DNA of 64,000 bases from an uncultured Oscillospiraceae bacterium. GTDB lineage: Bacteria; Bacillota; Clostridia; Oscillospirales; Oscillospiraceae. The notes beneath the pieces were generated by a model that ran no database searches, was not told the origin of the DNA, and worked only from the letters and a program-made list of their open reading frames with translations. The translations under genes and the position numbers were made by a program. Location of the stretch: NCBI GenBank assembly GCA_947627325.1, contig CANQVO010000003.1, positions 169,263 to 233,262 on the forward strand. The letters run 5' to 3'. Below, in pieces: positions 1 to 64,000 of the stretch (its first letter is position 1; each line of letters opens with the position of its first letter).

Positions 1-1
1 C

Positions 2-3000
2 GCCCTGGACGTGACCAACAGCGAGACCGGGGTGACCCGGCAGGTGAGCCAGCTCTCCACCCGGCCCTTCCGGGTGGCCCGGGCGGAGGAGCTCCTGGCG
101 GAGGAGAAGACCTTCAATTATTCGGCACAGACAGAGGCCGAGGCGAACAACAACCGTCAGCATACGGAGACCCGGAAGGTCACCGCCTTCACCCCGGAGT
201 CCGCCCAGGGGGAGGAACAGCACTACTACCTGCGGGTGGAGGAGGGGGAGGACAGCGTCGACCTGCGCTTCTGGACCCAGGAGCCCTACTTCAACTATAA
301 CCAGAACAAGGAGGGGGATTGCCCCATCGAAGTCACCGCCACCTTCGCCAGCCAGCCCGGGCCGGGGGAGCCGTTGCCCTTCAAGCGGTTGACCCCCGGC
401 TGGATGGAGAAGGGCACGAAGGGAGAGGAGGACACGGATCCCTTCTTCCCCCCCTCCCTGGTGGTGGACGCCTTTGGCACCCGCCAGGCCCAAAACAACA
501 TGGGCCTGCCCGCCCGGGGCCAGTGGACGGTGGCGGACATCTCCCTGAAAAAGGTCAGCGAGGCCGCCGACGCCGACCACGACCCCTACAACACCATCAC
601 CGTCACCATCCACTCCCCCAACGGGGCGGCCGAGAGCGTCTACGTGTTCCACATCGAGCGGCTGATGACCCCCCAGAGCACCCTGGGCGTGGGCAACACC
701 CCCGCGGGGATGATTTTGCGGGACGACAGCAGTCTTTGGGAGACGGAGGTGGACTGGGGCGCCGTGTCCGTTGAGGCCAGCCGGGAGGAGGGCCTGGTGG
801 CCTACAACAAGGCCTCCGCCCTCAACTACTTCACCTCCCACCACACCTTCCAGGATATGCCCCTCCGCCCCAGCGGGCCGGTCAACCAGGAGGGCGCCAT
901 CTATAACGGCGTCTACAACACGACGGCGTGGGCCGGCGGCATCGAAAACCCCGACCTGGATCCCACCGCCGTGGTGGCCTATCAGGACATGGCCTTCAAC
1001 GACCCGGGGGTCTCCTTTGTGGACAGCGAGGGCCGGACGGTGCACTTTGGCGAGGACGCGGATCCAGACTACCAGGCGTGCGTCACCCGCACCCTGCAAC
1101 TGACCACCACCGACGTGCTGTCGGCGAGCACCTATGACGACGACCCGGGCTGGACGTCGTGCTATTACTATGTGGACGACAACGGCGTTCCCGGCCTGAC
1201 TTCGGACGAAACGAAAGCCGCTCAGATCCTCCGCCGCTCTGACGGGAGCGACCCGGTGGATCTGCAGGGGCTTATCGTGCTGCCTGGGGTCTACACCGCC
1301 GAGTACGCCTTCCAGGACCCCAACCGGCCGGAGGACGGGCCGGTGACCATCCAGCGCAGGGTGGTGGTCCTGCCCACCCCCGGGGACGTGGATATGGACG
1401 GCGCCGTCACCAATGGCGACGCCCTGGCCCTGGACGCGAAGGCCACCGAGTGGGCCGGTAAGAACGACCAACTCCACCTCCTGCTGCGTAACCGGGTCTA
1501 CAACATCCTGGTGGGCCCCCCGGCCCAGCCCAAGGCCCTCACCGCCGAAACCATCCGCGCCAACTTCCAGCCCATCCAGGGCAACACCGAGGCCGTGGGG
1601 TACAGCGACTATCTGTACCTGCCCCTGCCCTGGAACGGGGAGGACGAACACGCCCGCAGGACCTGGGACGAGGTGGAGGAGTCCAAGCTGTCCCCCAGCG
1701 ATGCCAAGCTGCGGCTGGAGTTTTTGGGCGTGGAGCAGGGCACCTGGTACCACCCAGACGGCGCCACCTACGGTGCCACCTACAACATCTCCGGCCCCTG
1801 GGCCGCCTCCACCCAGGCGGACAAGGACGGCGTCTCCATCGTTGCCGGGTCGCCCGCCCGGGGCCAGGGGGACGTGTTCTGGATGGGGGTCTATCTGGAC
1901 GACCCGGGCACGATGGCGGGCAAGCGGATCGAGGAGTTGTCCATCGCCCTGGTCTATGACAGCACCTACGTCCGCCCCGCCATGGTCTACGCCCCCGGCA
2001 ACCAGGGCGCCGCCTCCGGCACCACCGATGACGCGCGCTGGCAGCTGAGCACCCTGCTGCCCTATAACTTCCTGGGCGGCTCCAAGGACGCCGAGGGCAA
2101 GGGGATGACCATCTTCTCCGGCATGACGGGCGGCAATTACATATACACGAACTCCGTCATGGAGCAGCCCTATACCACCCACTACTCCAAGGTCAAAGGG
2201 GAGCTGGAGCTGGACTACACCAACGAAGAGGGCCTGCTGGACAGCGGTCGGCTCAAAGAGGTGGTCTACTCCCTCCAGCGCAAGGGGGGCGGCGCCACCA
2301 TGAAAGCGGGCTGTCTGCTGGTCCTGCCCTTCCAACTCATCCGCCACCCGGAGGCGCGGCTGGACGGGGAGAGCACGGCGCGGCTGGTGGAGCTGGCCGC
2401 GGGGATGCGGGACTTCAGCGTGGTGCTCTCACCCGTGGCCGCCACCACCCGGAGCATCTTCGAGCCCTTCTCCGCCAAGCCCCTGGCCGGGGAGAGCGCT
2501 GAGACGCCCAACGGCGGGGCGGGGGATGGCTACAACTCCTCTGTCCAGCCCCTGGCCGCGGCCAGCGGCAGTGTCTACGCCTTCTCCGCCCAGGACAGCA
2601 TCTACGGCAAGACCACCCAGAACATCCGCGCGGAGTTGACCTACGCCCCGGAGGAGGGCCGCGTGCCCATCGGCAAGGACAACACCGAGCGCGTGGTACT
2701 GAAGGACGCCAACGGCAACGACCCGGTCTATGATACCGAGGTCACCATTGTGAATACGCTCCTCTACGAGGGCACGGTGGCAGGGGGGGAGCTGCCCCCC
2801 GGCCTGGAACTGGATCCCGGCAGGTCCACCATCTCGGGGACGCCCCTGCGGGCGGGGGAGTATCAATTCACCGTCAACGGCCTGCCCTATCAGATCAACG
2901 TAAAGCCCAAGACCCTCCACTACCAGGCTTCCGCCGCCGTCTCCTACTACGGGGAGCCGGAGTTCCGCGGGACCAGCGCCAGCCGGGCGGGCAAGGACCT

Positions 3001-6000
3001 GCGGGAGTTCACCTTCACCTATGACAGGGCCGACCTGTCCGACCGGGATCAGAAGGCGGCCCAGAGGATCTACCCGGACTGGACGGCGGAGGGGAAGGGC
3101 AGCGCCCAGGAGTTGAAGGCCATTCTGGACTGGGAGAAGAAGCAGGACGCCGCCGTCACCTACACCCTCCCCACCTTCTACGCCGCGGACGTGGACGGGC
3201 TCGACCCGGTGCGCCGGAAGACCAACGTGGGCCAGTACGACATCAAGCCGGACAACGCCGCCGCCTCCACCAACTACCAGCTGGAGCACGACAACGGCGA
3301 GGCCGGCCAACTCACCATCCAGGCCCGCCCGGTGTGGATCCACAGCCTGGAGATGCCCGCGGACCGCTCGGGCAGCCGCATCTACAACGACGAGAGCGGC
3401 ACCAACCAGTACCTGACCGCCCAGGAGACGGCGGGGGAGGAGTTCATCCGCCTGGCCTTTGACGAGAGCGAGGCCATCCCACAGCCCGACGGCAGTCATC
3501 TGCTGGGCGACCTCCCCCTCACCGGCGAGGCCCGGGTGGCGGGGGACACGCTGACCCTGCGCTTCTCGGCCGATTACGTGCCCAACGCCGCGGACGAGGC
3601 ATATGTGGAGCTCCAGATGGCGCAGGGCGGCCAGGTGGCCTACCGCTTCGCCCTGAGCGACGACGAGGAGACCCGGGACCTGCGGGTGATCCGAATGTAC
3701 ACCAGCTTTGGCAACACCGACAACTACGTCATCCGCAACCTGGACACGCCCCTCCACCCGGAGGAATGCCACATCCAGGGCACCGTGGTCCGCCGGGGGG
3801 TGGAGGCCATCGCGTTTGTGACCTACCCCGGCGTCCTGATGCGGAACCCGGACGGCACCCCGATGATCCAGGCGTACTACGGCGACACCGTCAACGACGA
3901 GGCCCTGACCGTGCGGGTCACCCGCGGCGCCGGGGACGGGGCCACCAACGTGGGCGACTACGTCTACAACAACCCCCTCCTTCTCCCCATGGAGCTCCAC
4001 TACAACTGGGTCTCCCCGGAGGACAAGGCGGAAGGGGAGAGGCCGGAGAACCGGGAGAACCTGGTGGGCACCGGCTGGAACCCCAACGCCGGAGCGGGGG
4101 AGCCGGAGGACCTGCACCCCTACAACGGCACCACCCCCCTCACCCCCGCCATGGACGGCTGGTATCTGTGCGCGGCGGTGAAGAAGTACGAGGTGGACAA
4201 CCGGGAGGACAAGTACATCAAGGTGTACAGCGAGTACCCCGTCCGGGTGGAGAAAAAGACCATCACCCTGACCGTCCAGTCCACCACCCGCTATTACGGC
4301 GAGGAGAACGGCCAGCTTCGCTATACCTACAACATCAACGACTTCACCTACACCGAGGCGGAGGAACTGCGGAACTGGGTGACCGCCCAGTCGGGCGGGG
4401 AGTACGCCAGCCCCACCTATGACGGGGCGGAGATGGAGAAATTTTTCCGCGACGTACTGAAGGACGAGAGCTTTGTGGCCCCCACGCTGGAGGTGGCCAA
4501 GACCTGCGCCATTCCCCAGAGCGACGATGACCGGGTGACCAGCGACACCTCCGTGGGGAACGGCCGGTATTACGTCATCATCCACGGCGCCTCCGCCAGC
4601 AACTACACCTTCGCCTACCGCACCTACGACGGTCAGACCTCCTCCGGCCCGGGGGCCTTCGGCTCCAGCCTGATGACCATGATCCGCCGCCCGGTGGTGA
4701 TCCAGGAGATCCGCAGCCCCGCCGGGGACCGGGAGGGCTACCAGACCATCTACGCCGACACGAAAAACCTCTTCCTCCAGAACCAGACCGCCCCCGGGAG
4801 CCGGGTGACCTTTGTCCTGCCCGAGCACGACGAGGAGGCCACCTATTTCTTCCGCCACGGCGGCGGCGGGGACAAGATCCGCGCGGAACTGACCTGCGCC
4901 ACCGACAAGGCGGTCCTGGACCGGGACATGGCGGGCCTGTCCGTGCGCTACTCCGTGCGCTTCATGTGCGACCCGGGGCACTACCGCTGGCTGGGCTTTG
5001 ACAACAACTACTACGACGTGGCCACCATCACCGAGCACGGCGGCGTGATGGAAAAGGATGTGGTCATCGCCGACGTGGAGCTCCAGGGCGACGCCGCCGC
5101 CAACTACGAGGTGGTCTACGACCAGGCCAGCCCCGCCAACCAGCGCACCCCCAACGATGTGGTGGGCAGGACCTACAACGATCCCACCCACCAGGGCGTC
5201 TCCACCACCTACCTGATCCACGGCACCGGCACGGTGACCCTGCGGGGGGTGACGGACATCGTCCTCCAGGAGGTGGGGGAGACGGAGTACACCTACGGAG
5301 ACGCCTACGCCCCTTACCGCGCGGGCCAGGGCAACGGGGCGGCCATGACGGTGGCGGTCCGCTATGAGACCACTGTGGACGAGAGCCACCACAACGGCGA
5401 CGTGGAACTCAACGACCACGCCCAGTCCGAGGTGGTCACCTACCAGGTCAACAGCGGCGTGTCCAACTTCCTCCAGCGGGGCCTGACCATCTACTACCTC
5501 CGCTCCGGCCAGAGCGAGGCCGACGCCATCGCCGCGGGACAGACCCTGGACCACAACTCCCCCTTGATCCCCGCCGACCACGACGGCGCCCGCCTGTTCG
5601 TGGGCGACTGGCGGCGGGAGGGGGACGACCCCATCTTCTCGGAGGTGTCCCAGCAGAGCCTCCGGGTGAGCCGGCGGGCGCTGACCTTCACCGTGCAGGA
5701 CGCCCACCGCTTCTACGGCGAGACCCTGCACATCAACAGCCTGGACCCGGCGGACGAGGCGCACATGGGCACCGCCGCGTTCACCTACTCCTTCCCCACC
5801 GACCAGCTGGCCCCCCGTGACCAGGAGGCCCTGGCCGAGCTCCGGGGCGTGGCGGTGAGCGACCTGCCCGCGACCAGCACCGAAGAGGACCTGAAGGCCC
5901 TGGCCCAGGCCCTGGCCGGGACGCCGCTGCGGATGGACCTGACCGACCCCACCTACACCTCCGACCCCGGCCCCACCCAGCCGGTGGGCCAGGAGGGGTG

Positions 6001-9000
6001 GGGGGCCTACCCCATCGGCATCACCACCCGCGACCTGCGGAACTACCAGGTGACCGGCCGGCCGGGCACCTTGTACGTCTATCCCCGGCCTGTGTGGGTG
6101 ACCGACGTGCTCACCAGCGAGACAGACCCGGTCTACACCATCTACAACCGAAGCAACACCATGACCTTCACCTCCCAGCTGGACACCCGGCGGGTGGTAC
6201 TGCGCCGGAGCAACGAGTTTTTGGTGGGCGGGGAGTGGATCGACAGCGCCGCCAGCCCCTGCGTGTGTTATGACGCCATCCCCCGCGGTCTGCCCCTGTC
6301 CGGGCCCGCGACGCTGGAGGGGGACAGCCTGGCCTTCACCGTCCAACTCTGGTTTTATGACGAGCCGGACTCCCGCTGGACGCTGGACGCGGGGACGACC
6401 GACTACGCCCGGGACCAGGTGGAGATCTCCTTCCGGGAACTGCGCCACACCGACGCCGCCCGGAACTACAACGTCACCAACGCCGCCACCTTCTCCCAGG
6501 GCGGCTTCTGGGGCGCGGTCAAACTGCGGAGCATCGACGAGATCTTCATCACCCGCGCCCCCAGGACCCACTACACCTACGGCGAGTCCCTGGACCTGTC
6601 CGATCTCCAGGTGACCATCCGCTACAAGGCCCTGGAGGGCCTGGGGGAGACCAATGTGGTGGATTACCTGGGGCCGGACAGCTTCCGGGCGGTGGGCCTG
6701 TACGTCAACTACTGGTATCCCGGCGACCCCATCCCCGGCGGCCGGAAACCCAGCACCACCGCGGAGGGGGAGAAGGACCCGCCTGCCACCACCACCCAGG
6801 AGGAGGACGAACAGCGCCGGGTCATGCCCACCGCCATCCGCCGGGCGGACTCGGGGGACCACCTGACCATCGCCCCCACCCACGACACCCAGCGCTACCT
6901 GACCGACCCCGTCCCCGGCGATCCCCTGGCCCGGCCCTTCGCCGCCAACGGCAAGTATCTGATCGTCTCCGCCTTCCAGGATGGGGAGGGCCAGTTCCCC
7001 GCCGTCCCCAAGATCCTGGGGGCCCCGGTGGAGGGCGTGGCGGTGGACGGCGGCGTCTCCTACGAGAGCGAGAGCGAGCCCACCCCCATCGTGGTGGATC
7101 CCCTGCCCCTGCGCTACGACCTGACCGCCGCGGACAAGACCTACGACGGCACCACCCAGGCCGCCGGGACGCTGACCCTGGAGAACGTCTTTGACGCCTT
7201 GACCCAGGAGCAGGTGGAGGAGAAAGACGGGGTCATCTCCTCCTCCATGGTCCAGATCCGGGACGTGGTCTACGTCCCCATGGGCGCGGGGTATGAGGAC
7301 CACGGGGCGGACGCCGCCCACAGCGGCTACGACAGCTACCTCGACGCCCTGGAGGGTGGGAAGATCTCCTTCACCACCGGCGTCTACCAGCCCGGCGGGG
7401 CGGCCCCCCTGGGGGACAACGGCGCGCTGACGTGGGCGGAGGGCTACACCTGGGGCCAGGGCCTGACCTTCACCTTCGCCAACCCCAACGTCCACTACCT
7501 GGAGCCCGGGGAGAGCGAGCCCGCCCCCATCGGCACCGAGGAGCTGGCCGCCTACTGGCGCGCCAACCAGGCGGCCAACACCGTGGTGGACCAGTGGGAC
7601 CGGTACGGCGAGGTGTGCCGTATGCCCGTGGAGGTCACCGGCATGGCCCTGGCCGGGCCGGACGCGGCCAACTACACCTGGGCCGTGGACGGGACCGCCC
7701 AGGCCGAGACGGAGGTCACCATGCTCACCCGCGCGGCGGAGACCGACCACCAGGCCGCCGCCCCCTACGCCACCATCCGAAAAGCCAACCGGGGCGATAT
7801 CCCGTCCCTGGCCGGGGCGGAGGCGGCCCTGCCCTACCTCCAGACGGACGAGCACACCAACGTGGTCCGGCTCTTCTACGACCAGAGCTTGAGCGCCATC
7901 GCCGACAACAACAACGCCGCCCAGCCCGACGACTACCGGGACGAGCTCCACTTTGAATACGCCCTGTACTACCAGGACGAAAACGGCCTGATGGCCCAGT
8001 GGGCGGGGCCCACCGGCCGCCGGGCCTATCAGGACACGATGTTCTTCGGCGGGGAGCTCATCTCCCTGCCCATCGACCCGGCCTACGTCCCCGACGGCGC
8101 CCGCCTTCCCCAGCAGGAGCAGGCCAAGGAGGACCTGGTGCGAAAGGGCCAGCAATACCGCTGGGCCGAGGAGGACAGCGGGGTGTCCCCCCTGGGCCTC
8201 CGGGAGGACGCCGGCGTGGTCCAGGACTGGGCCGCCTACCCCGGCGGGGCCGAACAGGCCCAGGAGCGCTACGGCTGGTACTACGACCTCTACACCTGGG
8301 GCCCGGAGGGCCAGGCCCGGCAGCCCCTGCCCCGGGGGACCGTCTTCTACCCCCTGGTCCGTCTCAGCGAGACGCACAACTACAACCCCTCCCCCTGCTT
8401 GACCGGCGATCTGGCCGTGCCCGCCGCCGCCCTTAACGAGGCCCAGCTGGCGGTGGAACAGCTGGCCGGGGGAGACGAGGACGGCGCGTTGACCGCCGAG
8501 GCCCGGGAGAAGTCCCAGGCGGTGTTTGACGCCGCCGCCGAAATGCGCCAGGCGGCGGAGAAGTTGTTCGCCGACCGGGTGGCGTTGGACGCCGCCCTGG
8601 CCCAGGAGGGCGCCTTCCCCGAGGAGGGCCGGGCGCTCATCGGCTCCGCCCCCGCGGGCAGGACCTTCCTCCAGCGGCTGGATCTGATCTCCGCCTCCTG
8701 GGAGCGGAGCGCCAACGGGGACGGGACGGACTACCTGGTGCGGATCCTGGAGGACGTGTGGTTCACCGACACCCTGGCCTACCCCGAAGTGAAGAACATG
8801 AACGCGGTGGTCTACAACGACCCCACCCGCTACTACAACTACTACTGGGACGCGGACAAGTCCGCGCAGATCAGGTTCGGGGACCAGGAGATGCCCATCG
8901 ACTTTGACACCGTCATGACCGTGCAGATCCGCCAGCGGCAGGCGGACGGCTCGGTGGTGGAGCTCTACTACACCTACGACCCCGCCGCCACCAACCACAC

Positions 9001-9931
9001 CGCGCAGATCTACGTCTCCGGCAGCCAGAGCAGTTTCCAAAAGGTCCGGGGCATCCGCATCGTGCCCGACACGGTCTACGCCCGCCTGGGGGACCCGCCC
9101 TTCCAGCTGGATGTGGTCACCGAGCCCGCCATGCCCTCCAACCGGCGCTACACCTGGAGCACCTCCGACCCCTCGGTGGTCACGGTGGACCAGACCGGCC
9201 GGCTGACCTTCCGGGGGGTGGGCACCGCCACCATCACCGTCACCTCCACCAACGGCCGCCGCGCCACCGCCCTGGTGATGGTCACCGCCTCCGTCCCCGA
9301 GCCCCAGTTCGGCGGCGCCCTCTTTGACCGCCGCTTCCAGGGCCCCTGGATGGAACTGGACCAGTCCGGGGCCTTCCGGCCCCACGAGGGGATGACCCGG
9401 GGGGAGCTGGTCCTCCTGCTGGACCGCTTCCTGAACCCCTCCGCCCAGTGGCAGGCCACCCAGGAGCTGGCCTACGTGGACGTGACCGGCCGGGAGAAGT
9501 ACTACGAGGCCCTCCGCCGCCTCACCGGCGCGGGCGTTGTGGTGGGCACCCCCGGCGGCGCTTTCGCCGGGGACCAGCTGGCCACCCGGGCCGAACTGGT
9601 GGCCATGCTGGCCCGGGCGCTGGAACTGGACGTGACGGACACCCGGGGCATGGCCCACGCCTTTGCCGATGCCGACGAGACCGGCACCTGGGCCTACGCC
9701 TACATCGACGCCCTGGCCAAGGTCGGTGCCATCCGGGGCGTGGGCGACGGCGCGTTCGCCCCGAACCGCCCCATCACCCGGGAGGAGACCGCCGCCATGA
9801 TCGCCCGTCTGCTGGTGGTCAAGCTGGACGAGAGCCAGCCCGGCCTGCGCCGCCCCAGCGACATGACCCCGGAGAACTGGTCCTACCCCGCGGTGCTCCA
9901 GGCCATCAACACCGTCCTCATCTCCGAATGA
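2..9931 (+). CDS. Giant SLH-anchored surface protein (5' partial)
   Basis: The reading frame is open to the left edge, so the N-terminus and any signal peptide lie outside the window; over 3300 residues are visible. In order (numbered from the first visible GTG at 11): a dockerin-like calcium loop with the DVDMDGAVTNGD pattern near residue 458; a module with FWMG, YDSTYVRP and LVLPF around 620-800 that recurs in the next gene; three tandem 450-475-residue super-repeats of MBG-like YGE/YGD modules (about 965-2190); a YDG-type module (KTYDGTT) near 2375; a Big2 Ig-like domain near 3015-3095; and SLH domains over the last 200 residues. SLH domains bind pyruvylated wall polymers, so this protein is probably held non-covalently on the cell surface. 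No catalytic domain was recognised. It lies 65 bases before the next giant gene, on the same strand and with no terminator seen, so the two are probably co-transcribed. An adhesin or S-layer-associated scaffold is inference. Confidence 0.9.
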   Translation, partial: ALDVTNSETGVTRQVSQLSTRPFRVARAEELLAEEKTFNYSAQTEAEANNNRQHTETRKVTAFTPESAQGEEQHYYLRVEEGEDSVDLRFWTQEPYFNYNQNKEGDCPIEVTATFASQPGPGEPLPFKRLTPGWMEKGTKGEEDTDPFFPPSLVVDAFGTRQAQNNMGLPARGQWTVADISLKKVSEAADADHDPYNTITVTIHSPNGAAESVYVFHIERLMTPQSTLGVGNTPAGMILRDDSSLWETEVDWGAVSVEASREEGLVAYNKASALNYFTSHHTFQDMPLRPSGPVNQEGAIYNGVYNTTAWAGGIENPDLDPTAVVAYQDMAFNDPGVSFVDSEGRTVHFGEDADPDYQACVTRTLQLTTTDVLSASTYDDDPGWTSCYYYVDDNGVPGLTSDETKAAQILRRSDGSDPVDLQGLIVLPGVYTAEYAFQDPNRPEDGPVTIQRRVVVLPTPGDVDMDGAVTNGDALALDAKATEWAGKNDQLHLLLRNRVYNILVGPPAQPKALTAETIRANFQPIQGNTEAVGYSDYLYLPLPWNGEDEHARRTWDEVEESKLSPSDAKLRLEFLGVEQGTWYHPDGATYGATYNISGPWAASTQADKDGVSIVAGSPARGQGDVFWMGVYLDDPGTMAGKRIEELSIALVYDSTYVRPAMVYAPGNQGAASGTTDDARWQLSTLLPYNFLGGSKDAEGKGMTIFSGMTGGNYIYTNSVMEQPYTTHYSKVKGELELDYTNEEGLLDSGRLKEVVYSLQRKGGGATMKAGCLLVLPFQLIRHPEARLDGESTARLVELAAGMRDFSVVLSPVAATTRSIFEPFSAKPLAGESAETPNGGAGDGYNSSVQPLAAASGSVYAFSAQDSIYGKTTQNIRAELTYAPEEGRVPIGKDNTERVVLKDANGNDPVYDTEVTIVNTLLYEGTVAGGELPPGLELDPGRSTISGTPLRAGEYQFTVNGLPYQINVKPKTLHYQASAAVSYYGEPEFRGTSASRAGKDLREFTFTYDRADLSDRDQKAAQRIYPDWTAEGKGSAQELKAILDWEKKQDAAVTYTLPTFYAADVDGLDPVRRKTNVGQYDIKPDNAAASTNYQLEHDNGEAGQLTIQARPVWIHSLEMPADRSGSRIYNDESGTNQYLTAQETAGEEFIRLAFDESEAIPQPDGSHLLGDLPLTGEARVAGDTLTLRFSADYVPNAADEAYVELQMAQGGQVAYRFALSDDEETRDLRVIRMYTSFGNTDNYVIRNLDTPLHPEECHIQGTVVRRGVEAIAFVTYPGVLMRNPDGTPMIQAYYGDTVNDEALTVRVTRGAGDGATNVGDYVYNNPLLLPMELHYNWVSPEDKAEGERPENRENLVGTGWNPNAGAGEPEDLHPYNGTTPLTPAMDGWYLCAAVKKYEVDNREDKYIKVYSEYPVRVEKKTITLTVQSTTRYYGEENGQLRYTYNINDFTYTEAEELRNWVTAQSGGEYASPTYDGAEMEKFFRDVLKDESFVAPTLEVAKTCAIPQSDDDRVTSDTSVGNGRYYVIIHGASASNYTFAYRTYDGQTSSGPGAFGSSLMTMIRRPVVIQEIRSPAGDREGYQTIYADTKNLFLQNQTAPGSRVTFVLPEHDEEATYFFRHGGGGDKIRAELTCATDKAVLDRDMAGLSVRYSVRFMCDPGHYRWLGFDNNYYDVATITEHGGVMEKDVVIADVELQGDAAANYEVVYDQASPANQRTPNDVVGRTYNDPTHQGVSTTYLIHGTGTVTLRGVTDIVLQEVGETEYTYGDAYAPYRAGQGNGAAMTVAVRYETTVDESHHNGDVELNDHAQSEVVTYQVNSGVSNFLQRGLTIYYLRSGQSEADAIAAGQTLDHNSPLIPADHDGARLFVGDWRREGDDPIFSEVSQQSLRVSRRALTFTVQDAHRFYGETLHINSLDPADEAHMGTAAFTYSFPTDQLAPRDQEALAELRGVAVSDLPATSTEEDLKALAQALAGTPLRMDLTDPTYTSDPGPTQPVGQEGWGAYPIGITTRDLRNYQVTGRPGTLYVYPRPVWVTDVLTSETDPVYTIYNRSNTMTFTSQLDTRRVVLRRSNEFLVGGEWIDSAASPCVCYDAIPRGLPLSGPATLEGDSLAFTVQLWFYDEPDSRWTLDAGTTDYARDQVEISFRELRHTDAARNYNVTNAATFSQGGFWGAVKLRSIDEIFITRAPRTHYTYGESLDLSDLQVTIRYKALEGLGETNVVDYLGPDSFRAVGLYVNYWYPGDPIPGGRKPSTTAEGEKDPPATTTQEEDEQRRVMPTAIRRADSGDHLTIAPTHDTQRYLTDPVPGDPLARPFAANGKYLIVSAFQDGEGQFPAVPKILGAPVEGVAVDGGVSYESESEPTPIVVDPLPLRYDLTAADKTYDGTTQAAGTLTLENVFDALTQEQVEEKDGVISSSMVQIRDVVYVPMGAGYEDHGADAAHSGYDSYLDALEGGKISFTTGVYQPGGAAPLGDNGALTWAEGYTWGQGLTFTFANPNVHYLEPGESEPAPIGTEELAAYWRANQAANTVVDQWDRYGEVCRMPVEVTGMALAGPDAANYTWAVDGTAQAETEVTMLTRAAETDHQAAAPYATIRKANRGDIPSLAGAEAALPYLQTDEHTNVVRLFYDQSLSAIADNNNAAQPDDYRDELHFEYALYYQDENGLMAQWAGPTGRRAYQDTMFFGGELISLPIDPAYVPDGARLPQQEQAKEDLVRKGQQYRWAEEDSGVSPLGLREDAGVVQDWAAYPGGAEQAQERYGWYYDLYTWGPEGQARQPLPRGTVFYPLVRLSETHNYNPSPCLTGDLAVPAAALNEAQLAVEQLAGGDEDGALTAEAREKSQAVFDAAAEMRQAAEKLFADRVALDAALAQEGAFPEEGRALIGSAPAGRTFLQRLDLISASWERSANGDGTDYLVRILEDVWFTDTLAYPEVKNMNAVVYNDPTRYYNYYWDADKSAQIRFGDQEMPIDFDTVMTVQIRQRQADGSVVELYYTYDPAATNHTAQIYVSGSQSSFQKVRGIRIVPDTVYARLGDPPFQLDVVTEPAMPSNRRYTWSTSDPSVVTVDQTGRLTFRGVGTATITVTSTNGRRATALVMVTASVPEPQFGGALFDRRFQGPWMELDQSGAFRPHEGMTRGELVLLLDRFLNPSAQWQATQELAYVDVTGREKYYEALRRLTGAGVVVGTPGGAFAGDQLATRAELVAMLARALELDVTDTRGMAHAFADADETGTWAYAYIDALAKVGAIRGVGDGAFAPNRPITREETAAMIARLLVVKLDESQPGLRRPSDMTPENWSYPAVLQAINTVLISE
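2908..7110 (+). repeat. Three tandem MBG-type super-repeats
   Basis: Three marker motifs recur in the same order three times in the protein. YYGE/FYGE after a hydrophobic strand occurs near 2940, 4290 and 5715. RPVWI/RPVVI/RPVWV followed by an IYN/IYA segment occurs near 3330, 4690 and 6085. A YYGD/TYGD/TYGE segment leading to a VRV/VRY strand occurs near 3875, 5290 and 6580. The period is about 1.3-1.4 kb. Sequence between the markers is diverged, so these are old duplications, not recent identical copies. Confidence 0.6.
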
Positions 9932-9996
9932 TCCCCCGCCCCGCCATCCTTTGACCCGGCCGTCCCCCAACGGGGGCCCGAAAGGGAGTGTCAGCC

Positions 9997-12900
9997 ATGA
10001 GACAAAAGCTGAAACGATCGCTCGCGCTGCTGCTGTGCGCGCTGATGTTGAGCTCGGAGTTCACCGGGCTCTTCACCGTCGCCCAGGCGGCCCCGGCCGC
10101 CTTTGCCGACCAGGACAGCGCGCCCTCGGCCGCGTCAGCGCTGGCACTCACCGCCCCGGGCGGTGACCCGCTGCAGTACGAGGCCGACGAGAATGGCCGG
10201 CCCAACCTCTTTGTCCACTTCCTGGGGGATAACTACAAGTATGTCTATGACCAGGACGGCGTCAACGCCGGGGCCCAGCCGGATGTGCTCCCCGTCCCCG
10301 CCCCCTACGACCAGAGCGTGGAGACCAACCCCGACGACCTGACCAGCGGCGACCCCACCAACGACGCCCCGGGCAACACCTGGAAGCGGTACCTGGACCC
10401 CCTGGATACCTCTGCCGCCGTTGACCCCAAGAAGGTCATCTTTTGGGTGGGCCTGGGCATCGACCGCCGGGAGGTCTTTGAGCTCCTGGAGAGCGGGAAG
10501 GGCCTGACCAGCCTGGAGGCGGGCTTCTACTACGACAGCCGGTACATTGAGCCCTATGTGGACCCAACGGGCGACTACAAGACCACCATCCAGGCGGCCA
10601 ACATCGCCAACAGCCGCTACCCCGCCAACACCCAGTGGAGCGCAGACTACGAGATCCTGCGGGCGGAGACGGACCTGACCCCCGCCACCGACGCCATCAC
10701 CCAGGAGGAGGTGGCCAACCCCAGCTTTTCCCAAATCATGGGAGACGCCAACTGGAAGATGACCTACGTCTCCCTGGAGTTGAAGGACCCCCTGTCCTCC
10801 ACGGCGAAGCGCCGCCTGGCCGGGGCCTACAAGGGCGTGGACGGCCTCGACCAGGACGGGGAGGGCAACCCCACCACCCCGCCCTCCGCCCACGGCACCG
10901 GGATGCAGAACGCCGGGGGGGTCCAGGCCGAGAGCGACTACCAGTACCTCCTGCTCATCCCCTTCTGCCTGAAGCGCTACGGTGATCCGGAGCAGCTGGC
11001 CCTCCGCCTGGCCCGGAACGCCACCCACCTCTCCATCGGCGCGGGGCAGGAGGGGGAGAGTGCCTACGCTGCCTGGGAGCGGGTGACCACCCGCAACCCG
11101 GGGAAGGACCTCAAGCTCCTCACCCGCTTTAACGGCGACCTCTTCCTCTTTGGCGAGCGCACCCACAGCGGGGAGGTGGAGTACACCGCCACCCTCCACC
11201 TGGATCTGAAGAACCAACTCAACCGCGCCGAGCTCTCCGTGGACGGAGACCCGGCGGTTTGGCCTGTCAAGGCCACCCAGAACCTGGATGTGATCCGGGG
11301 ACTGCGAAGCGGCCTGGGGATGAAGATCCTGACCGTGCCCCAGTCGGGCTACACCGTCACCGTCCGGGTGGACTACAAAAACGCCGCGGGGAAGACCGTC
11401 CTCCACACCTACCAGACGGTCGAGCCCAACAAGGAATACACCTTCGTCATGCCCCAGATGCCCGAGGACGTGCTGACCAAAAACGTGGACGTGTGGATCG
11501 GCTTCTCCACGGAGAACCCGGAGTACTACGTCTACCTCTCCGAGCTCCACCGGGGCGAGGACGGGGCGCCGGTGCCGGACACGGACCGCAAGCTGGGCAA
11601 CAGCACCACCATCACCACCAACCTGGACAGCGCCGGGGACGACACGGACAGCACCCAGGTCATCCACAGCTACTCCCTGGCCTATGACAGCCACCCCACC
11701 CACCCCGACGGCTTCCGGCTGGAGCCCCACGACCCCGGCCCCCGGGCCCGGGCCGACATCAACAAAAAGGTCCGCATCGACGTGACCACCCACAACGACT
11801 ACATGGCGGTGGTCCGCATCGGCAACTTTGACACCACCGGCAGTCTGACCACCACCAACTTCACCCTGGACGCGGCGGAGGGGGACCCCCGGGTGGAGAC
11901 CGACTCCACCTCCCCTGATTACGGCAAGATCACCCTGCCCTACGGCGGCACTATCACCCTCTATATGCCGGGCAACGACGTGGACGTGGAGGTCACCTAC
12001 CTGCCCGCCCCCCGGTACGCCGCCACCCTGGAGGTCTACCACGACCCGGACAACTCGGATACCATCAGCGACCTGAACACCGCCCAGCTGGCCTACCTGG
12101 TCTTTGACGAGTCCAACCTCAGTTCCACGGCGTACAGCGGCGTGGTCTACAACCGCTGGGACGTCCCCACGGAGGACCACCGGGCGGTCAAGGCGGGGGC
12201 GGACAACAAACAGCTGCCCTGGGTGGCCACCTCCCAGGCCGCCCTGTCCGCGGGGATGGCCCCCGACACCGGGCGGAGCGGCATGGTCTGGAACCCCAAG
12301 GACCTGCCCACCCCCCAGGACCCCGTGCGGGGGCTGTACACCGTGATGACCCGGCTGAGAAGCGCCACCGATCTGGCCGACTTTGTGCCCGACCTCTCCG
12401 CCCTGGACCTGAACACCCAGGAGGTGATCCCCGGCTGGACCGGCCTTCGCAAGGACCTCCAGGGCCAGAGCTACGGGGACGACACCGCCGCCTCCCCCGA
12501 CGTGGCCCAGCTGCGGCGCTACCTGTGGGAACTCCGCACCCGCATTGAAAACGACCCGGCCCTGGCCGCTCTTTATGACAAAACGGTCACCCAGACGACG
12601 GACGGCTCCACCTCCACGGTGTACCGCTACTACGACCTGACCGCGGCCCAGGTACAGAGCTATGTGCTGGACATCCTGGAGGCCCAGGAGATCGACCGGC
12701 TCAACCGCCGCCAGTACGCCACGGCCTATTTGACCTACCAGGAGCTCTACGCCCTGTGGGCCGAGCAGGACGCCAAGCCCGCCCTGACCGGCCAGGTGAC
12801 CCCGCCCGAGTTCCCCGCGGAGCCCGGCGGCCTCACCGAGGTGGACGCCCAGGGGGTGCGCCGGTTCCAGGATGAGGACTACCAGAACAGCTACCTGACC

Positions 12901-15900
12901 GACTACGACGCCTACGCCGACAGCTACCGGGACTACATCGCCCAGGTGGCCGCCACAGGCCGGACGGACGTGACCGGGCCGGATGCCGCCCCCTTCGTCC
13001 CGGCTATGCGGGAGATCCCCCTGCGTACCGACACGGAGGCCAAGGACCAGCTGACCAGCTATACCTTCAAGCCCAGCGCGGTGGGGGCCTCCGCCAGCAT
13101 CACCACCCGGGAGAAGCGCACGGTCTGGGTGGCGGCGGAGGGGGACAGTGCCTACCGCGTCAAGAGCGTGGAGCTCTACGCCGTGGACAGCGCCGGCCAC
13201 GCCACCAACCTCATCACCACCGTCACCAAGCCCGCCAACGGCTACGCCAACCTCTGGTCCTTTGAGATGCCCCAGCGGGACTGCGTCGTCCGGGTGACCT
13301 ACGAGCGGCGGAAGACCCGGAACCTGATGGTGCAGATCATCGGCGCGGACGGCCAGGAGAACAACGAGACCAGCGTGGAGGCATACCGCCCCGCCGACCA
13401 CGACACCGCCCACTACCCCTCTGAGTCGCCCGCCGTGGCGCCCACGCTGGGGGTGATCACCAACCACGACCCGGCCAGCAAGAACGTCAGCCCCTATCCC
13501 CCCGCCCCCACCGCGGGGCAGCCGGACGGGCGGTACATCTACAACGTCCTCATGGACGGCACCGTCACCCTCCGGGTGAAGACCCAGGCGGGGTACAGCA
13601 CCGAGGTGAAGATCACCAACGTAGTGCGCGGGGACACCATCCTGCCCACCCGCGCCCCGGCGGAGGACCCCGCCGACGGGGAGATCTACACCTTCAAGGT
13701 GATGGACACCAACATCAATAACGACTGGATCCAGGTCACCGTCACCTACATCCAGCACCGGGAGCAGTATGCCGCCCACATCCGCTCCTACACCATCCCC
13801 AACAGCGACATGGACCCGGACAACGACGCCCTTTGGCGGCTGGAGAACCCGGGGTCCATCCCCCCGGTGACCTACGCTACCGACATCCCCGACGTCTACG
13901 TGGGCACCCCCCTGGTGGGCGACGTGACCGTCCGCCCGGGCTATTACATCTACGGCGTGGTGGCCCGGGGCGCCTCGGGCGGCTACCCCTACGTCCTGTC
14001 CGGCAACGGCTATAACAACGGCTTCGGCACCGCCGTCTCCGGCACGGAACAGCCGGTGAAGGTCAACGTGGAGATGCCCGCGGAGGAGCTGTGGGTGGAG
14101 GTCTACTTCAAGAAGGTCGAGGGCGCCGCCCCGCCCGCCCAGCCGGACTACCCCCTGTCCCTCACCGTGAAGGACGAGGACAACACCGACGCGGCCCACT
14201 ACGCCGACAACTACGCCACCGCCACCGTCTACGACGTGGACGGCTCCGGCGATCCCGACCTGGACACCACGCTGGACACCCTGGGCCCGGTGGGCCGCAG
14301 GGAGTCCTCCATGGTGGACTACGGCTTTGTCCCCCGGGGCAAGTGGGTGCGGGTGGACTTCCACGCCGACACGGGCTACTACGTCTCCAAGGTCACCGTG
14401 GGGCCCAGTTCCCTGGGCGTGGCCCTGATCTGGGAGAGCGAGAGCTCGGCGAGCTTCTATATGCCCGCCGGCGCCACGGGGATCTGCGTGGAGTTCGCCA
14501 AGGGCGGCCCGGAGGACCGCCCGACCTACTACCTCACCGTGCGGGAGAGTTGGGACGGGGACCCGTCCGAGACCTCGGCGGTCATGCAGACCAACTATGT
14601 GACCACCGCCGATTCGGGCACCATTCAGGGCTGGTACAATCAGCCCATCACCCTGCGCTATGACGTGAACCCCGAGCGGGTGCCCGGGACCAGCGCCTCC
14701 CAGAACGCCCGGGGCGCGGCGGTCAGCGGGGAAGAGGTCACCATGACCTATGTGGTGGATGACAGCGCCTGGTACGTCCAGTCCATCATCCTCTTCTCCG
14801 ACGGGGCCGCCACCCGCCTGACCGACTACGCCCAGGACGTCTCCAACCCAGGCGGGCCAAAGACCTATGAGGTGAAGTTCCATATGCCCTCCGGGGACGC
14901 GGAGTTCGTGGTCCACTACCGCCGGACGGACAGCGCCGGGGAGGAGTATCAGGAGTACCCCCTCACCGTGGTGCTCTACGACAGCGACAACACCGCTGAC
15001 CCCAAGGACGACAACCGCCTCAACGCCACCTTCCACGGGGCGGTGGGGGAGGGGCTCCACGCCAATGTGGAGCTGGGCCTGGCCCTGCCCACCGGCCCCA
15101 AGACCAACGATATGCGCTACATCCACCCCGGGGACGTGGTCACCCTCACCACCCAGGTACAGCCGGGGTACACGGTGGACTACCTCATCATCGACCCGGC
15201 CGGCCTGGGCCTCTACCCCACCTGGCAGAGCGTGACCATCGGCGCGGACGGGGTCACCCGCAGTGTGGCCACCTTCACCATGCCCAGCCAGGGGGTGGCC
15301 GTGGTGGCCCGGTACGTCAAGAGCGACGCGCCCCGGCGCTACACCGCCAACCTCATCCTCCATCCCCCCGCGGGCTATACCATCGCCCAGGCGGGCAAGG
15401 GCACCTTCGCCGCCCCCACCGGCGGCAGTCTGACCGCCTATCCCACCCAGGCCGTCTACGCCACCTCCCAGGCCCCCGGCACCGCCGTGGACTACGACCT
15501 CTACGCCAACGATGGCTTCCGCATCGCCCGGATCACCATCGAGCCCGCTGTGGGGGCCACCGGCAGCTTGAGCGGCGGCTTTGGCTACCAGAGCGGCGGC
15601 TTCACCATGCCCGCCGCCAACGTGAACGTGAACGTCTGGTTCGAGCGGGGCTGGCCGGACGACGACCCCGACCCGGACAACCCGGGCAGCCGCTACGACC
15701 TGACCCTGGAGGTCCACGGCGCGGCCCAGCGGGAGGACGAGTACGCCGCCTTCCGCTCCGCCGGGAGCACCACCTTTACAAGCCCCGACAGCGACCGGGT
15801 CCACGACGGGGAGCGCCGCACCATCCAAAACGCCGCCTATGACGGCCAGACGGTGGTGGTGGACGTCCACGCCGACGCCGACCACTACTACAACGCCGGG

Positions 15901-18900
15901 AGCGTGTCGGTCACCGACAGCCAGGGCAACGCCATCGACTGGTGGTATGTCCCCGGCGGCATCGCTTTTACCATGCCCCCCAGGACCACCACGGTGGTGA
16001 TCACCTTCAAGGAAAAGCCCGACCCCGACGACCCGGACGACCCGGACGGCTGGAGGAGTTACAGCGCCAAGCTGGTGGTGGAAAACGGCGCCACCGGCGA
16101 CACGGCCCAGCTGGACACTGCCTCCACCACCGCCTCCGGGCAACCCCTGACCTATGCTGGCGTCAACGGCACCGTGGGGACCATCACCCAGCTCTATCCC
16201 CAGGACGCACTCACCCTCACCCTCCAGCCCGGCGCCAACCGCCACATCGCGGCGGCCTACGCCGTCTGCGACGGGACCGGGGTGAGCATCCCCATTTACG
16301 CCGACGGCGCCCTGACCGCGCCCCCCGCCCTGGCCCAGTTCACCCCCGGTGACCCCGCCAATCCCATCACCGGGCAACTGACCATGCCGGAGTCGGACGT
16401 CACCGTCTACGTGCGCTACGCCGCCGGCGCCGCCCGGCCGGACGCCCAGCGGGTGACCCTGTGGGTCTCCGGCCCCGCCCCCGCGGGATACGCCGCCGCC
16501 GAGATCGACGAGGGGATCGCCGGCCAGGCCATGACCGTCACCACCCCCGGCGGCCGGAACATCTTCACCGCCCCGGCCCTGGCGGTGGAGGGGATGGACA
16601 CCCGCTACGCCACCCAGGGCCGGCCGGTCACCGTCACCTTTGAGCCCAACCCCGGCTACGACATTACCCGGCTGGAGGTCTACGACAAGAACGGAAACCC
16701 GGTGCCCTACCAGTGGGTCTCGGTGGTGCAGGATCCCCCCACGCTGAGCGACCCCTCCATGTGGCCAGCCCCGCCCACCGACCCCTCCCCGGGGATCGGC
16801 CATCCCACCTGGCAGGCCAACCCCAAAAAGCAGATCGCCCTCACCGTGCCCACCGACAGCGTCACCGTCCACGTGACCTACGGCGCGGTGGACCAGGGGC
16901 GGGAATACACCGCCCAGATCGTGGTCAACGACCCCAACCCCGTCTCGCCCAGCCGGAACAACGCCTGGTTCGGTCCGCTGGATGACGCGACCCAGGCGCG
17001 GCTCCGCACCGCCCACCCCGGGGACTGGATCGACATGAGCCTCACCGTCCACCCCGGCTACCGGGTGGAGTATATCAAGCTCTCGCCCCAGTCCTACGGC
17101 ATCGCCCCCGCCCTGCCCCTGGGGGACATCTATGACCAGAACACCGGGTTCTATATGCCCAGCGGGGACTGCGTGATCTACGTGCGCTACACCCGGGATC
17201 TCACCGAGCTGAAGCGGGCCACCGTGGTGGCCCTGGGCGCGCCCACGGGCAACCCGGCCAACTACGCCACCATCCACAGCCCCATCAGCGGCGTCAGCCC
17301 CCACGCCACGGTGAACGGCCTGGCCCAGTCGGTCCAGGCCCGGCCCACGGTGGACTGGCTCACGGTGGACTACTACTGGGCCGCCGCCAACTCCATCGCC
17401 TCCATCACCGTCCAGACCCAGGACGGCGCCGCCCTGCCCTACACCCAGAATGAGGACGTGGCCGCCCGCCACGGGCAGATCGTCCTGCCCATGGCGGCCA
17501 GGGACGTGGTCATCACCGTGGTCTACCAGACCAGCCCCGACCCGGTGGGCCAGGAGGTGGTCCTCCACGTCATCGACAAGGACGCCAACCCCTCCGCCCC
17601 CATCCTGGGCGAGCCCGTCCCCGGCGGCGGGATGAAGAACTACGGCCGGTTAAAGGCGGTCTACGCCGTGGGGGCGGACACCGACCTCATCGGCCCGGAC
17701 ACCCACGACCCCGGCCACACCGCCTTCGCCTCCACCGAGACCATCCTGGTGCCCGCCGGGGAGTGGGTGGACCTCTTTGCCTGTTCCGACCGGGACGACC
17801 TGGACGGCAAGGGGCAGGTGTATATCGAGTCGGCCTTCGTCCTCTATGAGGAGGGCGGGCAGATGCTGAACATGAACCTCCAGCCCGACGCGTCCCCGCC
17901 GCCGCCCTACGGCTTCAGCGGGGAGAAGACGTCCGGGTTCACCGTCCACCAGGGCCGCAACGATGTGTACGTCACCCTGACCCGGGCGGTCCCGACCCGG
18001 ACCGAGTACTCCGCCGTCCTCATGCTCAAGGGCCCCGCCGACGACGCGGCCCAGGCGGGCATCTGCGTGGGCAGCAGCTACACCGCCGCCGTGGGCCGCC
18101 GGGACGAACTGCTGGAGGCCAACCACGGCTACGCCTATGTCACCGCCACCCAGGGGGAGCAGATCACCATCAACGTGGTCCCCGCCGTGGGCTACGCCAT
18201 CGACCACATCCAGGTCACCCCCCTGGGCTACCCCCTGAACTACACCTACCGCGTCAACGACAACGTCATCACCTTCGATATGCCCCACTGCAACGTGGCT
18301 ATCACCGTCTACCTGAAAAAGGCCATCACCGACACCTACCAGCTGACCCTCCACTACGTCCAGGGCAGCCCCACCGTCCAGGACAAGGACTACGCCCGGG
18401 TCAGCTGGACGCGGGACGACGGCACGCCGGACACCATCTGGGCCTGGGCGGGCGGCACGTCGGCAGAGCCCCAGTCCGGCGCCGGGGTCGGCTGGACGGA
18501 TGAGCGCACCACCACGGTCCGGGCGGGGGCCGCCGTGACCCTGTGGGCCACCCTGGACGACCCGGATATCATCCTGGCCGCCTACGTCCTCTCCCAGGGC
18601 GACCTGGTGCCCTTGACGCCCACCTACCCCGCCGACCGCACCCAGGCCACCGGCCTGGAGGGGTTGGGGGAGAGCGCCTCGGCCGGGGACAACGACCAGG
18701 CCGACGCCCTGGCTACCTTCGATATGCCCAATGCCAACGCCCACGTCTACCTGGTCACCACCGACAAGGCGCCCTACGCCAACTGGCACACCGTGGTGCT
18801 CACCGCCCGGGACTACTCCCCCTCCGGCAACAACAACACCGGCCAGAGCGAGGGCTACCTGAACGAGGAGGGCCGGGACGCCTCCCTGCGCCAGACCGTC

Positions 18901-21900
18901 TGGAGCTTCGGCGATGCTGACCTCACCCGCAGCCACACCTACATGGTCCTGCCCGAGTACGACGACGCGGGCCTGGCCAAGTATTTCACCGTGGACACCA
19001 TGGCCGCCCCCGGCTACGAGCTGAGCATCGGCGAGACACACCTGAGCAAAAACACCCCCGCTTACGTCCAGACCCTCCCGCCCCAGAGCATCAGCCCCAC
19101 CGTCTCCTACCGCGTGCCGGTGGGCAACTGCAACAAGGCGGTGCAGCTGGTGTTCAAGAGCCAGGCCGACCTGGCCCTCACCGTGGAGATCGACGACCCG
19201 GACAACCCGGGCAACGGCACCGTGACCAACGCCGTGGACGCGTCCACCCCGGGGCTGACCCCCCTGCACCTCCAGTCCCAGAGCATGGCCGGGTCCTACC
19301 AGATCATGTCCGGCGTCACCGTGGGCGCGCCGGTGGATCTGACGGTCACGCCCCACGCCGGCTATGAGGCCCACGCCTTCCTCTACACCGGTGGCGCGCT
19401 CCAGCCCACCCAGGTGCCCCTGAGCGATCCCGATGGCGACGGCGTTTGGAACGGCTCCTTCTCCATGCCCGCCTCCGCCGCCCGGGTGGTGGTCACCTTC
19501 TTCCTGCCCTACCAGGGCACCCTGGCGCTGGTGGACAACGCCGGCGCCAACGCCCGGGCACAGATGACCGAGTCCACCGGCACCGCCCCGGACACCGTCA
19601 GCGTCAACGCCCTGCTCAGCACCTCCGGCACCCTGACCAAGCTGCCAAACGGCACCCAGCTGGACGCCCACATGGTGGAGTTCGCCGCCGCCGGGCGCAA
19701 GGTCACCGGCCTGCTGACCCGAAGGGGCTCCACCACCCTGCTCGCCCCCGTGGCGGACGGGGACAGCGTGGACCACTACCGCCACACCATCGACCGCGCC
19801 GACGCCACCATCACCCTGGTGGTGGACGAGGACGGCGCGGCGGGGGAGGAGTACATCGCCGCGGTGGAGACGGTGAACAAGCCCTCTGACACCGCCGCCC
19901 CCACCATCGAAAACCAGACCGCCCCCAGCAAGGCCAAGGGCAACGTGTGGACCTCCGCCGACCAGAACAACAACATCCAGGTCCACGTGACCGTCCCCGC
20001 GGGCTACACCGTCCAGGTCACCGCCAAGCGGACGGACAACGGGAACGCCGTGACCCTGGGCGGCGTGGATGCCAGCGGCAACCTGGCCGCCACCGGCAAC
20101 GTCACCTTTACCATGCCCGCCGCCGACGTGCAGGTGACGGTGACCTACCAGCGCACCCACTACCGCCTGACCCTCCACATCGCCGACACCTCCGGCGTGC
20201 CGGGCAACGCCACCCAGCTGACCCCCGACGCCGGCTCCACCCTGGCCGGTTTCCCCGCCGTTCTCACCGAAGACGGCCAGTCCACCTATGTGGCCAACGG
20301 TCAGAATGTGAATTTGAGCGCCACCCCCGCCGCCGGGGCCAAGCTGAAGCGTATCTTCTACCAGATCGCGGGGGAGAACACCGTCCACTTCGTCGACCTG
20401 ACCAGCATCACCTCCTATAACGACCTCCTGCGGGCCATGCCGGCGGCGGATATGGACGTGACGGTGGTCTACGCCGCGGACAAAGCGCCCACCCCGCCCC
20501 CGGATCCCGACCCGGACGACTACTTCATTGCCGTGGCGGTGAAGGTGGACAGCGACAACCACCCGGACAACCAGATCCTGTCCATCCGCAACCTGACCCG
20601 CACCACCCTGCTGAACTCCGCCGACCCCCTGCCCGCCGCCAGCCCCAGCTGGACGGCCGGTTACGCCAACGACGGCGTCCAGGTCTCCTACCAGGCCGCC
20701 CCGGGCTACTACGTCACCGTCACCGCTAAGGCCGCCGACGGCACCCCCGTCCTGCCCGTCCTCCAGATGGGCGCCAGCGCCCTGGGCACCGGCACCACCG
20801 CCTTCCCCGCCGTGGGGGAGGACATCGTCATCACCGTGACCTACACCACCGTCCCGCCGGACAGTGAGGTTCGGGACGTGGCCCTCCAGCTGGTGGAACA
20901 CGCGACCCAGGCGGACAACAAGGCCGAGACCACCGACTTCACCTCTCCCGCCACCCTGCCCGGCCTGGCCCTGGACGGCACCCACCTGGAGCACCCCGAC
21001 CCCTATCCCACCGGCGCGATCTCCCCCGACCCGGTGGAGATCGTCAAGACCGGCTCCTCCACCGGCCACGACCTGCGGACCCTGGCCAACTGGGCCGCCG
21101 ACTTCCAGGTGGTGCGGATGACCCTGGCGGTGCGGAACACCGTCACCCACGCCGAGACCGGCGAGGTGGAGCTGCCCGTGAGCTGGTACGGGCCCAACGC
21201 CACCTCCCGCTGCCCGGTGCCCCCCCTGCAGGACCAGGAGATCCCGGTCATCCGGGTGTACTACGGCAGTATCTACGACGCCACCCTCCACGTGGTGGGG
21301 GCCAGCGTGCCCTATGACGAGACCCGGGCCACCGACGACCGGGCCACCCCCGTCACCTCCACCGGCGGGGCGTACATCACCGACACCGGCGACAAGCTGG
21401 AGCAGTTCCGGGGCGACGGGTCGGAGACCATCCAGACCACCGCGAAGCCGGATACGGCGGGCGCCAGCGGCAGTCAAAAGCGGCTGGTGGGCGTGGTGTA
21501 CGAAAGCACCCTCACCGGCGCCCGGGCCACCCAGTCCATGGGGAGCGACCGCTACGACTTCCCCATGCCCGCCGACGACGTGGACTTCTACGTCATCTAC
21601 GAGCGGGAGCCCGCCGACCCGAAGGACCGCTCCTACATCGCCAAGGTGGCCCTGGACGCGTCCAGCGCCCCCATCGCCGGGACGGACAACGCCCTGACCA
21701 TCCGCAACGCCAACGACGCCGCCGCGGCCCGGGGCAAGTACTGGGTGGCCGCCAAGGGCGGGGACAGCGTGACGGTGAACGTCAAGGTCGCCCCCGGGTA
21801 TCAGGCGCAGATCGTCTCCACCCGCACCGACGACCAGAGCGCCGCTGTGCTGAACCAGCTGCCCCACATCTACGACAGCGTCCAGAACACCACCCGGGCG

Positions 21901-24900
21901 GTCGAGACCACCGACCTCTTCCAGTACGACATCTCCCGCACCCAGTTCGTCCACAACCTGCCCGCCGGGAAGGACGCCACCTTCACCATGCCCGCCGGGA
22001 CAGACGCCACCGTCACCGTCCGCTTTATCAAGGGCTATGACCTCTCCCTCTCCGTGACCGACGCCGCGGGCGGGGAGAACCAGGCGGAGCTGACCTACGG
22101 CAGCGCCGACTACCTCCGCTGGAGCGCCGACGGCGGCTACGATCCCAACACGCCCGTCCTCACCGGCCGGGAGGGGGGCAAGGACGTGGCCACCACCGTC
22201 ACCCCCGAAGACGAGACCGTGAAGGGTAGGATCCTCCGCACCACCCCCTTCACCGGCACACAGACCCGCCAGACCGGGGCGGGCGATCTCTCCGACAGCT
22301 TCTCCATGCCCCAGGAGAACACCCAGGTGAGCGTCCTGCTCCAGGACGCGGACGCCCAGGATGACTTGCTGGCCAAGGTGGAGCTGCTGGGCGACTACGC
22401 CGACCTCAACGGCAACACCGCCACCCCCGTGGTGGACGAGACTATGCCGCTTACCACCCATACCGGGTCGGTGTGGACCACCACCGCCGAGGGCGACCAG
22501 ATCGACCTGACCCTCACCGTCCGCAGCGGCTATGTGGCGCGTATCCGCGTCCGCCGGGACAACCAGAAATACTACGACAACCTCACCAACCCCAGCGAGT
22601 GGGAGTACCTGGACGCCTGGCGCTACCAGTTCACCAAGCGGACCACCACCTCCGCCGCCGGGCAGCTGGACGCCCCCCTGGCGGTCGACCCCCACGCCGT
22701 GGAGGCCGGCGTCACCGAGGTGCTCATCGGCTACGGCCAGGGCTGCCAGCCCCCCAGCACCTTCCCCGACGCCATCTCCGGCCAACAGCACTTCCGCTTC
22801 CATATGCCCAAGAACACCACGGCCAGCGGCTCGCCGGGCGATCCGGGCTATGAGATGGGCGACGAGGCCACCGACGTGACCATCCTGGTCACCTTCGAGC
22901 GCGCCACCGAGATGCCCCGGCCCTTCGACCCGGACAACCAGACGATGACCAAGATCGACCTGGAGCGGGGCTTCATCTACGGCGAGAACCGGGGGGACTA
23001 CGCCATCATTGAGATCCCCACCCTGGCCGAGGTGGGCGAGGCGACCACCAACCTCTACGACACCGACAACTACGGCACGCCCACCGTCAGCCCGACGGTC
23101 CACGACCCGGGCAAGTCGTCCGACACGGAGGTCACCCGCTACATCTTCGCCCTCTACGACGCCGACGCCGACCAGTACACCGAGCTGGAGGAGGGCACCG
23201 ATGTGGTCCTGCTCCCCGCCGACGAGGAGACGCTGGCCGACCCGGCCGACCTCTACAACTACATCCTGGGCCTCTACAACGGGCCCGCGACGCTGGACGC
23301 CGGGACGGCTCCACGGGACTTCGTGGGCTCTAAGTTCCTCCTCCTGCCCAAGCCCCAGAGCGACGGCACCTTCACCTCCGGCGGCCAGAAGCTCTACGAG
23401 ATGCTCAACAACAAGGGCTCCCTGGCCTGCCAGGCGGACGGCACCCCGGCCAAGAACGCCGACGGCAAGTACTACACCACCCTCTACGTCATGGCCGAGG
23501 ACGCGGCCAAGCGCCAGAGCGGCTACACCCAGGTGTGGATCCGGCCCTGGTTCGCCCTGGGGGTGAACGTCATCTCCTACGCCCCCACCCACGACCTCAC
23601 CGGCGAGCTCTACCGCCTGATGACCCAGGCGGAGTTGGACCAGGTCAAGGGCGTGGCCACGCCCAGCGCCAGCCAGACGCTGCTGTCGCCGGACGACTTT
23701 GCCAATTATCAGTACAACAACAAGCAGGCGCCCTTCCTGACCGACTCCATCGTGCTGGAGAACGACGCGGGCAGCGGCAAGTGGCTGCAGATGCTCCGCA
23801 TCCGCTCCTCCGAGCTGCTGGGCGGCTTTACCGCCGACTACGACCCCGGGGCGGCGGACCTGCTGGACAACGTGCCCGCCGACGCCAACCTGACCTACGC
23901 CCTGGCGATTCGGAAGGCGGCCAACCTGACCTACCGCCGGATCCAGCTGGAGCTGAACCCCAACAGCTACACCGACGGGCCGGAGTTGGCGGACTACTAC
24001 CTGAACAGAGACCCCGCCACCCGCACCTTCATGCTTCAGGACACCATCCAGCTCATCGCCGGGGACGTGGACGGCAACGGCATGGTCAAGCTCCAGGACT
24101 ACGACCTGATCTACAACTACGTCTACCGCAACCGCCCCTGGAACACCGTTCCCACCGCCCCCGTCCAGCCCAGCACGCCTCAGACCGGCCCCAGCCAGGA
24201 GTGGGACGACTACTACGCCGCCAAGGGGGAGTGGAGCATCTCCGTCTACAACCCCGCCTCCATGGCCTACCGGGCCGACCTGAACGGCGACCGCCGCCTC
24301 ACCGTGGCCGACCTGGACATCGTCCGCACCCGCTACAACTACAACCACACCGAGGAGGACTACCAGTGGCGGAAGATGGATACGGCCCAGCCGAACGTGT
24401 GCGTCGGCCTGGTCCTGCCCTTCGGCCTGGGCCCGCGGCCGGACAACTATCTCCTGCTCCTGGGCACGCCCCTGGAGGGCGAGCTGGCCGCCGACCCCTA
24501 CTGGGACCAGAGCGCCGACCTGGACAGCCAGGAGGGCGAGACCCTGGACACCCCCTGGGTGGACCAGGACGGCAACCTCTGGCAGGGGGACGCCGCCCGG
24601 GAGGACGGCGACGCCGATGACTCCGACGAGCCCGCCGAGCGGCCCGCCCAGCCCCAGCCCCAGCCCGGGGAGCGGGTGGAGATCCCCCGGGGCGGGGACG
24701 ACCGGGTGGGTCTGCCCCAGGGCGGCCGGGAGGTCTTCTGGGAGCCCGCCTTCCCGGCGGAGGATATGACCCCGTCCGAGCCGGAGGCCGAGACGCCGGA
24801 ATTTGACCCCGAGCCCGAGGCCGCGCCGGAAGACCCGCTGCCCGAGTTGGAGGCCGAGCCCGAATCCGAGGCCCAGCCCGAATCCGAGGCCCAGCCGGAA

Positions 24901-24978
24901 GTGCCTCCCTCCGAGCCCGACGCCCAGCCGGAAACGCCGCTGTCCCAGGCGGTTCCCGACTTTGCCCCCGAGCCCTGA
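9997..24978 (+). CDS. Giant secreted InlB-like repeat protein (4993 aa)
   Basis: The ATG is preceded by AAAGGGAG at 8-base spacing, better placed than the in-frame GTG three codons upstream. A clear signal peptide follows (MRQKLKRS, hydrophobic stretch, AQAAPAAFA), so the protein is exported. Residues about 145-360 match the FW-x-G / YDS-x-Y-x-P / LLxxPF module of the upstream giant protein. A helical segment lies near 800-1000. From about 480 to 4310 roughly 25 units end in a TMP-x-x-DV-x-V-x-VTY-type strand, typical of divergent InlB B-repeat (Flg_new_2/PF18998-like) domains. Two calcium loops, DVDGNGMVKLQD and DLNGDRRLTVAD, about 80 residues apart near 4690-4775, resemble a stretched dockerin. 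The last 130 residues are Glu/Pro-rich. No SLH domain or LPXTG sorting signal is visible. Adhesion or matrix function is inference. Confidence 0.93.
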   Translation: MRQKLKRSLALLLCALMLSSEFTGLFTVAQAAPAAFADQDSAPSAASALALTAPGGDPLQYEADENGRPNLFVHFLGDNYKYVYDQDGVNAGAQPDVLPVPAPYDQSVETNPDDLTSGDPTNDAPGNTWKRYLDPLDTSAAVDPKKVIFWVGLGIDRREVFELLESGKGLTSLEAGFYYDSRYIEPYVDPTGDYKTTIQAANIANSRYPANTQWSADYEILRAETDLTPATDAITQEEVANPSFSQIMGDANWKMTYVSLELKDPLSSTAKRRLAGAYKGVDGLDQDGEGNPTTPPSAHGTGMQNAGGVQAESDYQYLLLIPFCLKRYGDPEQLALRLARNATHLSIGAGQEGESAYAAWERVTTRNPGKDLKLLTRFNGDLFLFGERTHSGEVEYTATLHLDLKNQLNRAELSVDGDPAVWPVKATQNLDVIRGLRSGLGMKILTVPQSGYTVTVRVDYKNAAGKTVLHTYQTVEPNKEYTFVMPQMPEDVLTKNVDVWIGFSTENPEYYVYLSELHRGEDGAPVPDTDRKLGNSTTITTNLDSAGDDTDSTQVIHSYSLAYDSHPTHPDGFRLEPHDPGPRARADINKKVRIDVTTHNDYMAVVRIGNFDTTGSLTTTNFTLDAAEGDPRVETDSTSPDYGKITLPYGGTITLYMPGNDVDVEVTYLPAPRYAATLEVYHDPDNSDTISDLNTAQLAYLVFDESNLSSTAYSGVVYNRWDVPTEDHRAVKAGADNKQLPWVATSQAALSAGMAPDTGRSGMVWNPKDLPTPQDPVRGLYTVMTRLRSATDLADFVPDLSALDLNTQEVIPGWTGLRKDLQGQSYGDDTAASPDVAQLRRYLWELRTRIENDPALAALYDKTVTQTTDGSTSTVYRYYDLTAAQVQSYVLDILEAQEIDRLNRRQYATAYLTYQELYALWAEQDAKPALTGQVTPPEFPAEPGGLTEVDAQGVRRFQDEDYQNSYLTDYDAYADSYRDYIAQVAATGRTDVTGPDAAPFVPAMREIPLRTDTEAKDQLTSYTFKPSAVGASASITTREKRTVWVAAEGDSAYRVKSVELYAVDSAGHATNLITTVTKPANGYANLWSFEMPQRDCVVRVTYERRKTRNLMVQIIGADGQENNETSVEAYRPADHDTAHYPSESPAVAPTLGVITNHDPASKNVSPYPPAPTAGQPDGRYIYNVLMDGTVTLRVKTQAGYSTEVKITNVVRGDTILPTRAPAEDPADGEIYTFKVMDTNINNDWIQVTVTYIQHREQYAAHIRSYTIPNSDMDPDNDALWRLENPGSIPPVTYATDIPDVYVGTPLVGDVTVRPGYYIYGVVARGASGGYPYVLSGNGYNNGFGTAVSGTEQPVKVNVEMPAEELWVEVYFKKVEGAAPPAQPDYPLSLTVKDEDNTDAAHYADNYATATVYDVDGSGDPDLDTTLDTLGPVGRRESSMVDYGFVPRGKWVRVDFHADTGYYVSKVTVGPSSLGVALIWESESSASFYMPAGATGICVEFAKGGPEDRPTYYLTVRESWDGDPSETSAVMQTNYVTTADSGTIQGWYNQPITLRYDVNPERVPGTSASQNARGAAVSGEEVTMTYVVDDSAWYVQSIILFSDGAATRLTDYAQDVSNPGGPKTYEVKFHMPSGDAEFVVHYRRTDSAGEEYQEYPLTVVLYDSDNTADPKDDNRLNATFHGAVGEGLHANVELGLALPTGPKTNDMRYIHPGDVVTLTTQVQPGYTVDYLIIDPAGLGLYPTWQSVTIGADGVTRSVATFTMPSQGVAVVARYVKSDAPRRYTANLILHPPAGYTIAQAGKGTFAAPTGGSLTAYPTQAVYATSQAPGTAVDYDLYANDGFRIARITIEPAVGATGSLSGGFGYQSGGFTMPAANVNVNVWFERGWPDDDPDPDNPGSRYDLTLEVHGAAQREDEYAAFRSAGSTTFTSPDSDRVHDGERRTIQNAAYDGQTVVVDVHADADHYYNAGSVSVTDSQGNAIDWWYVPGGIAFTMPPRTTTVVITFKEKPDPDDPDDPDGWRSYSAKLVVENGATGDTAQLDTASTTASGQPLTYAGVNGTVGTITQLYPQDALTLTLQPGANRHIAAAYAVCDGTGVSIPIYADGALTAPPALAQFTPGDPANPITGQLTMPESDVTVYVRYAAGAARPDAQRVTLWVSGPAPAGYAAAEIDEGIAGQAMTVTTPGGRNIFTAPALAVEGMDTRYATQGRPVTVTFEPNPGYDITRLEVYDKNGNPVPYQWVSVVQDPPTLSDPSMWPAPPTDPSPGIGHPTWQANPKKQIALTVPTDSVTVHVTYGAVDQGREYTAQIVVNDPNPVSPSRNNAWFGPLDDATQARLRTAHPGDWIDMSLTVHPGYRVEYIKLSPQSYGIAPALPLGDIYDQNTGFYMPSGDCVIYVRYTRDLTELKRATVVALGAPTGNPANYATIHSPISGVSPHATVNGLAQSVQARPTVDWLTVDYYWAAANSIASITVQTQDGAALPYTQNEDVAARHGQIVLPMAARDVVITVVYQTSPDPVGQEVVLHVIDKDANPSAPILGEPVPGGGMKNYGRLKAVYAVGADTDLIGPDTHDPGHTAFASTETILVPAGEWVDLFACSDRDDLDGKGQVYIESAFVLYEEGGQMLNMNLQPDASPPPPYGFSGEKTSGFTVHQGRNDVYVTLTRAVPTRTEYSAVLMLKGPADDAAQAGICVGSSYTAAVGRRDELLEANHGYAYVTATQGEQITINVVPAVGYAIDHIQVTPLGYPLNYTYRVNDNVITFDMPHCNVAITVYLKKAITDTYQLTLHYVQGSPTVQDKDYARVSWTRDDGTPDTIWAWAGGTSAEPQSGAGVGWTDERTTTVRAGAAVTLWATLDDPDIILAAYVLSQGDLVPLTPTYPADRTQATGLEGLGESASAGDNDQADALATFDMPNANAHVYLVTTDKAPYANWHTVVLTARDYSPSGNNNTGQSEGYLNEEGRDASLRQTVWSFGDADLTRSHTYMVLPEYDDAGLAKYFTVDTMAAPGYELSIGETHLSKNTPAYVQTLPPQSISPTVSYRVPVGNCNKAVQLVFKSQADLALTVEIDDPDNPGNGTVTNAVDASTPGLTPLHLQSQSMAGSYQIMSGVTVGAPVDLTVTPHAGYEAHAFLYTGGALQPTQVPLSDPDGDGVWNGSFSMPASAARVVVTFFLPYQGTLALVDNAGANARAQMTESTGTAPDTVSVNALLSTSGTLTKLPNGTQLDAHMVEFAAAGRKVTGLLTRRGSTTLLAPVADGDSVDHYRHTIDRADATITLVVDEDGAAGEEYIAAVETVNKPSDTAAPTIENQTAPSKAKGNVWTSADQNNNIQVHVTVPAGYTVQVTAKRTDNGNAVTLGGVDASGNLAATGNVTFTMPAADVQVTVTYQRTHYRLTLHIADTSGVPGNATQLTPDAGSTLAGFPAVLTEDGQSTYVANGQNVNLSATPAAGAKLKRIFYQIAGENTVHFVDLTSITSYNDLLRAMPAADMDVTVVYAADKAPTPPPDPDPDDYFIAVAVKVDSDNHPDNQILSIRNLTRTTLLNSADPLPAASPSWTAGYANDGVQVSYQAAPGYYVTVTAKAADGTPVLPVLQMGASALGTGTTAFPAVGEDIVITVTYTTVPPDSEVRDVALQLVEHATQADNKAETTDFTSPATLPGLALDGTHLEHPDPYPTGAISPDPVEIVKTGSSTGHDLRTLANWAADFQVVRMTLAVRNTVTHAETGEVELPVSWYGPNATSRCPVPPLQDQEIPVIRVYYGSIYDATLHVVGASVPYDETRATDDRATPVTSTGGAYITDTGDKLEQFRGDGSETIQTTAKPDTAGASGSQKRLVGVVYESTLTGARATQSMGSDRYDFPMPADDVDFYVIYEREPADPKDRSYIAKVALDASSAPIAGTDNALTIRNANDAAAARGKYWVAAKGGDSVTVNVKVAPGYQAQIVSTRTDDQSAAVLNQLPHIYDSVQNTTRAVETTDLFQYDISRTQFVHNLPAGKDATFTMPAGTDATVTVRFIKGYDLSLSVTDAAGGENQAELTYGSADYLRWSADGGYDPNTPVLTGREGGKDVATTVTPEDETVKGRILRTTPFTGTQTRQTGAGDLSDSFSMPQENTQVSVLLQDADAQDDLLAKVELLGDYADLNGNTATPVVDETMPLTTHTGSVWTTTAEGDQIDLTLTVRSGYVARIRVRRDNQKYYDNLTNPSEWEYLDAWRYQFTKRTTTSAAGQLDAPLAVDPHAVEAGVTEVLIGYGQGCQPPSTFPDAISGQQHFRFHMPKNTTASGSPGDPGYEMGDEATDVTILVTFERATEMPRPFDPDNQTMTKIDLERGFIYGENRGDYAIIEIPTLAEVGEATTNLYDTDNYGTPTVSPTVHDPGKSSDTEVTRYIFALYDADADQYTELEEGTDVVLLPADEETLADPADLYNYILGLYNGPATLDAGTAPRDFVGSKFLLLPKPQSDGTFTSGGQKLYEMLNNKGSLACQADGTPAKNADGKYYTTLYVMAEDAAKRQSGYTQVWIRPWFALGVNVISYAPTHDLTGELYRLMTQAELDQVKGVATPSASQTLLSPDDFANYQYNNKQAPFLTDSIVLENDAGSGKWLQMLRIRSSELLGGFTADYDPGAADLLDNVPADANLTYALAIRKAANLTYRRIQLELNPNSYTDGPELADYYLNRDPATRTFMLQDTIQLIAGDVDGNGMVKLQDYDLIYNYVYRNRPWNTVPTAPVQPSTPQTGPSQEWDDYYAAKGEWSISVYNPASMAYRADLNGDRRLTVADLDIVRTRYNYNHTEEDYQWRKMDTAQPNVCVGLVLPFGLGPRPDNYLLLLGTPLEGELAADPYWDQSADLDSQEGETLDTPWVDQDGNLWQGDAAREDGDADDSDEPAERPAQPQPQPGERVEIPRGGDDRVGLPQGGREVFWEPAFPAEDMTPSEPEAETPEFDPEPEAAPEDPLPELEAEPESEAQPESEAQPEVPPSEPDAQPETPLSQAVPDFAPEP
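11430..22910 (+). repeat. Array of about 25 InlB-like B-repeats
   Basis: Within the 4993-aa protein a strand motif of the type F-x-MP-x-x-DV-x-V-x-V-x-Y/F recurs about 25 times, roughly every 100-200 residues. Clear examples are FTMPAADVQVTVTY (near 20105), YMPGNDVDVEVTY (near 11965), LTMPESDVTVYVRY (near 16380) and FTMPAANVNVNVWF (near 15600). Units differ in length and sequence. Asp/Pro-rich linkers separate some of them. Confidence 0.8.
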
Positions 24979-24989
24979 CCCCTACGCAA

Positions 24990-25028
24990 AAGCGCCCCGG
25001 AACGCCGTTCCGGGGCGCTTTCCCCTTT
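24990..25028 (+). terminator. Rho-independent terminator after the giant genes
   Basis: The inverted repeat AGCGCCCCGGAAC / GTTCCGGGGCGCT has a 3-base loop and is followed by TTTCCCCTTTT. It sits 12 bases after the stop codon and separates the giant genes from ilvE. Confidence 0.85.
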
Positions 25029-25043
25029 TCTGCCGCTGGGCAC

Positions 25044-25071
25044 TTGCGTTTTGCGGAAAACGTGCTATACT
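25044..25071 (+). promoter_or_regulatory. Sigma-A promoter of ilvE
   Basis: TTGCGT, a 16-base spacer and TATACT lie just after the preceding terminator and 44 bases before the ilvE start. Confidence 0.7.
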
Positions 25072-25115
25072 TAGGAGTTAGTTTTGAAACCGCACATCAG
25101 AGGAGGAGAAGTCCC

Positions 25116-26177
25116 ATGGATATCCGCGTGGAAAAAGCCAAGACCCTGAAAGAGCTGCCCGACCCCAACACCCTGCTCTTTGGCAAGACCTTCACCGACC
25201 ATATGTTCCTGATGAACTACGACGCCGGCCAGGGCTGGCACGACGCCCGCATCGTGCCCTACGGCCCCATCGCCCTGGAGCCCTGCGCCATGGTGTTCCA
25301 CTACGCCCAGGAGGTCTTTGAGGGCATGAAGGCCTACCGGGACCCGGAGGGCGGCGTGCGGCTGTTCCGGCCGGAGGAGAACGCCCTGCGGATGCAGTCC
25401 TCCTGCCAGCGGCTGTGCATCCCCACCGTGCCGGTGGAGGACTTTGTGGAGGCGGTGAAGGCCCTGGTGCGGCTGGAGGAGCGGTGGGTGCCCTCCCTGG
25501 CGGGCACGTCCCTCTACATCCGCCCCTTCATCATCGCCACCGACGCCTCCCTGGGCGTCCACGCCTCCCACAGCTACATCTTCTCCATCATCTGCTGCCC
25601 GGTGGGGGCCTATTATAAGGAAGGGCTGAACCCGGTGAAGATCTACGTGGAGGACGAGGACGTTCGGGCCGTCCGGGGCGGCACCGGCTTCACCAAGTGC
25701 GGCGGCAACTACGCCGCCTCCATCCGCGCCGGGGAGCGGGCGGAGGAGAAGGGCTTCTCCCAGGTCCTCTGGCTGGACGGCGTGGAGCGCAAGTACATCG
25801 AAGAGGTGGGCTCCATGAACGTCCTCTTCAAGGTGGAGGGCAAGGTCATCACCCCCAAGCTCACCGGCTCCGTCCTCCCCGGCATCACCCGCAAGTCCTG
25901 CCTGGACCTTCTGCGGGACTGGGGCTACGTGGTGGAGGAGCGGCTCATCACCGCCCAGGAGCTCTTTGACGCCGCCCAGGCCGGCACCCTGGAGGAGGCA
26001 TGGGGCTCCGGCACCGCCGCGGTCATCTCCCCCATCGGCACCTTGGCCTGGGAGGACAAGAGCGTGCTCATCAACGGCGGCCAGATCGGCAGTCTGAGCC
26101 AGCGGCTCTACGACACCCTCACCGGCATCCAGTGGGGCACCGAGCCCGACCCCTACGGCTGGAGCGTGAAGCTGTAA
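25116..26177 (+). CDS. ilvE: Branched-chain amino acid aminotransferase
   Basis: A 353-aa fold-type IV PLP enzyme that interconverts Val, Leu or Ile and 2-oxoglutarate with the branched 2-oxo acids and glutamate, in the cytoplasm. The PLP lysine lies in the TKCGGNYAAS motif, followed by QVLWLDG and the EVGSMN segment typical of IlvE; the N-terminal GWHDARIVPYGP and YAQEVFEGMKAYR segments also fit. The ATG is chosen because AGGAGGAG precedes it by 7 bases; a longer reading frame upstream covers the promoter and is not used. The gene has its own promoter and terminator, so it is probably monocistronic. Length is normal for the family. Confidence 0.96.
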   Translation: MDIRVEKAKTLKELPDPNTLLFGKTFTDHMFLMNYDAGQGWHDARIVPYGPIALEPCAMVFHYAQEVFEGMKAYRDPEGGVRLFRPEENALRMQSSCQRLCIPTVPVEDFVEAVKALVRLEERWVPSLAGTSLYIRPFIIATDASLGVHASHSYIFSIICCPVGAYYKEGLNPVKIYVEDEDVRAVRGGTGFTKCGGNYAASIRAGERAEEKGFSQVLWLDGVERKYIEEVGSMNVLFKVEGKVITPKLTGSVLPGITRKSCLDLLRDWGYVVEERLITAQELFDAAQAGTLEEAWGSGTAAVISPIGTLAWEDKSVLINGGQIGSLSQRLYDTLTGIQWGTEPDPYGWSVKL

Positions 26178-26194
26178 GTGACCCATCCGCAGAC

Positions 26195-26240
26195 AAAGCG
26201 CCCGGACGATCGGCAGATCGCCCGGGCGCTTTTTTGCTTT
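26195..26240 (+). terminator. Terminator after ilvE
   Basis: A GC-rich stem (GCGCCCGG paired with CCGGGCGC, extended to GATC on each side) with a short loop is followed by TTTTTTGC and TTTTTTT. It lies in the converging spacer with bofA and may also slow minus-strand transcription, although its T-run on that strand is short. Confidence 0.85.
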
Positions 26241-26246
26241 TTTGCC

Positions 26247-26513
26247 TCACAGCCTGCACGTCCAGTCCAACAGCAGGAGAAGGCCGAAGCCGGGCAGGCC
26301 CAAAACGGCCATGGTGAGGGCGTTGAGGAAGTTGACCCCCAAACTCAGCCCCACAAAGCCCCCAAATACCTTCAAAAGGGCCAGGGAGCCCAGGGCGGCC
26401 AGGGTCCGGCCCGCCAGGCGGAGCAGTTGGCCCAGGTGCCGGGCCAGCAGGCCCAGCAGGGGGATCGCCAGGGCCAGGGCCAGAAAGAGGGCCGCCGCCC
26501 CGGCTTCGGTCAC
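26247..26513 (-). CDS. bofA: BofA family sigma-K processing regulator
   Basis: An 88-aa, strongly hydrophobic protein. The C-terminal block VGLSLGVNFLNAL, then VLGLPGF and a Leu-rich stretch, is the BofA signature. In Bacillus subtilis BofA sits in the outer forespore membrane and holds SpoIVFB, the pro-sigma-K protease, inactive until SpoIVB signals. The GTG start is chosen because it gives the usual family length of about 87 residues; the ribosome site (GGGGCGGGGG) is weak and translation may be coupled to the gene before it. It follows the DUF2508 gene by 23 bases, matching the conserved yaaL-bofA order. spoIVB, the upstream signal of the same checkpoint, is in this window at 48 kb. Confidence 0.85.
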   Translation of the reverse strand: MTEAGAAALFLALALAIPLLGLLARHLGQLLRLAGRTLAALGSLALLKVFGGFVGLSLGVNFLNALTMAVLGLPGFGLLLLLDWTCRL

Positions 26514-26536
26514 GGGCAGACCGGCCCCCGCCCCGG

Positions 26537-26779
26537 CTACGGGCGGCACGCCTGGGCCGCCTCCAGCCGCCGCACCTGCTGGAGCAGATAGGCGTAGCGG
26601 TGCCGCAGGGCGTTGATCTCGTAGACGTAGGACTCGATGAGCTCGTCGTCCACCGCCCGGTTGAAGCCGTCGTAGGCGCGGCTCAGAGCGCTCTGGGTGG
26701 AGCGCATACTCTCCATCAGCGCCTCCCGCTCCTCCTCCCCCTCCGGCCGGGAGAAGCGTTGGATGATTTTTTGAAACAT
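26537..26779 (-). CDS. yaaL: DUF2508 (YaaL-like) protein
   Basis: An 80-aa, charged, probably helical protein (EEEREALMESMRSTQ, then ALRHRYAYLLQQVRRLE) of the DUF2508/YaaL type, whose role is unknown. Identification rests on size, composition and the yaaL-bofA gene order. The ATG has AGAGGGGGC upstream. Its first 64 bases lie inside the 3' end of rnr in another frame, so rnr, this gene and bofA are probably one transcript with coupled translation. Confidence 0.75.
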   Translation of the reverse strand: MFQKIIQRFSRPEGEEEREALMESMRSTQSALSRAYDGFNRAVDDELIESYVYEINALRHRYAYLLQQVRRLEAAQACRP

Positions 26780-28749
26780 GGTTTCCGCCCCCTCTTGTTG
26801 TCCACTCTATGCGTATTCTGGACAAATATTCCTGGGGCTATACCGTCCTGGCCGGGCAGGACGAAGTCCACCCGCCCGGTGGAGGGGTCGGCGGCGGCGC
26901 AGACCACCTCCAATGGCGCGCCGAAGGTGTACACCACGCCGGTGTGAACGCCTGTCAGGGTCTGGGCCTCCTCGTCAAAGTCCCAGCGGTCGGGGGGCAG
27001 GGCCTCCACGGGCACCATCCCCTCCACGCCGCTCTCCAGCCCCACGAACAGGCCGAACCGGGTCAGGCCGGTGACGGCGCCGGGGAAGGTCTGGCCCACC
27101 TTGTCCGCCATGAACTGGGCCATGTAGAGCTTTTCGATCTCCCGCTCCGCGCTCTGGGCGGCCAGCTCCCGCTGGGAGGACTGCCGGGCCGCCTGGGGGG
27201 TGAAGGCCGCCAGGGTCTTGAGCCCCCGGCCCTCCAGAGAGGCGGTGAGGACCCGGTGGACCACCAGGTCGGGGTAGCGGCGGATGGGGGAGGTGAAGTG
27301 GCAGTAGTGCTCCGCCCTCAGGCCGAAGTGGCCCAGATCGCGCTCGTCGTACCGGGCCTTCATCAGCGAGCGCAGGACCATCATGTTCACAGCCCCCTCC
27401 AGCGCCCCGCCTTTGGCCCAGTCCAACAGCTTTTGCAGGTGGAAGCCGTCGGCCTGTTTTAGATCGAAGCCCAGGGGGGCCACCATCCGCCGCAGGCCCT
27501 CCGCCTTGTCGGAGGAGGGCTTTTCGTGGACCCGGAACACCCCGGGCAGGGCGTTATCCCCCAGGTGGCGGGCCACCGTCTCGTTGGCCAGGAGCATACA
27601 CTCCTCGATCAGGCTCTCCCCCCGGCCGGGGACCGCCCGCCGGATGTCGGCCACGCCGCCGTCCGGGCCCATGACGAAGTGGAACTCCGCCGAGGACAGC
27701 TCCAGCGCGCCCCGGGCCCGCCGGGTCCGCCGCCGCTGGGCGGCCAGAGCGTCCAGGGCGGACACCAGCGCCCGGACCGCCCCGGCCTGGGCCTCCCCCT
27801 GGGCCAGGGGGCCGGTTTGGGGGTCCTCTCCGGCCAGGAACTGGTTGACCTCGTCGTAGCTCAGCCGCCCCACGGTGCGGATGACCCCCTGGACGACCCG
27901 GTAGGCCGCCACGTCCCCCTTCTCGTCCAGGGTCATCAGGCAGGAGAGGGTCAGCCGGTCCTCCCGGGGGTTCAGGGAGCAGATGCCGTTAGACAGGGCA
28001 GGGGGGAGCATGGGGGCCACCTGGTCCACGTAGTAGACCGACGTGCCCCGGGCAAAGGCCTCCCCGTCCAGCAGGGTCTTGGGCCGGACATAGTGGCTCA
28101 CGTCGGCGATGTGGACCCCCAGCACCCGGCGGCCCTGGCCGTCGGCGGTGAGGGACACCGCGTCGTCCAGGTCCTTGGCGCTTTGGGCGTCGATGGTCAC
28201 CACCACCTGGTCCCGGAAGTCCTCCCGGCCGGCCAGGTCGCCGGGGGACACCGCCTGGGGCAGGGCGGCGGCCTCCGCCTCCACCGGGCCGGGGAAGGCG
28301 GGGGAGATATCGTAGTGGTAGAGGACGGCCTCCCGGGCGCTGTCCAGAGTCCCGCCGGGGCCGAAGACCGCCTCCAGCCGCCCCATGGCCGGGGCGGCGG
28401 GGGAGCCGTAGCTCACCATGGCCGCCGCCGCCCGCCAGCCGGGGGAGACCCCCTTGACCTGGCCGGTGAGCAGCACGGGGCGGGTGAGCCGCTGGCTGTC
28501 GGGGACCAGGAAGTAGGTCCGCCCCTCCCGGCGGAGCAGGCCGGTGACGGTGGGGTGGGCCCGGCTGGTGACGGTGGAGACCTTGCCCGCCCGGCGGGCC
28601 GGGTCGGTGGGGGTCAGGGCGACGGTATCCCCGTCCCAGGCGTCCCGGGCCTGGCCCCGGGGAACGAACCAGTCCTCACCCCCCGCCTCCGGGGTGACAA
28701 AGCCGAACCCCCTGGGGTTGGCGTGATAGATGCCGTGGATCTTTTCCAT
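26716..28749 (-). CDS. rnr: Ribonuclease R (RNB-family 3'-5' exoribonuclease)
   Basis: A 677-aa processive exoribonuclease that degrades structured RNA. It starts with a cold-shock-like domain (HANPRGFGFVTPE), followed by the RNB catalytic domain with DAQSAKDLDDAVSL, IADVSHYV and SPIRRYPDLVVHRVL. An S1 domain near the end (GAVTGLTRFGLFVGLESGVEG) and a short Arg/Lys-rich tail complete it. ATG at 28749 is preferred over an upstream GTG because AGAAAGGA precedes it by 7 bases. The basic tail is encoded where the frame overlaps the DUF2508 gene. secG lies upstream, an arrangement seen in many Firmicutes, but a terminator stands between the two here. No smpB or tmRNA follows in this window. Confidence 0.95.
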   Translation of the reverse strand: MEKIHGIYHANPRGFGFVTPEAGGEDWFVPRGQARDAWDGDTVALTPTDPARRAGKVSTVTSRAHPTVTGLLRREGRTYFLVPDSQRLTRPVLLTGQVKGVSPGWRAAAAMVSYGSPAAPAMGRLEAVFGPGGTLDSAREAVLYHYDISPAFPGPVEAEAAALPQAVSPGDLAGREDFRDQVVVTIDAQSAKDLDDAVSLTADGQGRRVLGVHIADVSHYVRPKTLLDGEAFARGTSVYYVDQVAPMLPPALSNGICSLNPREDRLTLSCLMTLDEKGDVAAYRVVQGVIRTVGRLSYDEVNQFLAGEDPQTGPLAQGEAQAGAVRALVSALDALAAQRRRTRRARGALELSSAEFHFVMGPDGGVADIRRAVPGRGESLIEECMLLANETVARHLGDNALPGVFRVHEKPSSDKAEGLRRMVAPLGFDLKQADGFHLQKLLDWAKGGALEGAVNMMVLRSLMKARYDERDLGHFGLRAEHYCHFTSPIRRYPDLVVHRVLTASLEGRGLKTLAAFTPQAARQSSQRELAAQSAEREIEKLYMAQFMADKVGQTFPGAVTGLTRFGLFVGLESGVEGMVPVEALPPDRWDFDEEAQTLTGVHTGVVYTFGAPLEVVCAAADPSTGRVDFVLPGQDGIAPGIFVQNTHRVDNKRGRKPCFKKSSNASPGRRGRRSGRR

Positions 28750-28789
28750 AGAGCGTCCTTTCTTTTCAACGGGTTTCGACACGGGGTAT

Positions 28790-28820
28790 AAAAAACGCCC
28801 TCCCGGTTGGGAGGACGTTT
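28790..28820 (-). terminator. Terminator between secG and rnr
   Basis: On the minus strand ACGTCCTCCC, loop AACC and GGGAGGGCGT are followed by TTTTT. It lies after secG and before rnr and may act as a partial terminator that sets the secG to rnr ratio. Confidence 0.75.
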
Positions 28821-28839
28821 GGAACGCGGCGGGACGGGC

Positions 28840-29082
28840 TCACGCGCCCATGAACAGCCAGAGGATCAGGGTCAGCAACATAAAGGCCACCGCCACCCAC
28901 TTGGTCAGCTTAGCCAGGCGGGCGTCCCAGGTCTTGGCCTTGTTCTTGCTCAAAAAGGTGTCCGCCGCGCCGGAGATGACGCCCAGGCCGGCGGACTTGC
29001 CGGACTGGAGCAGGACCACGGCCACGAGGAACAGGCAGAAGATCACGTAGATCACGGTCAGAACGATCATCAAGGGATTCAT
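28840..29082 (-). CDS. secG: Preprotein translocase subunit SecG
   Basis: An 80-aa membrane protein with two transmembrane helices (VLTVIYVIFCLFLVAVVLLQ and VAVAFMLLTLILWLF) and the SecG loop QSGKSAGLGVISGAADTFL between them. It is an accessory subunit of the SecYEG channel, which would be needed to export the giant surface proteins of this region. The ATG has AAAGGAAGG upstream. Length is normal for Firmicutes. Confidence 0.95.
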   Translation of the reverse strand: MNPLMIVLTVIYVIFCLFLVAVVLLQSGKSAGLGVISGAADTFLSKNKAKTWDARLAKLTKWVAVAFMLLTLILWLFMGA

Positions 29083-29135
29083 GGAGCAGCCTTCCTTTCC
29101 AAACGCCCCGGGGGCGCAACTTCTCGCGAGCCATT

Positions 29136-29164
29136 ATATTACCACAGTTTTTCCAAAAAAGCAA
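29136..29164 (-). promoter_or_regulatory. Probable secG promoter
   Basis: On the minus strand TTGCTT, a 17-base spacer and TAATAT lie 53 bases before the secG start, in an AT-rich spacer shared with divergent nifJ. Confidence 0.55.
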
Positions 29165-29255
29165 GCCTTTTTCTCGATTTTTTCCCGCTTTTTCTCCGCT
29201 GTGGAAATTTGGGCAGAAGGGACAAAATTTTTCCCTCGGAAATGCGTTTTTATGA

Positions 29256-29284
29256 TTTACAAACCAAAAAAAAGGTGTTAGAAT
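29256..29284 (+). promoter_or_regulatory. Probable nifJ promoter
   Basis: TTTACA, a 17-base spacer and TAGAAT lie 40 bases before the nifJ start, followed by AAAAGGAGG. Confidence 0.6.
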
Positions 29285-29324
29285 ACTAGGGAATACATCT
29301 CTCAAAAGGAGGGCATGACCGAAA

Positions 29325-32858
<3,534 letters not shown>

Positions 32859-32884
32859 GCGCAGACCATTCCCCAATGCGTAAA

Positions 32885-32919
32885 AGCGGCCCCAGGCATT
32901 TGCCTGGGGCCGCTCTTTT
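32885..32919 (+). terminator. Terminator after nifJ
   Basis: A perfect 13-base stem, AGCGGCCCCAGGC / GCCTGGGGCCGCT, with a 4-base loop is followed by CTTTTC, 27 bases after the nifJ stop. Confidence 0.88.
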
Positions 32920-32924
32920 CGCGT

Positions 32925-33150
32925 AGAGGCGGGGTTTGCCCTCTTTTTGTTCCGTAAGGCAAGGTTCGTCCTCCCGAACGGGGGGTTGTTATTTGCCCAA
33001 CGTGGGCAAGGACGTGCCCCCGCGCCGGGAGACGCACGTCCCCTGCCCGGTGTGGGCAATCACCAACTCTCTGTTGAGAGGACAAACCTTGCCCGTTGCG
33101 GGCACGCCCCCCGTTTGAGAGGACAAACTTCGCCTATTGCAGGCGCAAAA
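32925..33150 (+). repeat. Hairpin-rich intergenic repeat cluster
   Basis: This fills most of the 398-base gap between nifJ and pyrB. Four short hairpins share a TTGCCC...GGGCAA-type core: TTGCCCA-ACG-TGGGCAA at 32993, TGCCC-N5-GGGCA at 33044, TGCCCG-TTG-CGGGCA at 33090 and CGCCT-N5-AGGCG at 33131. The 14-mer TTGAGAGGACAAAC occurs at 33074 and 33115, exactly 41 bases apart and just before the last two hairpins. A related inverted element, GTTCG-TCCTCC-CGAAC, is at 32964. No start codon with a ribosome site and coding character was found here. Possibly a REP-like element or a leader RNA. Confidence 0.6.
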
Positions 33151-33191
33151 ATCCCCCCCGGGCGGGCGCGCGAAAAATTTCCCCCGCCACC

Positions 33192-33220
33192 TTGTCCGGG
33201 GGCGAGAAATATGCTATGAT
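33192..33220 (+). promoter_or_regulatory. pyrB operon promoter
   Basis: TTGTCC, a 17-base spacer and TATGAT lie 36 bases before the pyrB start. The -10 is embedded in the inverted repeat ATGCTA-TGATG-TAGCAT (33211-33227). Confidence 0.7.
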
Positions 33221-33256
33221 GTAGCATAAGCGAGAAAAAGAGAGGGGGGAAGGACC

Positions 33257-34318
33257 GTGCGGCACCTGATCGACTTCGGGGACGTGACCCGGGAGGAGTG
33301 GGATGCGCTGTACGCCCAGGCGCAGAGCATCATGGACCGGCCGGAGGACTACCTGGACGCCTGCCGGGGCAAGGTGTGCGCCAGCCTGTTCTACGAGCCC
33401 TCCACCCGCACCAACTTCTCCTTCCAGACCGCCATGCTCCGCCTGGGGGGCACCGTCTTCGGCTTTGACAATCCCATGAACTCCTCCACCGCCAAGGGGG
33501 AGAACCTGAAGGACACCATCAAGATGGTCTCGGCCTACGCCGACGTCATCGTCATGCGTACCCCCTGGGAGGGCGCGGCCAAGGCCGCCTCTCTGTACGC
33601 CCACGTCCCCGTCATCAACGCCGGGGACGGCGGGCATATGCACCCCACCCAGACCATGACCGACCTGACCACCATGCAGCGGCTGCGGGGGGGCGTGGAC
33701 GGCCTGACCATCGGCATCTGCGGCGATCTGAAAAACGGCCGCACCGTCCACTCCCTCATCAAGGCCATGGCCAAGTTCCAGGGCGTGCGGCTCTACCTGA
33801 TCTCCCCCCGGGAGCTGGCCCTGCCCGAGTATATGCGGGCCTTCCTCCGCCAGCACCGCATCCCCCACCTGGATGTCACCGGCCTGGAGGCGGTCATCCC
33901 CCAGCTGGACGTGCTGTATATGACCCGCATCCAGCGCGAGCGGTTCGAGGACCCCGCGGCGTACGAGCGGTGCAAGGGGATCTACATTCTGACCCGGCAC
34001 AAGCTGGAGCGGGCCAAGCCCGAGCTGCTGGTGATGCACCCCCTGCCCCGGGTGGACGAGATCCACGTGGACGTGGACGACGACCCCCGGGCGGTCTACT
34101 TCCAGCAGGCCCGCTACGGGATGTTCGCCCGCATGGCCCTGCTGTCCGACCTGGCCAATCAGCCCCGGCAGGAGACGGTGGAGCCGGTGGAGATCGGCGC
34201 GGGCCCCGTCTGCCACAACCCCGCCTGTATCACCCAGCGGGAGGGGTATCTGCCCCCCCTGACCAAGGTGAACGGGGGCCGACTCTGCTGCGCCTTCTGC
34301 GACAAGGAGCTCTCTTGA
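33257..34318 (+). CDS. pyrB: Aspartate carbamoyltransferase with PyrI-like zinc tail
   Basis: Catalyses carbamoyl phosphate plus aspartate to carbamoyl-aspartate, the committed step of pyrimidine synthesis. Residues 1-310 are a standard PyrB with the carbamoyl-phosphate motif STRTNF near 50 and MHPLPRVDEI near 261. The last 35 residues form a CHNPAC (Cx4C) plus CAFC (Cx2C) pair followed by DKEL. This closely matches the zinc ribbon of the regulatory chain PyrI (CPNSNC, CKYC, EKEF). The allosteric nucleotide-binding half of PyrI is absent and no pyrI follows. The GTG start has GGGGGGAAGGA just before it. The gene heads an operon whose next member overlaps its stop codon. Confidence 0.95.
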   Translation: MRHLIDFGDVTREEWDALYAQAQSIMDRPEDYLDACRGKVCASLFYEPSTRTNFSFQTAMLRLGGTVFGFDNPMNSSTAKGENLKDTIKMVSAYADVIVMRTPWEGAAKAASLYAHVPVINAGDGGHMHPTQTMTDLTTMQRLRGGVDGLTIGICGDLKNGRTVHSLIKAMAKFQGVRLYLISPRELALPEYMRAFLRQHRIPHLDVTGLEAVIPQLDVLYMTRIQRERFEDPAAYERCKGIYILTRHKLERAKPELLVMHPLPRVDEIHVDVDDDPRAVYFQQARYGMFARMALLSDLANQPRQETVEPVEIGAGPVCHNPACITQREGYLPPLTKVNGGRLCCAFCDKELS

Positions 34319-36576
34319 GGCCCGGGCGGTGGGGACAGGCTCTCTTTCTGTCCTTTTCCGCCGCCGTTTTTCTGGCGATCTATCTGCTCCCGGTGACCCT
34401 GTGGCCCTGGCTGGGACTGCTCGCGCTGGCCCCGGCGGGGCTTTTTGCGTGGCGGAGGCGGCGGCTGGCCGCCCTGGCCTGCCTGGGCGCGGCGGCGGGA
34501 CTGCTGTGGTGCGGGGCCTACCGCGGGGTCTTCTTCGCCCCCGCCCAGGTGCTGAACGGCCAGCGGACCACCGTGACCCTCCACCTCTCCGAGACGCCCA
34601 CCCCCAGCGACTACGGCGCCGCCGCCACCGGCTGGGTGGTCCAGCCGGGCAGCGCGCCGGTCCAGGCCGTCCTCTACGGGGACGAGGACCTTCTGTCCCT
34701 GGCCCCCGGCGACCGGGTGACCGCCCTGGCCGACTGCGCCCAGACCGCCCTCCACCAGGAGAGCCGCTTCACCGCCCGGGCCACCCGGGGGATCTTTCTG
34801 CGGCTCACCGCCCGGGGCCCGGTGGAGGTGGAGCGGGCGGAGAAGACCCCGCTGTGGTGCCTGCCCCGGCGGTGGGGGGAGCGGGTGAGCCAGAGCCTGG
34901 CCCGCGCCCTGCCCGGCGACGTCTCCGGCCTGTTCCGGGCCATGGTCACCGGGGACCGCGGGGGGATCGGCGCCTTTGTCAACACCGACTTCCGCCGCGC
35001 CGGGATCTCCCACCTCATCGCCATCAGCGGGATGCACATCTGCTTTCTGGTGGGGTTCCTCACCCTGTTCACCGGCTTTGCCCCCAGGCGGCGGGCCCTC
35101 ATCTGCATCCCGGTGCTGGTGGCCTTCGCCCTGGCGGTGGGCTGTCCGTCCTCGGTGGTGCGGGCCTGCTGTCTCCAGATCGCCCTGCTGGCCGCCCAGG
35201 CTTTGGGCCGGGAGACGGAGCAGTGGACCTCCCTCTTCGGCACTCTGGCGTTCCTTTTGCTGTTGGACCCCTTCTCCGCGGCCAACATCGGCCTTCAGCT
35301 GTCTTTCGCCGCCGTGGCGGGGATCAACCTGGTCACGCCCCGGGCCTACGCGGCCATGGAGGGGCTCCGGCTGGCAGGGGAGGGCAGACCGGCCCGGTGG
35401 GCCAACGCCGTCCTCCGCTTCCTGACCCGCTCCCTGGCCACCACCCTGGGGGCGCTGATCTTCACCCTCCCCCTGTGCGCCTGGTACTTCGGCTCCATCT
35501 CCCTGGCCGCGCCCTTGACCAACCTGCTGGTCCTGCCCGTGGCGGGGGTGCTCTTTGCCGGGGGACTGGTGGTGGGCCTGCTGGGGCTGGTCCTGCCGGG
35601 GGCCGCGGCCGCGTTGGGCTGGGCGCTGGCCCTTCCCGGGCGGTATGTGCTGTGGGTGGCCCGGTGGGTGGCCGCCTTTCCGTACAGCAGTCTGCCTCTG
35701 TGGGGGGTCTACCCCCTGGCCCTCTCGGCGGCCTACGCGCTCTTGGTGGCGGCCCTGTTTCGCCGCCGGCGGCGGTGGGCGCCGGCCCTGTGCGCCCTGG
35801 CGCTGGTGGCGGGGAGCGTGGGGTATACCTCCCTCCGCTTCCGCCTGACCCCCTTCACCGCCGTGGCGCTGGACGTGGGGCAGGGGCAGAGCGTGATCCT
35901 CTCCTCCCAGGGGAAGACCGCCCTCATCGACTGCGGCGGCAACAGCTACGACGACCCCGGCGACATCTGCGCCGACTACCTGAACGCCCGGGGGGAGACC
36001 CGGGTGGATACCCTGGTCCTCACCCACTACCACGAAGACCACACCGGCGGCCTGGACGCCCTGTTCCGCCGCCTGGAGGTGGGCCGGGTGGTCCTCCCGG
36101 CCATGGACCACGACGAGAACCGCCAGGTGGAGATCCTGGCCCTGGCCGCCCGGGAGGGGGCGGAGGTGACCTGGCTCGCGGAGGACAGGGAGCTGACCCT
36201 GGGGCAGATGGCCCTCCAGCTCTACGCCCCTCTGGGGGGCGGCGGGGCCAACGAGGAGGGGCTCAGCGCCCTGGTGGGCGTGGGGGATTTCCATATGCTC
36301 CTCACCGGGGATATGACCACCACGGTGGAGAAGCGGCTGGTGATCAGCCACGACCTGCCCCGGTGCCAGGTGCTGGTGGCCGGGCACCACGGCTCCCGGT
36401 ACGCCACCGGGGAGACCCTTTTGGAGGCCGTCCGGCCCCAGCGGGTCATCATCTCGGTGGGCAGCAACAGCTACGGCCACCCCCACCCCGACACCCTGGC
36501 CCGCCTGGAGAAGATCGGCGCCCAGGTCTACCGCACCGACCAGCTGGGCCACATCGCCTTTACCGCCCACCCCTGA
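34315..36576 (+). CDS. comEC: ComEC/Rec2-type DNA uptake channel
   Basis: A polytopic membrane protein of 753 aa. The N-terminus has several transmembrane helices, followed by the ComEC competence domain (RRAGISHLIAISGMHICFLVG, then further helices). A C-terminal metallo-beta-lactamase-like domain has DVGQGQS and LTHYHEDHTGG near residue 570, then GHHGS. In competent bacteria ComEC carries one DNA strand across the membrane. The TTG start overlaps the pyrB stop by 3 bases and is chosen because AAGGAG lies 5 bases before it and the product begins with a short basic stretch and a membrane helix; no ATG or GTG fits as well. No other com genes are in the window, so competence is not shown. Confidence 0.9.
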   Translation: MRPGRWGQALFLSFSAAVFLAIYLLPVTLWPWLGLLALAPAGLFAWRRRRLAALACLGAAAGLLWCGAYRGVFFAPAQVLNGQRTTVTLHLSETPTPSDYGAAATGWVVQPGSAPVQAVLYGDEDLLSLAPGDRVTALADCAQTALHQESRFTARATRGIFLRLTARGPVEVERAEKTPLWCLPRRWGERVSQSLARALPGDVSGLFRAMVTGDRGGIGAFVNTDFRRAGISHLIAISGMHICFLVGFLTLFTGFAPRRRALICIPVLVAFALAVGCPSSVVRACCLQIALLAAQALGRETEQWTSLFGTLAFLLLLDPFSAANIGLQLSFAAVAGINLVTPRAYAAMEGLRLAGEGRPARWANAVLRFLTRSLATTLGALIFTLPLCAWYFGSISLAAPLTNLLVLPVAGVLFAGGLVVGLLGLVLPGAAAALGWALALPGRYVLWVARWVAAFPYSSLPLWGVYPLALSAAYALLVAALFRRRRRWAPALCALALVAGSVGYTSLRFRLTPFTAVALDVGQGQSVILSSQGKTALIDCGGNSYDDPGDICADYLNARGETRVDTLVLTHYHEDHTGGLDALFRRLEVGRVVLPAMDHDENRQVEILALAAREGAEVTWLAEDRELTLGQMALQLYAPLGGGGANEEGLSALVGVGDFHMLLTGDMTTTVEKRLVISHDLPRCQVLVAGHHGSRYATGETLLEAVRPQRVIISVGSNSYGHPHPDTLARLEKIGAQVYRTDQLGHIAFTAHP

Positions 36577-36590
36577 AAGGAGGAGTCCCC

Positions 36591-37622
36591 ATGCCCCCCA
36601 AAAAGCCAGACCAAAGCTCCCTCAAGGCGCTGAAGGGCCAGCTCAAGGCCAAGGAGCTGGGCCGCCTCTACGTCTTCCACGGGGAGGAGACTTACCTGCG
36701 GGACTACTACCTGGACCGGGTCCGGGAACTCCTGCTGCCCCCGGGGACGGAGGACTTTAACTTCAAGGTCCTGGAGGGCAAGGATACAGACGTCCGGGAG
36801 ATCGCCGCCACCGCCGACTGCCTTCCCATGATGGCCCCCCGGACGCTGGTGCTGGTGCGGGACTTCGACCTCTTTAAGATGAACGAGGCGGACCGGAAGT
36901 TCCTGCTGGACTACTTCGCCGACCTGCCCGAGTACCTGTGCCTGGTCTTCCTCTACGACACCATCGACTACAAGCCCGATGCCCGCACCAAGCTGGCCGC
37001 CTCCCTGAAGGAGCACGGCATGGTGGTGGACTTCCCCCGGCAGGAGCAGGGGGACCTGGTGGACTGGATCATCCGCCGCTTCAAGGCCACCGGCCACGAG
37101 ATCGACACCGAGAGCGCCAAGTACCTGATGTTCCTCTGCGGCGATCTGATGCACAACCTGACCGGGGAGATCGGCAAGATCGGCGCCTACGCCAAGGAGC
37201 GGCGCATCACCCGGGCGGACATCGACGCCCTGGCCACTCCCCAGCTGGACGCGGTGGTCTTTCAGCTCACCGACCATTTGAGCGTGAAAAACTACGACAA
37301 GGCCCTGGGCACCCTGGCGGACCTTCTGCATATGCAAGAGCCCCCCCAGGTCATCCTGGCCGCCCTGGGCAAGTATCTGCGCCAGCTCTACGCCGCCCGT
37401 GTGGCCCTGGAGGAGCGCCGTACCGCCGACGACCTGGCCGCCCTTTGGAAAATGCACCCCTACCCGGCGGGCAAGCTGATGGCGGCGGCCCGGCGGGTCA
37501 CCCTGCCCTGGTGCCGCGCCGCCCTGGAGCGGGCCGCGGCGGCGGACCTGGCTATGAAGTCCACCGGCACTGTCCCCGCCCAGGTGCTCACCGACCTGGT
37601 GCTCTCCCTGGTCTATGGATAA
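36591..37622 (+). CDS. holA: DNA polymerase III subunit delta
   Basis: A 343-aa clamp-loader subunit that opens the beta sliding clamp. The start (KAKELGRLYVFHGEETYLRDYYLDRV) and the central LVLVRDFDLFK, LFLYDTIDYKPD and LTGEIGKIGAYA segments fit the HolA family. The ATG has AAAGGAGGAG 6 bases upstream and follows comEC by 14 bases. The comEC-holA order is common in Firmicutes. The stop overlaps the start of rnmV by 8 bases. Confidence 0.93.
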   Translation: MPPKKPDQSSLKALKGQLKAKELGRLYVFHGEETYLRDYYLDRVRELLLPPGTEDFNFKVLEGKDTDVREIAATADCLPMMAPRTLVLVRDFDLFKMNEADRKFLLDYFADLPEYLCLVFLYDTIDYKPDARTKLAASLKEHGMVVDFPRQEQGDLVDWIIRRFKATGHEIDTESAKYLMFLCGDLMHNLTGEIGKIGAYAKERRITRADIDALATPQLDAVVFQLTDHLSVKNYDKALGTLADLLHMQEPPQVILAALGKYLRQLYAARVALEERRTADDLAALWKMHPYPAGKLMAAARRVTLPWCRAALERAAAADLAMKSTGTVPAQVLTDLVLSLVYG

Positions 37623-38208
37623 GCCGCGGGTCCGGGAGGTCATCTTGGTGGAGGGCCGGTATGACAAAAACACCCTCTCCCAGGTGGTGGACGGCCTCAT
37701 TTTGACCACCGAGGGCTTTGGGATCTTCAAGGACAAGGAGAAGGCCGCCCTCCTTCGCCGCCTGGCCCAGGAGCGGGGGGTGATCGTCCTCACCGACTCC
37801 GACGGGGCGGGCCTGGTCATCCGGGGCTACCTGAAGGGCGTTTTGCCCCCCGACCGGGTGAAGATGGCCTACATCCCCGATATCCCCGGCAAGGAGCGGC
37901 GGAAGATCGCCCCGGGCAAGGAGGGCAAGCTGGGGGTGGAGGGGATGCGCCCCGAGGTCCTGCGGCAGGCCCTGGAGCGGGCGGGGGCCACCTTTGATGA
38001 GGGGGAGGCGGCCCCCCGGGCCGGGGGGTTTACCAAGGCCGTCCTCTTTGACCTGGGCCTCACCGGCGTGCCGGAGGCCCGCGCCCGCCGCCTGGCGCTG
38101 CAAAAGGCCCTGGGCCTGCCCGCCAACCTCTCGACCAACGCCCTGGCGGAGGTGCTGAACGCCGTCACCACCCCGGAGGCGGCGGCAAAGCTGCTGGAGG
38201 GGCTGTAA
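37615..38208 (+). CDS. rnmV: Ribonuclease M5 (5S rRNA maturase)
   Basis: A 197-aa Toprim nuclease that trims 5S rRNA precursor in low-GC Gram-positives. The Toprim motifs are VILVEGRYDKNTL at the start and VLTDSDGAG near residue 60. GKEGKLGVEGMRPEVLRQALE and the C-terminal DUF4093-like part are typical of RnmV. It overlaps the end of holA, suggesting translational coupling. It is the last gene of the pyrB operon; a fresh promoter for hemW begins 18 bases later. Confidence 0.88.
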   Translation: MDKPRVREVILVEGRYDKNTLSQVVDGLILTTEGFGIFKDKEKAALLRRLAQERGVIVLTDSDGAGLVIRGYLKGVLPPDRVKMAYIPDIPGKERRKIAPGKEGKLGVEGMRPEVLRQALERAGATFDEGEAAPRAGGFTKAVLFDLGLTGVPEARARRLALQKALGLPANLSTNALAEVLNAVTTPEAAAKLLEGL

Positions 38209-38225
38209 GGCCCTGCTTTTCCCGG

Positions 38226-38254
38226 TTGCGGCGGGGCGAAAACTGTACTATAAT
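38226..38254 (+). promoter_or_regulatory. hemW promoter
   Basis: TTGCGG, a 17-base spacer and a consensus TATAAT lie 34 bases before the hemW start codon. Confidence 0.8.
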
Positions 38255-38288
38255 TGGGACAGAGCGATTTTTCGGGAGGTGTGGGAAC

Positions 38289-39479
38289 TTGGCGGATACG
38301 TTGGGCGTCTATCTCCATATCCCCTTCTGCAAAAGCAAGTGCGACTACTGCGACTTCTACTCCCTCCCCGGCCGGGAGGACGCGAAGGCGGCCTACGTCA
38401 AGGCCCTGAAGGCCCACATGGCCGAGACTGCCCCCCTGGCCCGGGACTACCGGGTGGACACCGTCTACTTCGGCGGCGGCACCCCCCTGATGCTGGGGGA
38501 CAAGGCCCTGTGCGAACTGCTGGCCTGGGTCAAGAAGCACTTTCGGATGGAGAAGGACGGGGAGATCACCGTGGAGGTCAACCCGGACTCAGTGGACCTC
38601 AAGGCCCTCAAGCGCCTGCGGCGGGCGGGCTTTAACCGCCTGTCCATCGGGATGCAGTCCGCCGTGGACGCCGAGCTCAAGGCCGTGGGCCGCCCCCACG
38701 ACTTCGCCCAGACCGTCCAGGCGGTGGCCTGGGCCCGGAAGGCCAAGTTCAAAAACGTCAGCCTGGATCTGATCTACGGCCTGCCCGGCCAGACTTTAGA
38801 CAGCTGGCGGCAGACCCTGGAGGCCGCGCTGGCGCTGGAGCCGGAACATATCTCCGGCTACGGGCTGAAGGTGGAGGAGGGCACCCCCCTCTGTGAGCGC
38901 GTGGCGGCGGGGGAGACCCTGCCCGACGACGACTTTCAGGCCGACGCCTACTTAATGATGGTGGAGCTCCTGGGCCAGCGGGGCTATGAGCAGTACGAGA
39001 TCTCCAACTTCGCCCGGCCGGGCTTCGCCTCCCGGCACAACCTGAAATACTGGCTCCTAAAGCCCTACCTGGGCTTCGGCCCCGGCGCCCACAGCGACTT
39101 CGGCTCCCGGCGCTACGCCTTCATCCGGGACCTGGAGGGCTACATCCGCGCGGTGGCGTCCGGGGAGCCGCTCCTCAGCGAGGACGAGGTCATCCCCCCC
39201 AGCGAGCGGGCGGCGGAGTACCTGATGCTCCGCCTGCGTACCACCCACGGCATTTTGGAGTGGGAGTACCGGCGGGAGTACCTGATGGACTTCGACCCCC
39301 TGCTGGAGCTGCTGGTCCAGTACGAGCGCCAGGGCTGGGCCCGGCAGGAGCGGGGCCGCTGGATCCTGACCCCGGAGGGGTTTTTGCGCTCCAACCAACT
39401 CATCGGCCAGCTTCTGGAGCACCAGGAGAAGGCCACCTTGCCATCCACCCTGCGCTATCTGCGCCGCCGGGACGACTGA
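38289..39479 (+). CDS. hemW: Radical SAM heme chaperone HemW
   Basis: A 396-aa radical SAM protein. HIPFCKSKCDYCDFYS carries the 4Fe-4S cysteines C14, C18 and C21; VYFGGGTP, SIGMQS and DLIYGLPGQT follow, as in the HemN/HemW family. The C-terminal HemN-type domain is present (GPGAHSDFGSRRY, RLRTTHG). HemW-type proteins insert heme into target proteins; coproporphyrinogen oxidation is less likely because the extra N-terminal motifs of HemN are missing. The TTG start is chosen for GGGAGGTG 7 bases upstream and for the normal family N-terminus; upstream in-frame codons lie in the promoter. Confidence 0.92.
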   Translation: MADTLGVYLHIPFCKSKCDYCDFYSLPGREDAKAAYVKALKAHMAETAPLARDYRVDTVYFGGGTPLMLGDKALCELLAWVKKHFRMEKDGEITVEVNPDSVDLKALKRLRRAGFNRLSIGMQSAVDAELKAVGRPHDFAQTVQAVAWARKAKFKNVSLDLIYGLPGQTLDSWRQTLEAALALEPEHISGYGLKVEEGTPLCERVAAGETLPDDDFQADAYLMMVELLGQRGYEQYEISNFARPGFASRHNLKYWLLKPYLGFGPGAHSDFGSRRYAFIRDLEGYIRAVASGEPLLSEDEVIPPSERAAEYLMLRLRTTHGILEWEYRREYLMDFDPLLELLVQYERQGWARQERGRWILTPEGFLRSNQLIGQLLEHQEKATLPSTLRYLRRRDD

Positions 39480-39512
39480 CAGCCGGTCCCGCTTTTCACG
39501 GAGGTTTTATAG

Positions 39513-42500
39513 ATGAAACGTCGCGCGTTGGCCCTTTTACTGATCTTCGCCCTGGCCCTGGCCCCCGCCGCCCTGGCCTCGGACGCCCTGGGCTGGGACC
39601 TGATCCAGGAGGACACCGTCCTGGGCCCCGGCGTCACCATGACCACACAGACCTTTTGGGGGGACAGCATCCAGGACTACCGCCGGGAGCGGTTTGTGAC
39701 CTACACCCCCGGCCAGGGGAGCACCCCCCTGGTCTATTACAGCGCCACCGTCCGCACCACCGCCACCCTGACCAACATGGCCAAGGCCATCGAGAGTTGG
39801 ACCGGCCGGGTGCTGGCCGGGGCCAACGGGGACTACTTCGTCATGTCCTCCGGCGTGCCCCTGGGCCTGGTGGTCACCGACGGGGTCCTGCGCTCCTCCG
39901 CCTCCTACCACTACGCCGTGGGCTTTCTGCCAGACGGCTCCGCCTTCGTGGGCAAGCCCGACCTCTCCATCACCGCGGACTTTTCCGGCTATCACCTGGC
40001 CGTGGGGGGCGGGTATAACAAGGCCCGGGAGACGGGGGCGGGCTACACCCTCTTCAGCCCCGACTTTGGCGACGCCACCCGGGGCACCGGGGCGGGGGTC
40101 AACGTGATCTTGCGCCCGGTGGCCGTGCCGGAGGACTACGAGGCCCCGGAAAAGCCCGCACCTTTCCTGGACCCCGAGCCCCCGCGGCCCGAGGCGGCGG
40201 AGGGGGCCGCCGAGTCCGCCGAACCCGCCGAGCCCAGCCAGTGGGACATCTGGAACTGGACCCGGCAGGCCTGGGAGGCGGAGATGGACCAGTGGCGCTG
40301 GGACCTGGCCTGGTCGGTGGAGGGCTTTGAGACTCTGCCCGCCCAGCTCTCCATCGGCGGGGAGTTGACGTGCGTGGTGGAGTCGGTGTCCGAGGCCGAC
40401 GGGGCGACGCCCATCCCGGCGGGGCGGCTGGTGCTGTCGGTGGCCAAGGGGGCGGACAGCTTTCTGGTGGAGGCCCTGTCCGGCCTGGCGGTGGGGGAGC
40501 AGGTGAAGCTGGCCGTCTCCGCCCCCGACCCCCGCTGGAGCCAGGCGGTCAGCGCCCTGGGGGCCTATGAGTGGATCCTGCGGGACGGGCAGGTACCCGC
40601 CGGTCTGGACGCCACCGCCGCCCCCCGCACCGCCCTGGGCATCAAGCCCGACGGGGACGTGATCCTCTACACCATCGACGGCCGCCAGACCGGGTACAGC
40701 CGGGGGGCCGGCGTGACCCAGGTGGCCAAGCGGCTGGTGGAGCTGGGGTGCGACCAGGCCGTCCTCTTTGACGGCGGCGGCTCCACCACCTTTGGGGCCA
40801 CCGGGGCGCTGGACAGCGCCTTCTCCCTGCAAAACAAGCCCTCGGACGGCGCCCAGCGGGCGGTGACCGACGCGCTGTTCTTTATCTCCTCCGCCCAGCC
40901 CACCGGCGTGCTGGGCAGTCTCTACATCCAGCCCCACAGCGGCTTTTTGCTCTCGGGGGCCAAGCTGGCCCTCTCGGCCCGGGGCATCGACACGGGCTAT
41001 TACCCCATGGGGGAGGAGCCCGTCTCCGGCGTGACCTACGCCGCCCAGGGCCCGGGGACCATCTCGGGCAACGTACTCACCGCCGGGGCGGAGAAGGGCG
41101 TGGTCACCCTCACCGCCACCGCCCCCGGCGGGGCCACGGGGGAGAGCGTGGTCAACGTGGTGGCCACCCCCGACGTCATCACCGTCTCCGACGCCGCCAC
41201 CGGCCAACAGGTGAGCGGGGTCAACCTGGACCCGGGCCAGAGCCTGGCCCTGTCCGCCTCCGCCGCCTGGCACAAGCTGCCCCTGCTCGCGGACAACAGC
41301 TGTTTCACCTGGATCGTGGACCCGGAGGTGGGCACGGTGGACCCCGCGGGGGTCCTCACCGCCGGGGAGCTGGCGGCGGCGGGGAAGCTGTACGTCACCG
41401 CCGGGGAGCTGACGGCCACCATCCCCGTCACCGTGGGCGGCCGGGTCGCCACCCTGGACGACTTTGAGGGGGAGACCCCCGTGCCGGAGAGCGACGATGC
41501 CGCCGTCCGCCACACCGCCGACCAGGTGAAGCTGGGCCGCCAGAGCCTGGAGATCGCCTATCCCCTGGACCAGAGCGCCACCCTGACCTGGTCCCAGCCC
41601 CTGGGGGAGGGGGCGCGGTACCTGGGCCTCTGGTATCTCAGCGACGGCCCCGTTCCCGCCCTGGAGCTCCAGCTGACCACGGCGGACGGCGAGAGCCAGC
41701 GGGTGGCGATCCCCCTCCAGCCCGGGGAGGACTGGCAGCACGTCCTCCTGCCCCTCCCGGAGGGGGCGGCGGCGATCGAGGCCCTGACCCTCACCCCCGG
41801 CGGGGAGATGGAGGAAGAGGGCACGGGGCGGCTCTACCTGGACCACCTCACCGCCGCCAACGGCCCGGTCACCGACACCACGCCCCCCACCGCCCAGCTG
41901 ACCTGGGACGGCGCGGCGGTGACCGCCACCCTCAGCGACAACACCGACAAGACCTTCCCGCCGGAGAACCTGAAGCTGACCCTGGACGGCTGGGACCTGG
42001 GCTTCACCCTGGCGGGGAACGTCCTCACCGCCCCCTTCTCCCGCTTTGACGCCAACGCCCACCGGGTGAGCCTGGAGCTCCGGGACGCCTCGGGCAACCT
42101 GGCCCGGGTCAGCCTGGACGTTCCCGCCCAGGGGGAGGCGGCCCCGCCCTTCACCGATATCGACGGCCACTGGGCCCGGGAGAACATCATCTACCTGGCC
42201 CAGCAGGGGGTGACCAACGGCCGCCAGAGCGGCGACGGCACCTTTGTCTTCGACCCACAGACCAACATCACCCGGGGGGAGTTCGCCGCCATGCTGGCCC
42301 GGTGGCTCCGGGTGGACCTGACCGCCTATGAGGGCGCGGACCTGCCCTTTGTGGACAGCGCCGACATCCCCGCCTGGGCCCGGGGGGCGGTGGCCTACCT
42401 GGCCGACACCGGCGTGATGACGGGCAGTTTGGAATCCGGCGGGCTCTACGCCAACGCGGGCGACCCCATCACCCGGGCCCAGGCCATGGCTATGCTGGGC

Positions 42501-42692
42501 CGGGTCCAGGCCAAGGGCTACCTCCCCCAGAGCCAGCCCTTCTCCGACGACGGCGACATTCCCGCCTGGGCCCGGGGGCACATCTACACCCTGGCCGGGC
42601 AGAAGGTGGTCAGCGGCTATGAGGGCTTTGTCCGGCCCCAGGACCCCATCACCCGGGGCGAGGTAGCCAAGCTGTTGACCACCCTGTGGTGA
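39513..42692 (+). CDS. SLH-anchored phosphodiester glycosidase (NAGPA family)
   Basis: A 1059-aa exported protein with a signal peptide ending near APAALA. Residues about 90-455 form a NAGPA-type phosphodiester glycosidase domain (GANGDYFVMSSGVPLGLVV, RTALGIKPDGDVILYTIDGR, AVLFDGGGSTTFG near 419), interrupted by an acidic Pro-rich insert near 210-245. Ig-like and carbohydrate-binding-like beta regions follow (about 460-870), then three SLH domains (877-1059, starting FTDIDGHWARENI) that should dock the protein on the cell wall. The family removes N-acetylglucosamine linked through a phosphodiester, so a wall polymer or host glycan is a reasonable substrate, by inference. GGAGG precedes the ATG. 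It follows hemW by 33 bases and is probably co-transcribed with the WYL gene behind it. Confidence 0.9.
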   Translation: MKRRALALLLIFALALAPAALASDALGWDLIQEDTVLGPGVTMTTQTFWGDSIQDYRRERFVTYTPGQGSTPLVYYSATVRTTATLTNMAKAIESWTGRVLAGANGDYFVMSSGVPLGLVVTDGVLRSSASYHYAVGFLPDGSAFVGKPDLSITADFSGYHLAVGGGYNKARETGAGYTLFSPDFGDATRGTGAGVNVILRPVAVPEDYEAPEKPAPFLDPEPPRPEAAEGAAESAEPAEPSQWDIWNWTRQAWEAEMDQWRWDLAWSVEGFETLPAQLSIGGELTCVVESVSEADGATPIPAGRLVLSVAKGADSFLVEALSGLAVGEQVKLAVSAPDPRWSQAVSALGAYEWILRDGQVPAGLDATAAPRTALGIKPDGDVILYTIDGRQTGYSRGAGVTQVAKRLVELGCDQAVLFDGGGSTTFGATGALDSAFSLQNKPSDGAQRAVTDALFFISSAQPTGVLGSLYIQPHSGFLLSGAKLALSARGIDTGYYPMGEEPVSGVTYAAQGPGTISGNVLTAGAEKGVVTLTATAPGGATGESVVNVVATPDVITVSDAATGQQVSGVNLDPGQSLALSASAAWHKLPLLADNSCFTWIVDPEVGTVDPAGVLTAGELAAAGKLYVTAGELTATIPVTVGGRVATLDDFEGETPVPESDDAAVRHTADQVKLGRQSLEIAYPLDQSATLTWSQPLGEGARYLGLWYLSDGPVPALELQLTTADGESQRVAIPLQPGEDWQHVLLPLPEGAAAIEALTLTPGGEMEEEGTGRLYLDHLTAANGPVTDTTPPTAQLTWDGAAVTATLSDNTDKTFPPENLKLTLDGWDLGFTLAGNVLTAPFSRFDANAHRVSLELRDASGNLARVSLDVPAQGEAAPPFTDIDGHWARENIIYLAQQGVTNGRQSGDGTFVFDPQTNITRGEFAAMLARWLRVDLTAYEGADLPFVDSADIPAWARGAVAYLADTGVMTGSLESGGLYANAGDPITRAQAMAMLGRVQAKGYLPQSQPFSDDGDIPAWARGHIYTLAGQKVVSGYEGFVRPQDPITRGEVAKLLTTLW

Positions 42693-42705
42693 GGAGGGAG
42701 CGCCT

Positions 42706-43674
42706 ATGGCCAAGCAGAGCAACCAGAAGGGAAAGCTCCTCTTCGAGCTGGACTTCCTCCGCCGGGAGTCGGATGAGGACCACCCGGTGACCACCCAGGA
42801 TATCCTGGACCACCTGGGGCAAAACGGCGTCAGCGCCGAGCGCAAGAGCGTCTACTCCGATTTGGACACCCTGGCCGACTACGGCTTTGATATCCAGCGC
42901 CGCCCCGGCCCGGGGGGCGGCGTGTGGCTGGGGGCGCGGGAGTTCGAGCTGGCGGAGCTAAAACTGCTGGTGGACGCGGTGGAGTCCAGCCGGTTCATCA
43001 CCCGGAAAAAGTCCACCGCCCTCATCGGCAAGCTGGCCGGGCTCACCTCCCGCCACCAGGCCCGGGCCCTTCAGCGCCAGGTCTTTATGGGCCAGCGGGT
43101 CAAGTCCATGAACGAGAGCGCCTACTACGCCGTGGACGCCATCCACACCGCCATCGCCCAGGGCCGGATGGTCACCTTCCGCTACTTTGACTTTGACAGC
43201 GCCAAGGAGAAGGTCTTCCACCGGGGCGGCCGGACCTACGCCGTCTCCCCCTACTGCCTGGTGTGGGACAACGCCAACTACTACCTGGTGGGCCGGGAGC
43301 CGGGGGAGGAGCAGACCCGGCACTACCGGGTGGACAAGATGGCCCAGGTGGCGGTGGACGACGCGCCCGCCGACGTGCCCCGGGACTTCGACCCGGCGGT
43401 GTACACCGCCCGGTACTTCTCCATGTTCTCCGGCCGCCAGGCCCGGGTAAAGCTCCGCTGCCGCAAGGCCCTGGCCGGGGTGATCCTGGACCGCTTCGGC
43501 CGGGAGGTCATGCTGGTGCCCGACGGGGCGGAGCACTTCACCGTCACCCTGGACGTGGTCATCTCCCCCCAGTTTTGGGGCTGGCTGGCCGCCCTGGGGC
43601 CCCAGGCCAGACTGGTGGAGCCCCAGGCCGAGGCGGAGGCGTACCGGGCCTATTTGAAGAGCCTGTTGGAGTGA
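42706..43674 (+). CDS. WYL-domain transcriptional regulator
   Basis: A 322-aa protein with an N-terminal winged helix-turn-helix (TTQDILDHLGQNGVSAERKSVYSDL with DLDTLADYGFDI) and a central WYL domain (IHTAIAQGRMVTFRYFDF, then YAVSPYCLVWDNANYYLVG). A C-terminal WCX-like region follows. WYL proteins sense ligands, often nucleotides or nucleic acids, and regulate transcription. The ATG follows the SLH protein stop by 13 bases with GAGGGAG between, so it is in the same transcript. Its target is unknown. Confidence 0.88.
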   Translation: MAKQSNQKGKLLFELDFLRRESDEDHPVTTQDILDHLGQNGVSAERKSVYSDLDTLADYGFDIQRRPGPGGGVWLGAREFELAELKLLVDAVESSRFITRKKSTALIGKLAGLTSRHQARALQRQVFMGQRVKSMNESAYYAVDAIHTAIAQGRMVTFRYFDFDSAKEKVFHRGGRTYAVSPYCLVWDNANYYLVGREPGEEQTRHYRVDKMAQVAVDDAPADVPRDFDPAVYTARYFSMFSGRQARVKLRCRKALAGVILDRFGREVMLVPDGAEHFTVTLDVVISPQFWGWLAALGPQARLVEPQAEAEAYRAYLKSLLE

Positions 43675-43679
43675 CAAAA

Positions 43680-43715
43680 CCGGCGGCGGGGAAACATCCC
43701 CGCCGCCGGTTTTTC
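43680..43715. terminator. Shared terminator between converging genes
   Basis: CCGGCGGCGGGG, loop AAACAT and CCCCGCCGCCGG, flanked by TTTTT on the plus side and AAAA on the minus side. It can end both the WYL transcript and the converging ArsC-like transcript. Confidence 0.85.
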
Positions 43716-43729
43716 GCATTTTGAAACGC

Positions 43730-44065
43730 TCACGTCCAGGTCTTCCAGATATCGGGCTGATAGCCCACCGTGGCCTGCCGGCCATTTCGCACGATGGGGG
43801 TCTTGAGAAGGCGGGGGTCGGCCAGGACCTTTTCCAGCCTGTCCTCCTCGTAGGCCAGGTAGGCCAGCAGGGCCGCGTCCGGGTGCTTGGGGTCGATGAG
43901 ATCGTCCAGCCCCCCCACCGCCTGGAGGACGCTTTTCAACTCCCCCCGGCTGATCCCCTTGTCCAGCAGGTCGATGTTCTGGAAGGACACCCGCCGCTCC
44001 TTGAAGTACCGCTGGGCCTTTTTGGTGTCAAAGCACTTGGACTTACCAAAAATTTGGATGTTCAC
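43730..44065 (-). CDS. ArsC/Spx family thioredoxin-fold protein
   Basis: A 111-aa protein with the ArsC/Spx fold: MNIQIFGKSKCFDTKKAQRYF at the start (one Cys, no CxxC) and RLLKTPIVRNGRQATVGYQPDIW at the end. Arsenate reductases of this family use the single Cys; Spx/MgsR regulators usually have CxxC. I cannot tell reductase from regulator, and no other ars genes are nearby. It overlaps the upstream permease gene by 23 bases, so the two form a short operon. Confidence 0.82.
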   Translation of the reverse strand: MNIQIFGKSKCFDTKKAQRYFKERRVSFQNIDLLDKGISRGELKSVLQAVGGLDDLIDPKHPDAALLAYLAYEEDRLEKVLADPRLLKTPIVRNGRQATVGYQPDIWKTWT

Positions 44066-44744
44066 GGGCGTACACCTCCAAATACCGCATATAGGGGAAG
44101 CGGGCGAACAGGGCCTGGTCGTCCCAGCGCCGGTCCAGATACGCCCCCAGGGCGGTGGCGGGGGGCAGGCCGGCCTGCCGCTGGTCCAGCCGCAGAAGGG
44201 CCAGGCCGGTGAGCAGGATGTCCGCGGCGAGGAAGACGGCCAGCACGGCGGCGGTCCAGTTCAGCGCCCGGGCGGGGATCTTGTCCAGCAGGGCGCACAG
44301 GGCGGGCAGGAGCCACATGGTCCAGGCCGTGGCCGCCACTCCCCAGTAGAGGGAGAAGAACAGGTTGATCCGCCCGCCGATGGACAGGGGCAGGTGGCTG
44401 TAATCCCAAAAGATCACCCCAAAGCACAGCTGCATGAACCAGGAGCAGACCAACTCGAACACCGTGCCCAGCACCGCGCCGGAGAGGAACACCGCCCAGC
44501 TTCCCCGGCGGGCAAAGGGCCGCAGGACCAGGGTGAACAACAGCGCCCCCAGGCCCCACACCAGGGAGAACTGCCCCCACAGAAGGCTGCTGCGGTTGTA
44601 GAGTTGGCCCCGGGTGATATACATGAACAGCGTCTCCAACAGCGCCCCCAGCACAGCGCCCAGCAGAAAGATCCAAAACAGCCGCGCCAGGGTGAGCCTG
44701 GGGGCCTCCCGGTCAGAGGGGCGGCCCCCCGCCGTGCGCGCCAT
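44043..44744 (-). CDS. Putative ABC-transporter permease-like membrane protein (PF06541 type)
   Basis: A 233-aa polytopic membrane protein with about six helices. The segment GAVLGTVFELVCSW, followed by FWDYSHLPLSIGGRINLFFSLYWG, is typical of the putative ABC-transporter type IV family (CmpB-like), common in Clostridia and of unknown substrate. ATG at 44744 is preferred over a GTG three codons upstream because GAGGTG lies 6 bases before it. No ATPase gene is nearby. It shares a divergent promoter region with the XRE regulator. Confidence 0.75.
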   Translation of the reverse strand: MARTAGGRPSDREAPRLTLARLFWIFLLGAVLGALLETLFMYITRGQLYNRSSLLWGQFSLVWGLGALLFTLVLRPFARRGSWAVFLSGAVLGTVFELVCSWFMQLCFGVIFWDYSHLPLSIGGRINLFFSLYWGVAATAWTMWLLPALCALLDKIPARALNWTAAVLAVFLAADILLTGLALLRLDQRQAGLPPATALGAYLDRRWDDQALFARFPYMRYLEVYAREHPNFW

Positions 44745-44839
44745 ATCCTTCACCTCGCAGAAAGTAGATGCGCCCCATCGCGCCGCAGGGCGCGGGGCGG
44801 GTATGTCCGTAGAGCGGTGGCAATCGCCACCTTACGGCT

Positions 44840-44868
44840 ATTATACCCCAGAAAGTCCCAAAAGGCAA
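44840..44868 (-). promoter_or_regulatory. Promoter of the permease/ArsC-like operon
   Basis: On the minus strand TTGCCT, a 17-base spacer and a perfect TATAAT lie about 95 bases before the permease start. Confidence 0.75.
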
Positions 44869-44884
44869 CCCGGGGCGGGGTTGC
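44865..44884. promoter_or_regulatory. Candidate operator in the divergent promoter region
   Basis: The inverted repeat GCAACCC-GGGGCG-GGGTTGC overlaps the -35 boxes of both divergent promoters. Its size and place fit an operator for the XRE regulator encoded next to it. Confidence 0.45.
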
Positions 44885-44909
44885 ATTCCATTTCATTTTG
44901 TGGTTAAAT
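44881..44909 (+). promoter_or_regulatory. Promoter of the XRE regulator and malic enzyme
   Basis: TTGCAT, a 17-base spacer and TTAAAT lie 35 bases before the XRE start codon. Confidence 0.65.
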
Positions 44910-44944
44910 AGGGGCGAGAGTTTGAACCGCGAGGGGGGACGGAT

Positions 44945-45295
44945 ATGTTCGCCAAGCGTCTGCGCGCCGCCCGGGAGGCCAGGGGCTTCGCCAGCCAGCA
45001 GGCCCTGGCCGACGCGCTGGGGGTGGCCCAGTCCACCGTAGCCAACTGGGAGGGGGGCCGGCGGGAGCCCAACTTCGCCCTGACCCTCCGGCTTTGCCAG
45101 TGTTTGGAGGTGTCGGCGGACTACCTGCTGGGCCGGGTGGACGACCCCCAGGCCACGGTGGTCCGACCCAGCCAAGTCCGCCAGGCGCTGTGGGACGGCA
45201 AGTCCGGGCTGTCCCCGGAGGACGAGGAGGAGCTGTGGGAGGACGTGCGGGAGTACGCCCGCTACCGGCTCCAACACTACCGCAAACGCCGTTGA
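44945..45295 (+). CDS. XRE-family helix-turn-helix regulator
   Basis: A 116-aa protein whose first 65 residues are a Cro/C1-type HTH (RLRAAREARGFASQQALADAL, then VAQSTVANWEGGRREPN and LCQCLEVSADYLLGR). An acidic then basic C-terminal tail follows (SPEDEEELWEDVREYARYRL). GAGGGGGGAC precedes the ATG. It stands 29 bases before the malic enzyme gene and diverges from the permease operon, so it may control either or both, as well as itself. Confidence 0.88.
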   Translation: MFAKRLRAAREARGFASQQALADALGVAQSTVANWEGGRREPNFALTLRLCQCLEVSADYLLGRVDDPQATVVRPSQVRQALWDGKSGLSPEDEEELWEDVREYARYRLQHYRKRR

Positions 45296-45324
45296 ATTTT
45301 ATAACAAACAGGAGGAATATGGGG

Positions 45325-46500
45325 ATGAATTACCCAGAGGAATCGCTGAAACGCCACCGGGAGTGGCGGGGCAAGCTGTCGATCACGCCGAAGATGGAGA
45401 TCCGATCCCGGGAGGACCTGTCCCTGGCCTACACCCCCGGGGTGGCCCAGCCCTGCCTGGAGATCCAGGCCCACCCGGAGCTTTCCTACGAGTTGACCGG
45501 CCGGTGGAACACCGTGGCGGTGGTCACCGACGGCACCGCCGTGCTGGGCCTGGGGGATATCGGCCCGGAGGCGGGGATGCCGGTGATGGAGGGCAAGTGC
45601 GTGCTCTTCAAGGCCTTCGGCGGGGTGGACGCCATCCCCCTGTGCGTGGGGAGCAAGGACGTGGACGATATCGTCAACACCGTGGCCCTGCTCCAGGGGT
45701 CCTTCGGCGGGGTGAATCTGGAGGATATCTCCGCCCCCCGGTGCTTCGAGGTGGAGCGGCGGCTCCAGGCGCGCTGTTCCATCCCCATCTTCCACGATGA
45801 CCAGCACGGCACCGCCATCGTGGTGGCCGCGGCGGTGGAGAACGCCCTGAAGGTGACGGGCAAGAAGCTCTCGGAGATCCGCGCGGTCTTCTCCGGCGCG
45901 GGGGCGGCGGGCACCGCCATCTTCAAGCTCCTCTGGTCCATGGGCCTGCGCCACGCCGTCTTGTGCGATATCAAGGGCATCGTCTACCCCGGCCGCCCCG
46001 ATCTGGAAAGCGACCCCTACCTCCGGGAGCTGGCGGAGATGACCCGGCCCTCCGTCACCCAGGGGGGCCTGGCCGCCGCCCTGGCGGGTGCCGACCTCTT
46101 TGTGGGCGTCTCCGCCCCCAATTTGGTGACGCCGGAGATGGTCCGCTCCATGGCGAGCGAGCCCATCCTCTTCCCCATGGCCAACCCCACCCCGGAGATC
46201 ATGCCCGACCTGGCCCGGGCCGCCGGGGCCGCCGTGGTGGGCACCGGCCGGAGCGACTTTGCCAACCAGATCAACAACGTCCTGGCCTTCCCCGGGGTGT
46301 TCCGGGGGGCGCTGGACGCCCGGGCCAGCCGGATCAACGAGGAGATGAAGCTGGCCGCCGCCCACGCCCTGGCGGGGCTGGTGGGGGACAAATTGTCCCG
46401 GGACTACATCCTCCCCCTGGCCTTCGATCCCGCCGTCTGCCCCGCCGTGGCCGCCGCCGTGGCCCAGGCCGCCCGGGACACCGGCGTGGCCCGGGCGTGA
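45325..46500 (+). CDS. NAD(P)-dependent malic enzyme
   Basis: A 391-aa short-type malic enzyme that oxidatively decarboxylates malate to pyruvate. The motifs SLAYTPGVAQPCLEI, VVTDGTAVLGLGDIG and HDDQHGTAIV are those of the family, and GAGAAGTAI is the Rossmann nucleotide-binding loop. The second of two nearby ATGs is chosen because AGGAGG lies 9 bases before it and only 3 bases before the first. It is probably co-transcribed with the XRE gene. Cofactor preference cannot be read from the sequence. Pyruvate made here could feed nifJ. Confidence 0.94.
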   Translation: MNYPEESLKRHREWRGKLSITPKMEIRSREDLSLAYTPGVAQPCLEIQAHPELSYELTGRWNTVAVVTDGTAVLGLGDIGPEAGMPVMEGKCVLFKAFGGVDAIPLCVGSKDVDDIVNTVALLQGSFGGVNLEDISAPRCFEVERRLQARCSIPIFHDDQHGTAIVVAAAVENALKVTGKKLSEIRAVFSGAGAAGTAIFKLLWSMGLRHAVLCDIKGIVYPGRPDLESDPYLRELAEMTRPSVTQGGLAAALAGADLFVGVSAPNLVTPEMVRSMASEPILFPMANPTPEIMPDLARAAGAAVVGTGRSDFANQINNVLAFPGVFRGALDARASRINEEMKLAAAHALAGLVGDKLSRDYILPLAFDPAVCPAVAAAVAQAARDTGVARA

Positions 46501-46532
46501 GGACCATTTTTGGTGGATAGTGATAATTTTGG

Positions 46533-46561
46533 TTGACACTCCCCGCCCGGACTTGTATAAT
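46533..46561 (+). promoter_or_regulatory. Consensus sigma-A promoter of the sugar kinase
   Basis: A perfect TTGACA, 17-base spacer and perfect TATAAT lie 58 bases before the start codon. Imperfect copies of an ATTTT-GGT-GA element at 46506 and 46525, 19 bases apart, lie just upstream and in the -35 region; a regulatory role is possible but weakly supported. Confidence 0.85.
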
Positions 46562-46619
46562 TGTGTAAAAGCGGGCGCTGTCCCGGGAGGGACGGGCCCC
46601 ATGTGAGGAGGAGCACGAC

Positions 46620-47705
46620 ATGAAACACAGCAATCCGCTTTTGAAAGGGAAAAAGTCGCCCAAGTTTATCACCTGCGGGGAGGTCATGCTCCGCCTGACG
46701 CCCCCCAACTACGAAAAGATCCGGGTGGCTACCGACTTTGAGGCCAGCTACGGCGGTTCGGAGGCCAACATCGCCCTGGCCCTGGCCAACCTGGGCATCG
46801 ACTCCACTTTCTTCTCCGTGGTGCCGGACAACTCCCTGGGCAAGTCCGCCATTCGGATGCTCCGCTCCAACGACGTACATTGCACCCCCGTCATCCTCTC
46901 CACCCCGGAGGAGACGCCCTCCCACCGCCTGGGCACCTACTACCTGGAGACCGGCTACGGCATCCGCCCCAGCAAGGTCATCTACGATCGGATGCACTCC
47001 GCCCTCTCCGAGTACGACTTCTCCGGCTACGACCTGAACAAGCTGTTGGAGGGGTTTGACTGGCTGCACCTGAGCGGCATCACCCCCGCCCTCTCCCCCA
47101 GCTGCGCCCAGCTGATCTTGGATATGCTCAAGACGGCCAAGGAGAAGGGGCTCACCGTCAGCTTTGACGGCAACTTCCGCTCCAAGCTGTGGACCTGGGA
47201 CGAGGCCCGGGACTTCTGCACCCAGTGCCTGCCCTATGTGGACGTGCTCTTCGGCATCGAGCCCTACCACCTCTGGAAGGACGAGAGCGACCACAGCCAG
47301 GGCGACTGGAAGGACGGCGTGCCCCTCCAGCCCAGCTTCAAACAGCAGGACATGATCAACCGGGCCTTCCAGGAGCGCTACCCCAACATCAAGTGCATCG
47401 CCCGCCACGTCCGCTACGCCCACTCCGGCAGTGAGAACAGCCTGATGGCCTATATGTGGTACGAGGGCCAGACCTGGGAGAGCAAGCTCTTTACCTTCAA
47501 CATCCTGGACCGCGTGGGCGGCGGAGACGCCTTCGCCAGCGGCTTTATCTACGCCATGATGATGGGCTATCCCGCCGAGGAGTTGGTGAACTTCGCCGTG
47601 GCCTCCAGCGTCATCAAGCACACCATCCACGGCGACGCCAGCATCGTGGACGACGTGGAGTCCATCCGCTCCATCATGGACATGAACTACGACATCAAAC
47701 GTTGA
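46620..47705 (+). CDS. kdgK: PfkB-family sugar kinase, probably 2-keto-3-deoxygluconate kinase
   Basis: A 361-aa ribokinase-fold enzyme. FITCGEVMLRLTP, the YGGSEANIALALANLG sugar-binding segment, VSFDGNFRSKLW and the catalytic GGGDAFASGFIYAMM near residue 300 are typical of KDG kinases, which make 2-keto-3-deoxy-6-phosphogluconate from hexuronate or gluconate breakdown. GAGGAG precedes the ATG. It has its own strong promoter and terminator. No aldolase or dehydratase is adjacent, so the substrate is inferred only from the family. Confidence 0.85.
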   Translation: MKHSNPLLKGKKSPKFITCGEVMLRLTPPNYEKIRVATDFEASYGGSEANIALALANLGIDSTFFSVVPDNSLGKSAIRMLRSNDVHCTPVILSTPEETPSHRLGTYYLETGYGIRPSKVIYDRMHSALSEYDFSGYDLNKLLEGFDWLHLSGITPALSPSCAQLILDMLKTAKEKGLTVSFDGNFRSKLWTWDEARDFCTQCLPYVDVLFGIEPYHLWKDESDHSQGDWKDGVPLQPSFKQQDMINRAFQERYPNIKCIARHVRYAHSGSENSLMAYMWYEGQTWESKLFTFNILDRVGGGDAFASGFIYAMMMGYPAEELVNFAVASSVIKHTIHGDASIVDDVESIRSIMDMNYDIKR

Positions 47706-47741
47706 ATCGTAAAACCCGCCAATTTTTTGAAAAATCACCAA

Positions 47742-47779
47742 AGCCCGCCGCTTCCACCCCGGAAGCGGCGGCTTTTTTT
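47742..47779 (+). terminator. Terminator after kdgK
   Basis: AGCCCGCCGCTTCC pairs with GGAAGCGGCGGCT with one bulged C, and a run of seven T follows. Confidence 0.88.
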
Positions 47780-47985
47780 GCCGGTTTGGCCGGTTGATAA
47801 ATGTGGCAGAGCCCGCCGCTTTTTGCGTCAAACGGCGGGTCACGGCGATTTTTTGTCCCAAAACCTGCGCGGGGACAAGTCTATTTTCCAGCGTGATTTT
47901 TCGTCTCCGGGCCATAGTAAAAAAGACGGCGCGTCCGTCAACTTTTTTCCTCGCGTAACCAAAAAATCAGAAGGGGGGAGAAGCC
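47780..47985 (+). other. Leader or spacer before spoIVB
   Basis: This noncoding stretch holds a CCCGCCG/CGGCGGG hairpin (47812-47839), a short GTCCC/GGGAC stem (47855-47876) and T-rich patches. CATAGTA at 47913 with TGATTT 13 bases upstream loosely resembles a sigma-G promoter, expected for spoIVB, but the match is poor. No convincing sigma-A promoter is seen. Confidence 0.4.
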
Positions 47986-49122
47986 TTGAAAGAGGAAGAA
48001 CATTGGGTCATAGCTCTGGTGGGCGGGCTCAGACTGGTCTGTCTGCTGGTGATGGGAATGGCGCTCTTTTTCGCCTTACTCCCCAAGGCGGCGGCCGCCC
48101 CGGCGGGCGGAGATCAGGCGGCGGGGCTGTTTGACCCGTGGGCCCGGGAGACCGGCCAGACCCAGGGGGCGGACCTGCCCCGGACCCTGGTGCCCGTGGG
48201 CCACACCGTGGGGATCAAGCTGTTTTCCGACGGGGTGCTGGTGGTGGGTCTGTCCCCGGTGGACACGCCCAACGGCGCGGCCGCCCCGGCCAAAAACTGC
48301 GGCCTGCGGGAGGGTGATATCATCACCCACATCAACAGCCAGGAGGTGGACACCATCGAGGAGGTCCAGTCCATTTTGGAGGAGACCTCCGGCCAGGCGG
48401 TGTCCCTGACCTGCCTTCGGGACGGCGACCCGCTCCAGCTGACCACCCAGGCGGTGCAGTGTTCCAGCGACGGCAGCTATAAGCTGGGGGCGTGGATCCG
48501 GGACTCCATGGCGGGCATCGGCACGGTGACCTTTGTGGACCCGGAGACCGGGCTCTTCGGCGCCCTGGGCCACGCCATCAACGACGTGGACACCGGCCAG
48601 CTCATGCCCCTGAGCGCGGGGGCCATCCTGCACTCCAGCGTCACCGGCGTGCAGAAGGGGCAGGCGGGCCAGCCCGGCCAGCTCCGGGGGGCCTTTGATC
48701 TGAGCGCCGACGTGGGCAGTCTCTACGCCAACACCCCCAGCGGCGTCTTCGGCACCCTGGACGGCGGAGAGCGGGACCTGGCCCAGGGCCCGGCCATGGC
48801 CGTGGCCCGGCGGGAGGAGGTCCACACCGGGGACGTGGTCATTCGCTCCAACATCCAGGGGGACGAGGTCCGGGAGTACGCGGCCAAGATCGTCCGCGTC
48901 TACCCCGAAAACCCGGAGGACACCCGGAATTTCCTGCTCAAAGTCACCGATCCCCAGCTGCTGGCCCAGACCGGCGGCATCGTCCAGGGGATGAGCGGCA
49001 GCCCCATCCTCCAAGACGGCAAACTCATCGGCGCGGTGACCCATGTGCTGGTGAACGACCCCACCCAGGGCTATGGGATCTTTGTGGAGAATATGCTGAA
49101 GGCCGCGGACGCGGCGGCGTGA
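47986..49122 (+). CDS. spoIVB: SpoIVB serine peptidase
   Basis: A 378-aa sporulation peptidase. An N-terminal signal/anchor helix (residues about 8-35) precedes a PDZ domain (CGLREGDIITHINSQEV) and an S55 peptidase domain. The latter has the histidine motif GALGHAIND near 194 and the serine motif GMSGSP at 335-340, followed by GAVTHVLVNDP, a strong family match. In Bacillus, SpoIVB is made in the forespore, crosses to the intermembrane space and triggers pro-sigma-K processing by acting on the BofA/SpoIVFA complex; bofA is in this window. The TTG start is chosen for AAGGGGGGAG 5 bases upstream. spoIIE, spo0A and recN are not adjacent here. Confidence 0.95.
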   Translation: MKEEEHWVIALVGGLRLVCLLVMGMALFFALLPKAAAAPAGGDQAAGLFDPWARETGQTQGADLPRTLVPVGHTVGIKLFSDGVLVVGLSPVDTPNGAAAPAKNCGLREGDIITHINSQEVDTIEEVQSILEETSGQAVSLTCLRDGDPLQLTTQAVQCSSDGSYKLGAWIRDSMAGIGTVTFVDPETGLFGALGHAINDVDTGQLMPLSAGAILHSSVTGVQKGQAGQPGQLRGAFDLSADVGSLYANTPSGVFGTLDGGERDLAQGPAMAVARREEVHTGDVVIRSNIQGDEVREYAAKIVRVYPENPEDTRNFLLKVTDPQLLAQTGGIVQGMSGSPILQDGKLIGAVTHVLVNDPTQGYGIFVENMLKAADAAA

Positions 49123-49127
49123 GCGGA

Positions 49128-49165
49128 GAAGGTCCTGCCACCGGGAGGCGGCAGGACCTTCTTTT
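49128..49165 (+). terminator. Terminator after spoIVB
   Basis: GAAGGTCCTGCC and GGCAGGACCTTC form a perfect 12-base stem around a 10-base loop, followed by TTTT. It also lies downstream of the converging transketolase operon, but that side lacks a clean T-run. Confidence 0.82.
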
Positions 49166-49193
49166 CGCGTTCATGTTTCAGCGGAAACCCCGC

Positions 49194-50144
49194 TTATCCC
49201 CGCTTCATAGCCAGGGCCTTTTTGGCGTGCTCCACGATGCCCTGGGGGTTGAGGCCGAAGTAGTTCAGCACGTCCTGGGCCTTGCCGGAGCGGCCGAAGT
49301 GGTCGTTGACCCCGTGGCGGATAACGGGCACCGGGCAGGTCTGGCTGAGCAGGGCGCACACCGCGTCCCCCAGGCCGCCGATGACGCTGTGTTCCTCGCT
49401 GGTGACCACGCAGCCGGTCTCCCGGGCGGCGGCCACCACCATCTCCTCGTCCAGGGGCTTGATGGTGTGGATGTCGATGACCCGGGCGTCGATCCCCTGC
49501 TCAGCCAGGATCTGCGCCGCGTCCCAGGCCATGCCCACCATCATGCCCGTGGCGATGAGGGTCACGTCCTTGCCCGGGCGGAGGAAGGTGCCCTTGCCCA
49601 GCTCAAAGCGGTAGCCGGGCAGGGTCTCGGTGTAGACCTCCGTGGCCAGGCGGGCCAGGCGGAGGTAGGCCGGGCCGGTCCGGTCCAGCAGGGCCTTGAC
49701 CGCCAGGCGCATCTCAAAGGCGTCGGCGGGGCAGACCACCGTCATGCCCGGCAGGGTACGCATCAGGGCGATGTCCTCGCAGCACTGGTGGGTGGCCCCG
49801 TCCTCCCCCACGGACAGCCCGCCGTGGGAGCCCACCACCTTCACGTTCAGCTTGGGGAAGACGATGGAGGTGCGGATCTGCTCGTAGCACCGGCCGGTGG
49901 CGAACATGGCGAAGGAGCTGGCAAAGACCTGCTTGCCGCTGGCGGCCAGGCCGGCGGCCACCCCCATCATGTTCTGCTCGGCGATGCCGAGGTTGAAAAA
50001 GCGGTCGGGGAACGCCTTGGCGAACATCCCGGACTGGGTGGAGCCGGACAGGTCCGCGTCCAGCACCACCAGGTTGGGGTACTGCGCGCCGAACTCCACC
50101 AGGGCCTTGCCGTAGGCCACGCGCGTGGCGATTTTCTCTCCCAT
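49194..50144 (-). CDS. Transketolase, C-terminal subunit
   Basis: A 316-aa subunit with the pyrimidine-binding (VFASSFAMFATGRCYEQIR, VGSHGGLSVGEDGATHQ) and C-terminal domains of transketolase. With the N-terminal subunit it moves two-carbon units between sugar phosphates in the pentose phosphate pathway. The start ATG has GGAGGGC upstream and lies one base after the stop of the N-terminal subunit, so translation is coupled. Split transketolases are common in Firmicutes and archaea. Confidence 0.94.
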   Translation of the reverse strand: MGEKIATRVAYGKALVEFGAQYPNLVVLDADLSGSTQSGMFAKAFPDRFFNLGIAEQNMMGVAAGLAASGKQVFASSFAMFATGRCYEQIRTSIVFPKLNVKVVGSHGGLSVGEDGATHQCCEDIALMRTLPGMTVVCPADAFEMRLAVKALLDRTGPAYLRLARLATEVYTETLPGYRFELGKGTFLRPGKDVTLIATGMMVGMAWDAAQILAEQGIDARVIDIHTIKPLDEEMVVAAARETGCVVTSEEHSVIGGLGDAVCALLSQTCPVPVIRHGVNDHFGRSGKAQDVLNYFGLNPQGIVEHAKKALAMKRG

Positions 50145-50145
50145 G

Positions 50146-50982
50146 TCACTTGCCCTCCAGTTCCGCGATCTTGGCCTTCAGCTCCCGCTCGCCCTTCAAG
50201 AACAGCTCTTCTCCGGGGGCCTTGCCGTGCCACTGGGGGTCGTTTTCCATATAGCTGACCCCTTTGCCCTTGACGGTCTTCATCAGGATGACGGTGGGCT
50301 TGCCGTCGTGGGTGAGGGCCGCCTGGAAGGCGGCGCGGAGCTGGTCGAAGTCGTGGCCGTCGCAGGTTTGGACGTTCCAGCCGAAGGCGGCGAATTTCGC
50401 GTCCAGGGGCTCGGTGGGCATCACGTCCGCCGTCTTGCCGTCGATCTGCAGGCCGTTTACGTCCACGATGGCGCACAGGTCGTCCAGCTGGAACTTGGCC
50501 GCCGCCATGGCGGCCTCCCATACCTGGCCCTCGTCCAGTTCGCCGTCCCCCAGCATGGCGTAGACCCGGTAGCCCGCGCCGTTCATCTTGGCGGCCAGGG
50601 CCATGCCCACCGCCGCGGAGATCCCCTGGCCCAGGGAGCCGGTGGTCATATCCACCCCGGGGGTGAAGCCCATCTCCGGGTGGCCGGAGAGATAGCAGTG
50701 GAGCTGGCGGAAATGCTCCAGATCCTCCACGGGGAAAAAGCCGTGGAGGGCCAGAACGGCGTAGAGGGCGGGGGTGCAGTGGCCCTTGGAGAGGACAAAG
50801 CGGTCCCGCCCGGGGTCGTAGGCGCTCCTGGGGTCTACCCGCAGGACCTCGCCGTAGAGCAGGATCATGGCGTCCATGGCGGACAGGGAGCCGCCGATGT
50901 GGCCCGACTGGGCCCGGTAGACCATCTGGTAGGCCAGCAGTCTGGCCTTCGCGGCGGTGAGGGACAGGGAGGCGTTGCTCAT
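50146..50982 (-). CDS. Transketolase, N-terminal (TPP-binding) subunit
   Basis: A 278-aa subunit with SGHIGGSLSAMDAMILLYGE, SKGHCTPALYAVLA, TTGSLGQGISAAVGMALA and the TPP/magnesium segment LGDGELDEGQVWEA followed by VDVNGLQIDG. AGGAGG lies 12 bases before the ATG. It is the third gene of a minus-strand operon after glyQS and the LTA-synthase-like gene (17-base gap). Why a carbon-metabolism enzyme is linked to those genes is not clear. Confidence 0.94.
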   Translation of the reverse strand: MSNASLSLTAAKARLLAYQMVYRAQSGHIGGSLSAMDAMILLYGEVLRVDPRSAYDPGRDRFVLSKGHCTPALYAVLALHGFFPVEDLEHFRQLHCYLSGHPEMGFTPGVDMTTGSLGQGISAAVGMALAAKMNGAGYRVYAMLGDGELDEGQVWEAAMAAAKFQLDDLCAIVDVNGLQIDGKTADVMPTEPLDAKFAAFGWNVQTCDGHDFDQLRAAFQAALTHDGKPTVILMKTVKGKGVSYMENDPQWHGKAPGEELFLKGERELKAKIAELEGK

Positions 50983-50999
50983 TTTGGTTTATTTCCTCC

Positions 51000-52871
51000 T
51001 TATGGGATCAGGTGGCTGTATCGGAAGTGGTGACGGTCGTAGTACTGCAAAAAGTCGTAGTCCTGGCTGAGGGCGGCGCCCTCGGGGGAGAGGTCGGGGG
51101 TGAAGACCCCGTTTTCCAGGTAGATCCCGCTCTCGTGCTGGACGCTGACCCGCTGGGCCACGGCCTGGGTGCCCTGGAGAAACCCCGGGCCCTCCCAGCC
51201 GCAGAGCTCGAAGAGCTTGTCCATCAGGAAGTAGGGCCCCAGGGCCGGCCCCTCGCCCACAAAGTCGTTGCCCAGGGCCTGTTTGGCCAGGTCGTTGGCC
51301 CAGATGAGGTAGCGGGTGGAGTAGTAGTTGGCAAAGCCCTCCTGGGTGGACTGGTCCAGGTTGAGGCCCATGGCCTCGTAGATGCTGTTGCCGTCCCCCA
51401 TCCAGGGGTTGTGGTCGCCGAAGACCACCAGGAGATAGGGTTCCTCCTGATCGGCCAGGAAATCCTTGAAATCGGCCAGGCGGTTCGCCGTGTCCTCCAC
51501 CGAGCCGAAGTAGTTGGCCAGGATACACTGTTCCTCGGGGGTGTAGGGGGCGTCAGGGGAGATATAGTCGCTGACCTCGCCCCAGTAGCACTCGCTGTCG
51601 GTGTAGGGGCCGTGGCCCTGGTAGGTCACCGAGAAGGAGAAGATGGGCGGGCCAGCCTGCCGCCAGGAGAGCTCCCCGGTCAGGACGGGGAAGAAGATGT
51701 TGTCCAGGGCCATGGTGCCGTCGGGGTCGCCGCTCCACTGGCCAAAGAGGTTTTCCATGAAGTAGTACTCCTGAAAGCCCAGGCGCTCGTTGATATTCAC
51801 CCGGTTGTAGAACCAGCCCATGCAGGGGTGGTAGCCGGTGGTCTGGTAGCCCTGGGAGCGGAAGTACCAGGGGTAGGCGTTGGTGTTGGCGCGGAAGGAG
51901 GTCAGCTGGGAGTAGCCGGTGAGGAAGCACCGCTCGGTGTCCACCGTGCCCCCGGCGAAGATGTTGGTGACCAGGTCCCCCCGGTAGCTCTCCGCCTCCA
52001 GCTCGTGGTAGCGGGCGTACACGTCCCGCTCCAATTCCGGGGTGCCGAAGCGGGAGAAGTCCTGAAAGGCCTCCAGCATGATGCACACCACGTTGACCTT
52101 CTTCCCCTCGGGGATGTCGGCGTCGGGGAAGGCGGCGGCCAGGGCCTGGGCCCGGGCGGCGTCGTAGCCCGGGGGCGGGGTCTCAAAGGCGTCGCTAAGG
52201 CTGTGGAGGAAGGGGTAGACAAGACCGTGGGCCAGGTACTGCTGGGTGGCGGACCAGGGGCTCTCGATGGTCTCGTAGTGGGCGGCCCGGTCGTAGAGGC
52301 CCTGGTCGGTGAGGACGGGGAACAGCCCCAGGAACACCGCCCCGCCCAGCAGGCCGGACAGGGCCCGGAGCCGGGTATTCTTTGGGGGTCTGCCCCGGAC
52401 CAGCAGGGCCAGGAGCACCGTCCCCAGCGCCGCGCAAGCCAGGGCGAGGGCCAGCTTGAAGTCCAGGAACAGGCGGTACCGGCCCGCCATGTTCCCCGCC
52501 TCCTTCAGCAGGGCCAGGTCGCCGGCCAGGAGGGGGTCGTCCCGGAACATGAGCTTGTAGTAGTTGCCCGCGCTCAGGGTCAGCACCGCCGCTGCCTCCA
52601 GCAGATAGGCCAGCCAGGCCCGGCGGAGCAGGGCGTAGAGGAGCCACAGGAGGGCGACCACCGGCAGCAGGTTGAACACCAGCAGGTCGGGGTGGGTCCA
52701 GTAGCCCCAAAAGACGGCCATGTCGTAGGGCCCCACGGCCAGCAGCAGCGACAGCGCGCCCAGCCCCACCCCCGCGGCGGTGACCCACAGGTACTGCCAC
52801 AGCCAGTAGCGTCGGCGGCGGGCTGGGGGCCAGCCGGGGTCGGGCCCGGGCGTTCGGCGGAAGAACGTCAT
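51000..52871 (-). CDS. LTA synthase-like membrane phosphoglycerol transferase
   Basis: A 623-aa protein with a basic N-terminus, about five transmembrane helices (residues 25-205), a linker and an extracellular sulfatase-fold domain. The segment GGTVDTE near 308 holds the expected catalytic threonine; TYQGHGPY near 420 and VVFGDHNPW near 486 hold metal or substrate ligands seen in LtaS. Such enzymes transfer glycerol phosphate from phosphatidylglycerol to build teichoic or lipoteichoic acid, or decorate other polymers. The ATG has AAGGGGC upstream and is 5 bases after glyQS, so the two are in one transcript. Substrate is inferred from the family. Confidence 0.87.
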   Translation of the reverse strand: MTFFRRTPGPDPGWPPARRRRYWLWQYLWVTAAGVGLGALSLLLAVGPYDMAVFWGYWTHPDLLVFNLLPVVALLWLLYALLRRAWLAYLLEAAAVLTLSAGNYYKLMFRDDPLLAGDLALLKEAGNMAGRYRLFLDFKLALALACAALGTVLLALLVRGRPPKNTRLRALSGLLGGAVFLGLFPVLTDQGLYDRAAHYETIESPWSATQQYLAHGLVYPFLHSLSDAFETPPPGYDAARAQALAAAFPDADIPEGKKVNVVCIMLEAFQDFSRFGTPELERDVYARYHELEAESYRGDLVTNIFAGGTVDTERCFLTGYSQLTSFRANTNAYPWYFRSQGYQTTGYHPCMGWFYNRVNINERLGFQEYYFMENLFGQWSGDPDGTMALDNIFFPVLTGELSWRQAGPPIFSFSVTYQGHGPYTDSECYWGEVSDYISPDAPYTPEEQCILANYFGSVEDTANRLADFKDFLADQEEPYLLVVFGDHNPWMGDGNSIYEAMGLNLDQSTQEGFANYYSTRYLIWANDLAKQALGNDFVGEGPALGPYFLMDKLFELCGWEGPGFLQGTQAVAQRVSVQHESGIYLENGVFTPDLSPEGAALSQDYDFLQYYDRHHFRYSHLIP

Positions 52872-52876
52872 GCCCC

Positions 52877-54319
52877 TTAGAGCCGGATCTTCCCGGCGAT
52901 ATAGTCCCGGACCTCCGGGATGGGGATGCGGACCTGCTCCATGGAGTCCCGCTCCCGGATGGTGACGCAGTTGTCGGCGGGGGTGCCCTTCTCCGCGTCG
53001 CCCACGGTGTCAAAGTCCACGGTGACGCAGAAGGGGGTGCCGATCTCGTCCTGGCGGCGGTAGCGCTTGCCGATGGAGCCGGCGTCGTCGTAGTCCACCA
53101 TAAAGTCGGCGGAGAGGTCTTCATAGAGCTTCCGGGCGGGGCCGGAGAGGACCTCCTTCTTGGAAAGGGGCAGGATGGCGCACTTGAAGGGGGCCAGGGC
53201 GGGGTGGAGGCGGAGCACCACCCGCACGTCGTCCTTGCCGTTCTTGTCCTGGCCGACGACTTCCTCGTCGTAGGCGTCGCAGAGGACGGAGAGCACCGTG
53301 CGCTCCACGCCCAGGGAGGGCTCGATGACGTAGGGGATATAGTGCTCGTTCTTCTCCTGGTCGTAGTAGGTCAGGTCCTTGCCGGAGGTGTTCTGGTGCT
53401 GGGTCAGGTCGTAGTCGGTGCGGTCAGCCACGCCCCACAGCTCCCCCCAGCCGAAGGGGAAGAGGAACTCAAAGTCGGTGGTGGCCTTGGAGTAGAAGCA
53501 CAGCTCCTCCGGGTCGTGGTCCCGCAGGCGCAGATTTTCATCCTTCAGGCCGATGGACAGGAGCCACTTATGGCAGAACTCCCGCCAGTAGGAAAACCAC
53601 TCCAGGTCGGTGCCGGGCTGGCAGAAGAACTCCAGCTCCATCTGCTCGAACTCCCGGACCCGGAAGATGAAGTTGCCCGGGGTGATCTCGTTGCGGAAGG
53701 ACTTGCCGATCTGGGCGATGCCGAAGGGCAGCTTGCGGCGGGTGGTGCGCTGGACGTTGGCGAAGTTGACAAAGATGCCCTGGGCGGTCTCGGGGCGGAG
53801 GTAGACGGTGTTCTTGGCGTCCTCGGTGACCCCCTGGAAGGTCTTGAACATCAGGTTGAACTGGCGGATGTCGGTGAAGTTGTGCTTGCCGCAGGAGGGG
53901 CAGGGGATGGCGTGCTCCTCCACAAAGGCCTTCATCTCCTCCTGGGAGAAGGCGTCGATGGGCTTTTCCAGGGTATAGCCGCTCTCGGCGCACCAGTCCT
54001 CGATGAGTTTGTCCGCCCGGAACCGCTCCTTGCACTCCTTGCAGTCCATCAGGGGGTCGGAGAACCCGGCCAGGTGGCCGGAGGCCACCCAGGTCTGGGG
54101 GTTCATGAGGATGGCTGCGTCCAGGCCCACGTTGTAGGGGTTCTGCTGGACGAACTTCTGCCACCAGGCCCGCTTGATGTTGTTTTTCAACTCGGCGCCC
54201 AGGGGGCCGTAGTCCCAGGTGTTGGCCAGGCCGCCGTAGATCTCGCTGCCGGCAAAGATAAAGCCCCGGCCCTTGCACAGGGCGACGATCTTATCCATGG
54301 TCTTCTCTTGGTTGGTCAT
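52877..54319 (-). CDS. glyQS: Glycyl-tRNA synthetase, homodimeric type
   Basis: A 480-aa class II synthetase of the alpha2 type that charges tRNA-Gly. The N-terminus ([26 protein letters not shown]), the motif 2 region [21 protein letters not shown] and the C-terminal anticodon-binding domain ([11 protein letters not shown]) are clear. Two CxxC pairs (CKEC near 95 and CPSC near 145) may bind zinc. GGAGGGAAC precedes the ATG. It heads an operon with the LTA-synthase-like gene and split transketolase. The leader is too short for a T-box. Confidence 0.97.
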
Positions 54320-54353
54320 GCCGTTCCCTCCGTCACATAAAAAGTCATGTTAT

Positions 54354-54382
54354 ATTATATAGAAAATTCCTCTCAAATGCAA
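54354..54382 (-). promoter_or_regulatory. glyQS promoter overlapping a terminator stem
   Basis: On the minus strand TTGCAT, a 17-base spacer and a perfect TATAAT lie 35 bases before the glyQS start. The -35 lies at the loop end of the terminator hairpin upstream. Confidence 0.82.
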
Positions 54383-54410
54383 GAGGGCAGGGCGCATTTG
54401 AGAGGAATTT
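54364..54410 (-). terminator. Terminator after the DEAD-box helicase
   Basis: A perfect 17-base inverted repeat, AAATTCCTCTCAAATGC / GCATTTGAGAGGAATTT, with a 13-base loop starts 2 bases after the helicase stop. On the minus strand it ends in ATTTTCT. Its base composition is AT-richer than the other terminators here, and its second arm carries the glyQS -35 region. Confidence 0.75.
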
Positions 54411-54411
54411 G

Positions 54412-56547
54412 TCAGTCGTCGTTCATATAGTAGGGCTTCATCAGGCTCTCGTGCTGGGTGGAGTCCATCTGGTGGTCGGACTTGGGGGCCTCCACCGGGC
54501 CCCGGGCCCGGCGGTCCCGGGCTTGCTGGCGGATCTTGGCCCGGCGCTCCTCCAGGGCGGCGGGATCGGCGCTCCGGCCCTGGGCCGGGGCGGCCTTTTT
54601 GCCGAACAGCCCCCGCTTGGTCTCCGCCCGGGGGGGCTGGATGGGCTTCTGGGCGGATCTTTGGGCAGACTTGGCCTGGGCCGGGGCCTTGCCCTCGGCC
54701 CGGACGGGCCTGGCCTCGCCCTTGGCGGGTCTGGCCTCTGTTTTGGCGGGCTTAGCCTCCGCCTTGACGGGCTTGGCGGGGGTCTGCTTGACCTTGGGGG
54801 GCTTTTGGGCCCGGGGCTGGCGGTCGGGCTGGGCGTCCCGGCTCCGCTGGGGCTGTTTTTGCCGCTGGGGGGGATGGATGGGCTGGCCCTTGGGGGCCAG
54901 GAGGCGGGCGGTGGCGTCCATCACCGTGTCCCCGGCCAGGGCGCCCCCCTGGGCGCTGTACCCCTGCTTGGCCTGGATGCGCCGCTCCTCCTCCATCCAC
55001 CGCTCAAAGGCCAGGTCCCGCTCCGACTTGGGCCCGGCCTTGGCCGGGGCCTTGGACGAACTCTGCCCCTGGGCCTGGGGCTTGGGGGAGAGGGCGGTGA
55101 GGGCCTCGTCCAGGGTCTTGCTGGCCTTGTAGCCCGCCGCCTGGCGCTTCTGGCCGGGGGTGCGGGAGTCGGGGGCGGGGCGGAGTTGGACCTTGGGCTT
55201 GGGGGCCTGGTCGGCCTGCTTTTTGGGGGCCCGCTCCGCGCGGGGCTGGGCCTGCGGGGCCGGCTTTTGCGGGGCGGATTGGCGGGCGGCCTCGGCAGTC
55301 TGACGGGCCTCGGCGGCCTGGCGGTCCCGCTTCCGCTCCCGGGCGGCCTGGCGGGCCTCGGCGTCCTCGGGGTTGACGATCTTGCCGTTCTTGTCCCGCT
55401 TGGGCGGGGAGAAGTCCTCCATGGGCCAGGGGTGGTCCTCCACCACCGGGATGGGCTTGCCCAGGAGCTTTTCGATGGCCTTCAGCTCGTCCTTCTCGCT
55501 GATGTCGCAAAAGGAGATGGCAACGCCCCCGTGGCCCGCCCGGCCGGTGCGTCCGATGCGGTGGACGTAGGTCTCGGGCACGTCGGGGAGGTTGTAGTTG
55601 AACACGTGGCTCAGCTCTTCGATGTCGATGCCCCGGGCGGCGATGTCGGTGGCGGCCAGGACCTTGATCCGGCCGGCCTTGAAGTCGGTGAGGGCCTGGA
55701 CCCGGGCGGTCTGGGACTTGTTGCCGTGGATGGCGGCGGCGGAGATGCCCGCCTTGACCAGTTCCCCGGCGATCTTGTTGGCCCCGTGCTTGGTGCGGGA
55801 GAAGACCAGGGCGTTTTTCACCCCCGGCTGGCTGACCAGGTGGGCCAGGAGTTTGGACTTGTTGGGCTTATCCACATAGTAGAGGGACTGGCGGATCACC
55901 TCCACCGGGGAGGAGATGGGGGTCACCGCCACCTTGGCCGGGTCGTGGAGCAGAGCGTCCACCAGGGACTGCACCTCGGGGGGCATGGTGGCGGAGAAAA
56001 AGAGGGTCTGCTTCTTCTCCGGCAGGAGCTTTAAGACCCGCCGCACGTCGTGGATAAAGCCCATGTCCAGCATCCGGTCCGCCTCGTCCAGGACGAAGAT
56101 CTCCACGTGGGAGAGGTCCAAAAGCCCCTGCCCGTGGAGGTCCAGCAGGCGGCCGGGGGTGGCCACCAGGATGTCCAGCCCCCGCTGGATCTTGTCCACC
56201 TGGGGCTGTTGGCCCACCCCGCCGAAGATGACGGCGTGGCGCAGGGGGAGGTTGACCCCGTAGGCGGTAAAGCTGTCCTCGATCTGGAGGGCCAGTTCCC
56301 GGGTGGGGGTGAGGATCAGACTGCGGATGACCCGGGGCCCCTTCTGGGGCTGGGCGGCCAGCCGCTGGAGGATGGGGGTGGCGAAGGCGCAGGTCTTGCC
56401 TGTGCCGGTCTGGGCGATGCCCAGCACGTCCCGGCCCACCAGGGCCGGGGGGATGGCGCCCGATTGGATGGGGGTGGGCGTCTGATACCCCTGGGCTTCC
56501 AGCGCCTTCAGGATGGCGCTGTTCAGGCCCAGCTGTTGAAAGTTCAT
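54412..56547 (-). CDS. DEAD-box ATP-dependent RNA helicase with long basic tail
   Basis: A 711-aa protein. Residues 1-370 are a DEAD-box core: Q motif region (GYQTPTPIQ), [40 protein letters not shown] and [10 protein letters not shown]. The remaining 340 residues are a low-complexity tail rich in Lys, Arg, Gln, Ala and Pro, with short repeats such as [16 protein letters not shown], likely disordered and RNA-binding. Such helicases act in ribosome assembly and RNA decay, mainly in the cold. ATG at 56547 is preferred over an upstream ORF start because AGGAA precedes it and the product then begins with the usual MNFQQLGL. It follows the shikimate-kinase-like gene by 10 bases. Confidence 0.93.
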
Positions 56548-56557
56548 AGTCACATTC

Positions 56558-57058
56558 CTATTCTGATGAAATTGCGTGAAGGACCGTGTCCAGAGTTTCA
56601 CGCAGACTCTGGCCGTCCACGTCCACGGTGCGGTCGGCCCACCGCTCGTAGAGGGGGACGCGCTGGGCGTACACCTCCGCCAGGCCCTGGCCGGGGGCGA
56701 AGGCGATGCCCCGGCTGTCCAGGTTGAAGATGCGCCGCTCCAGCTCCCCGTAGCCCAAGCGCAGGTAGACGATCTTCCCCAGGCGCTTGAGGTGGGCCAT
56801 GGCGTCTTCCCGCAGGACGCAGCTGCCCCCGGGGGCGATGACGGTGCGGCGGCAGGAGATGGAGCGGATGGCGTCCCGCTCCATGTCCAGAAAGACCTGC
56901 GTGCCGTGGGTGTCCAGCAGTTCCTGCAGCAGGGCCCCCTGCTGGGCCTGGATGAGCAGGTCGGCGTCCAAAAAATGGTATCCCAGCACCTTGGCCAGCA
57001 CCACGCCCACCGTGCTCTTGCCCGAGCCGGGCATCCCGATCAGGGTGATATTCTCCAT
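56558..57058 (-). CDS. Shikimate kinase-like P-loop kinase (divergent)
   Basis: A 166-aa nucleoside-kinase-fold protein with Walker [10 protein letters not shown] at 8-16 and [10 protein letters not shown], as in shikimate kinase. R-x-PLYERWAD near the C-terminus matches the lid-region arginine. Two expected features differ: the FRxxE segment that binds shikimate reads FLDME, so the arginine is lost, and the GGG loop reads PGGSC. It could be a diverged AroK or a kinase for another substrate. No other aro genes are near. The ATG has AGGGGG upstream; the helicase gene follows by 10 bases. Confidence 0.7.
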
Positions 57059-57100
57059 CTGTCAGTTTCCCCCTGCCGCGGATAAAAAACCGCCTGTCAT

Positions 57101-57136
57101 AAAAAAGCCGCCTGCGCGCGGCAGACGGCCTTTTTA
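57101..57136 (-). terminator. Terminator after rpsT
   Basis: A GCCGTCTGC/GCAGGCGGC-type stem with one mismatch and a 5-base loop ends in TTTTTT on the minus strand. A second T-rich run lies 14 bases further. Confidence 0.75.
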
Positions 57137-57144
57137 TCCAAAAC

Positions 57145-57411
57145 TTAGCCCTCCAGCTTGTTGAGCCGCAGGGTGAGGCCGCTCTTTTTCCGGGCCGCGT
57201 TGTTGCGGTGGATGAGCCCGTGGGCGGCGGCCTTGTCCACGGCCTTGACGGCCACGGCGTAGGCGGTCTGGGCCTCGGCCTTGTCGCCGGCCTCCACGGC
57301 GGCGGCAAAACGCTTCATGTCGGTGCGGAGCGCGGACCGGGCGGCCTTGTTCCGGGCGGCCTTGGCCTCGTTGACCAGCACCCGCTTCTTGGCGGACTTG
57401 ATATTCGGCAT
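57145..57411 (-). CDS. rpsT: 30S ribosomal protein S20
   Basis: An 88-aa basic protein with the S20 start MPNIKSAKKRVLVNEAKAAR and the HRNNAARKKSGLTLRLNKL end. It binds 16S rRNA in the small subunit. AGGAGG precedes the ATG by 7 bases. It is divergent from gpr, an arrangement frequent in spore-forming Firmicutes, and has its own promoter and terminator. Confidence 0.97.
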   Translation of the reverse strand: MPNIKSAKKRVLVNEAKAARNKAARSALRTDMKRFAAAVEAGDKAEAQTAYAVAVKAVDKAAAHGLIHRNNAARKKSGLTLRLNKLEG

Positions 57412-57476
57412 ACGTACACCTCCTGACCTGTGCCAAACAAAAGGGCAAAATCACATTCGCATCATAGCAGATATGT

Positions 57477-57505
57477 ATTTTAGCATCTTCGGCGGGGAAA
57501 TGCAA
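57477..57505 (-). promoter_or_regulatory. rpsT promoter
   Basis: On the minus strand TTGCAT, a 17-base spacer and TAAAAT lie 65 bases before the rpsT start. Confidence 0.65.
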
Positions 57506-57603
57506 GCCTTTTTTTCAAAAACTTGGCCGAGGCCCGCCCTTTTCTTTCCGCCAAAAGTGGGCAAGATAACGAAACCGCGAAAAAAGAGAGAGGGAGCGAG
57601 ACC

Positions 57604-58410
57604 ATGCTGACAGGACGGACCGACTTGGCGGTGGAGACGGTGGGGGATCTGACCCACGCTGACGGGGTGGGCCACTTCGAGCGGGAGGAGGACGGCGTGC
57701 CGGTGACGGAGGTGGAGATCCAGACCCAGGGCGCGGCGGAGCGGCTGGGCAAAGGGGTGGGGCGGTATGTGACGGTGGACCTGGGCCCCGTCCGCCGCCG
57801 GGAGACCACCGCCTTTCGCCGCAGCGCCCAGGTGCTGGCAAAGGAGCTGGCTAAGCTGCTGCCCCAGGGGGGGACGGTGCTGGTGGTGGGGCTGGGCAAC
57901 CGCTCCATGACCCCGGACCGGCTGGGGCCGCTGTGCTGTGACCACATCCTGGTGACCCACCACCTGGTGAAAAACCAGCCCGGGGAGTTCGGCGGCTTTC
58001 GGGCCGTGGCTGCCCTGGCCCCGGGGGTGCTGGCGAACACGGGGGTGGAGAGCGCCCAGGTGGCCGAGGCCATGGTGGGGCGGGTCCGGCCCGCCTGCGT
58101 CATCGCCGTGGACGCCCTGGCCGCCAGCGACATGGAGCGGCTGTGCGCCACCGTCCAGCTCACCGACACCGGCATCTCCCCCGGCTCCGGAGTGGGCAAC
58201 CACCGCTCCGGCCTGACGGAACAGGCCCTGGGGGTGCCCGTCATCGCCCTGGGGATGCCCACGGTGGCGGAGGCCCACGGGGGCCGCTTCGTCACCCCCC
58301 GGGACATCGACGTGCAGGTGGCCCAGTGCGCCAAGCTGGTGGCCTGCGCCATCAACCTGGCCCTCCAGCCCGGACTGACCATGGAGGACCTGGAGGCCCT
58401 CACCGAGTAG
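57604..58410 (+). CDS. gpr: GPR germination endopeptidase
   Basis: A 268-aa aspartic-type protease that degrades small acid-soluble spore proteins on germination. RTDLAVE at the N-terminus, VGLGNRSMTPDRLGP with a key aspartate, AVDALAASDM with the second, and DTGISPGSGVGNHRSGL are family hallmarks. The ATG has AGAGGGAG upstream; an in-frame ORF extends further left but without a ribosome site. The protein is shorter than Bacillus GPR (about 370 aa), and only four residues precede RTDLA, so the usual propeptide is nearly absent. The spacer to rpsT holds no clear sigma-A promoter on this strand, as expected for a forespore gene. Confidence 0.92.
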   Translation: MLTGRTDLAVETVGDLTHADGVGHFEREEDGVPVTEVEIQTQGAAERLGKGVGRYVTVDLGPVRRRETTAFRRSAQVLAKELAKLLPQGGTVLVVGLGNRSMTPDRLGPLCCDHILVTHHLVKNQPGEFGGFRAVAALAPGVLANTGVESAQVAEAMVGRVRPACVIAVDALAASDMERLCATVQLTDTGISPGSGVGNHRSGLTEQALGVPVIALGMPTVAEAHGGRFVTPRDIDVQVAQCAKLVACAINLALQPGLTMEDLEALTE

Positions 58411-58414
58411 CCGC

Positions 58415-58451
58415 GAAAAAAGCGCCTGACCCGCCGGGTCAGGCGCTTTTT
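58415..58451. terminator. Bidirectional terminator between gpr and the PTPS-related operon
   Basis: AGCGCCTGACCC, loop GCC and GGGTCAGGCGCT are flanked by AAAAA on the left and TTTT on the right, so it can end both converging transcripts. Confidence 0.88.
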
Positions 58452-58461
58452 GGTTCAGAGT

Positions 58462-61182
58462 TTACGGCGCGGCGGGCGATCCGGCCTCCGCCTCCGCTTC
58501 AGGGGCGGCCTCCGGCGGAGTTTCCGCTTCAGGCGGAACGTCTGGCGGGACTTCCGGCTCGGTTTCCGGCTCGACCGCCGCTTCAGGCGGGGCCTCCGGC
58601 GGCACGTCCGGGGGCGTCTCCGGGGACGCGGGGGCGGCCTTTTTCCGCGCCAGGCGCTTTTTCATCAGGGCCAGGTAGGCCGCCGTGGCCACCAGGCCCA
58701 CCCCCGTCATCGCCGCGCTGACGGCCAGGTAGGGGTAGACCAGCCGGATGGTGGTCCGGCCCCGGCCCACCACCGTCAGGTGGGCGCTGTCCACCACGTC
58801 CTCCCGGTCGGGGCGGAAGATGTCGTGGTAGGCCAGGGTGGTGTTCACGTTGTCCCTGGGGGAGTCGATGGTGATGACGTTGTGGTGGTAGTCGATGGAG
58901 AGGGGGACGATCTCCCGTTGGGGCAGCTCCTGGGGGCTCAGATCCAGGGCGTGGGAGAGCAGTTGGCCCACCACCGGGTCCTGGGTCAGGGAGTAGTGGT
59001 AGGTGAGGGCCAGGCCGATGTAGATGATGTTCTCGTTCTCCCCGGTGCCGTAGAAGTCCATCTTCCCCTCCGGCACGTCGGTGATGGTGCCCCATACGTC
59101 GGTCAGGCCGTTGAGGTAGACCGTCTTCCAGTCCTTGGTGTACCCCTCGGGGAACAGCTGGCAGTAGAGCACGCCGTCGATGGTGTCCAGGGCGGGATAG
59201 CCGTTTTGGAAGTTCACGGTGTTACAGCTGACCCCCAGGAAGGTCTTGGAGCCGGTGTGCTCGTCGTCGGGGATGCCGTCGGCCAGGATGAGGACCCGGG
59301 TGCCCTGTTGGCTGACCGTCCGCACCAGGTCCTCCGCCTTGGCCAGGTCCTGGTAGGTGAAGCCGGCCAGGTAGAGCACGTCGTACTTCTCCAGGTCCTC
59401 CGGGGTGTAGTGGTCCAGCTGGGCGTCGTCCAGCTCCTCCACCGCCGGGAAGCCCTTGGCGATGTCCCCCGCGCCGGTGCCGATGGCGGCGGCCCGGTAG
59501 GTGCTGACCACGCCGAAGGTGGCGGGGGTGTCCCGGTGGTAGAGGCGGATGTGGTCGTTGGTCTCCACCAGGGCGTACCCGGACCGGGCGGCGGCGGCGT
59601 CCATCTCCCGGGCAGACTCGGCGGTGAAGTCGGTGGGGCTGACGGGGAAGAGGACCGAGTCGTTGCCCATCTCCAGCAGGCGGTCGAATACGTAGAGGTA
59701 CTGGCCGTCCTCGGCGGCCTCGTTGATCCGCACCAGGTTGAAGTACCGGGGGGCGGCCTGGACGCCCTGGCCGTAGCTGGTGGGCACGGCGTCGTTCCCA
59801 AAGCCGGCCTGGGCGTAGATGCCGTCGGCCACGATGGTGCCCGGCTCCACAATGGAACAGCGCTGCTGGGTGACCACCTTGGCCCGGTCGATCAGGGCGG
59901 CCTCTTCCACCGCGCGGAAGTGCTTGCTGGGGGGATCGGTGGACTCGGCGTGGGTCACCAGGGTGATGCCACAGCAGATCTCCACGGCGAAGAGCAGGAG
60001 GAAGGCCACCTGGATGGAGCGCCGCAGGGACAGCCAGAAGAAAAAGCTCACCAGCAGAACGCACAGGGCGATGGAGATGAACCGGGTCATCCACAGATAC
60101 TGGGCCCCCGGCAGATGGGACAGCAGAGTGTAGGCGGTGGGGGTGGTCATCAGCAAAATCAAAAGGGCGGTCCAGAAGCCGGGCAGGCTCTTGCGCTTGG
60201 CGCACAGCACGCCCAGGATACAGATCAGCAGGGTGGAGAAGCCGAAGTAGGAGGAGTTGCCGTTCCACACCCAGCGGTTCCAAACCCCGTGGAACAGGCC
60301 GGGGACGGGGTTGACCGTGTCCAGCAGGGGGAGGAAGTGGTTGGCCATGACCTGGGAGCTGTCAATGCCGGTGATGCCCCCCTTGATGGAGGGGTAGAGC
60401 AACAGCCCCGAGAGCAAAAAGCCCAGCAGGATGCAGATGACCACCGGCCATATGCTCACCCGCTTGTCCCTGGGCAGGAGCAGGAGGTAGAAGAACAGTA
60501 GAAACAGGGTGGAGATGGCGATCATCCCCGCCCAGCCCACGTGACAGCAGATGATAAAGAGGAAGGAGAAGATGAGCTTGGGAAGGCCCGACCACTTCCG
60601 CTCGTAAAGATAGTCGTACAGCCCCACGAAGAAGATGGGCATGGCGGGCAGGCTGATGGACCGGGCCAGCACCCCCTCGGCAAAGGTCATGAAGAGGTTG
60701 TTGGGCACCAGGAACCAGAAAAGGCCCATCACCGCCCCCAGCCAGGGCCGGCCATGGGTGCAGCCGATGACCAGCCAGACGATGGCGCAGGAGAAGTAGA
60801 GCAGGGCGATGAACAGCAGAAAGCCCAAATCCGAGTTGCCGCCCATCACCGCCTGGCACCCGGCCAGCAGATAGGCCGACAGGGGGGACCAGTACCGCCA
60901 GGTCTGGACCCCGTTGTACCAGGCCATGTCGATCAGGGGGAACCAGTTGCCCTCCTGGGTGATGGAGCGGTAGAGAAACTCCCCCCGGTAGATGTAGAAC
61001 ATGGCGTCCGAGCCGTCTTTGAAGTGGCCGCTGTGGTAGGCCAGGTAGGCCAGCAGGGCGGCCACGCAGGCGTAGAGGATCACGATCCCCGCCAGGGCCA
61101 GGGCGGTGGGGAGGCGACGGGTCCGGGGCCGGGCGGCGCCGGGGAGGGCGGGCCCTCCTGTCTCTAAGACCGCGGTGTCCAT
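58462..61182 (-). CDS. PTPS-related polytopic membrane protein
   Basis: A 906-aa protein. The first 430 residues hold about ten transmembrane helices with short loops; DGSDAMFYIYRGEFLYRSI near 55-72 and GNWFPLIDMAWYNGVQ after it resemble membrane glycosyltransferase-like 6-pyruvoyl-tetrahydropterin-synthase-related (PF10131-type) proteins. A soluble region of about 420 residues follows. It contains a Rossmann- or GATase-like stretch (YDVLYLAGFTYQDLAKAEDL, then GTRVLILADGIPDDE). A last helix near 840 is followed by MKKRLARKK and a Glu/Pro-rich tail, which the positive-inside rule puts in the cytoplasm. It follows the PTPS-fold gene by one base. Function is unknown; a role in polysaccharide synthesis or export is inferred from topology and the phosphoglycerol transferase in the operon. 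Confidence 0.75.
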   Translation of the reverse strand: MDTAVLETGGPALPGAARPRTRRLPTALALAGIVILYACVAALLAYLAYHSGHFKDGSDAMFYIYRGEFLYRSITQEGNWFPLIDMAWYNGVQTWRYWSPLSAYLLAGCQAVMGGNSDLGFLLFIALLYFSCAIVWLVIGCTHGRPWLGAVMGLFWFLVPNNLFMTFAEGVLARSISLPAMPIFFVGLYDYLYERKWSGLPKLIFSFLFIICCHVGWAGMIAISTLFLLFFYLLLLPRDKRVSIWPVVICILLGFLLSGLLLYPSIKGGITGIDSSQVMANHFLPLLDTVNPVPGLFHGVWNRWVWNGNSSYFGFSTLLICILGVLCAKRKSLPGFWTALLILLMTTPTAYTLLSHLPGAQYLWMTRFISIALCVLLVSFFFWLSLRRSIQVAFLLLFAVEICCGITLVTHAESTDPPSKHFRAVEEAALIDRAKVVTQQRCSIVEPGTIVADGIYAQAGFGNDAVPTSYGQGVQAAPRYFNLVRINEAAEDGQYLYVFDRLLEMGNDSVLFPVSPTDFTAESAREMDAAAARSGYALVETNDHIRLYHRDTPATFGVVSTYRAAAIGTGAGDIAKGFPAVEELDDAQLDHYTPEDLEKYDVLYLAGFTYQDLAKAEDLVRTVSQQGTRVLILADGIPDDEHTGSKTFLGVSCNTVNFQNGYPALDTIDGVLYCQLFPEGYTKDWKTVYLNGLTDVWGTITDVPEGKMDFYGTGENENIIYIGLALTYHYSLTQDPVVGQLLSHALDLSPQELPQREIVPLSIDYHHNVITIDSPRDNVNTTLAYHDIFRPDREDVVDSAHLTVVGRGRTTIRLVYPYLAVSAAMTGVGLVATAAYLALMKKRLARKKAAPASPETPPDVPPEAPPEAAVEPETEPEVPPDVPPEAETPPEAAPEAEAEAGSPAAP

Positions 61183-61183
61183 A

Positions 61184-61645
61184 TCACTTCAGCGCCTCGG
61201 CCAGGGCCTGGTCCAGCACGTCGGACAGCGCGGCCTGGGCGGTCTGCTCCGCGCCGGTGAGAAAGACCTCGTCCTGGTCGTAGGAGATGACGTAGCTGCG
61301 GGTGGGGGTCTCCGAGCCCTCGATCTGCTCCAGCTGGCCGCCCACGGCCTGGATCCGCTCCCGGATGGCGTCGCCAAAGTACTCCACCATGTTCTCCAGG
61401 GTGGGGATGATGGCGTCAAAGGGGGCCAGGTCGTTGATGGTCTGGTTCTGGTAGGTGGCGAAGAAGGACTCGATGGTCCGCTCGTAGACCGAGAACTGGA
61501 CGAACTCGCTGTTGGGCAACACCACGTCCAGGATGAACTCCCAGGTGTGGGGGTGGGCCTCGCCCTGCTTGCCGTTGATGATGATGTAGTGGCTGGCGTT
61601 GAGGTAGAATTTGAACTTGTACTTACAAAGCAGTCTGTTTCTCAT
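61184..61645 (-). CDS. PTPS/QueD-fold protein lacking the catalytic residues
   Basis: A 153-aa 6-pyruvoyl/6-carboxy-tetrahydropterin synthase-fold protein. The three zinc histidines are kept (SH at 19, HPH at 31 and 33), as is PTLENMVEYF with the pterin-anchoring glutamate. By eye, the nucleophile cysteine position of QueD (C27) is Gln here, and the Asp-His pair of the LDHxxLN motif is replaced by a YQNQTIND stretch. So the protein probably binds a pterin-like ligand or metal without classic catalysis. ATG at 61645 is chosen for AAAGGA upstream; it overlaps the preceding gene by 23 bases. No queC, queE or folE is nearby, which argues against queuosine synthesis. Confidence 0.8.
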   Translation of the reverse strand: MRNRLLCKYKFKFYLNASHYIIINGKQGEAHPHTWEFILDVVLPNSEFVQFSVYERTIESFFATYQNQTINDLAPFDAIIPTLENMVEYFGDAIRERIQAVGGQLEQIEGSETPTRSYVISYDQDEVFLTGAEQTAQAALSDVLDQALAEALK

Positions 61646-62762
61646 CTTCCAAAGTCCTTTCCACAAAGCGGTTAAAGCAGGTCTCCAGGGGGTCCTCCGG
61701 CGGCTGGGTGAGGGTGAGCTCCCCGGTGAGCTGTACCCCGGGGATCTGGATGTTCTCCTTGACGGCGCTGAGCTCCAGCGCCTCCACCCGCAACAGGACC
61801 AGCAGGATGTGCTTGTCGTCCAAAAGGGCGCGGAGGATCTTGTGGTTCATCTGGAACTGGGTGAAGCGCAGGAACTGGTGCTGTTCCTCCTCCCCGCCAC
61901 AGCGCAGGATCAGAAGGGTCAAGGGCCAGGCGTCCTTGCCCTCCAGCTTTTCCCACAGCATGGGCAGGGCCTTGGCGGTGTAGGCGGTGCGTTGGGCGTC
62001 GTAGAGGTCCTCCTTATGAAGGGCGCTGTTGAGCTTTTCCGTCTGCTTTCGCAGGGCCACGTTGTCCTCCGCCTCGGCGAAGTATTTCCGGCGGTAGGAG
62101 CTGGCCACGAAGAAGAGGATCTCGATGGCCACCACGAAGATGACCAGGGCGATGAGGGCCAGGGTGATGAGGTTGATCTTGGCGGTGAGGTAGGCGTTGT
62201 GGTCCAGGATGGTGTAGATGTTGGTCAGCAGGCAGACCTTATAGGAGTTGCCCTGGAAGCGGAACTCCGCCCCGGAGGCCACGTAGGACTGGGAGCCGAT
62301 CTGGATGGTGTCGTGGACGATGCGATCCCCGCTCAGCGCGTCCACAAAGCCCCGGGCCGAGTCGGTCTGGTAGTAGGAGGCGGTGGTGAAGCCCCCACGG
62401 GCGGCCCCGGCCTGGTAGCGGTTCGTCTCGGTCACGTCCTTGACGAAGATCAGCGAGCTCTGCCGGGACAGGGTCCAGTACCGGGTGGAGGAGGCGTCCA
62501 GGGTGGCCAGGATGCGCTCGATGTCGGCCTCGCTCCCGCCCCGCTGTTCGGTCAGGCGGATCTGCTCCAGCACCAGCTGGACGTAGCCGTCCTGCTGGGT
62601 GGCGTACACGTCCAGCACGCCCCGCTCATAGCTGCCCAGCTGGAGCCAGGCCAGATAGCCCACCGCCGCGGCCAACAGCAGTGCGGCAACGGTGACCAGC
62701 CAGGGCCGTATCCCCGGCCGGGCCTTTTTGCGCGGCTTGGATGCTTTGGGGTTTTTCTTCAT
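61623..62762 (-). CDS. Two-TM sensor-like membrane protein, cytoplasmic domain possibly degenerate GGDEF
   Basis: A 379-aa protein. A basic N-terminus (KKNPKASKPRKKARPG) precedes a first helix near 21-40. An extracytoplasmic domain of about 155 residues (ERGVLDVYATQQDGYVQLVL, later YKVCLLTNIYTIL), cache-like in layout, leads to a second helix near 197-222 and a coiled-coil-like stretch (EAEDNVALRKQTEKLNSAL). The cytoplasmic end has LTLLILRC, ILRALLDDKHILLVLLRVE and VQLTGELTLTQPPEDPLETCFNRF, an alternation that would fit a GGDEF fold, but no GGDEF motif or metal residues are present. I do not recognise the family with certainty. It overlaps the genes on both sides, so it is an integral part of the operon. 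Confidence 0.65.
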   Translation of the reverse strand: MKKNPKASKPRKKARPGIRPWLVTVAALLLAAAVGYLAWLQLGSYERGVLDVYATQQDGYVQLVLEQIRLTEQRGGSEADIERILATLDASSTRYWTLSRQSSLIFVKDVTETNRYQAGAARGGFTTASYYQTDSARGFVDALSGDRIVHDTIQIGSQSYVASGAEFRFQGNSYKVCLLTNIYTILDHNAYLTAKINLITLALIALVIFVVAIEILFFVASSYRRKYFAEAEDNVALRKQTEKLNSALHKEDLYDAQRTAYTAKALPMLWEKLEGKDAWPLTLLILRCGGEEEQHQFLRFTQFQMNHKILRALLDDKHILLVLLRVEALELSAVKENIQIPGVQLTGELTLTQPPEDPLETCFNRFVERTLEDEKQTAL

Positions 62763-64000
62763 GCCGTCCTCCTCTCAGCCTGGACCTGGGGATCCTTGTC
62801 CTGGGCGGAGCCCAGGACCGCCAGCTCCGGGGCGAAGTGGTTGATGTAGAAGCCGGACTGGACGGATAATTCCTCGTCCAGGGCGGCGGGGCCCATGGAC
62901 TCGCTGAGGGTCCGCCGGGTGGCGAAGAGGTCGGTGCCCAGGCCCAGCCGGTCCCCCCGGATGTCAAAGCCCAGGGCGGACAGGGTGGTGGGGAAGATGT
63001 CCAGGGCGTTGCACTGGCGGTTCCGCGCCCGCACGGGGCCGTCGGTCACGGCGTTGATGAAGCAGTTGTACACGCCCCGCTGTTCCCAGGGGGTCTCCCC
63101 CACCAGCACGGTGTCCATCCGGGGGTGGTCGCCGGTGATGACGATGACGGTGTCGTCATAGAAGTCCTGGGCCTGGCACCAGGCCACGAAGGCGCCCACC
63201 TGGGCGTCGGCGCAGGCCACCACGTTGGCGGCCCGCTCGGCGTGGTCGTTCCCGCACAGGGGGCAGAGGTAGCCCTCGGGGTAGTGGGTGTCCGCGGTGA
63301 GGAGGGTCAGGTTGAAGGGTCGGTCGCTCTGGGACAGGCGCTGGAGCTCCAGCTTGGCGTACTCGTAGAGCTTGGCGTCCTCAAAGCCCCACCACTCGTA
63401 GTAGTCCTCGTCCAGGTAGCCCCGCTCGATGGCGGTGTAGTAGTCAAAGATCTCGTAGTCCCCGTGCTGGCGGAAGAAGTCGGCGCGGTTGGCGAAGTCG
63501 AAGTCGGAGCCGCAGAGGAACTCGTTGCGGTAGCCCGCCTCCTTCAGGATATCCCCCAGGGTGGTCAGGCCCGAGGCGTAGGCCCCCATCTTCTCCACGG
63601 CGCTCTCGCTGACGGGGAGGGCGAAGTGGACCCCGGAGGAGGTGGAGAAGAGGGCGGCCATGGTCCAGGTGGCGCCCACGTTGGAGTAGAACCCGCCCAG
63701 GGGGCTGTCGCTGGAGGAGAAGGAGACGTTGGCCCGGGCCAGCCGGGTCAGGTTGGGGATCAGGTTGGTCTCCTGCACGCCGCCCACGTCGGGGGAGGCG
63801 TAGGTGGTCTCCATGCTCTCCATGTAGATGTAGATGAGGTTTTTGGGCTTTTGGGCGGTGGTGATGGACACGCTCCGGGGGTCCACATAGGAGTCCTCAT
63901 AGAGGGAGGAGTAGGTGAACTTGGAGGCCAGAAAGCCCGTCAGGTTGTAACAGGCGTTGGCGTAGATCAGCGACCCGGCCAACAGCAGACAGGTGAAGCA
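62759..64000 (-). CDS. OpgB/LTA-synthase-type phosphoglycerol transferase (5' partial)
   Basis: The frame is open to the right window edge, so the N-terminal membrane part is missing. The visible 413 residues are a sulfatase-fold domain: LIYIYMESMETTYAS (metal site), ETNLIPNLTRLARANVSFSSS, GATWTMAALFSTSSGVHF with the probable catalytic threonine, LTADTHYPEG and VIVITGDHPRMD. The TWTMA context is closer to OpgB/MdoB (phosphatidylglycerol to glucan transferase) than to LtaS. A CPLCGNDH segment near the TADTH motif may bind zinc or be a local insert. Its stop overlaps the next start as ATGA. It may decorate a glycan made or moved by the other operon members; this is inference. Confidence 0.83.
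   Translation of the reverse strand, partial: CFTCLLLAGSLIYANACYNLTGFLASKFTYSSLYEDSYVDPRSVSITTAQKPKNLIYIYMESMETTYASPDVGGVQETNLIPNLTRLARANVSFSSSDSPLGGFYSNVGATWTMAALFSTSSGVHFALPVSESAVEKMGAYASGLTTLGDILKEAGYRNEFLCGSDFDFANRADFFRQHGDYEIFDYYTAIERGYLDEDYYEWWGFEDAKLYEYAKLELQRLSQSDRPFNLTLLTADTHYPEGYLCPLCGNDHAERAANVVACADAQVGAFVAWCQAQDFYDDTVIVITGDHPRMDTVLVGETPWEQRGVYNCFINAVTDGPVRARNRQCNALDIFPTTLSALGFDIRGDRLGLGTDLFATRRTLSESMGPAALDEELSVQSGFYINHFAPELAVLGSAQDKDPQVQAERRTA

What the first reader, a model, noticed from the sequence alone, without database searches (positions are those of the whole stretch)
58462..64000. Four-gene overlapping operon built around a dead pterin-synthase fold
An OpgB-like phosphoglycerol transferase, a two-TM sensor-like protein, a PTPS/QueD-fold protein and a large PTPS-related membrane protein are joined by 4-base and 23-base overlaps and a 1-base gap. 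Such tight packing implies one machine. None of the usual folate or queuosine partners is near. One hypothesis is a regulated surface-glycan synthesis/decoration system in which the PTPS fold acts as a soluble ligand-binding subunit of the membrane protein. This is the best candidate in the window for an undescribed system.
Basis: partly seen in the sequence, partly recalled or inferred. Interest (0 to 1): 0.72.

Follow-up and report, generated by a model that had tools for sequence, protein, structure and literature searches.

The report
Exosortase G surface-glycan operon
The four genes are the downstream part of a seven-gene operon, a known but almost unstudied Gram-positive exosortase (XrtG) system that seems to build and decorate a surface glycan and anchor one surface protein; this variant has a sensor subunit that no library names and suggests what the 'dead pterin synthase' does.

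Summary
The packing is real: the 4-base overlap, 23-base overlap and 1-base gap are exactly as stated. The window edge hid the upstream part. Past 64000 it is a seven-gene minus-strand operon: GT2-GtrA, Firmicu-CTERM substrate, exosortase XrtG, polysaccharide-synthase-type GT2 fused to the 'OpgB-like' domain, two-TM sensor, PTPS, PF10131 membrane protein. NCBIfam names it above curated cut-offs (TIGR04145, TIGR03110, TIGR03111, TIGR03112), so it is not an undescribed system, though I found no experimental function. New here: the membrane protein has an oligosaccharyltransferase-like GT-C fold; the sensor is an unnamed family (Cache domain plus dead GGDEF) confined to XrtG genomes; PTPS keeps zinc histidines and ligand Glu but never the catalytic Cys; and where the substrate is fused to XrtG, XrtG's Cys is Asn (4 of 4). 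Likely mechanism: extracellular sensing, relayed through PTPS, gates a lipid-sugar-dependent glycosyltransferase that decorates the surface glycan.

The parts
62759..64000 (-). C-terminal part of a 994-aa ORF (whole ORF 65743..62759): TIGR03111 processive-type GT2 (residues about 11-443) fused to a sulfatase/LtaS-OpgB-like phosphoglycerol-transferase domain (residues about 618-949)
   Evidence: TIGR03111 578.6 bits, cut-off 363.95; PF00884, PF00535; GT2 DxD, ED and QRQRW motifs; Glu, Thr and GDH of the transferase domain invariant in 14 sequences
61623..62762 (-). Sensor subunit, 379 aa: TM1, extracellular Cache-type domain, TM2, coiled coil, degenerate GGDEF-fold domain; no Pfam or NCBIfam family
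   Evidence: no family; found only in XrtG genomes; AF2 pLDDT 88.9; Cache Z up to 13.7; GGDEF Z about 11.5; no GGDEF or metal motif in 71 sequences
61184..61645 (-). PTPS-fold (T-fold) protein, 153 aa: zinc His triad H19/H31/H33 and E112 kept, QueD catalytic Cys lost
   Evidence: TIGR03112 126.9 bits, cut-off 69.35; His triad 119/121, Glu112 116/121, Cys 0/121 over all copies
58462..61182 (-). PF10131 'PTPS_related' membrane protein, 906 aa: GT-C fold glycosyltransferase, oligosaccharyltransferase/arabinofuranosyltransferase-like, with first-loop Asp59
   Evidence: 368.5 bits; AF2 pLDDT 87.0, pTM 0.84; OST STT3 Z 19.2, 461 residues, 4.6 A; AftD; PglB; ArnT; D59 in 37/41
58416..58451 (.). Bidirectional rho-independent terminator (AAAAAAGCGCCTGACCCG...CGGGTCAGGCGCTTTTT) that ends the operon
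   Evidence: read directly from the sequence

Best explanation
This is an exosortase G (XrtG) system (identity about 0.97). Inferred working: the GT2 (TIGR03111) polymerises and extrudes a surface polysaccharide. The fused LtaS/OpgB-like domain adds phosphoglycerol to it outside the cell. The GT2-GtrA protein makes a polyprenyl-phosphate sugar, which the GT-C membrane protein (PF10131) uses outside the cell to add further sugar to the polymer or to the surface protein. XrtG cuts the Firmicu-CTERM protein at its W-x-x-TAGTSTGP tail and passes it to a membrane or glycan anchor, tying the protein to the glycan. Output is controlled: the Cache domain of the sensor reads an extracellular small molecule, and the signal passes through TM2 and the dead GGDEF domain to the cytosolic PTPS, a zinc-bearing ligand-binding regulatory subunit that in several species is the N-terminal domain of the GT-C enzyme and gates it. 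Shown: gene content, order, co-occurrence, fusions, predicted folds, lost and kept residues. Inferred: polymer chemistry, what is decorated, the ligands, and the direction of control.
For: NCBIfam hits above curated cut-offs for four XrtG families. XrtG Cys-Arg-His triad present. GT2 processive motifs DxD, ED, QxxRW and intact metal/Thr residues of the phosphoglycerol-transferase domain. GT-C fold of the PF10131 protein. Cache plus GGDEF fold of the sensor without catalytic motifs. PTPS keeps the zinc triad and Glu but never the catalytic Cys. Co-occurrence: 11 of 11 TIGR03112 genomes have XrtG among 398 (hypergeometric 1.4e-20), and 8 of 8 sensor genomes have XrtG among 291 (7.8e-15). Fusions: PTPS-PF10131, sensor-PTPS, PTPS-PF10131-CTERM, CTERM-XrtG, GT2-phosphoglycerol transferase. 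In the sensor-PTPS fusion the PTPS sits where the GGDEF domain normally is. No pterin pathway: the genome has no FolE, no FolE2 and only this PTPS.
Against: No experiment on any component was found. The acceptor of the GT-C enzyme and the polymer are unknown. Asp59 is Asn in 3 and Glu in 1 of 41 homologues. The phosphoglycerol-transferase fusion is present in only 8 of 57 evaluable loci and a GT2-GtrA gene was found nearby in only 12, so those steps are accessory. More distant systems (L060-L070) lack the sensor, so its control is not essential to the core machine. No complex could be modelled. Direction of signalling is a guess.
Confidence: 0.55

Rival explanations
1. Protein glycosylation machine: the GT-C enzyme is an oligosaccharyltransferase/PMT-like enzyme that glycosylates the low-complexity stalk of the Firmicu-CTERM protein, and XrtG then sorts the glycoprotein; the GT2 makes that glycan rather than a free polysaccharide.
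For: Best fold matches of the PF10131 protein are protein oligosaccharyltransferases (OST, PglB, AglB) and C-mannosyltransferase. Some substrates carry Thr/Pro-rich repeats, e.g. TEEPTTEAPTTE in L059/L142.
Against: AftD and AftA, which act on polysaccharides, match about as well (Z 18.9 and 16.7). Thr/Ser/Pro-rich stalks are not universal (median best 60-aa window 0.32 T+S+P; only 8 of 77 reach 0.45).
Confidence: 0.25
2. The PTPS is still an enzyme, acting on an unknown substrate with its zinc site, and makes a soluble product for the system.
For: Zinc His triad 119/121 and Glu112 116/121 are kept, which a pure scaffold need not keep.
Against: The catalytic Cys is never present and is replaced by varied residues. 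The protein is fused to, or its gene overlaps, membrane components, and the host has no pterin precursor pathway.
Confidence: 0.15
3. Neighbours by chance: four unrelated genes in a compact genome.
For: Gene overlap alone is common in bacteria (general knowledge).
Against: Conserved content and order in about 56 of 57 evaluable loci, co-occurrence, fusions.
Confidence: 0.01

Closest known systems
Exosortase G (XrtG) system (TIGR03110, TIGR03111, TIGR03112, TIGR04145), e.g. Lactiplantibacillus plantarum LP_RS09090-09075 (PMC12854382)
   Same: Exosortase, Firmicu-CTERM substrate, XrtG-associated GT2 and dead PTPS domain, all over curated cut-offs
   Different: Here GT2 is fused to a phosphoglycerol-transferase domain, PTPS and PF10131 are separate genes, and there is an extra Cache-pseudoGGDEF sensor that no library names
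PEP-CTERM/exosortase systems with exopolysaccharide loci in Gram-negatives (from the literature, not tested here)
   Same: Exosortase plus C-terminal tripartite sorting tail next to glycan synthesis genes
   Different: Usually many substrates per genome (PMC3237569); here one clear substrate; no PTPS, GT-C or sensor subunits of this kind known to me
QueD / 6-pyruvoyl-tetrahydropterin synthase
   Same: T-fold family, zinc histidines, pterin-binding Glu
   Different: Catalytic Cys absent in all 121 copies; membrane partners; no pterin pathway in the host
GT-C glycosyltransferases (OST STT3, PglB, AftD, AftA, ArnT)
   Same: Predicted fold over about 460 residues (Z 15-19) and an Asp in the first external loop
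   Different: About 10% identity; large extra C-terminal extracellular beta region; substrate unknown
Membrane diguanylate cyclases and degenerate GGDEF regulators (PelD-like, LapD-like)
   Same: Sensor domain, TM, coiled coil, GGDEF fold, next to a polysaccharide synthase
   Different: No GGDEF or metal motif; not shown to bind c-di-GMP

Membership tests
Exosortase G (XrtG) system | XrtG exosortase (TIGR03110) with Cys-Arg-His triad | tested here: met
   180.9 bits, cut-off 102.75; C99, R141, H161
Exosortase G (XrtG) system | Firmicu-CTERM substrate (TIGR04145) with tripartite tail next to XrtG | tested here: met
   95.2 bits, cut-off 50; tail WIRTAGTSTGP + TM + RRRQARRR; 4-base overlap with XrtG
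Exosortase G (XrtG) system | XrtG-associated glycosyltransferase (TIGR03111) | tested here: met
   578.6 bits, cut-off 363.95
Exosortase G (XrtG) system | PTPS-related domain (TIGR03112) | tested here: met
   126.9 bits, cut-off 69.35
Exosortase G (XrtG) system | XrtG-dependent cleavage of the substrate | not testable with these tools
   needs a mutant or an in vitro assay
Active PTPS/QueD enzyme | Zinc-binding His triad | tested here: met
   H19, H31, H33 in 119 of 121 copies, window copy included
Active PTPS/QueD enzyme | Catalytic Cys (QueD Cys27 position) | tested here: not met
GT-C glycosyltransferase superfamily | GT-C fold | tested here: met
   predicted model, OST STT3 Z 19.2 over 461 residues at 4.6 A; AftD 589 residues
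GT-C glycosyltransferase superfamily | Acidic residue in first external loop | tested here: met
   D59 in 37 of 41, Asn 3, Glu 1
Diguanylate cyclase (GGDEF) | GGDEF fold | tested here: met
   SadC Z 11.5 (146 residues, 4.1 A), DosC Z 11.3 (122, 3.2 A)
Diguanylate cyclase (GGDEF) | GG(D/E)EF motif and metal-binding D-x-D-x-F-K | tested here: not met
   0 of 71 sequences
LtaS/OpgB-type phosphoglycerol transferase | Metal ligands and nucleophile Thr | tested here: met
   ESME, TWT and GDH residues present and largely invariant in 14 fusions; assignment to LtaS residues is from general knowledge

The most novel reading that the evidence does not exclude
A retired metabolic enzyme fold (zinc T-fold PTPS) has become the intracellular receptor that couples a Cache-pseudoGGDEF sensor to an oligosaccharyltransferase-like GT-C enzyme, so an extracellular cue controls glycan decoration and exosortase-dependent attachment of a protein to that glycan. 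In the lineage where substrate and exosortase are fused, proteolysis was dispensed with (Cys to Asn), so XrtG's lasting role would be to hold the substrate at the glycan machine rather than to cut it.
Probability: 0.2. Interest if true: 0.78.

Novelty: new variant of a known kind. Interest (0 to 1): 0.5.

Why it matters
XrtG systems occur in many gut Clostridia and in Lactobacillus, yet only two papers that mention one were found in the open library, neither with a mechanism. This work gives a complete parts list, including a component no library names, assigns folds to the two unexplained membrane parts, and turns the 'dead pterin synthase' into a testable regulatory subunit. The Cys-to-Asn change in substrate-fused exosortases is a natural experiment on what exosortases are for.

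Tried and rejected
Undescribed system: rejected by NCBIfam hits. Pterin, folate or queuosine biosynthesis: rejected, no FolE, FolE2 or other PTPS in the genome. Active diguanylate cyclase: rejected, no motifs. PilZ-type c-di-GMP control: no PilZ in the genome; four GGDEF domains exist elsewhere, so c-di-GMP itself is not excluded. Known family for the sensor: 52 members against Pfam gave no consistent family. Mucin-like O-glycosylation as a general rule: the Thr/Pro stalk is not universal. Solved relative of the Firmicu-CTERM ectodomain by sequence: nothing significant; a CBM9/DOMON resemblance is my impression only. The Lactobacillus acidophilus gts operon (PMC6123363) as the same system: its text mentions no exosortase or pterin gene. 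Haft 2012 (PMC3256604) is not held. Promoter and terminator scan is at chance level. Complex modelling was not possible with the structure tool.
Full report
OBSERVATION. The four ORFs and their junctions are exactly as described: 4-base overlap at 62759-62762, 23-base overlap at 61623-61645, one base between 61184 and 61182. The window is G000:C3:169263-233262 of a 2.3-Mb, 30-contig genome. Reading C3 past the window edge (L002; window = L002 + 55737) shows that the operon starts upstream. In order of transcription: GT2-GtrA, 352 aa (69751..68693); Firmicu-CTERM protein, 775 aa (68653..66326); XrtG, 203 aa (66329..65718, 4-base overlap); GT2 + phosphoglycerol transferase, 994 aa (65743..62759, 26-base overlap); sensor; PTPS; PF10131 protein. 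A perfect bidirectional terminator at 58416-58451 ends it.

IDENTITY. NCBIfam gives TIGR04145 Firmicu_CTERM (95.2 bits, cut-off 50), TIGR03110 XrtG (180.9/102.75), TIGR03111 (578.6/363.95) and TIGR03112 (126.9/69.35). Pfam adds GT2 + GtrA, PF00884, and PF10131 at 368.5 bits. This is therefore an exosortase G system. The open literature searched holds one paper that names a 'complete XrtG system' (L. plantarum, PMC12854382) and one gene list (PMC8951740); neither gives a mechanism. The sensor matches no family.

CONSERVATION AND CO-OCCURRENCE. Four relatives from the same GTDB family carry the XrtG-to-PF10131 block in the same order. In 398 genomes of the phylum, strong XrtG hits occur in 12 and TIGR03112 above cut-off in 11, all 11 inside the 12 (hypergeometric 1.4e-20; relatedness of genomes is not corrected for). 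In 291 genomes of the class, XrtG is in 9 and the sensor (E below 1e-9) in 8, all inside the 9 and none elsewhere (7.8e-15, same caveat). A scan of named genomes with an XrtG profile gave 80 loci, mostly Lachnospiraceae and Oscillospiraceae, the nearest in rabbit-gut MAGs. Of 57 loci with enough flank, 57 have the substrate, 57 GT2, 56 the sensor, 57 PTPS, 56 PF10131; 8 have the GT2-phosphoglycerol-transferase fusion and 12 a GT2-GtrA gene close by. Commonest orders: CTERM XrtG GT2 sensor PTPS PF10131, with or without a second PTPS in front, or with PF10131 moved between CTERM and XrtG; gaps between the main neighbours have medians of -17 to +13 bases.

FUSIONS. PTPS is fused to the N-terminus of PF10131 in L060 and L062-L068. 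In L060, L067 and L068 the same protein goes on into a domain like the Firmicu-CTERM ectodomain plus a sorting-type tail. That domain and the Clostridia Firmicu-CTERM ectodomain are related by profile comparison (90.6%, E 1.3e-6; TIGR04145 itself scores only 15.9-19.4 bits there, below its cut-off). In L061, L063, L065 and L066 that domain is fused to the N-terminus of XrtG. In L059/L142 (one genome) the sensor's Cache and TM parts run into PTPS, which takes the place of the pseudo-GGDEF domain. In the window's family and some Lachnospiraceae the GT2 is fused to the phosphoglycerol transferase. The chain of fusions links sensor, PTPS, GT-C enzyme, substrate and exosortase.

RESIDUES. PTPS: His19, His31 and His33 all present in 119 of 121 copies and Glu112 in 116; the QueD catalytic Cys position is Cys in none, and no Cys lies in residues 24-31. 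XrtG: Cys-Arg-His in 88 of 88 copies not fused to a substrate domain, Asn-Arg-His in 4 of 4 copies that are. These four come from two GTDB families and may be a single event. The GT2 has the DxD, ED and QxxRW motifs of processive synthases, and the phosphoglycerol-transferase domain keeps its Glu, Thr and GDH residues.

FOLDS. AlphaFold2 of the sensor (52 sequences, pLDDT 88.9): extracellular Cache domain like chemoreceptors and WalK (Z up to 13.7) and a C-terminal GGDEF fold (SadC Z 11.5, DosC 11.3); no catalytic motif in 71 sequences. AlphaFold2 of the PF10131 protein (41 sequences, pLDDT 87.0, pTM 0.84): GT-C fold, best matches oligosaccharyltransferase STT3 (Z 19.2, 461 residues, 4.6 A), AftD (18.9, 589 residues), AftA, PglB, ArnT and C-mannosyltransferase. 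In GT-C enzymes the N-terminus, and so a fused PTPS, is in the cytosol (general knowledge).

HOST. No FolE, FolE2 or PilZ, and no second PTPS; four GGDEF domains elsewhere; one PF10131. So the PTPS has no pterin substrate made by the usual route. A divergent gene pair upstream, an HPt-like protein and a receiver + HD-GYP-like protein, may be a regulator (named by eye).

MECHANISM. Shown: parts, order, co-inheritance, fusions, predicted folds, residues. Inferred: GT2 makes and extrudes a polysaccharide; the phosphoglycerol transferase and the GT-C enzyme, fed by GT2-GtrA, decorate it or the substrate protein outside; XrtG processes and anchors the substrate; the sensor acts through PTPS on the GT-C enzyme. 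The PTPS is best read as a zinc- and ligand-binding regulatory subunit, because the pocket residues are kept while catalysis is lost, and because evolution attaches it either to the sensor or to the GT-C enzyme. Which ligand it binds is open; purine- or pterin-like molecules are the usual ligands of the fold (general knowledge).

VERDICT. A real and conserved machine, already known in outline as the XrtG system; the variant, the sensor component and the fold assignments are what this adds. Interest 0.5.

Noticed in passing
L061:226-1428, L063:9014-10216, L065:109-1305, L066:10214-11416: Exosortases fused to a Firmicu-CTERM-like domain have Asn in place of the catalytic Cys (4 of 4), unlike all 88 others.
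   Followed up: partly
37 loci, e.g. L085:4725-5078, L059:8926-9318: Many Lachnospiraceae systems carry a second, more diverged PTPS copy directly before the substrate gene, also without the catalytic Cys but mostly with the His triad.
   Followed up: partly
L060:9786-13676, L067:2013-5915, L068:7388-11251: PTPS-GT-C-CTERM single proteins; in L060 the TM before the CTERM domain ends in a signal-peptidase-like VPQSALA-A, so it may be a polyprotein.
   Followed up: no
L002:14230-16146 (beyond the window edge): Divergently transcribed HPt-like protein and receiver + HD-GYP-like protein next to the operon, kept in close relatives (L014, L074-L076) and placed downstream in L083 and L084.
   Followed up: partly
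L007 (G000:C2:74299-74763): A 2317-aa ORF elsewhere in the genome has a weak Firmicu_CTERM ectodomain match (22.7 bits, below cut-off).
   Followed up: no
L141:10572-11105: Apparent internal deletion joining the start of GT2 to PTPS and the end of the GT-C protein; a remnant system or an assembly error.
   Followed up: partly
L071:10085-11533; L066:6715-9537 and 9540-10217: XrtG joined to GT2 in one ORF beside a truncated substrate domain (L071), and a PTPS-GT-C gene split in two ORFs (L066): decay or assembly errors.
   Followed up: no
window 57523-58410 (+ strand): The convergent neighbour looks by eye like the germination protease gpr, so the host may be a spore former.
   Followed up: no
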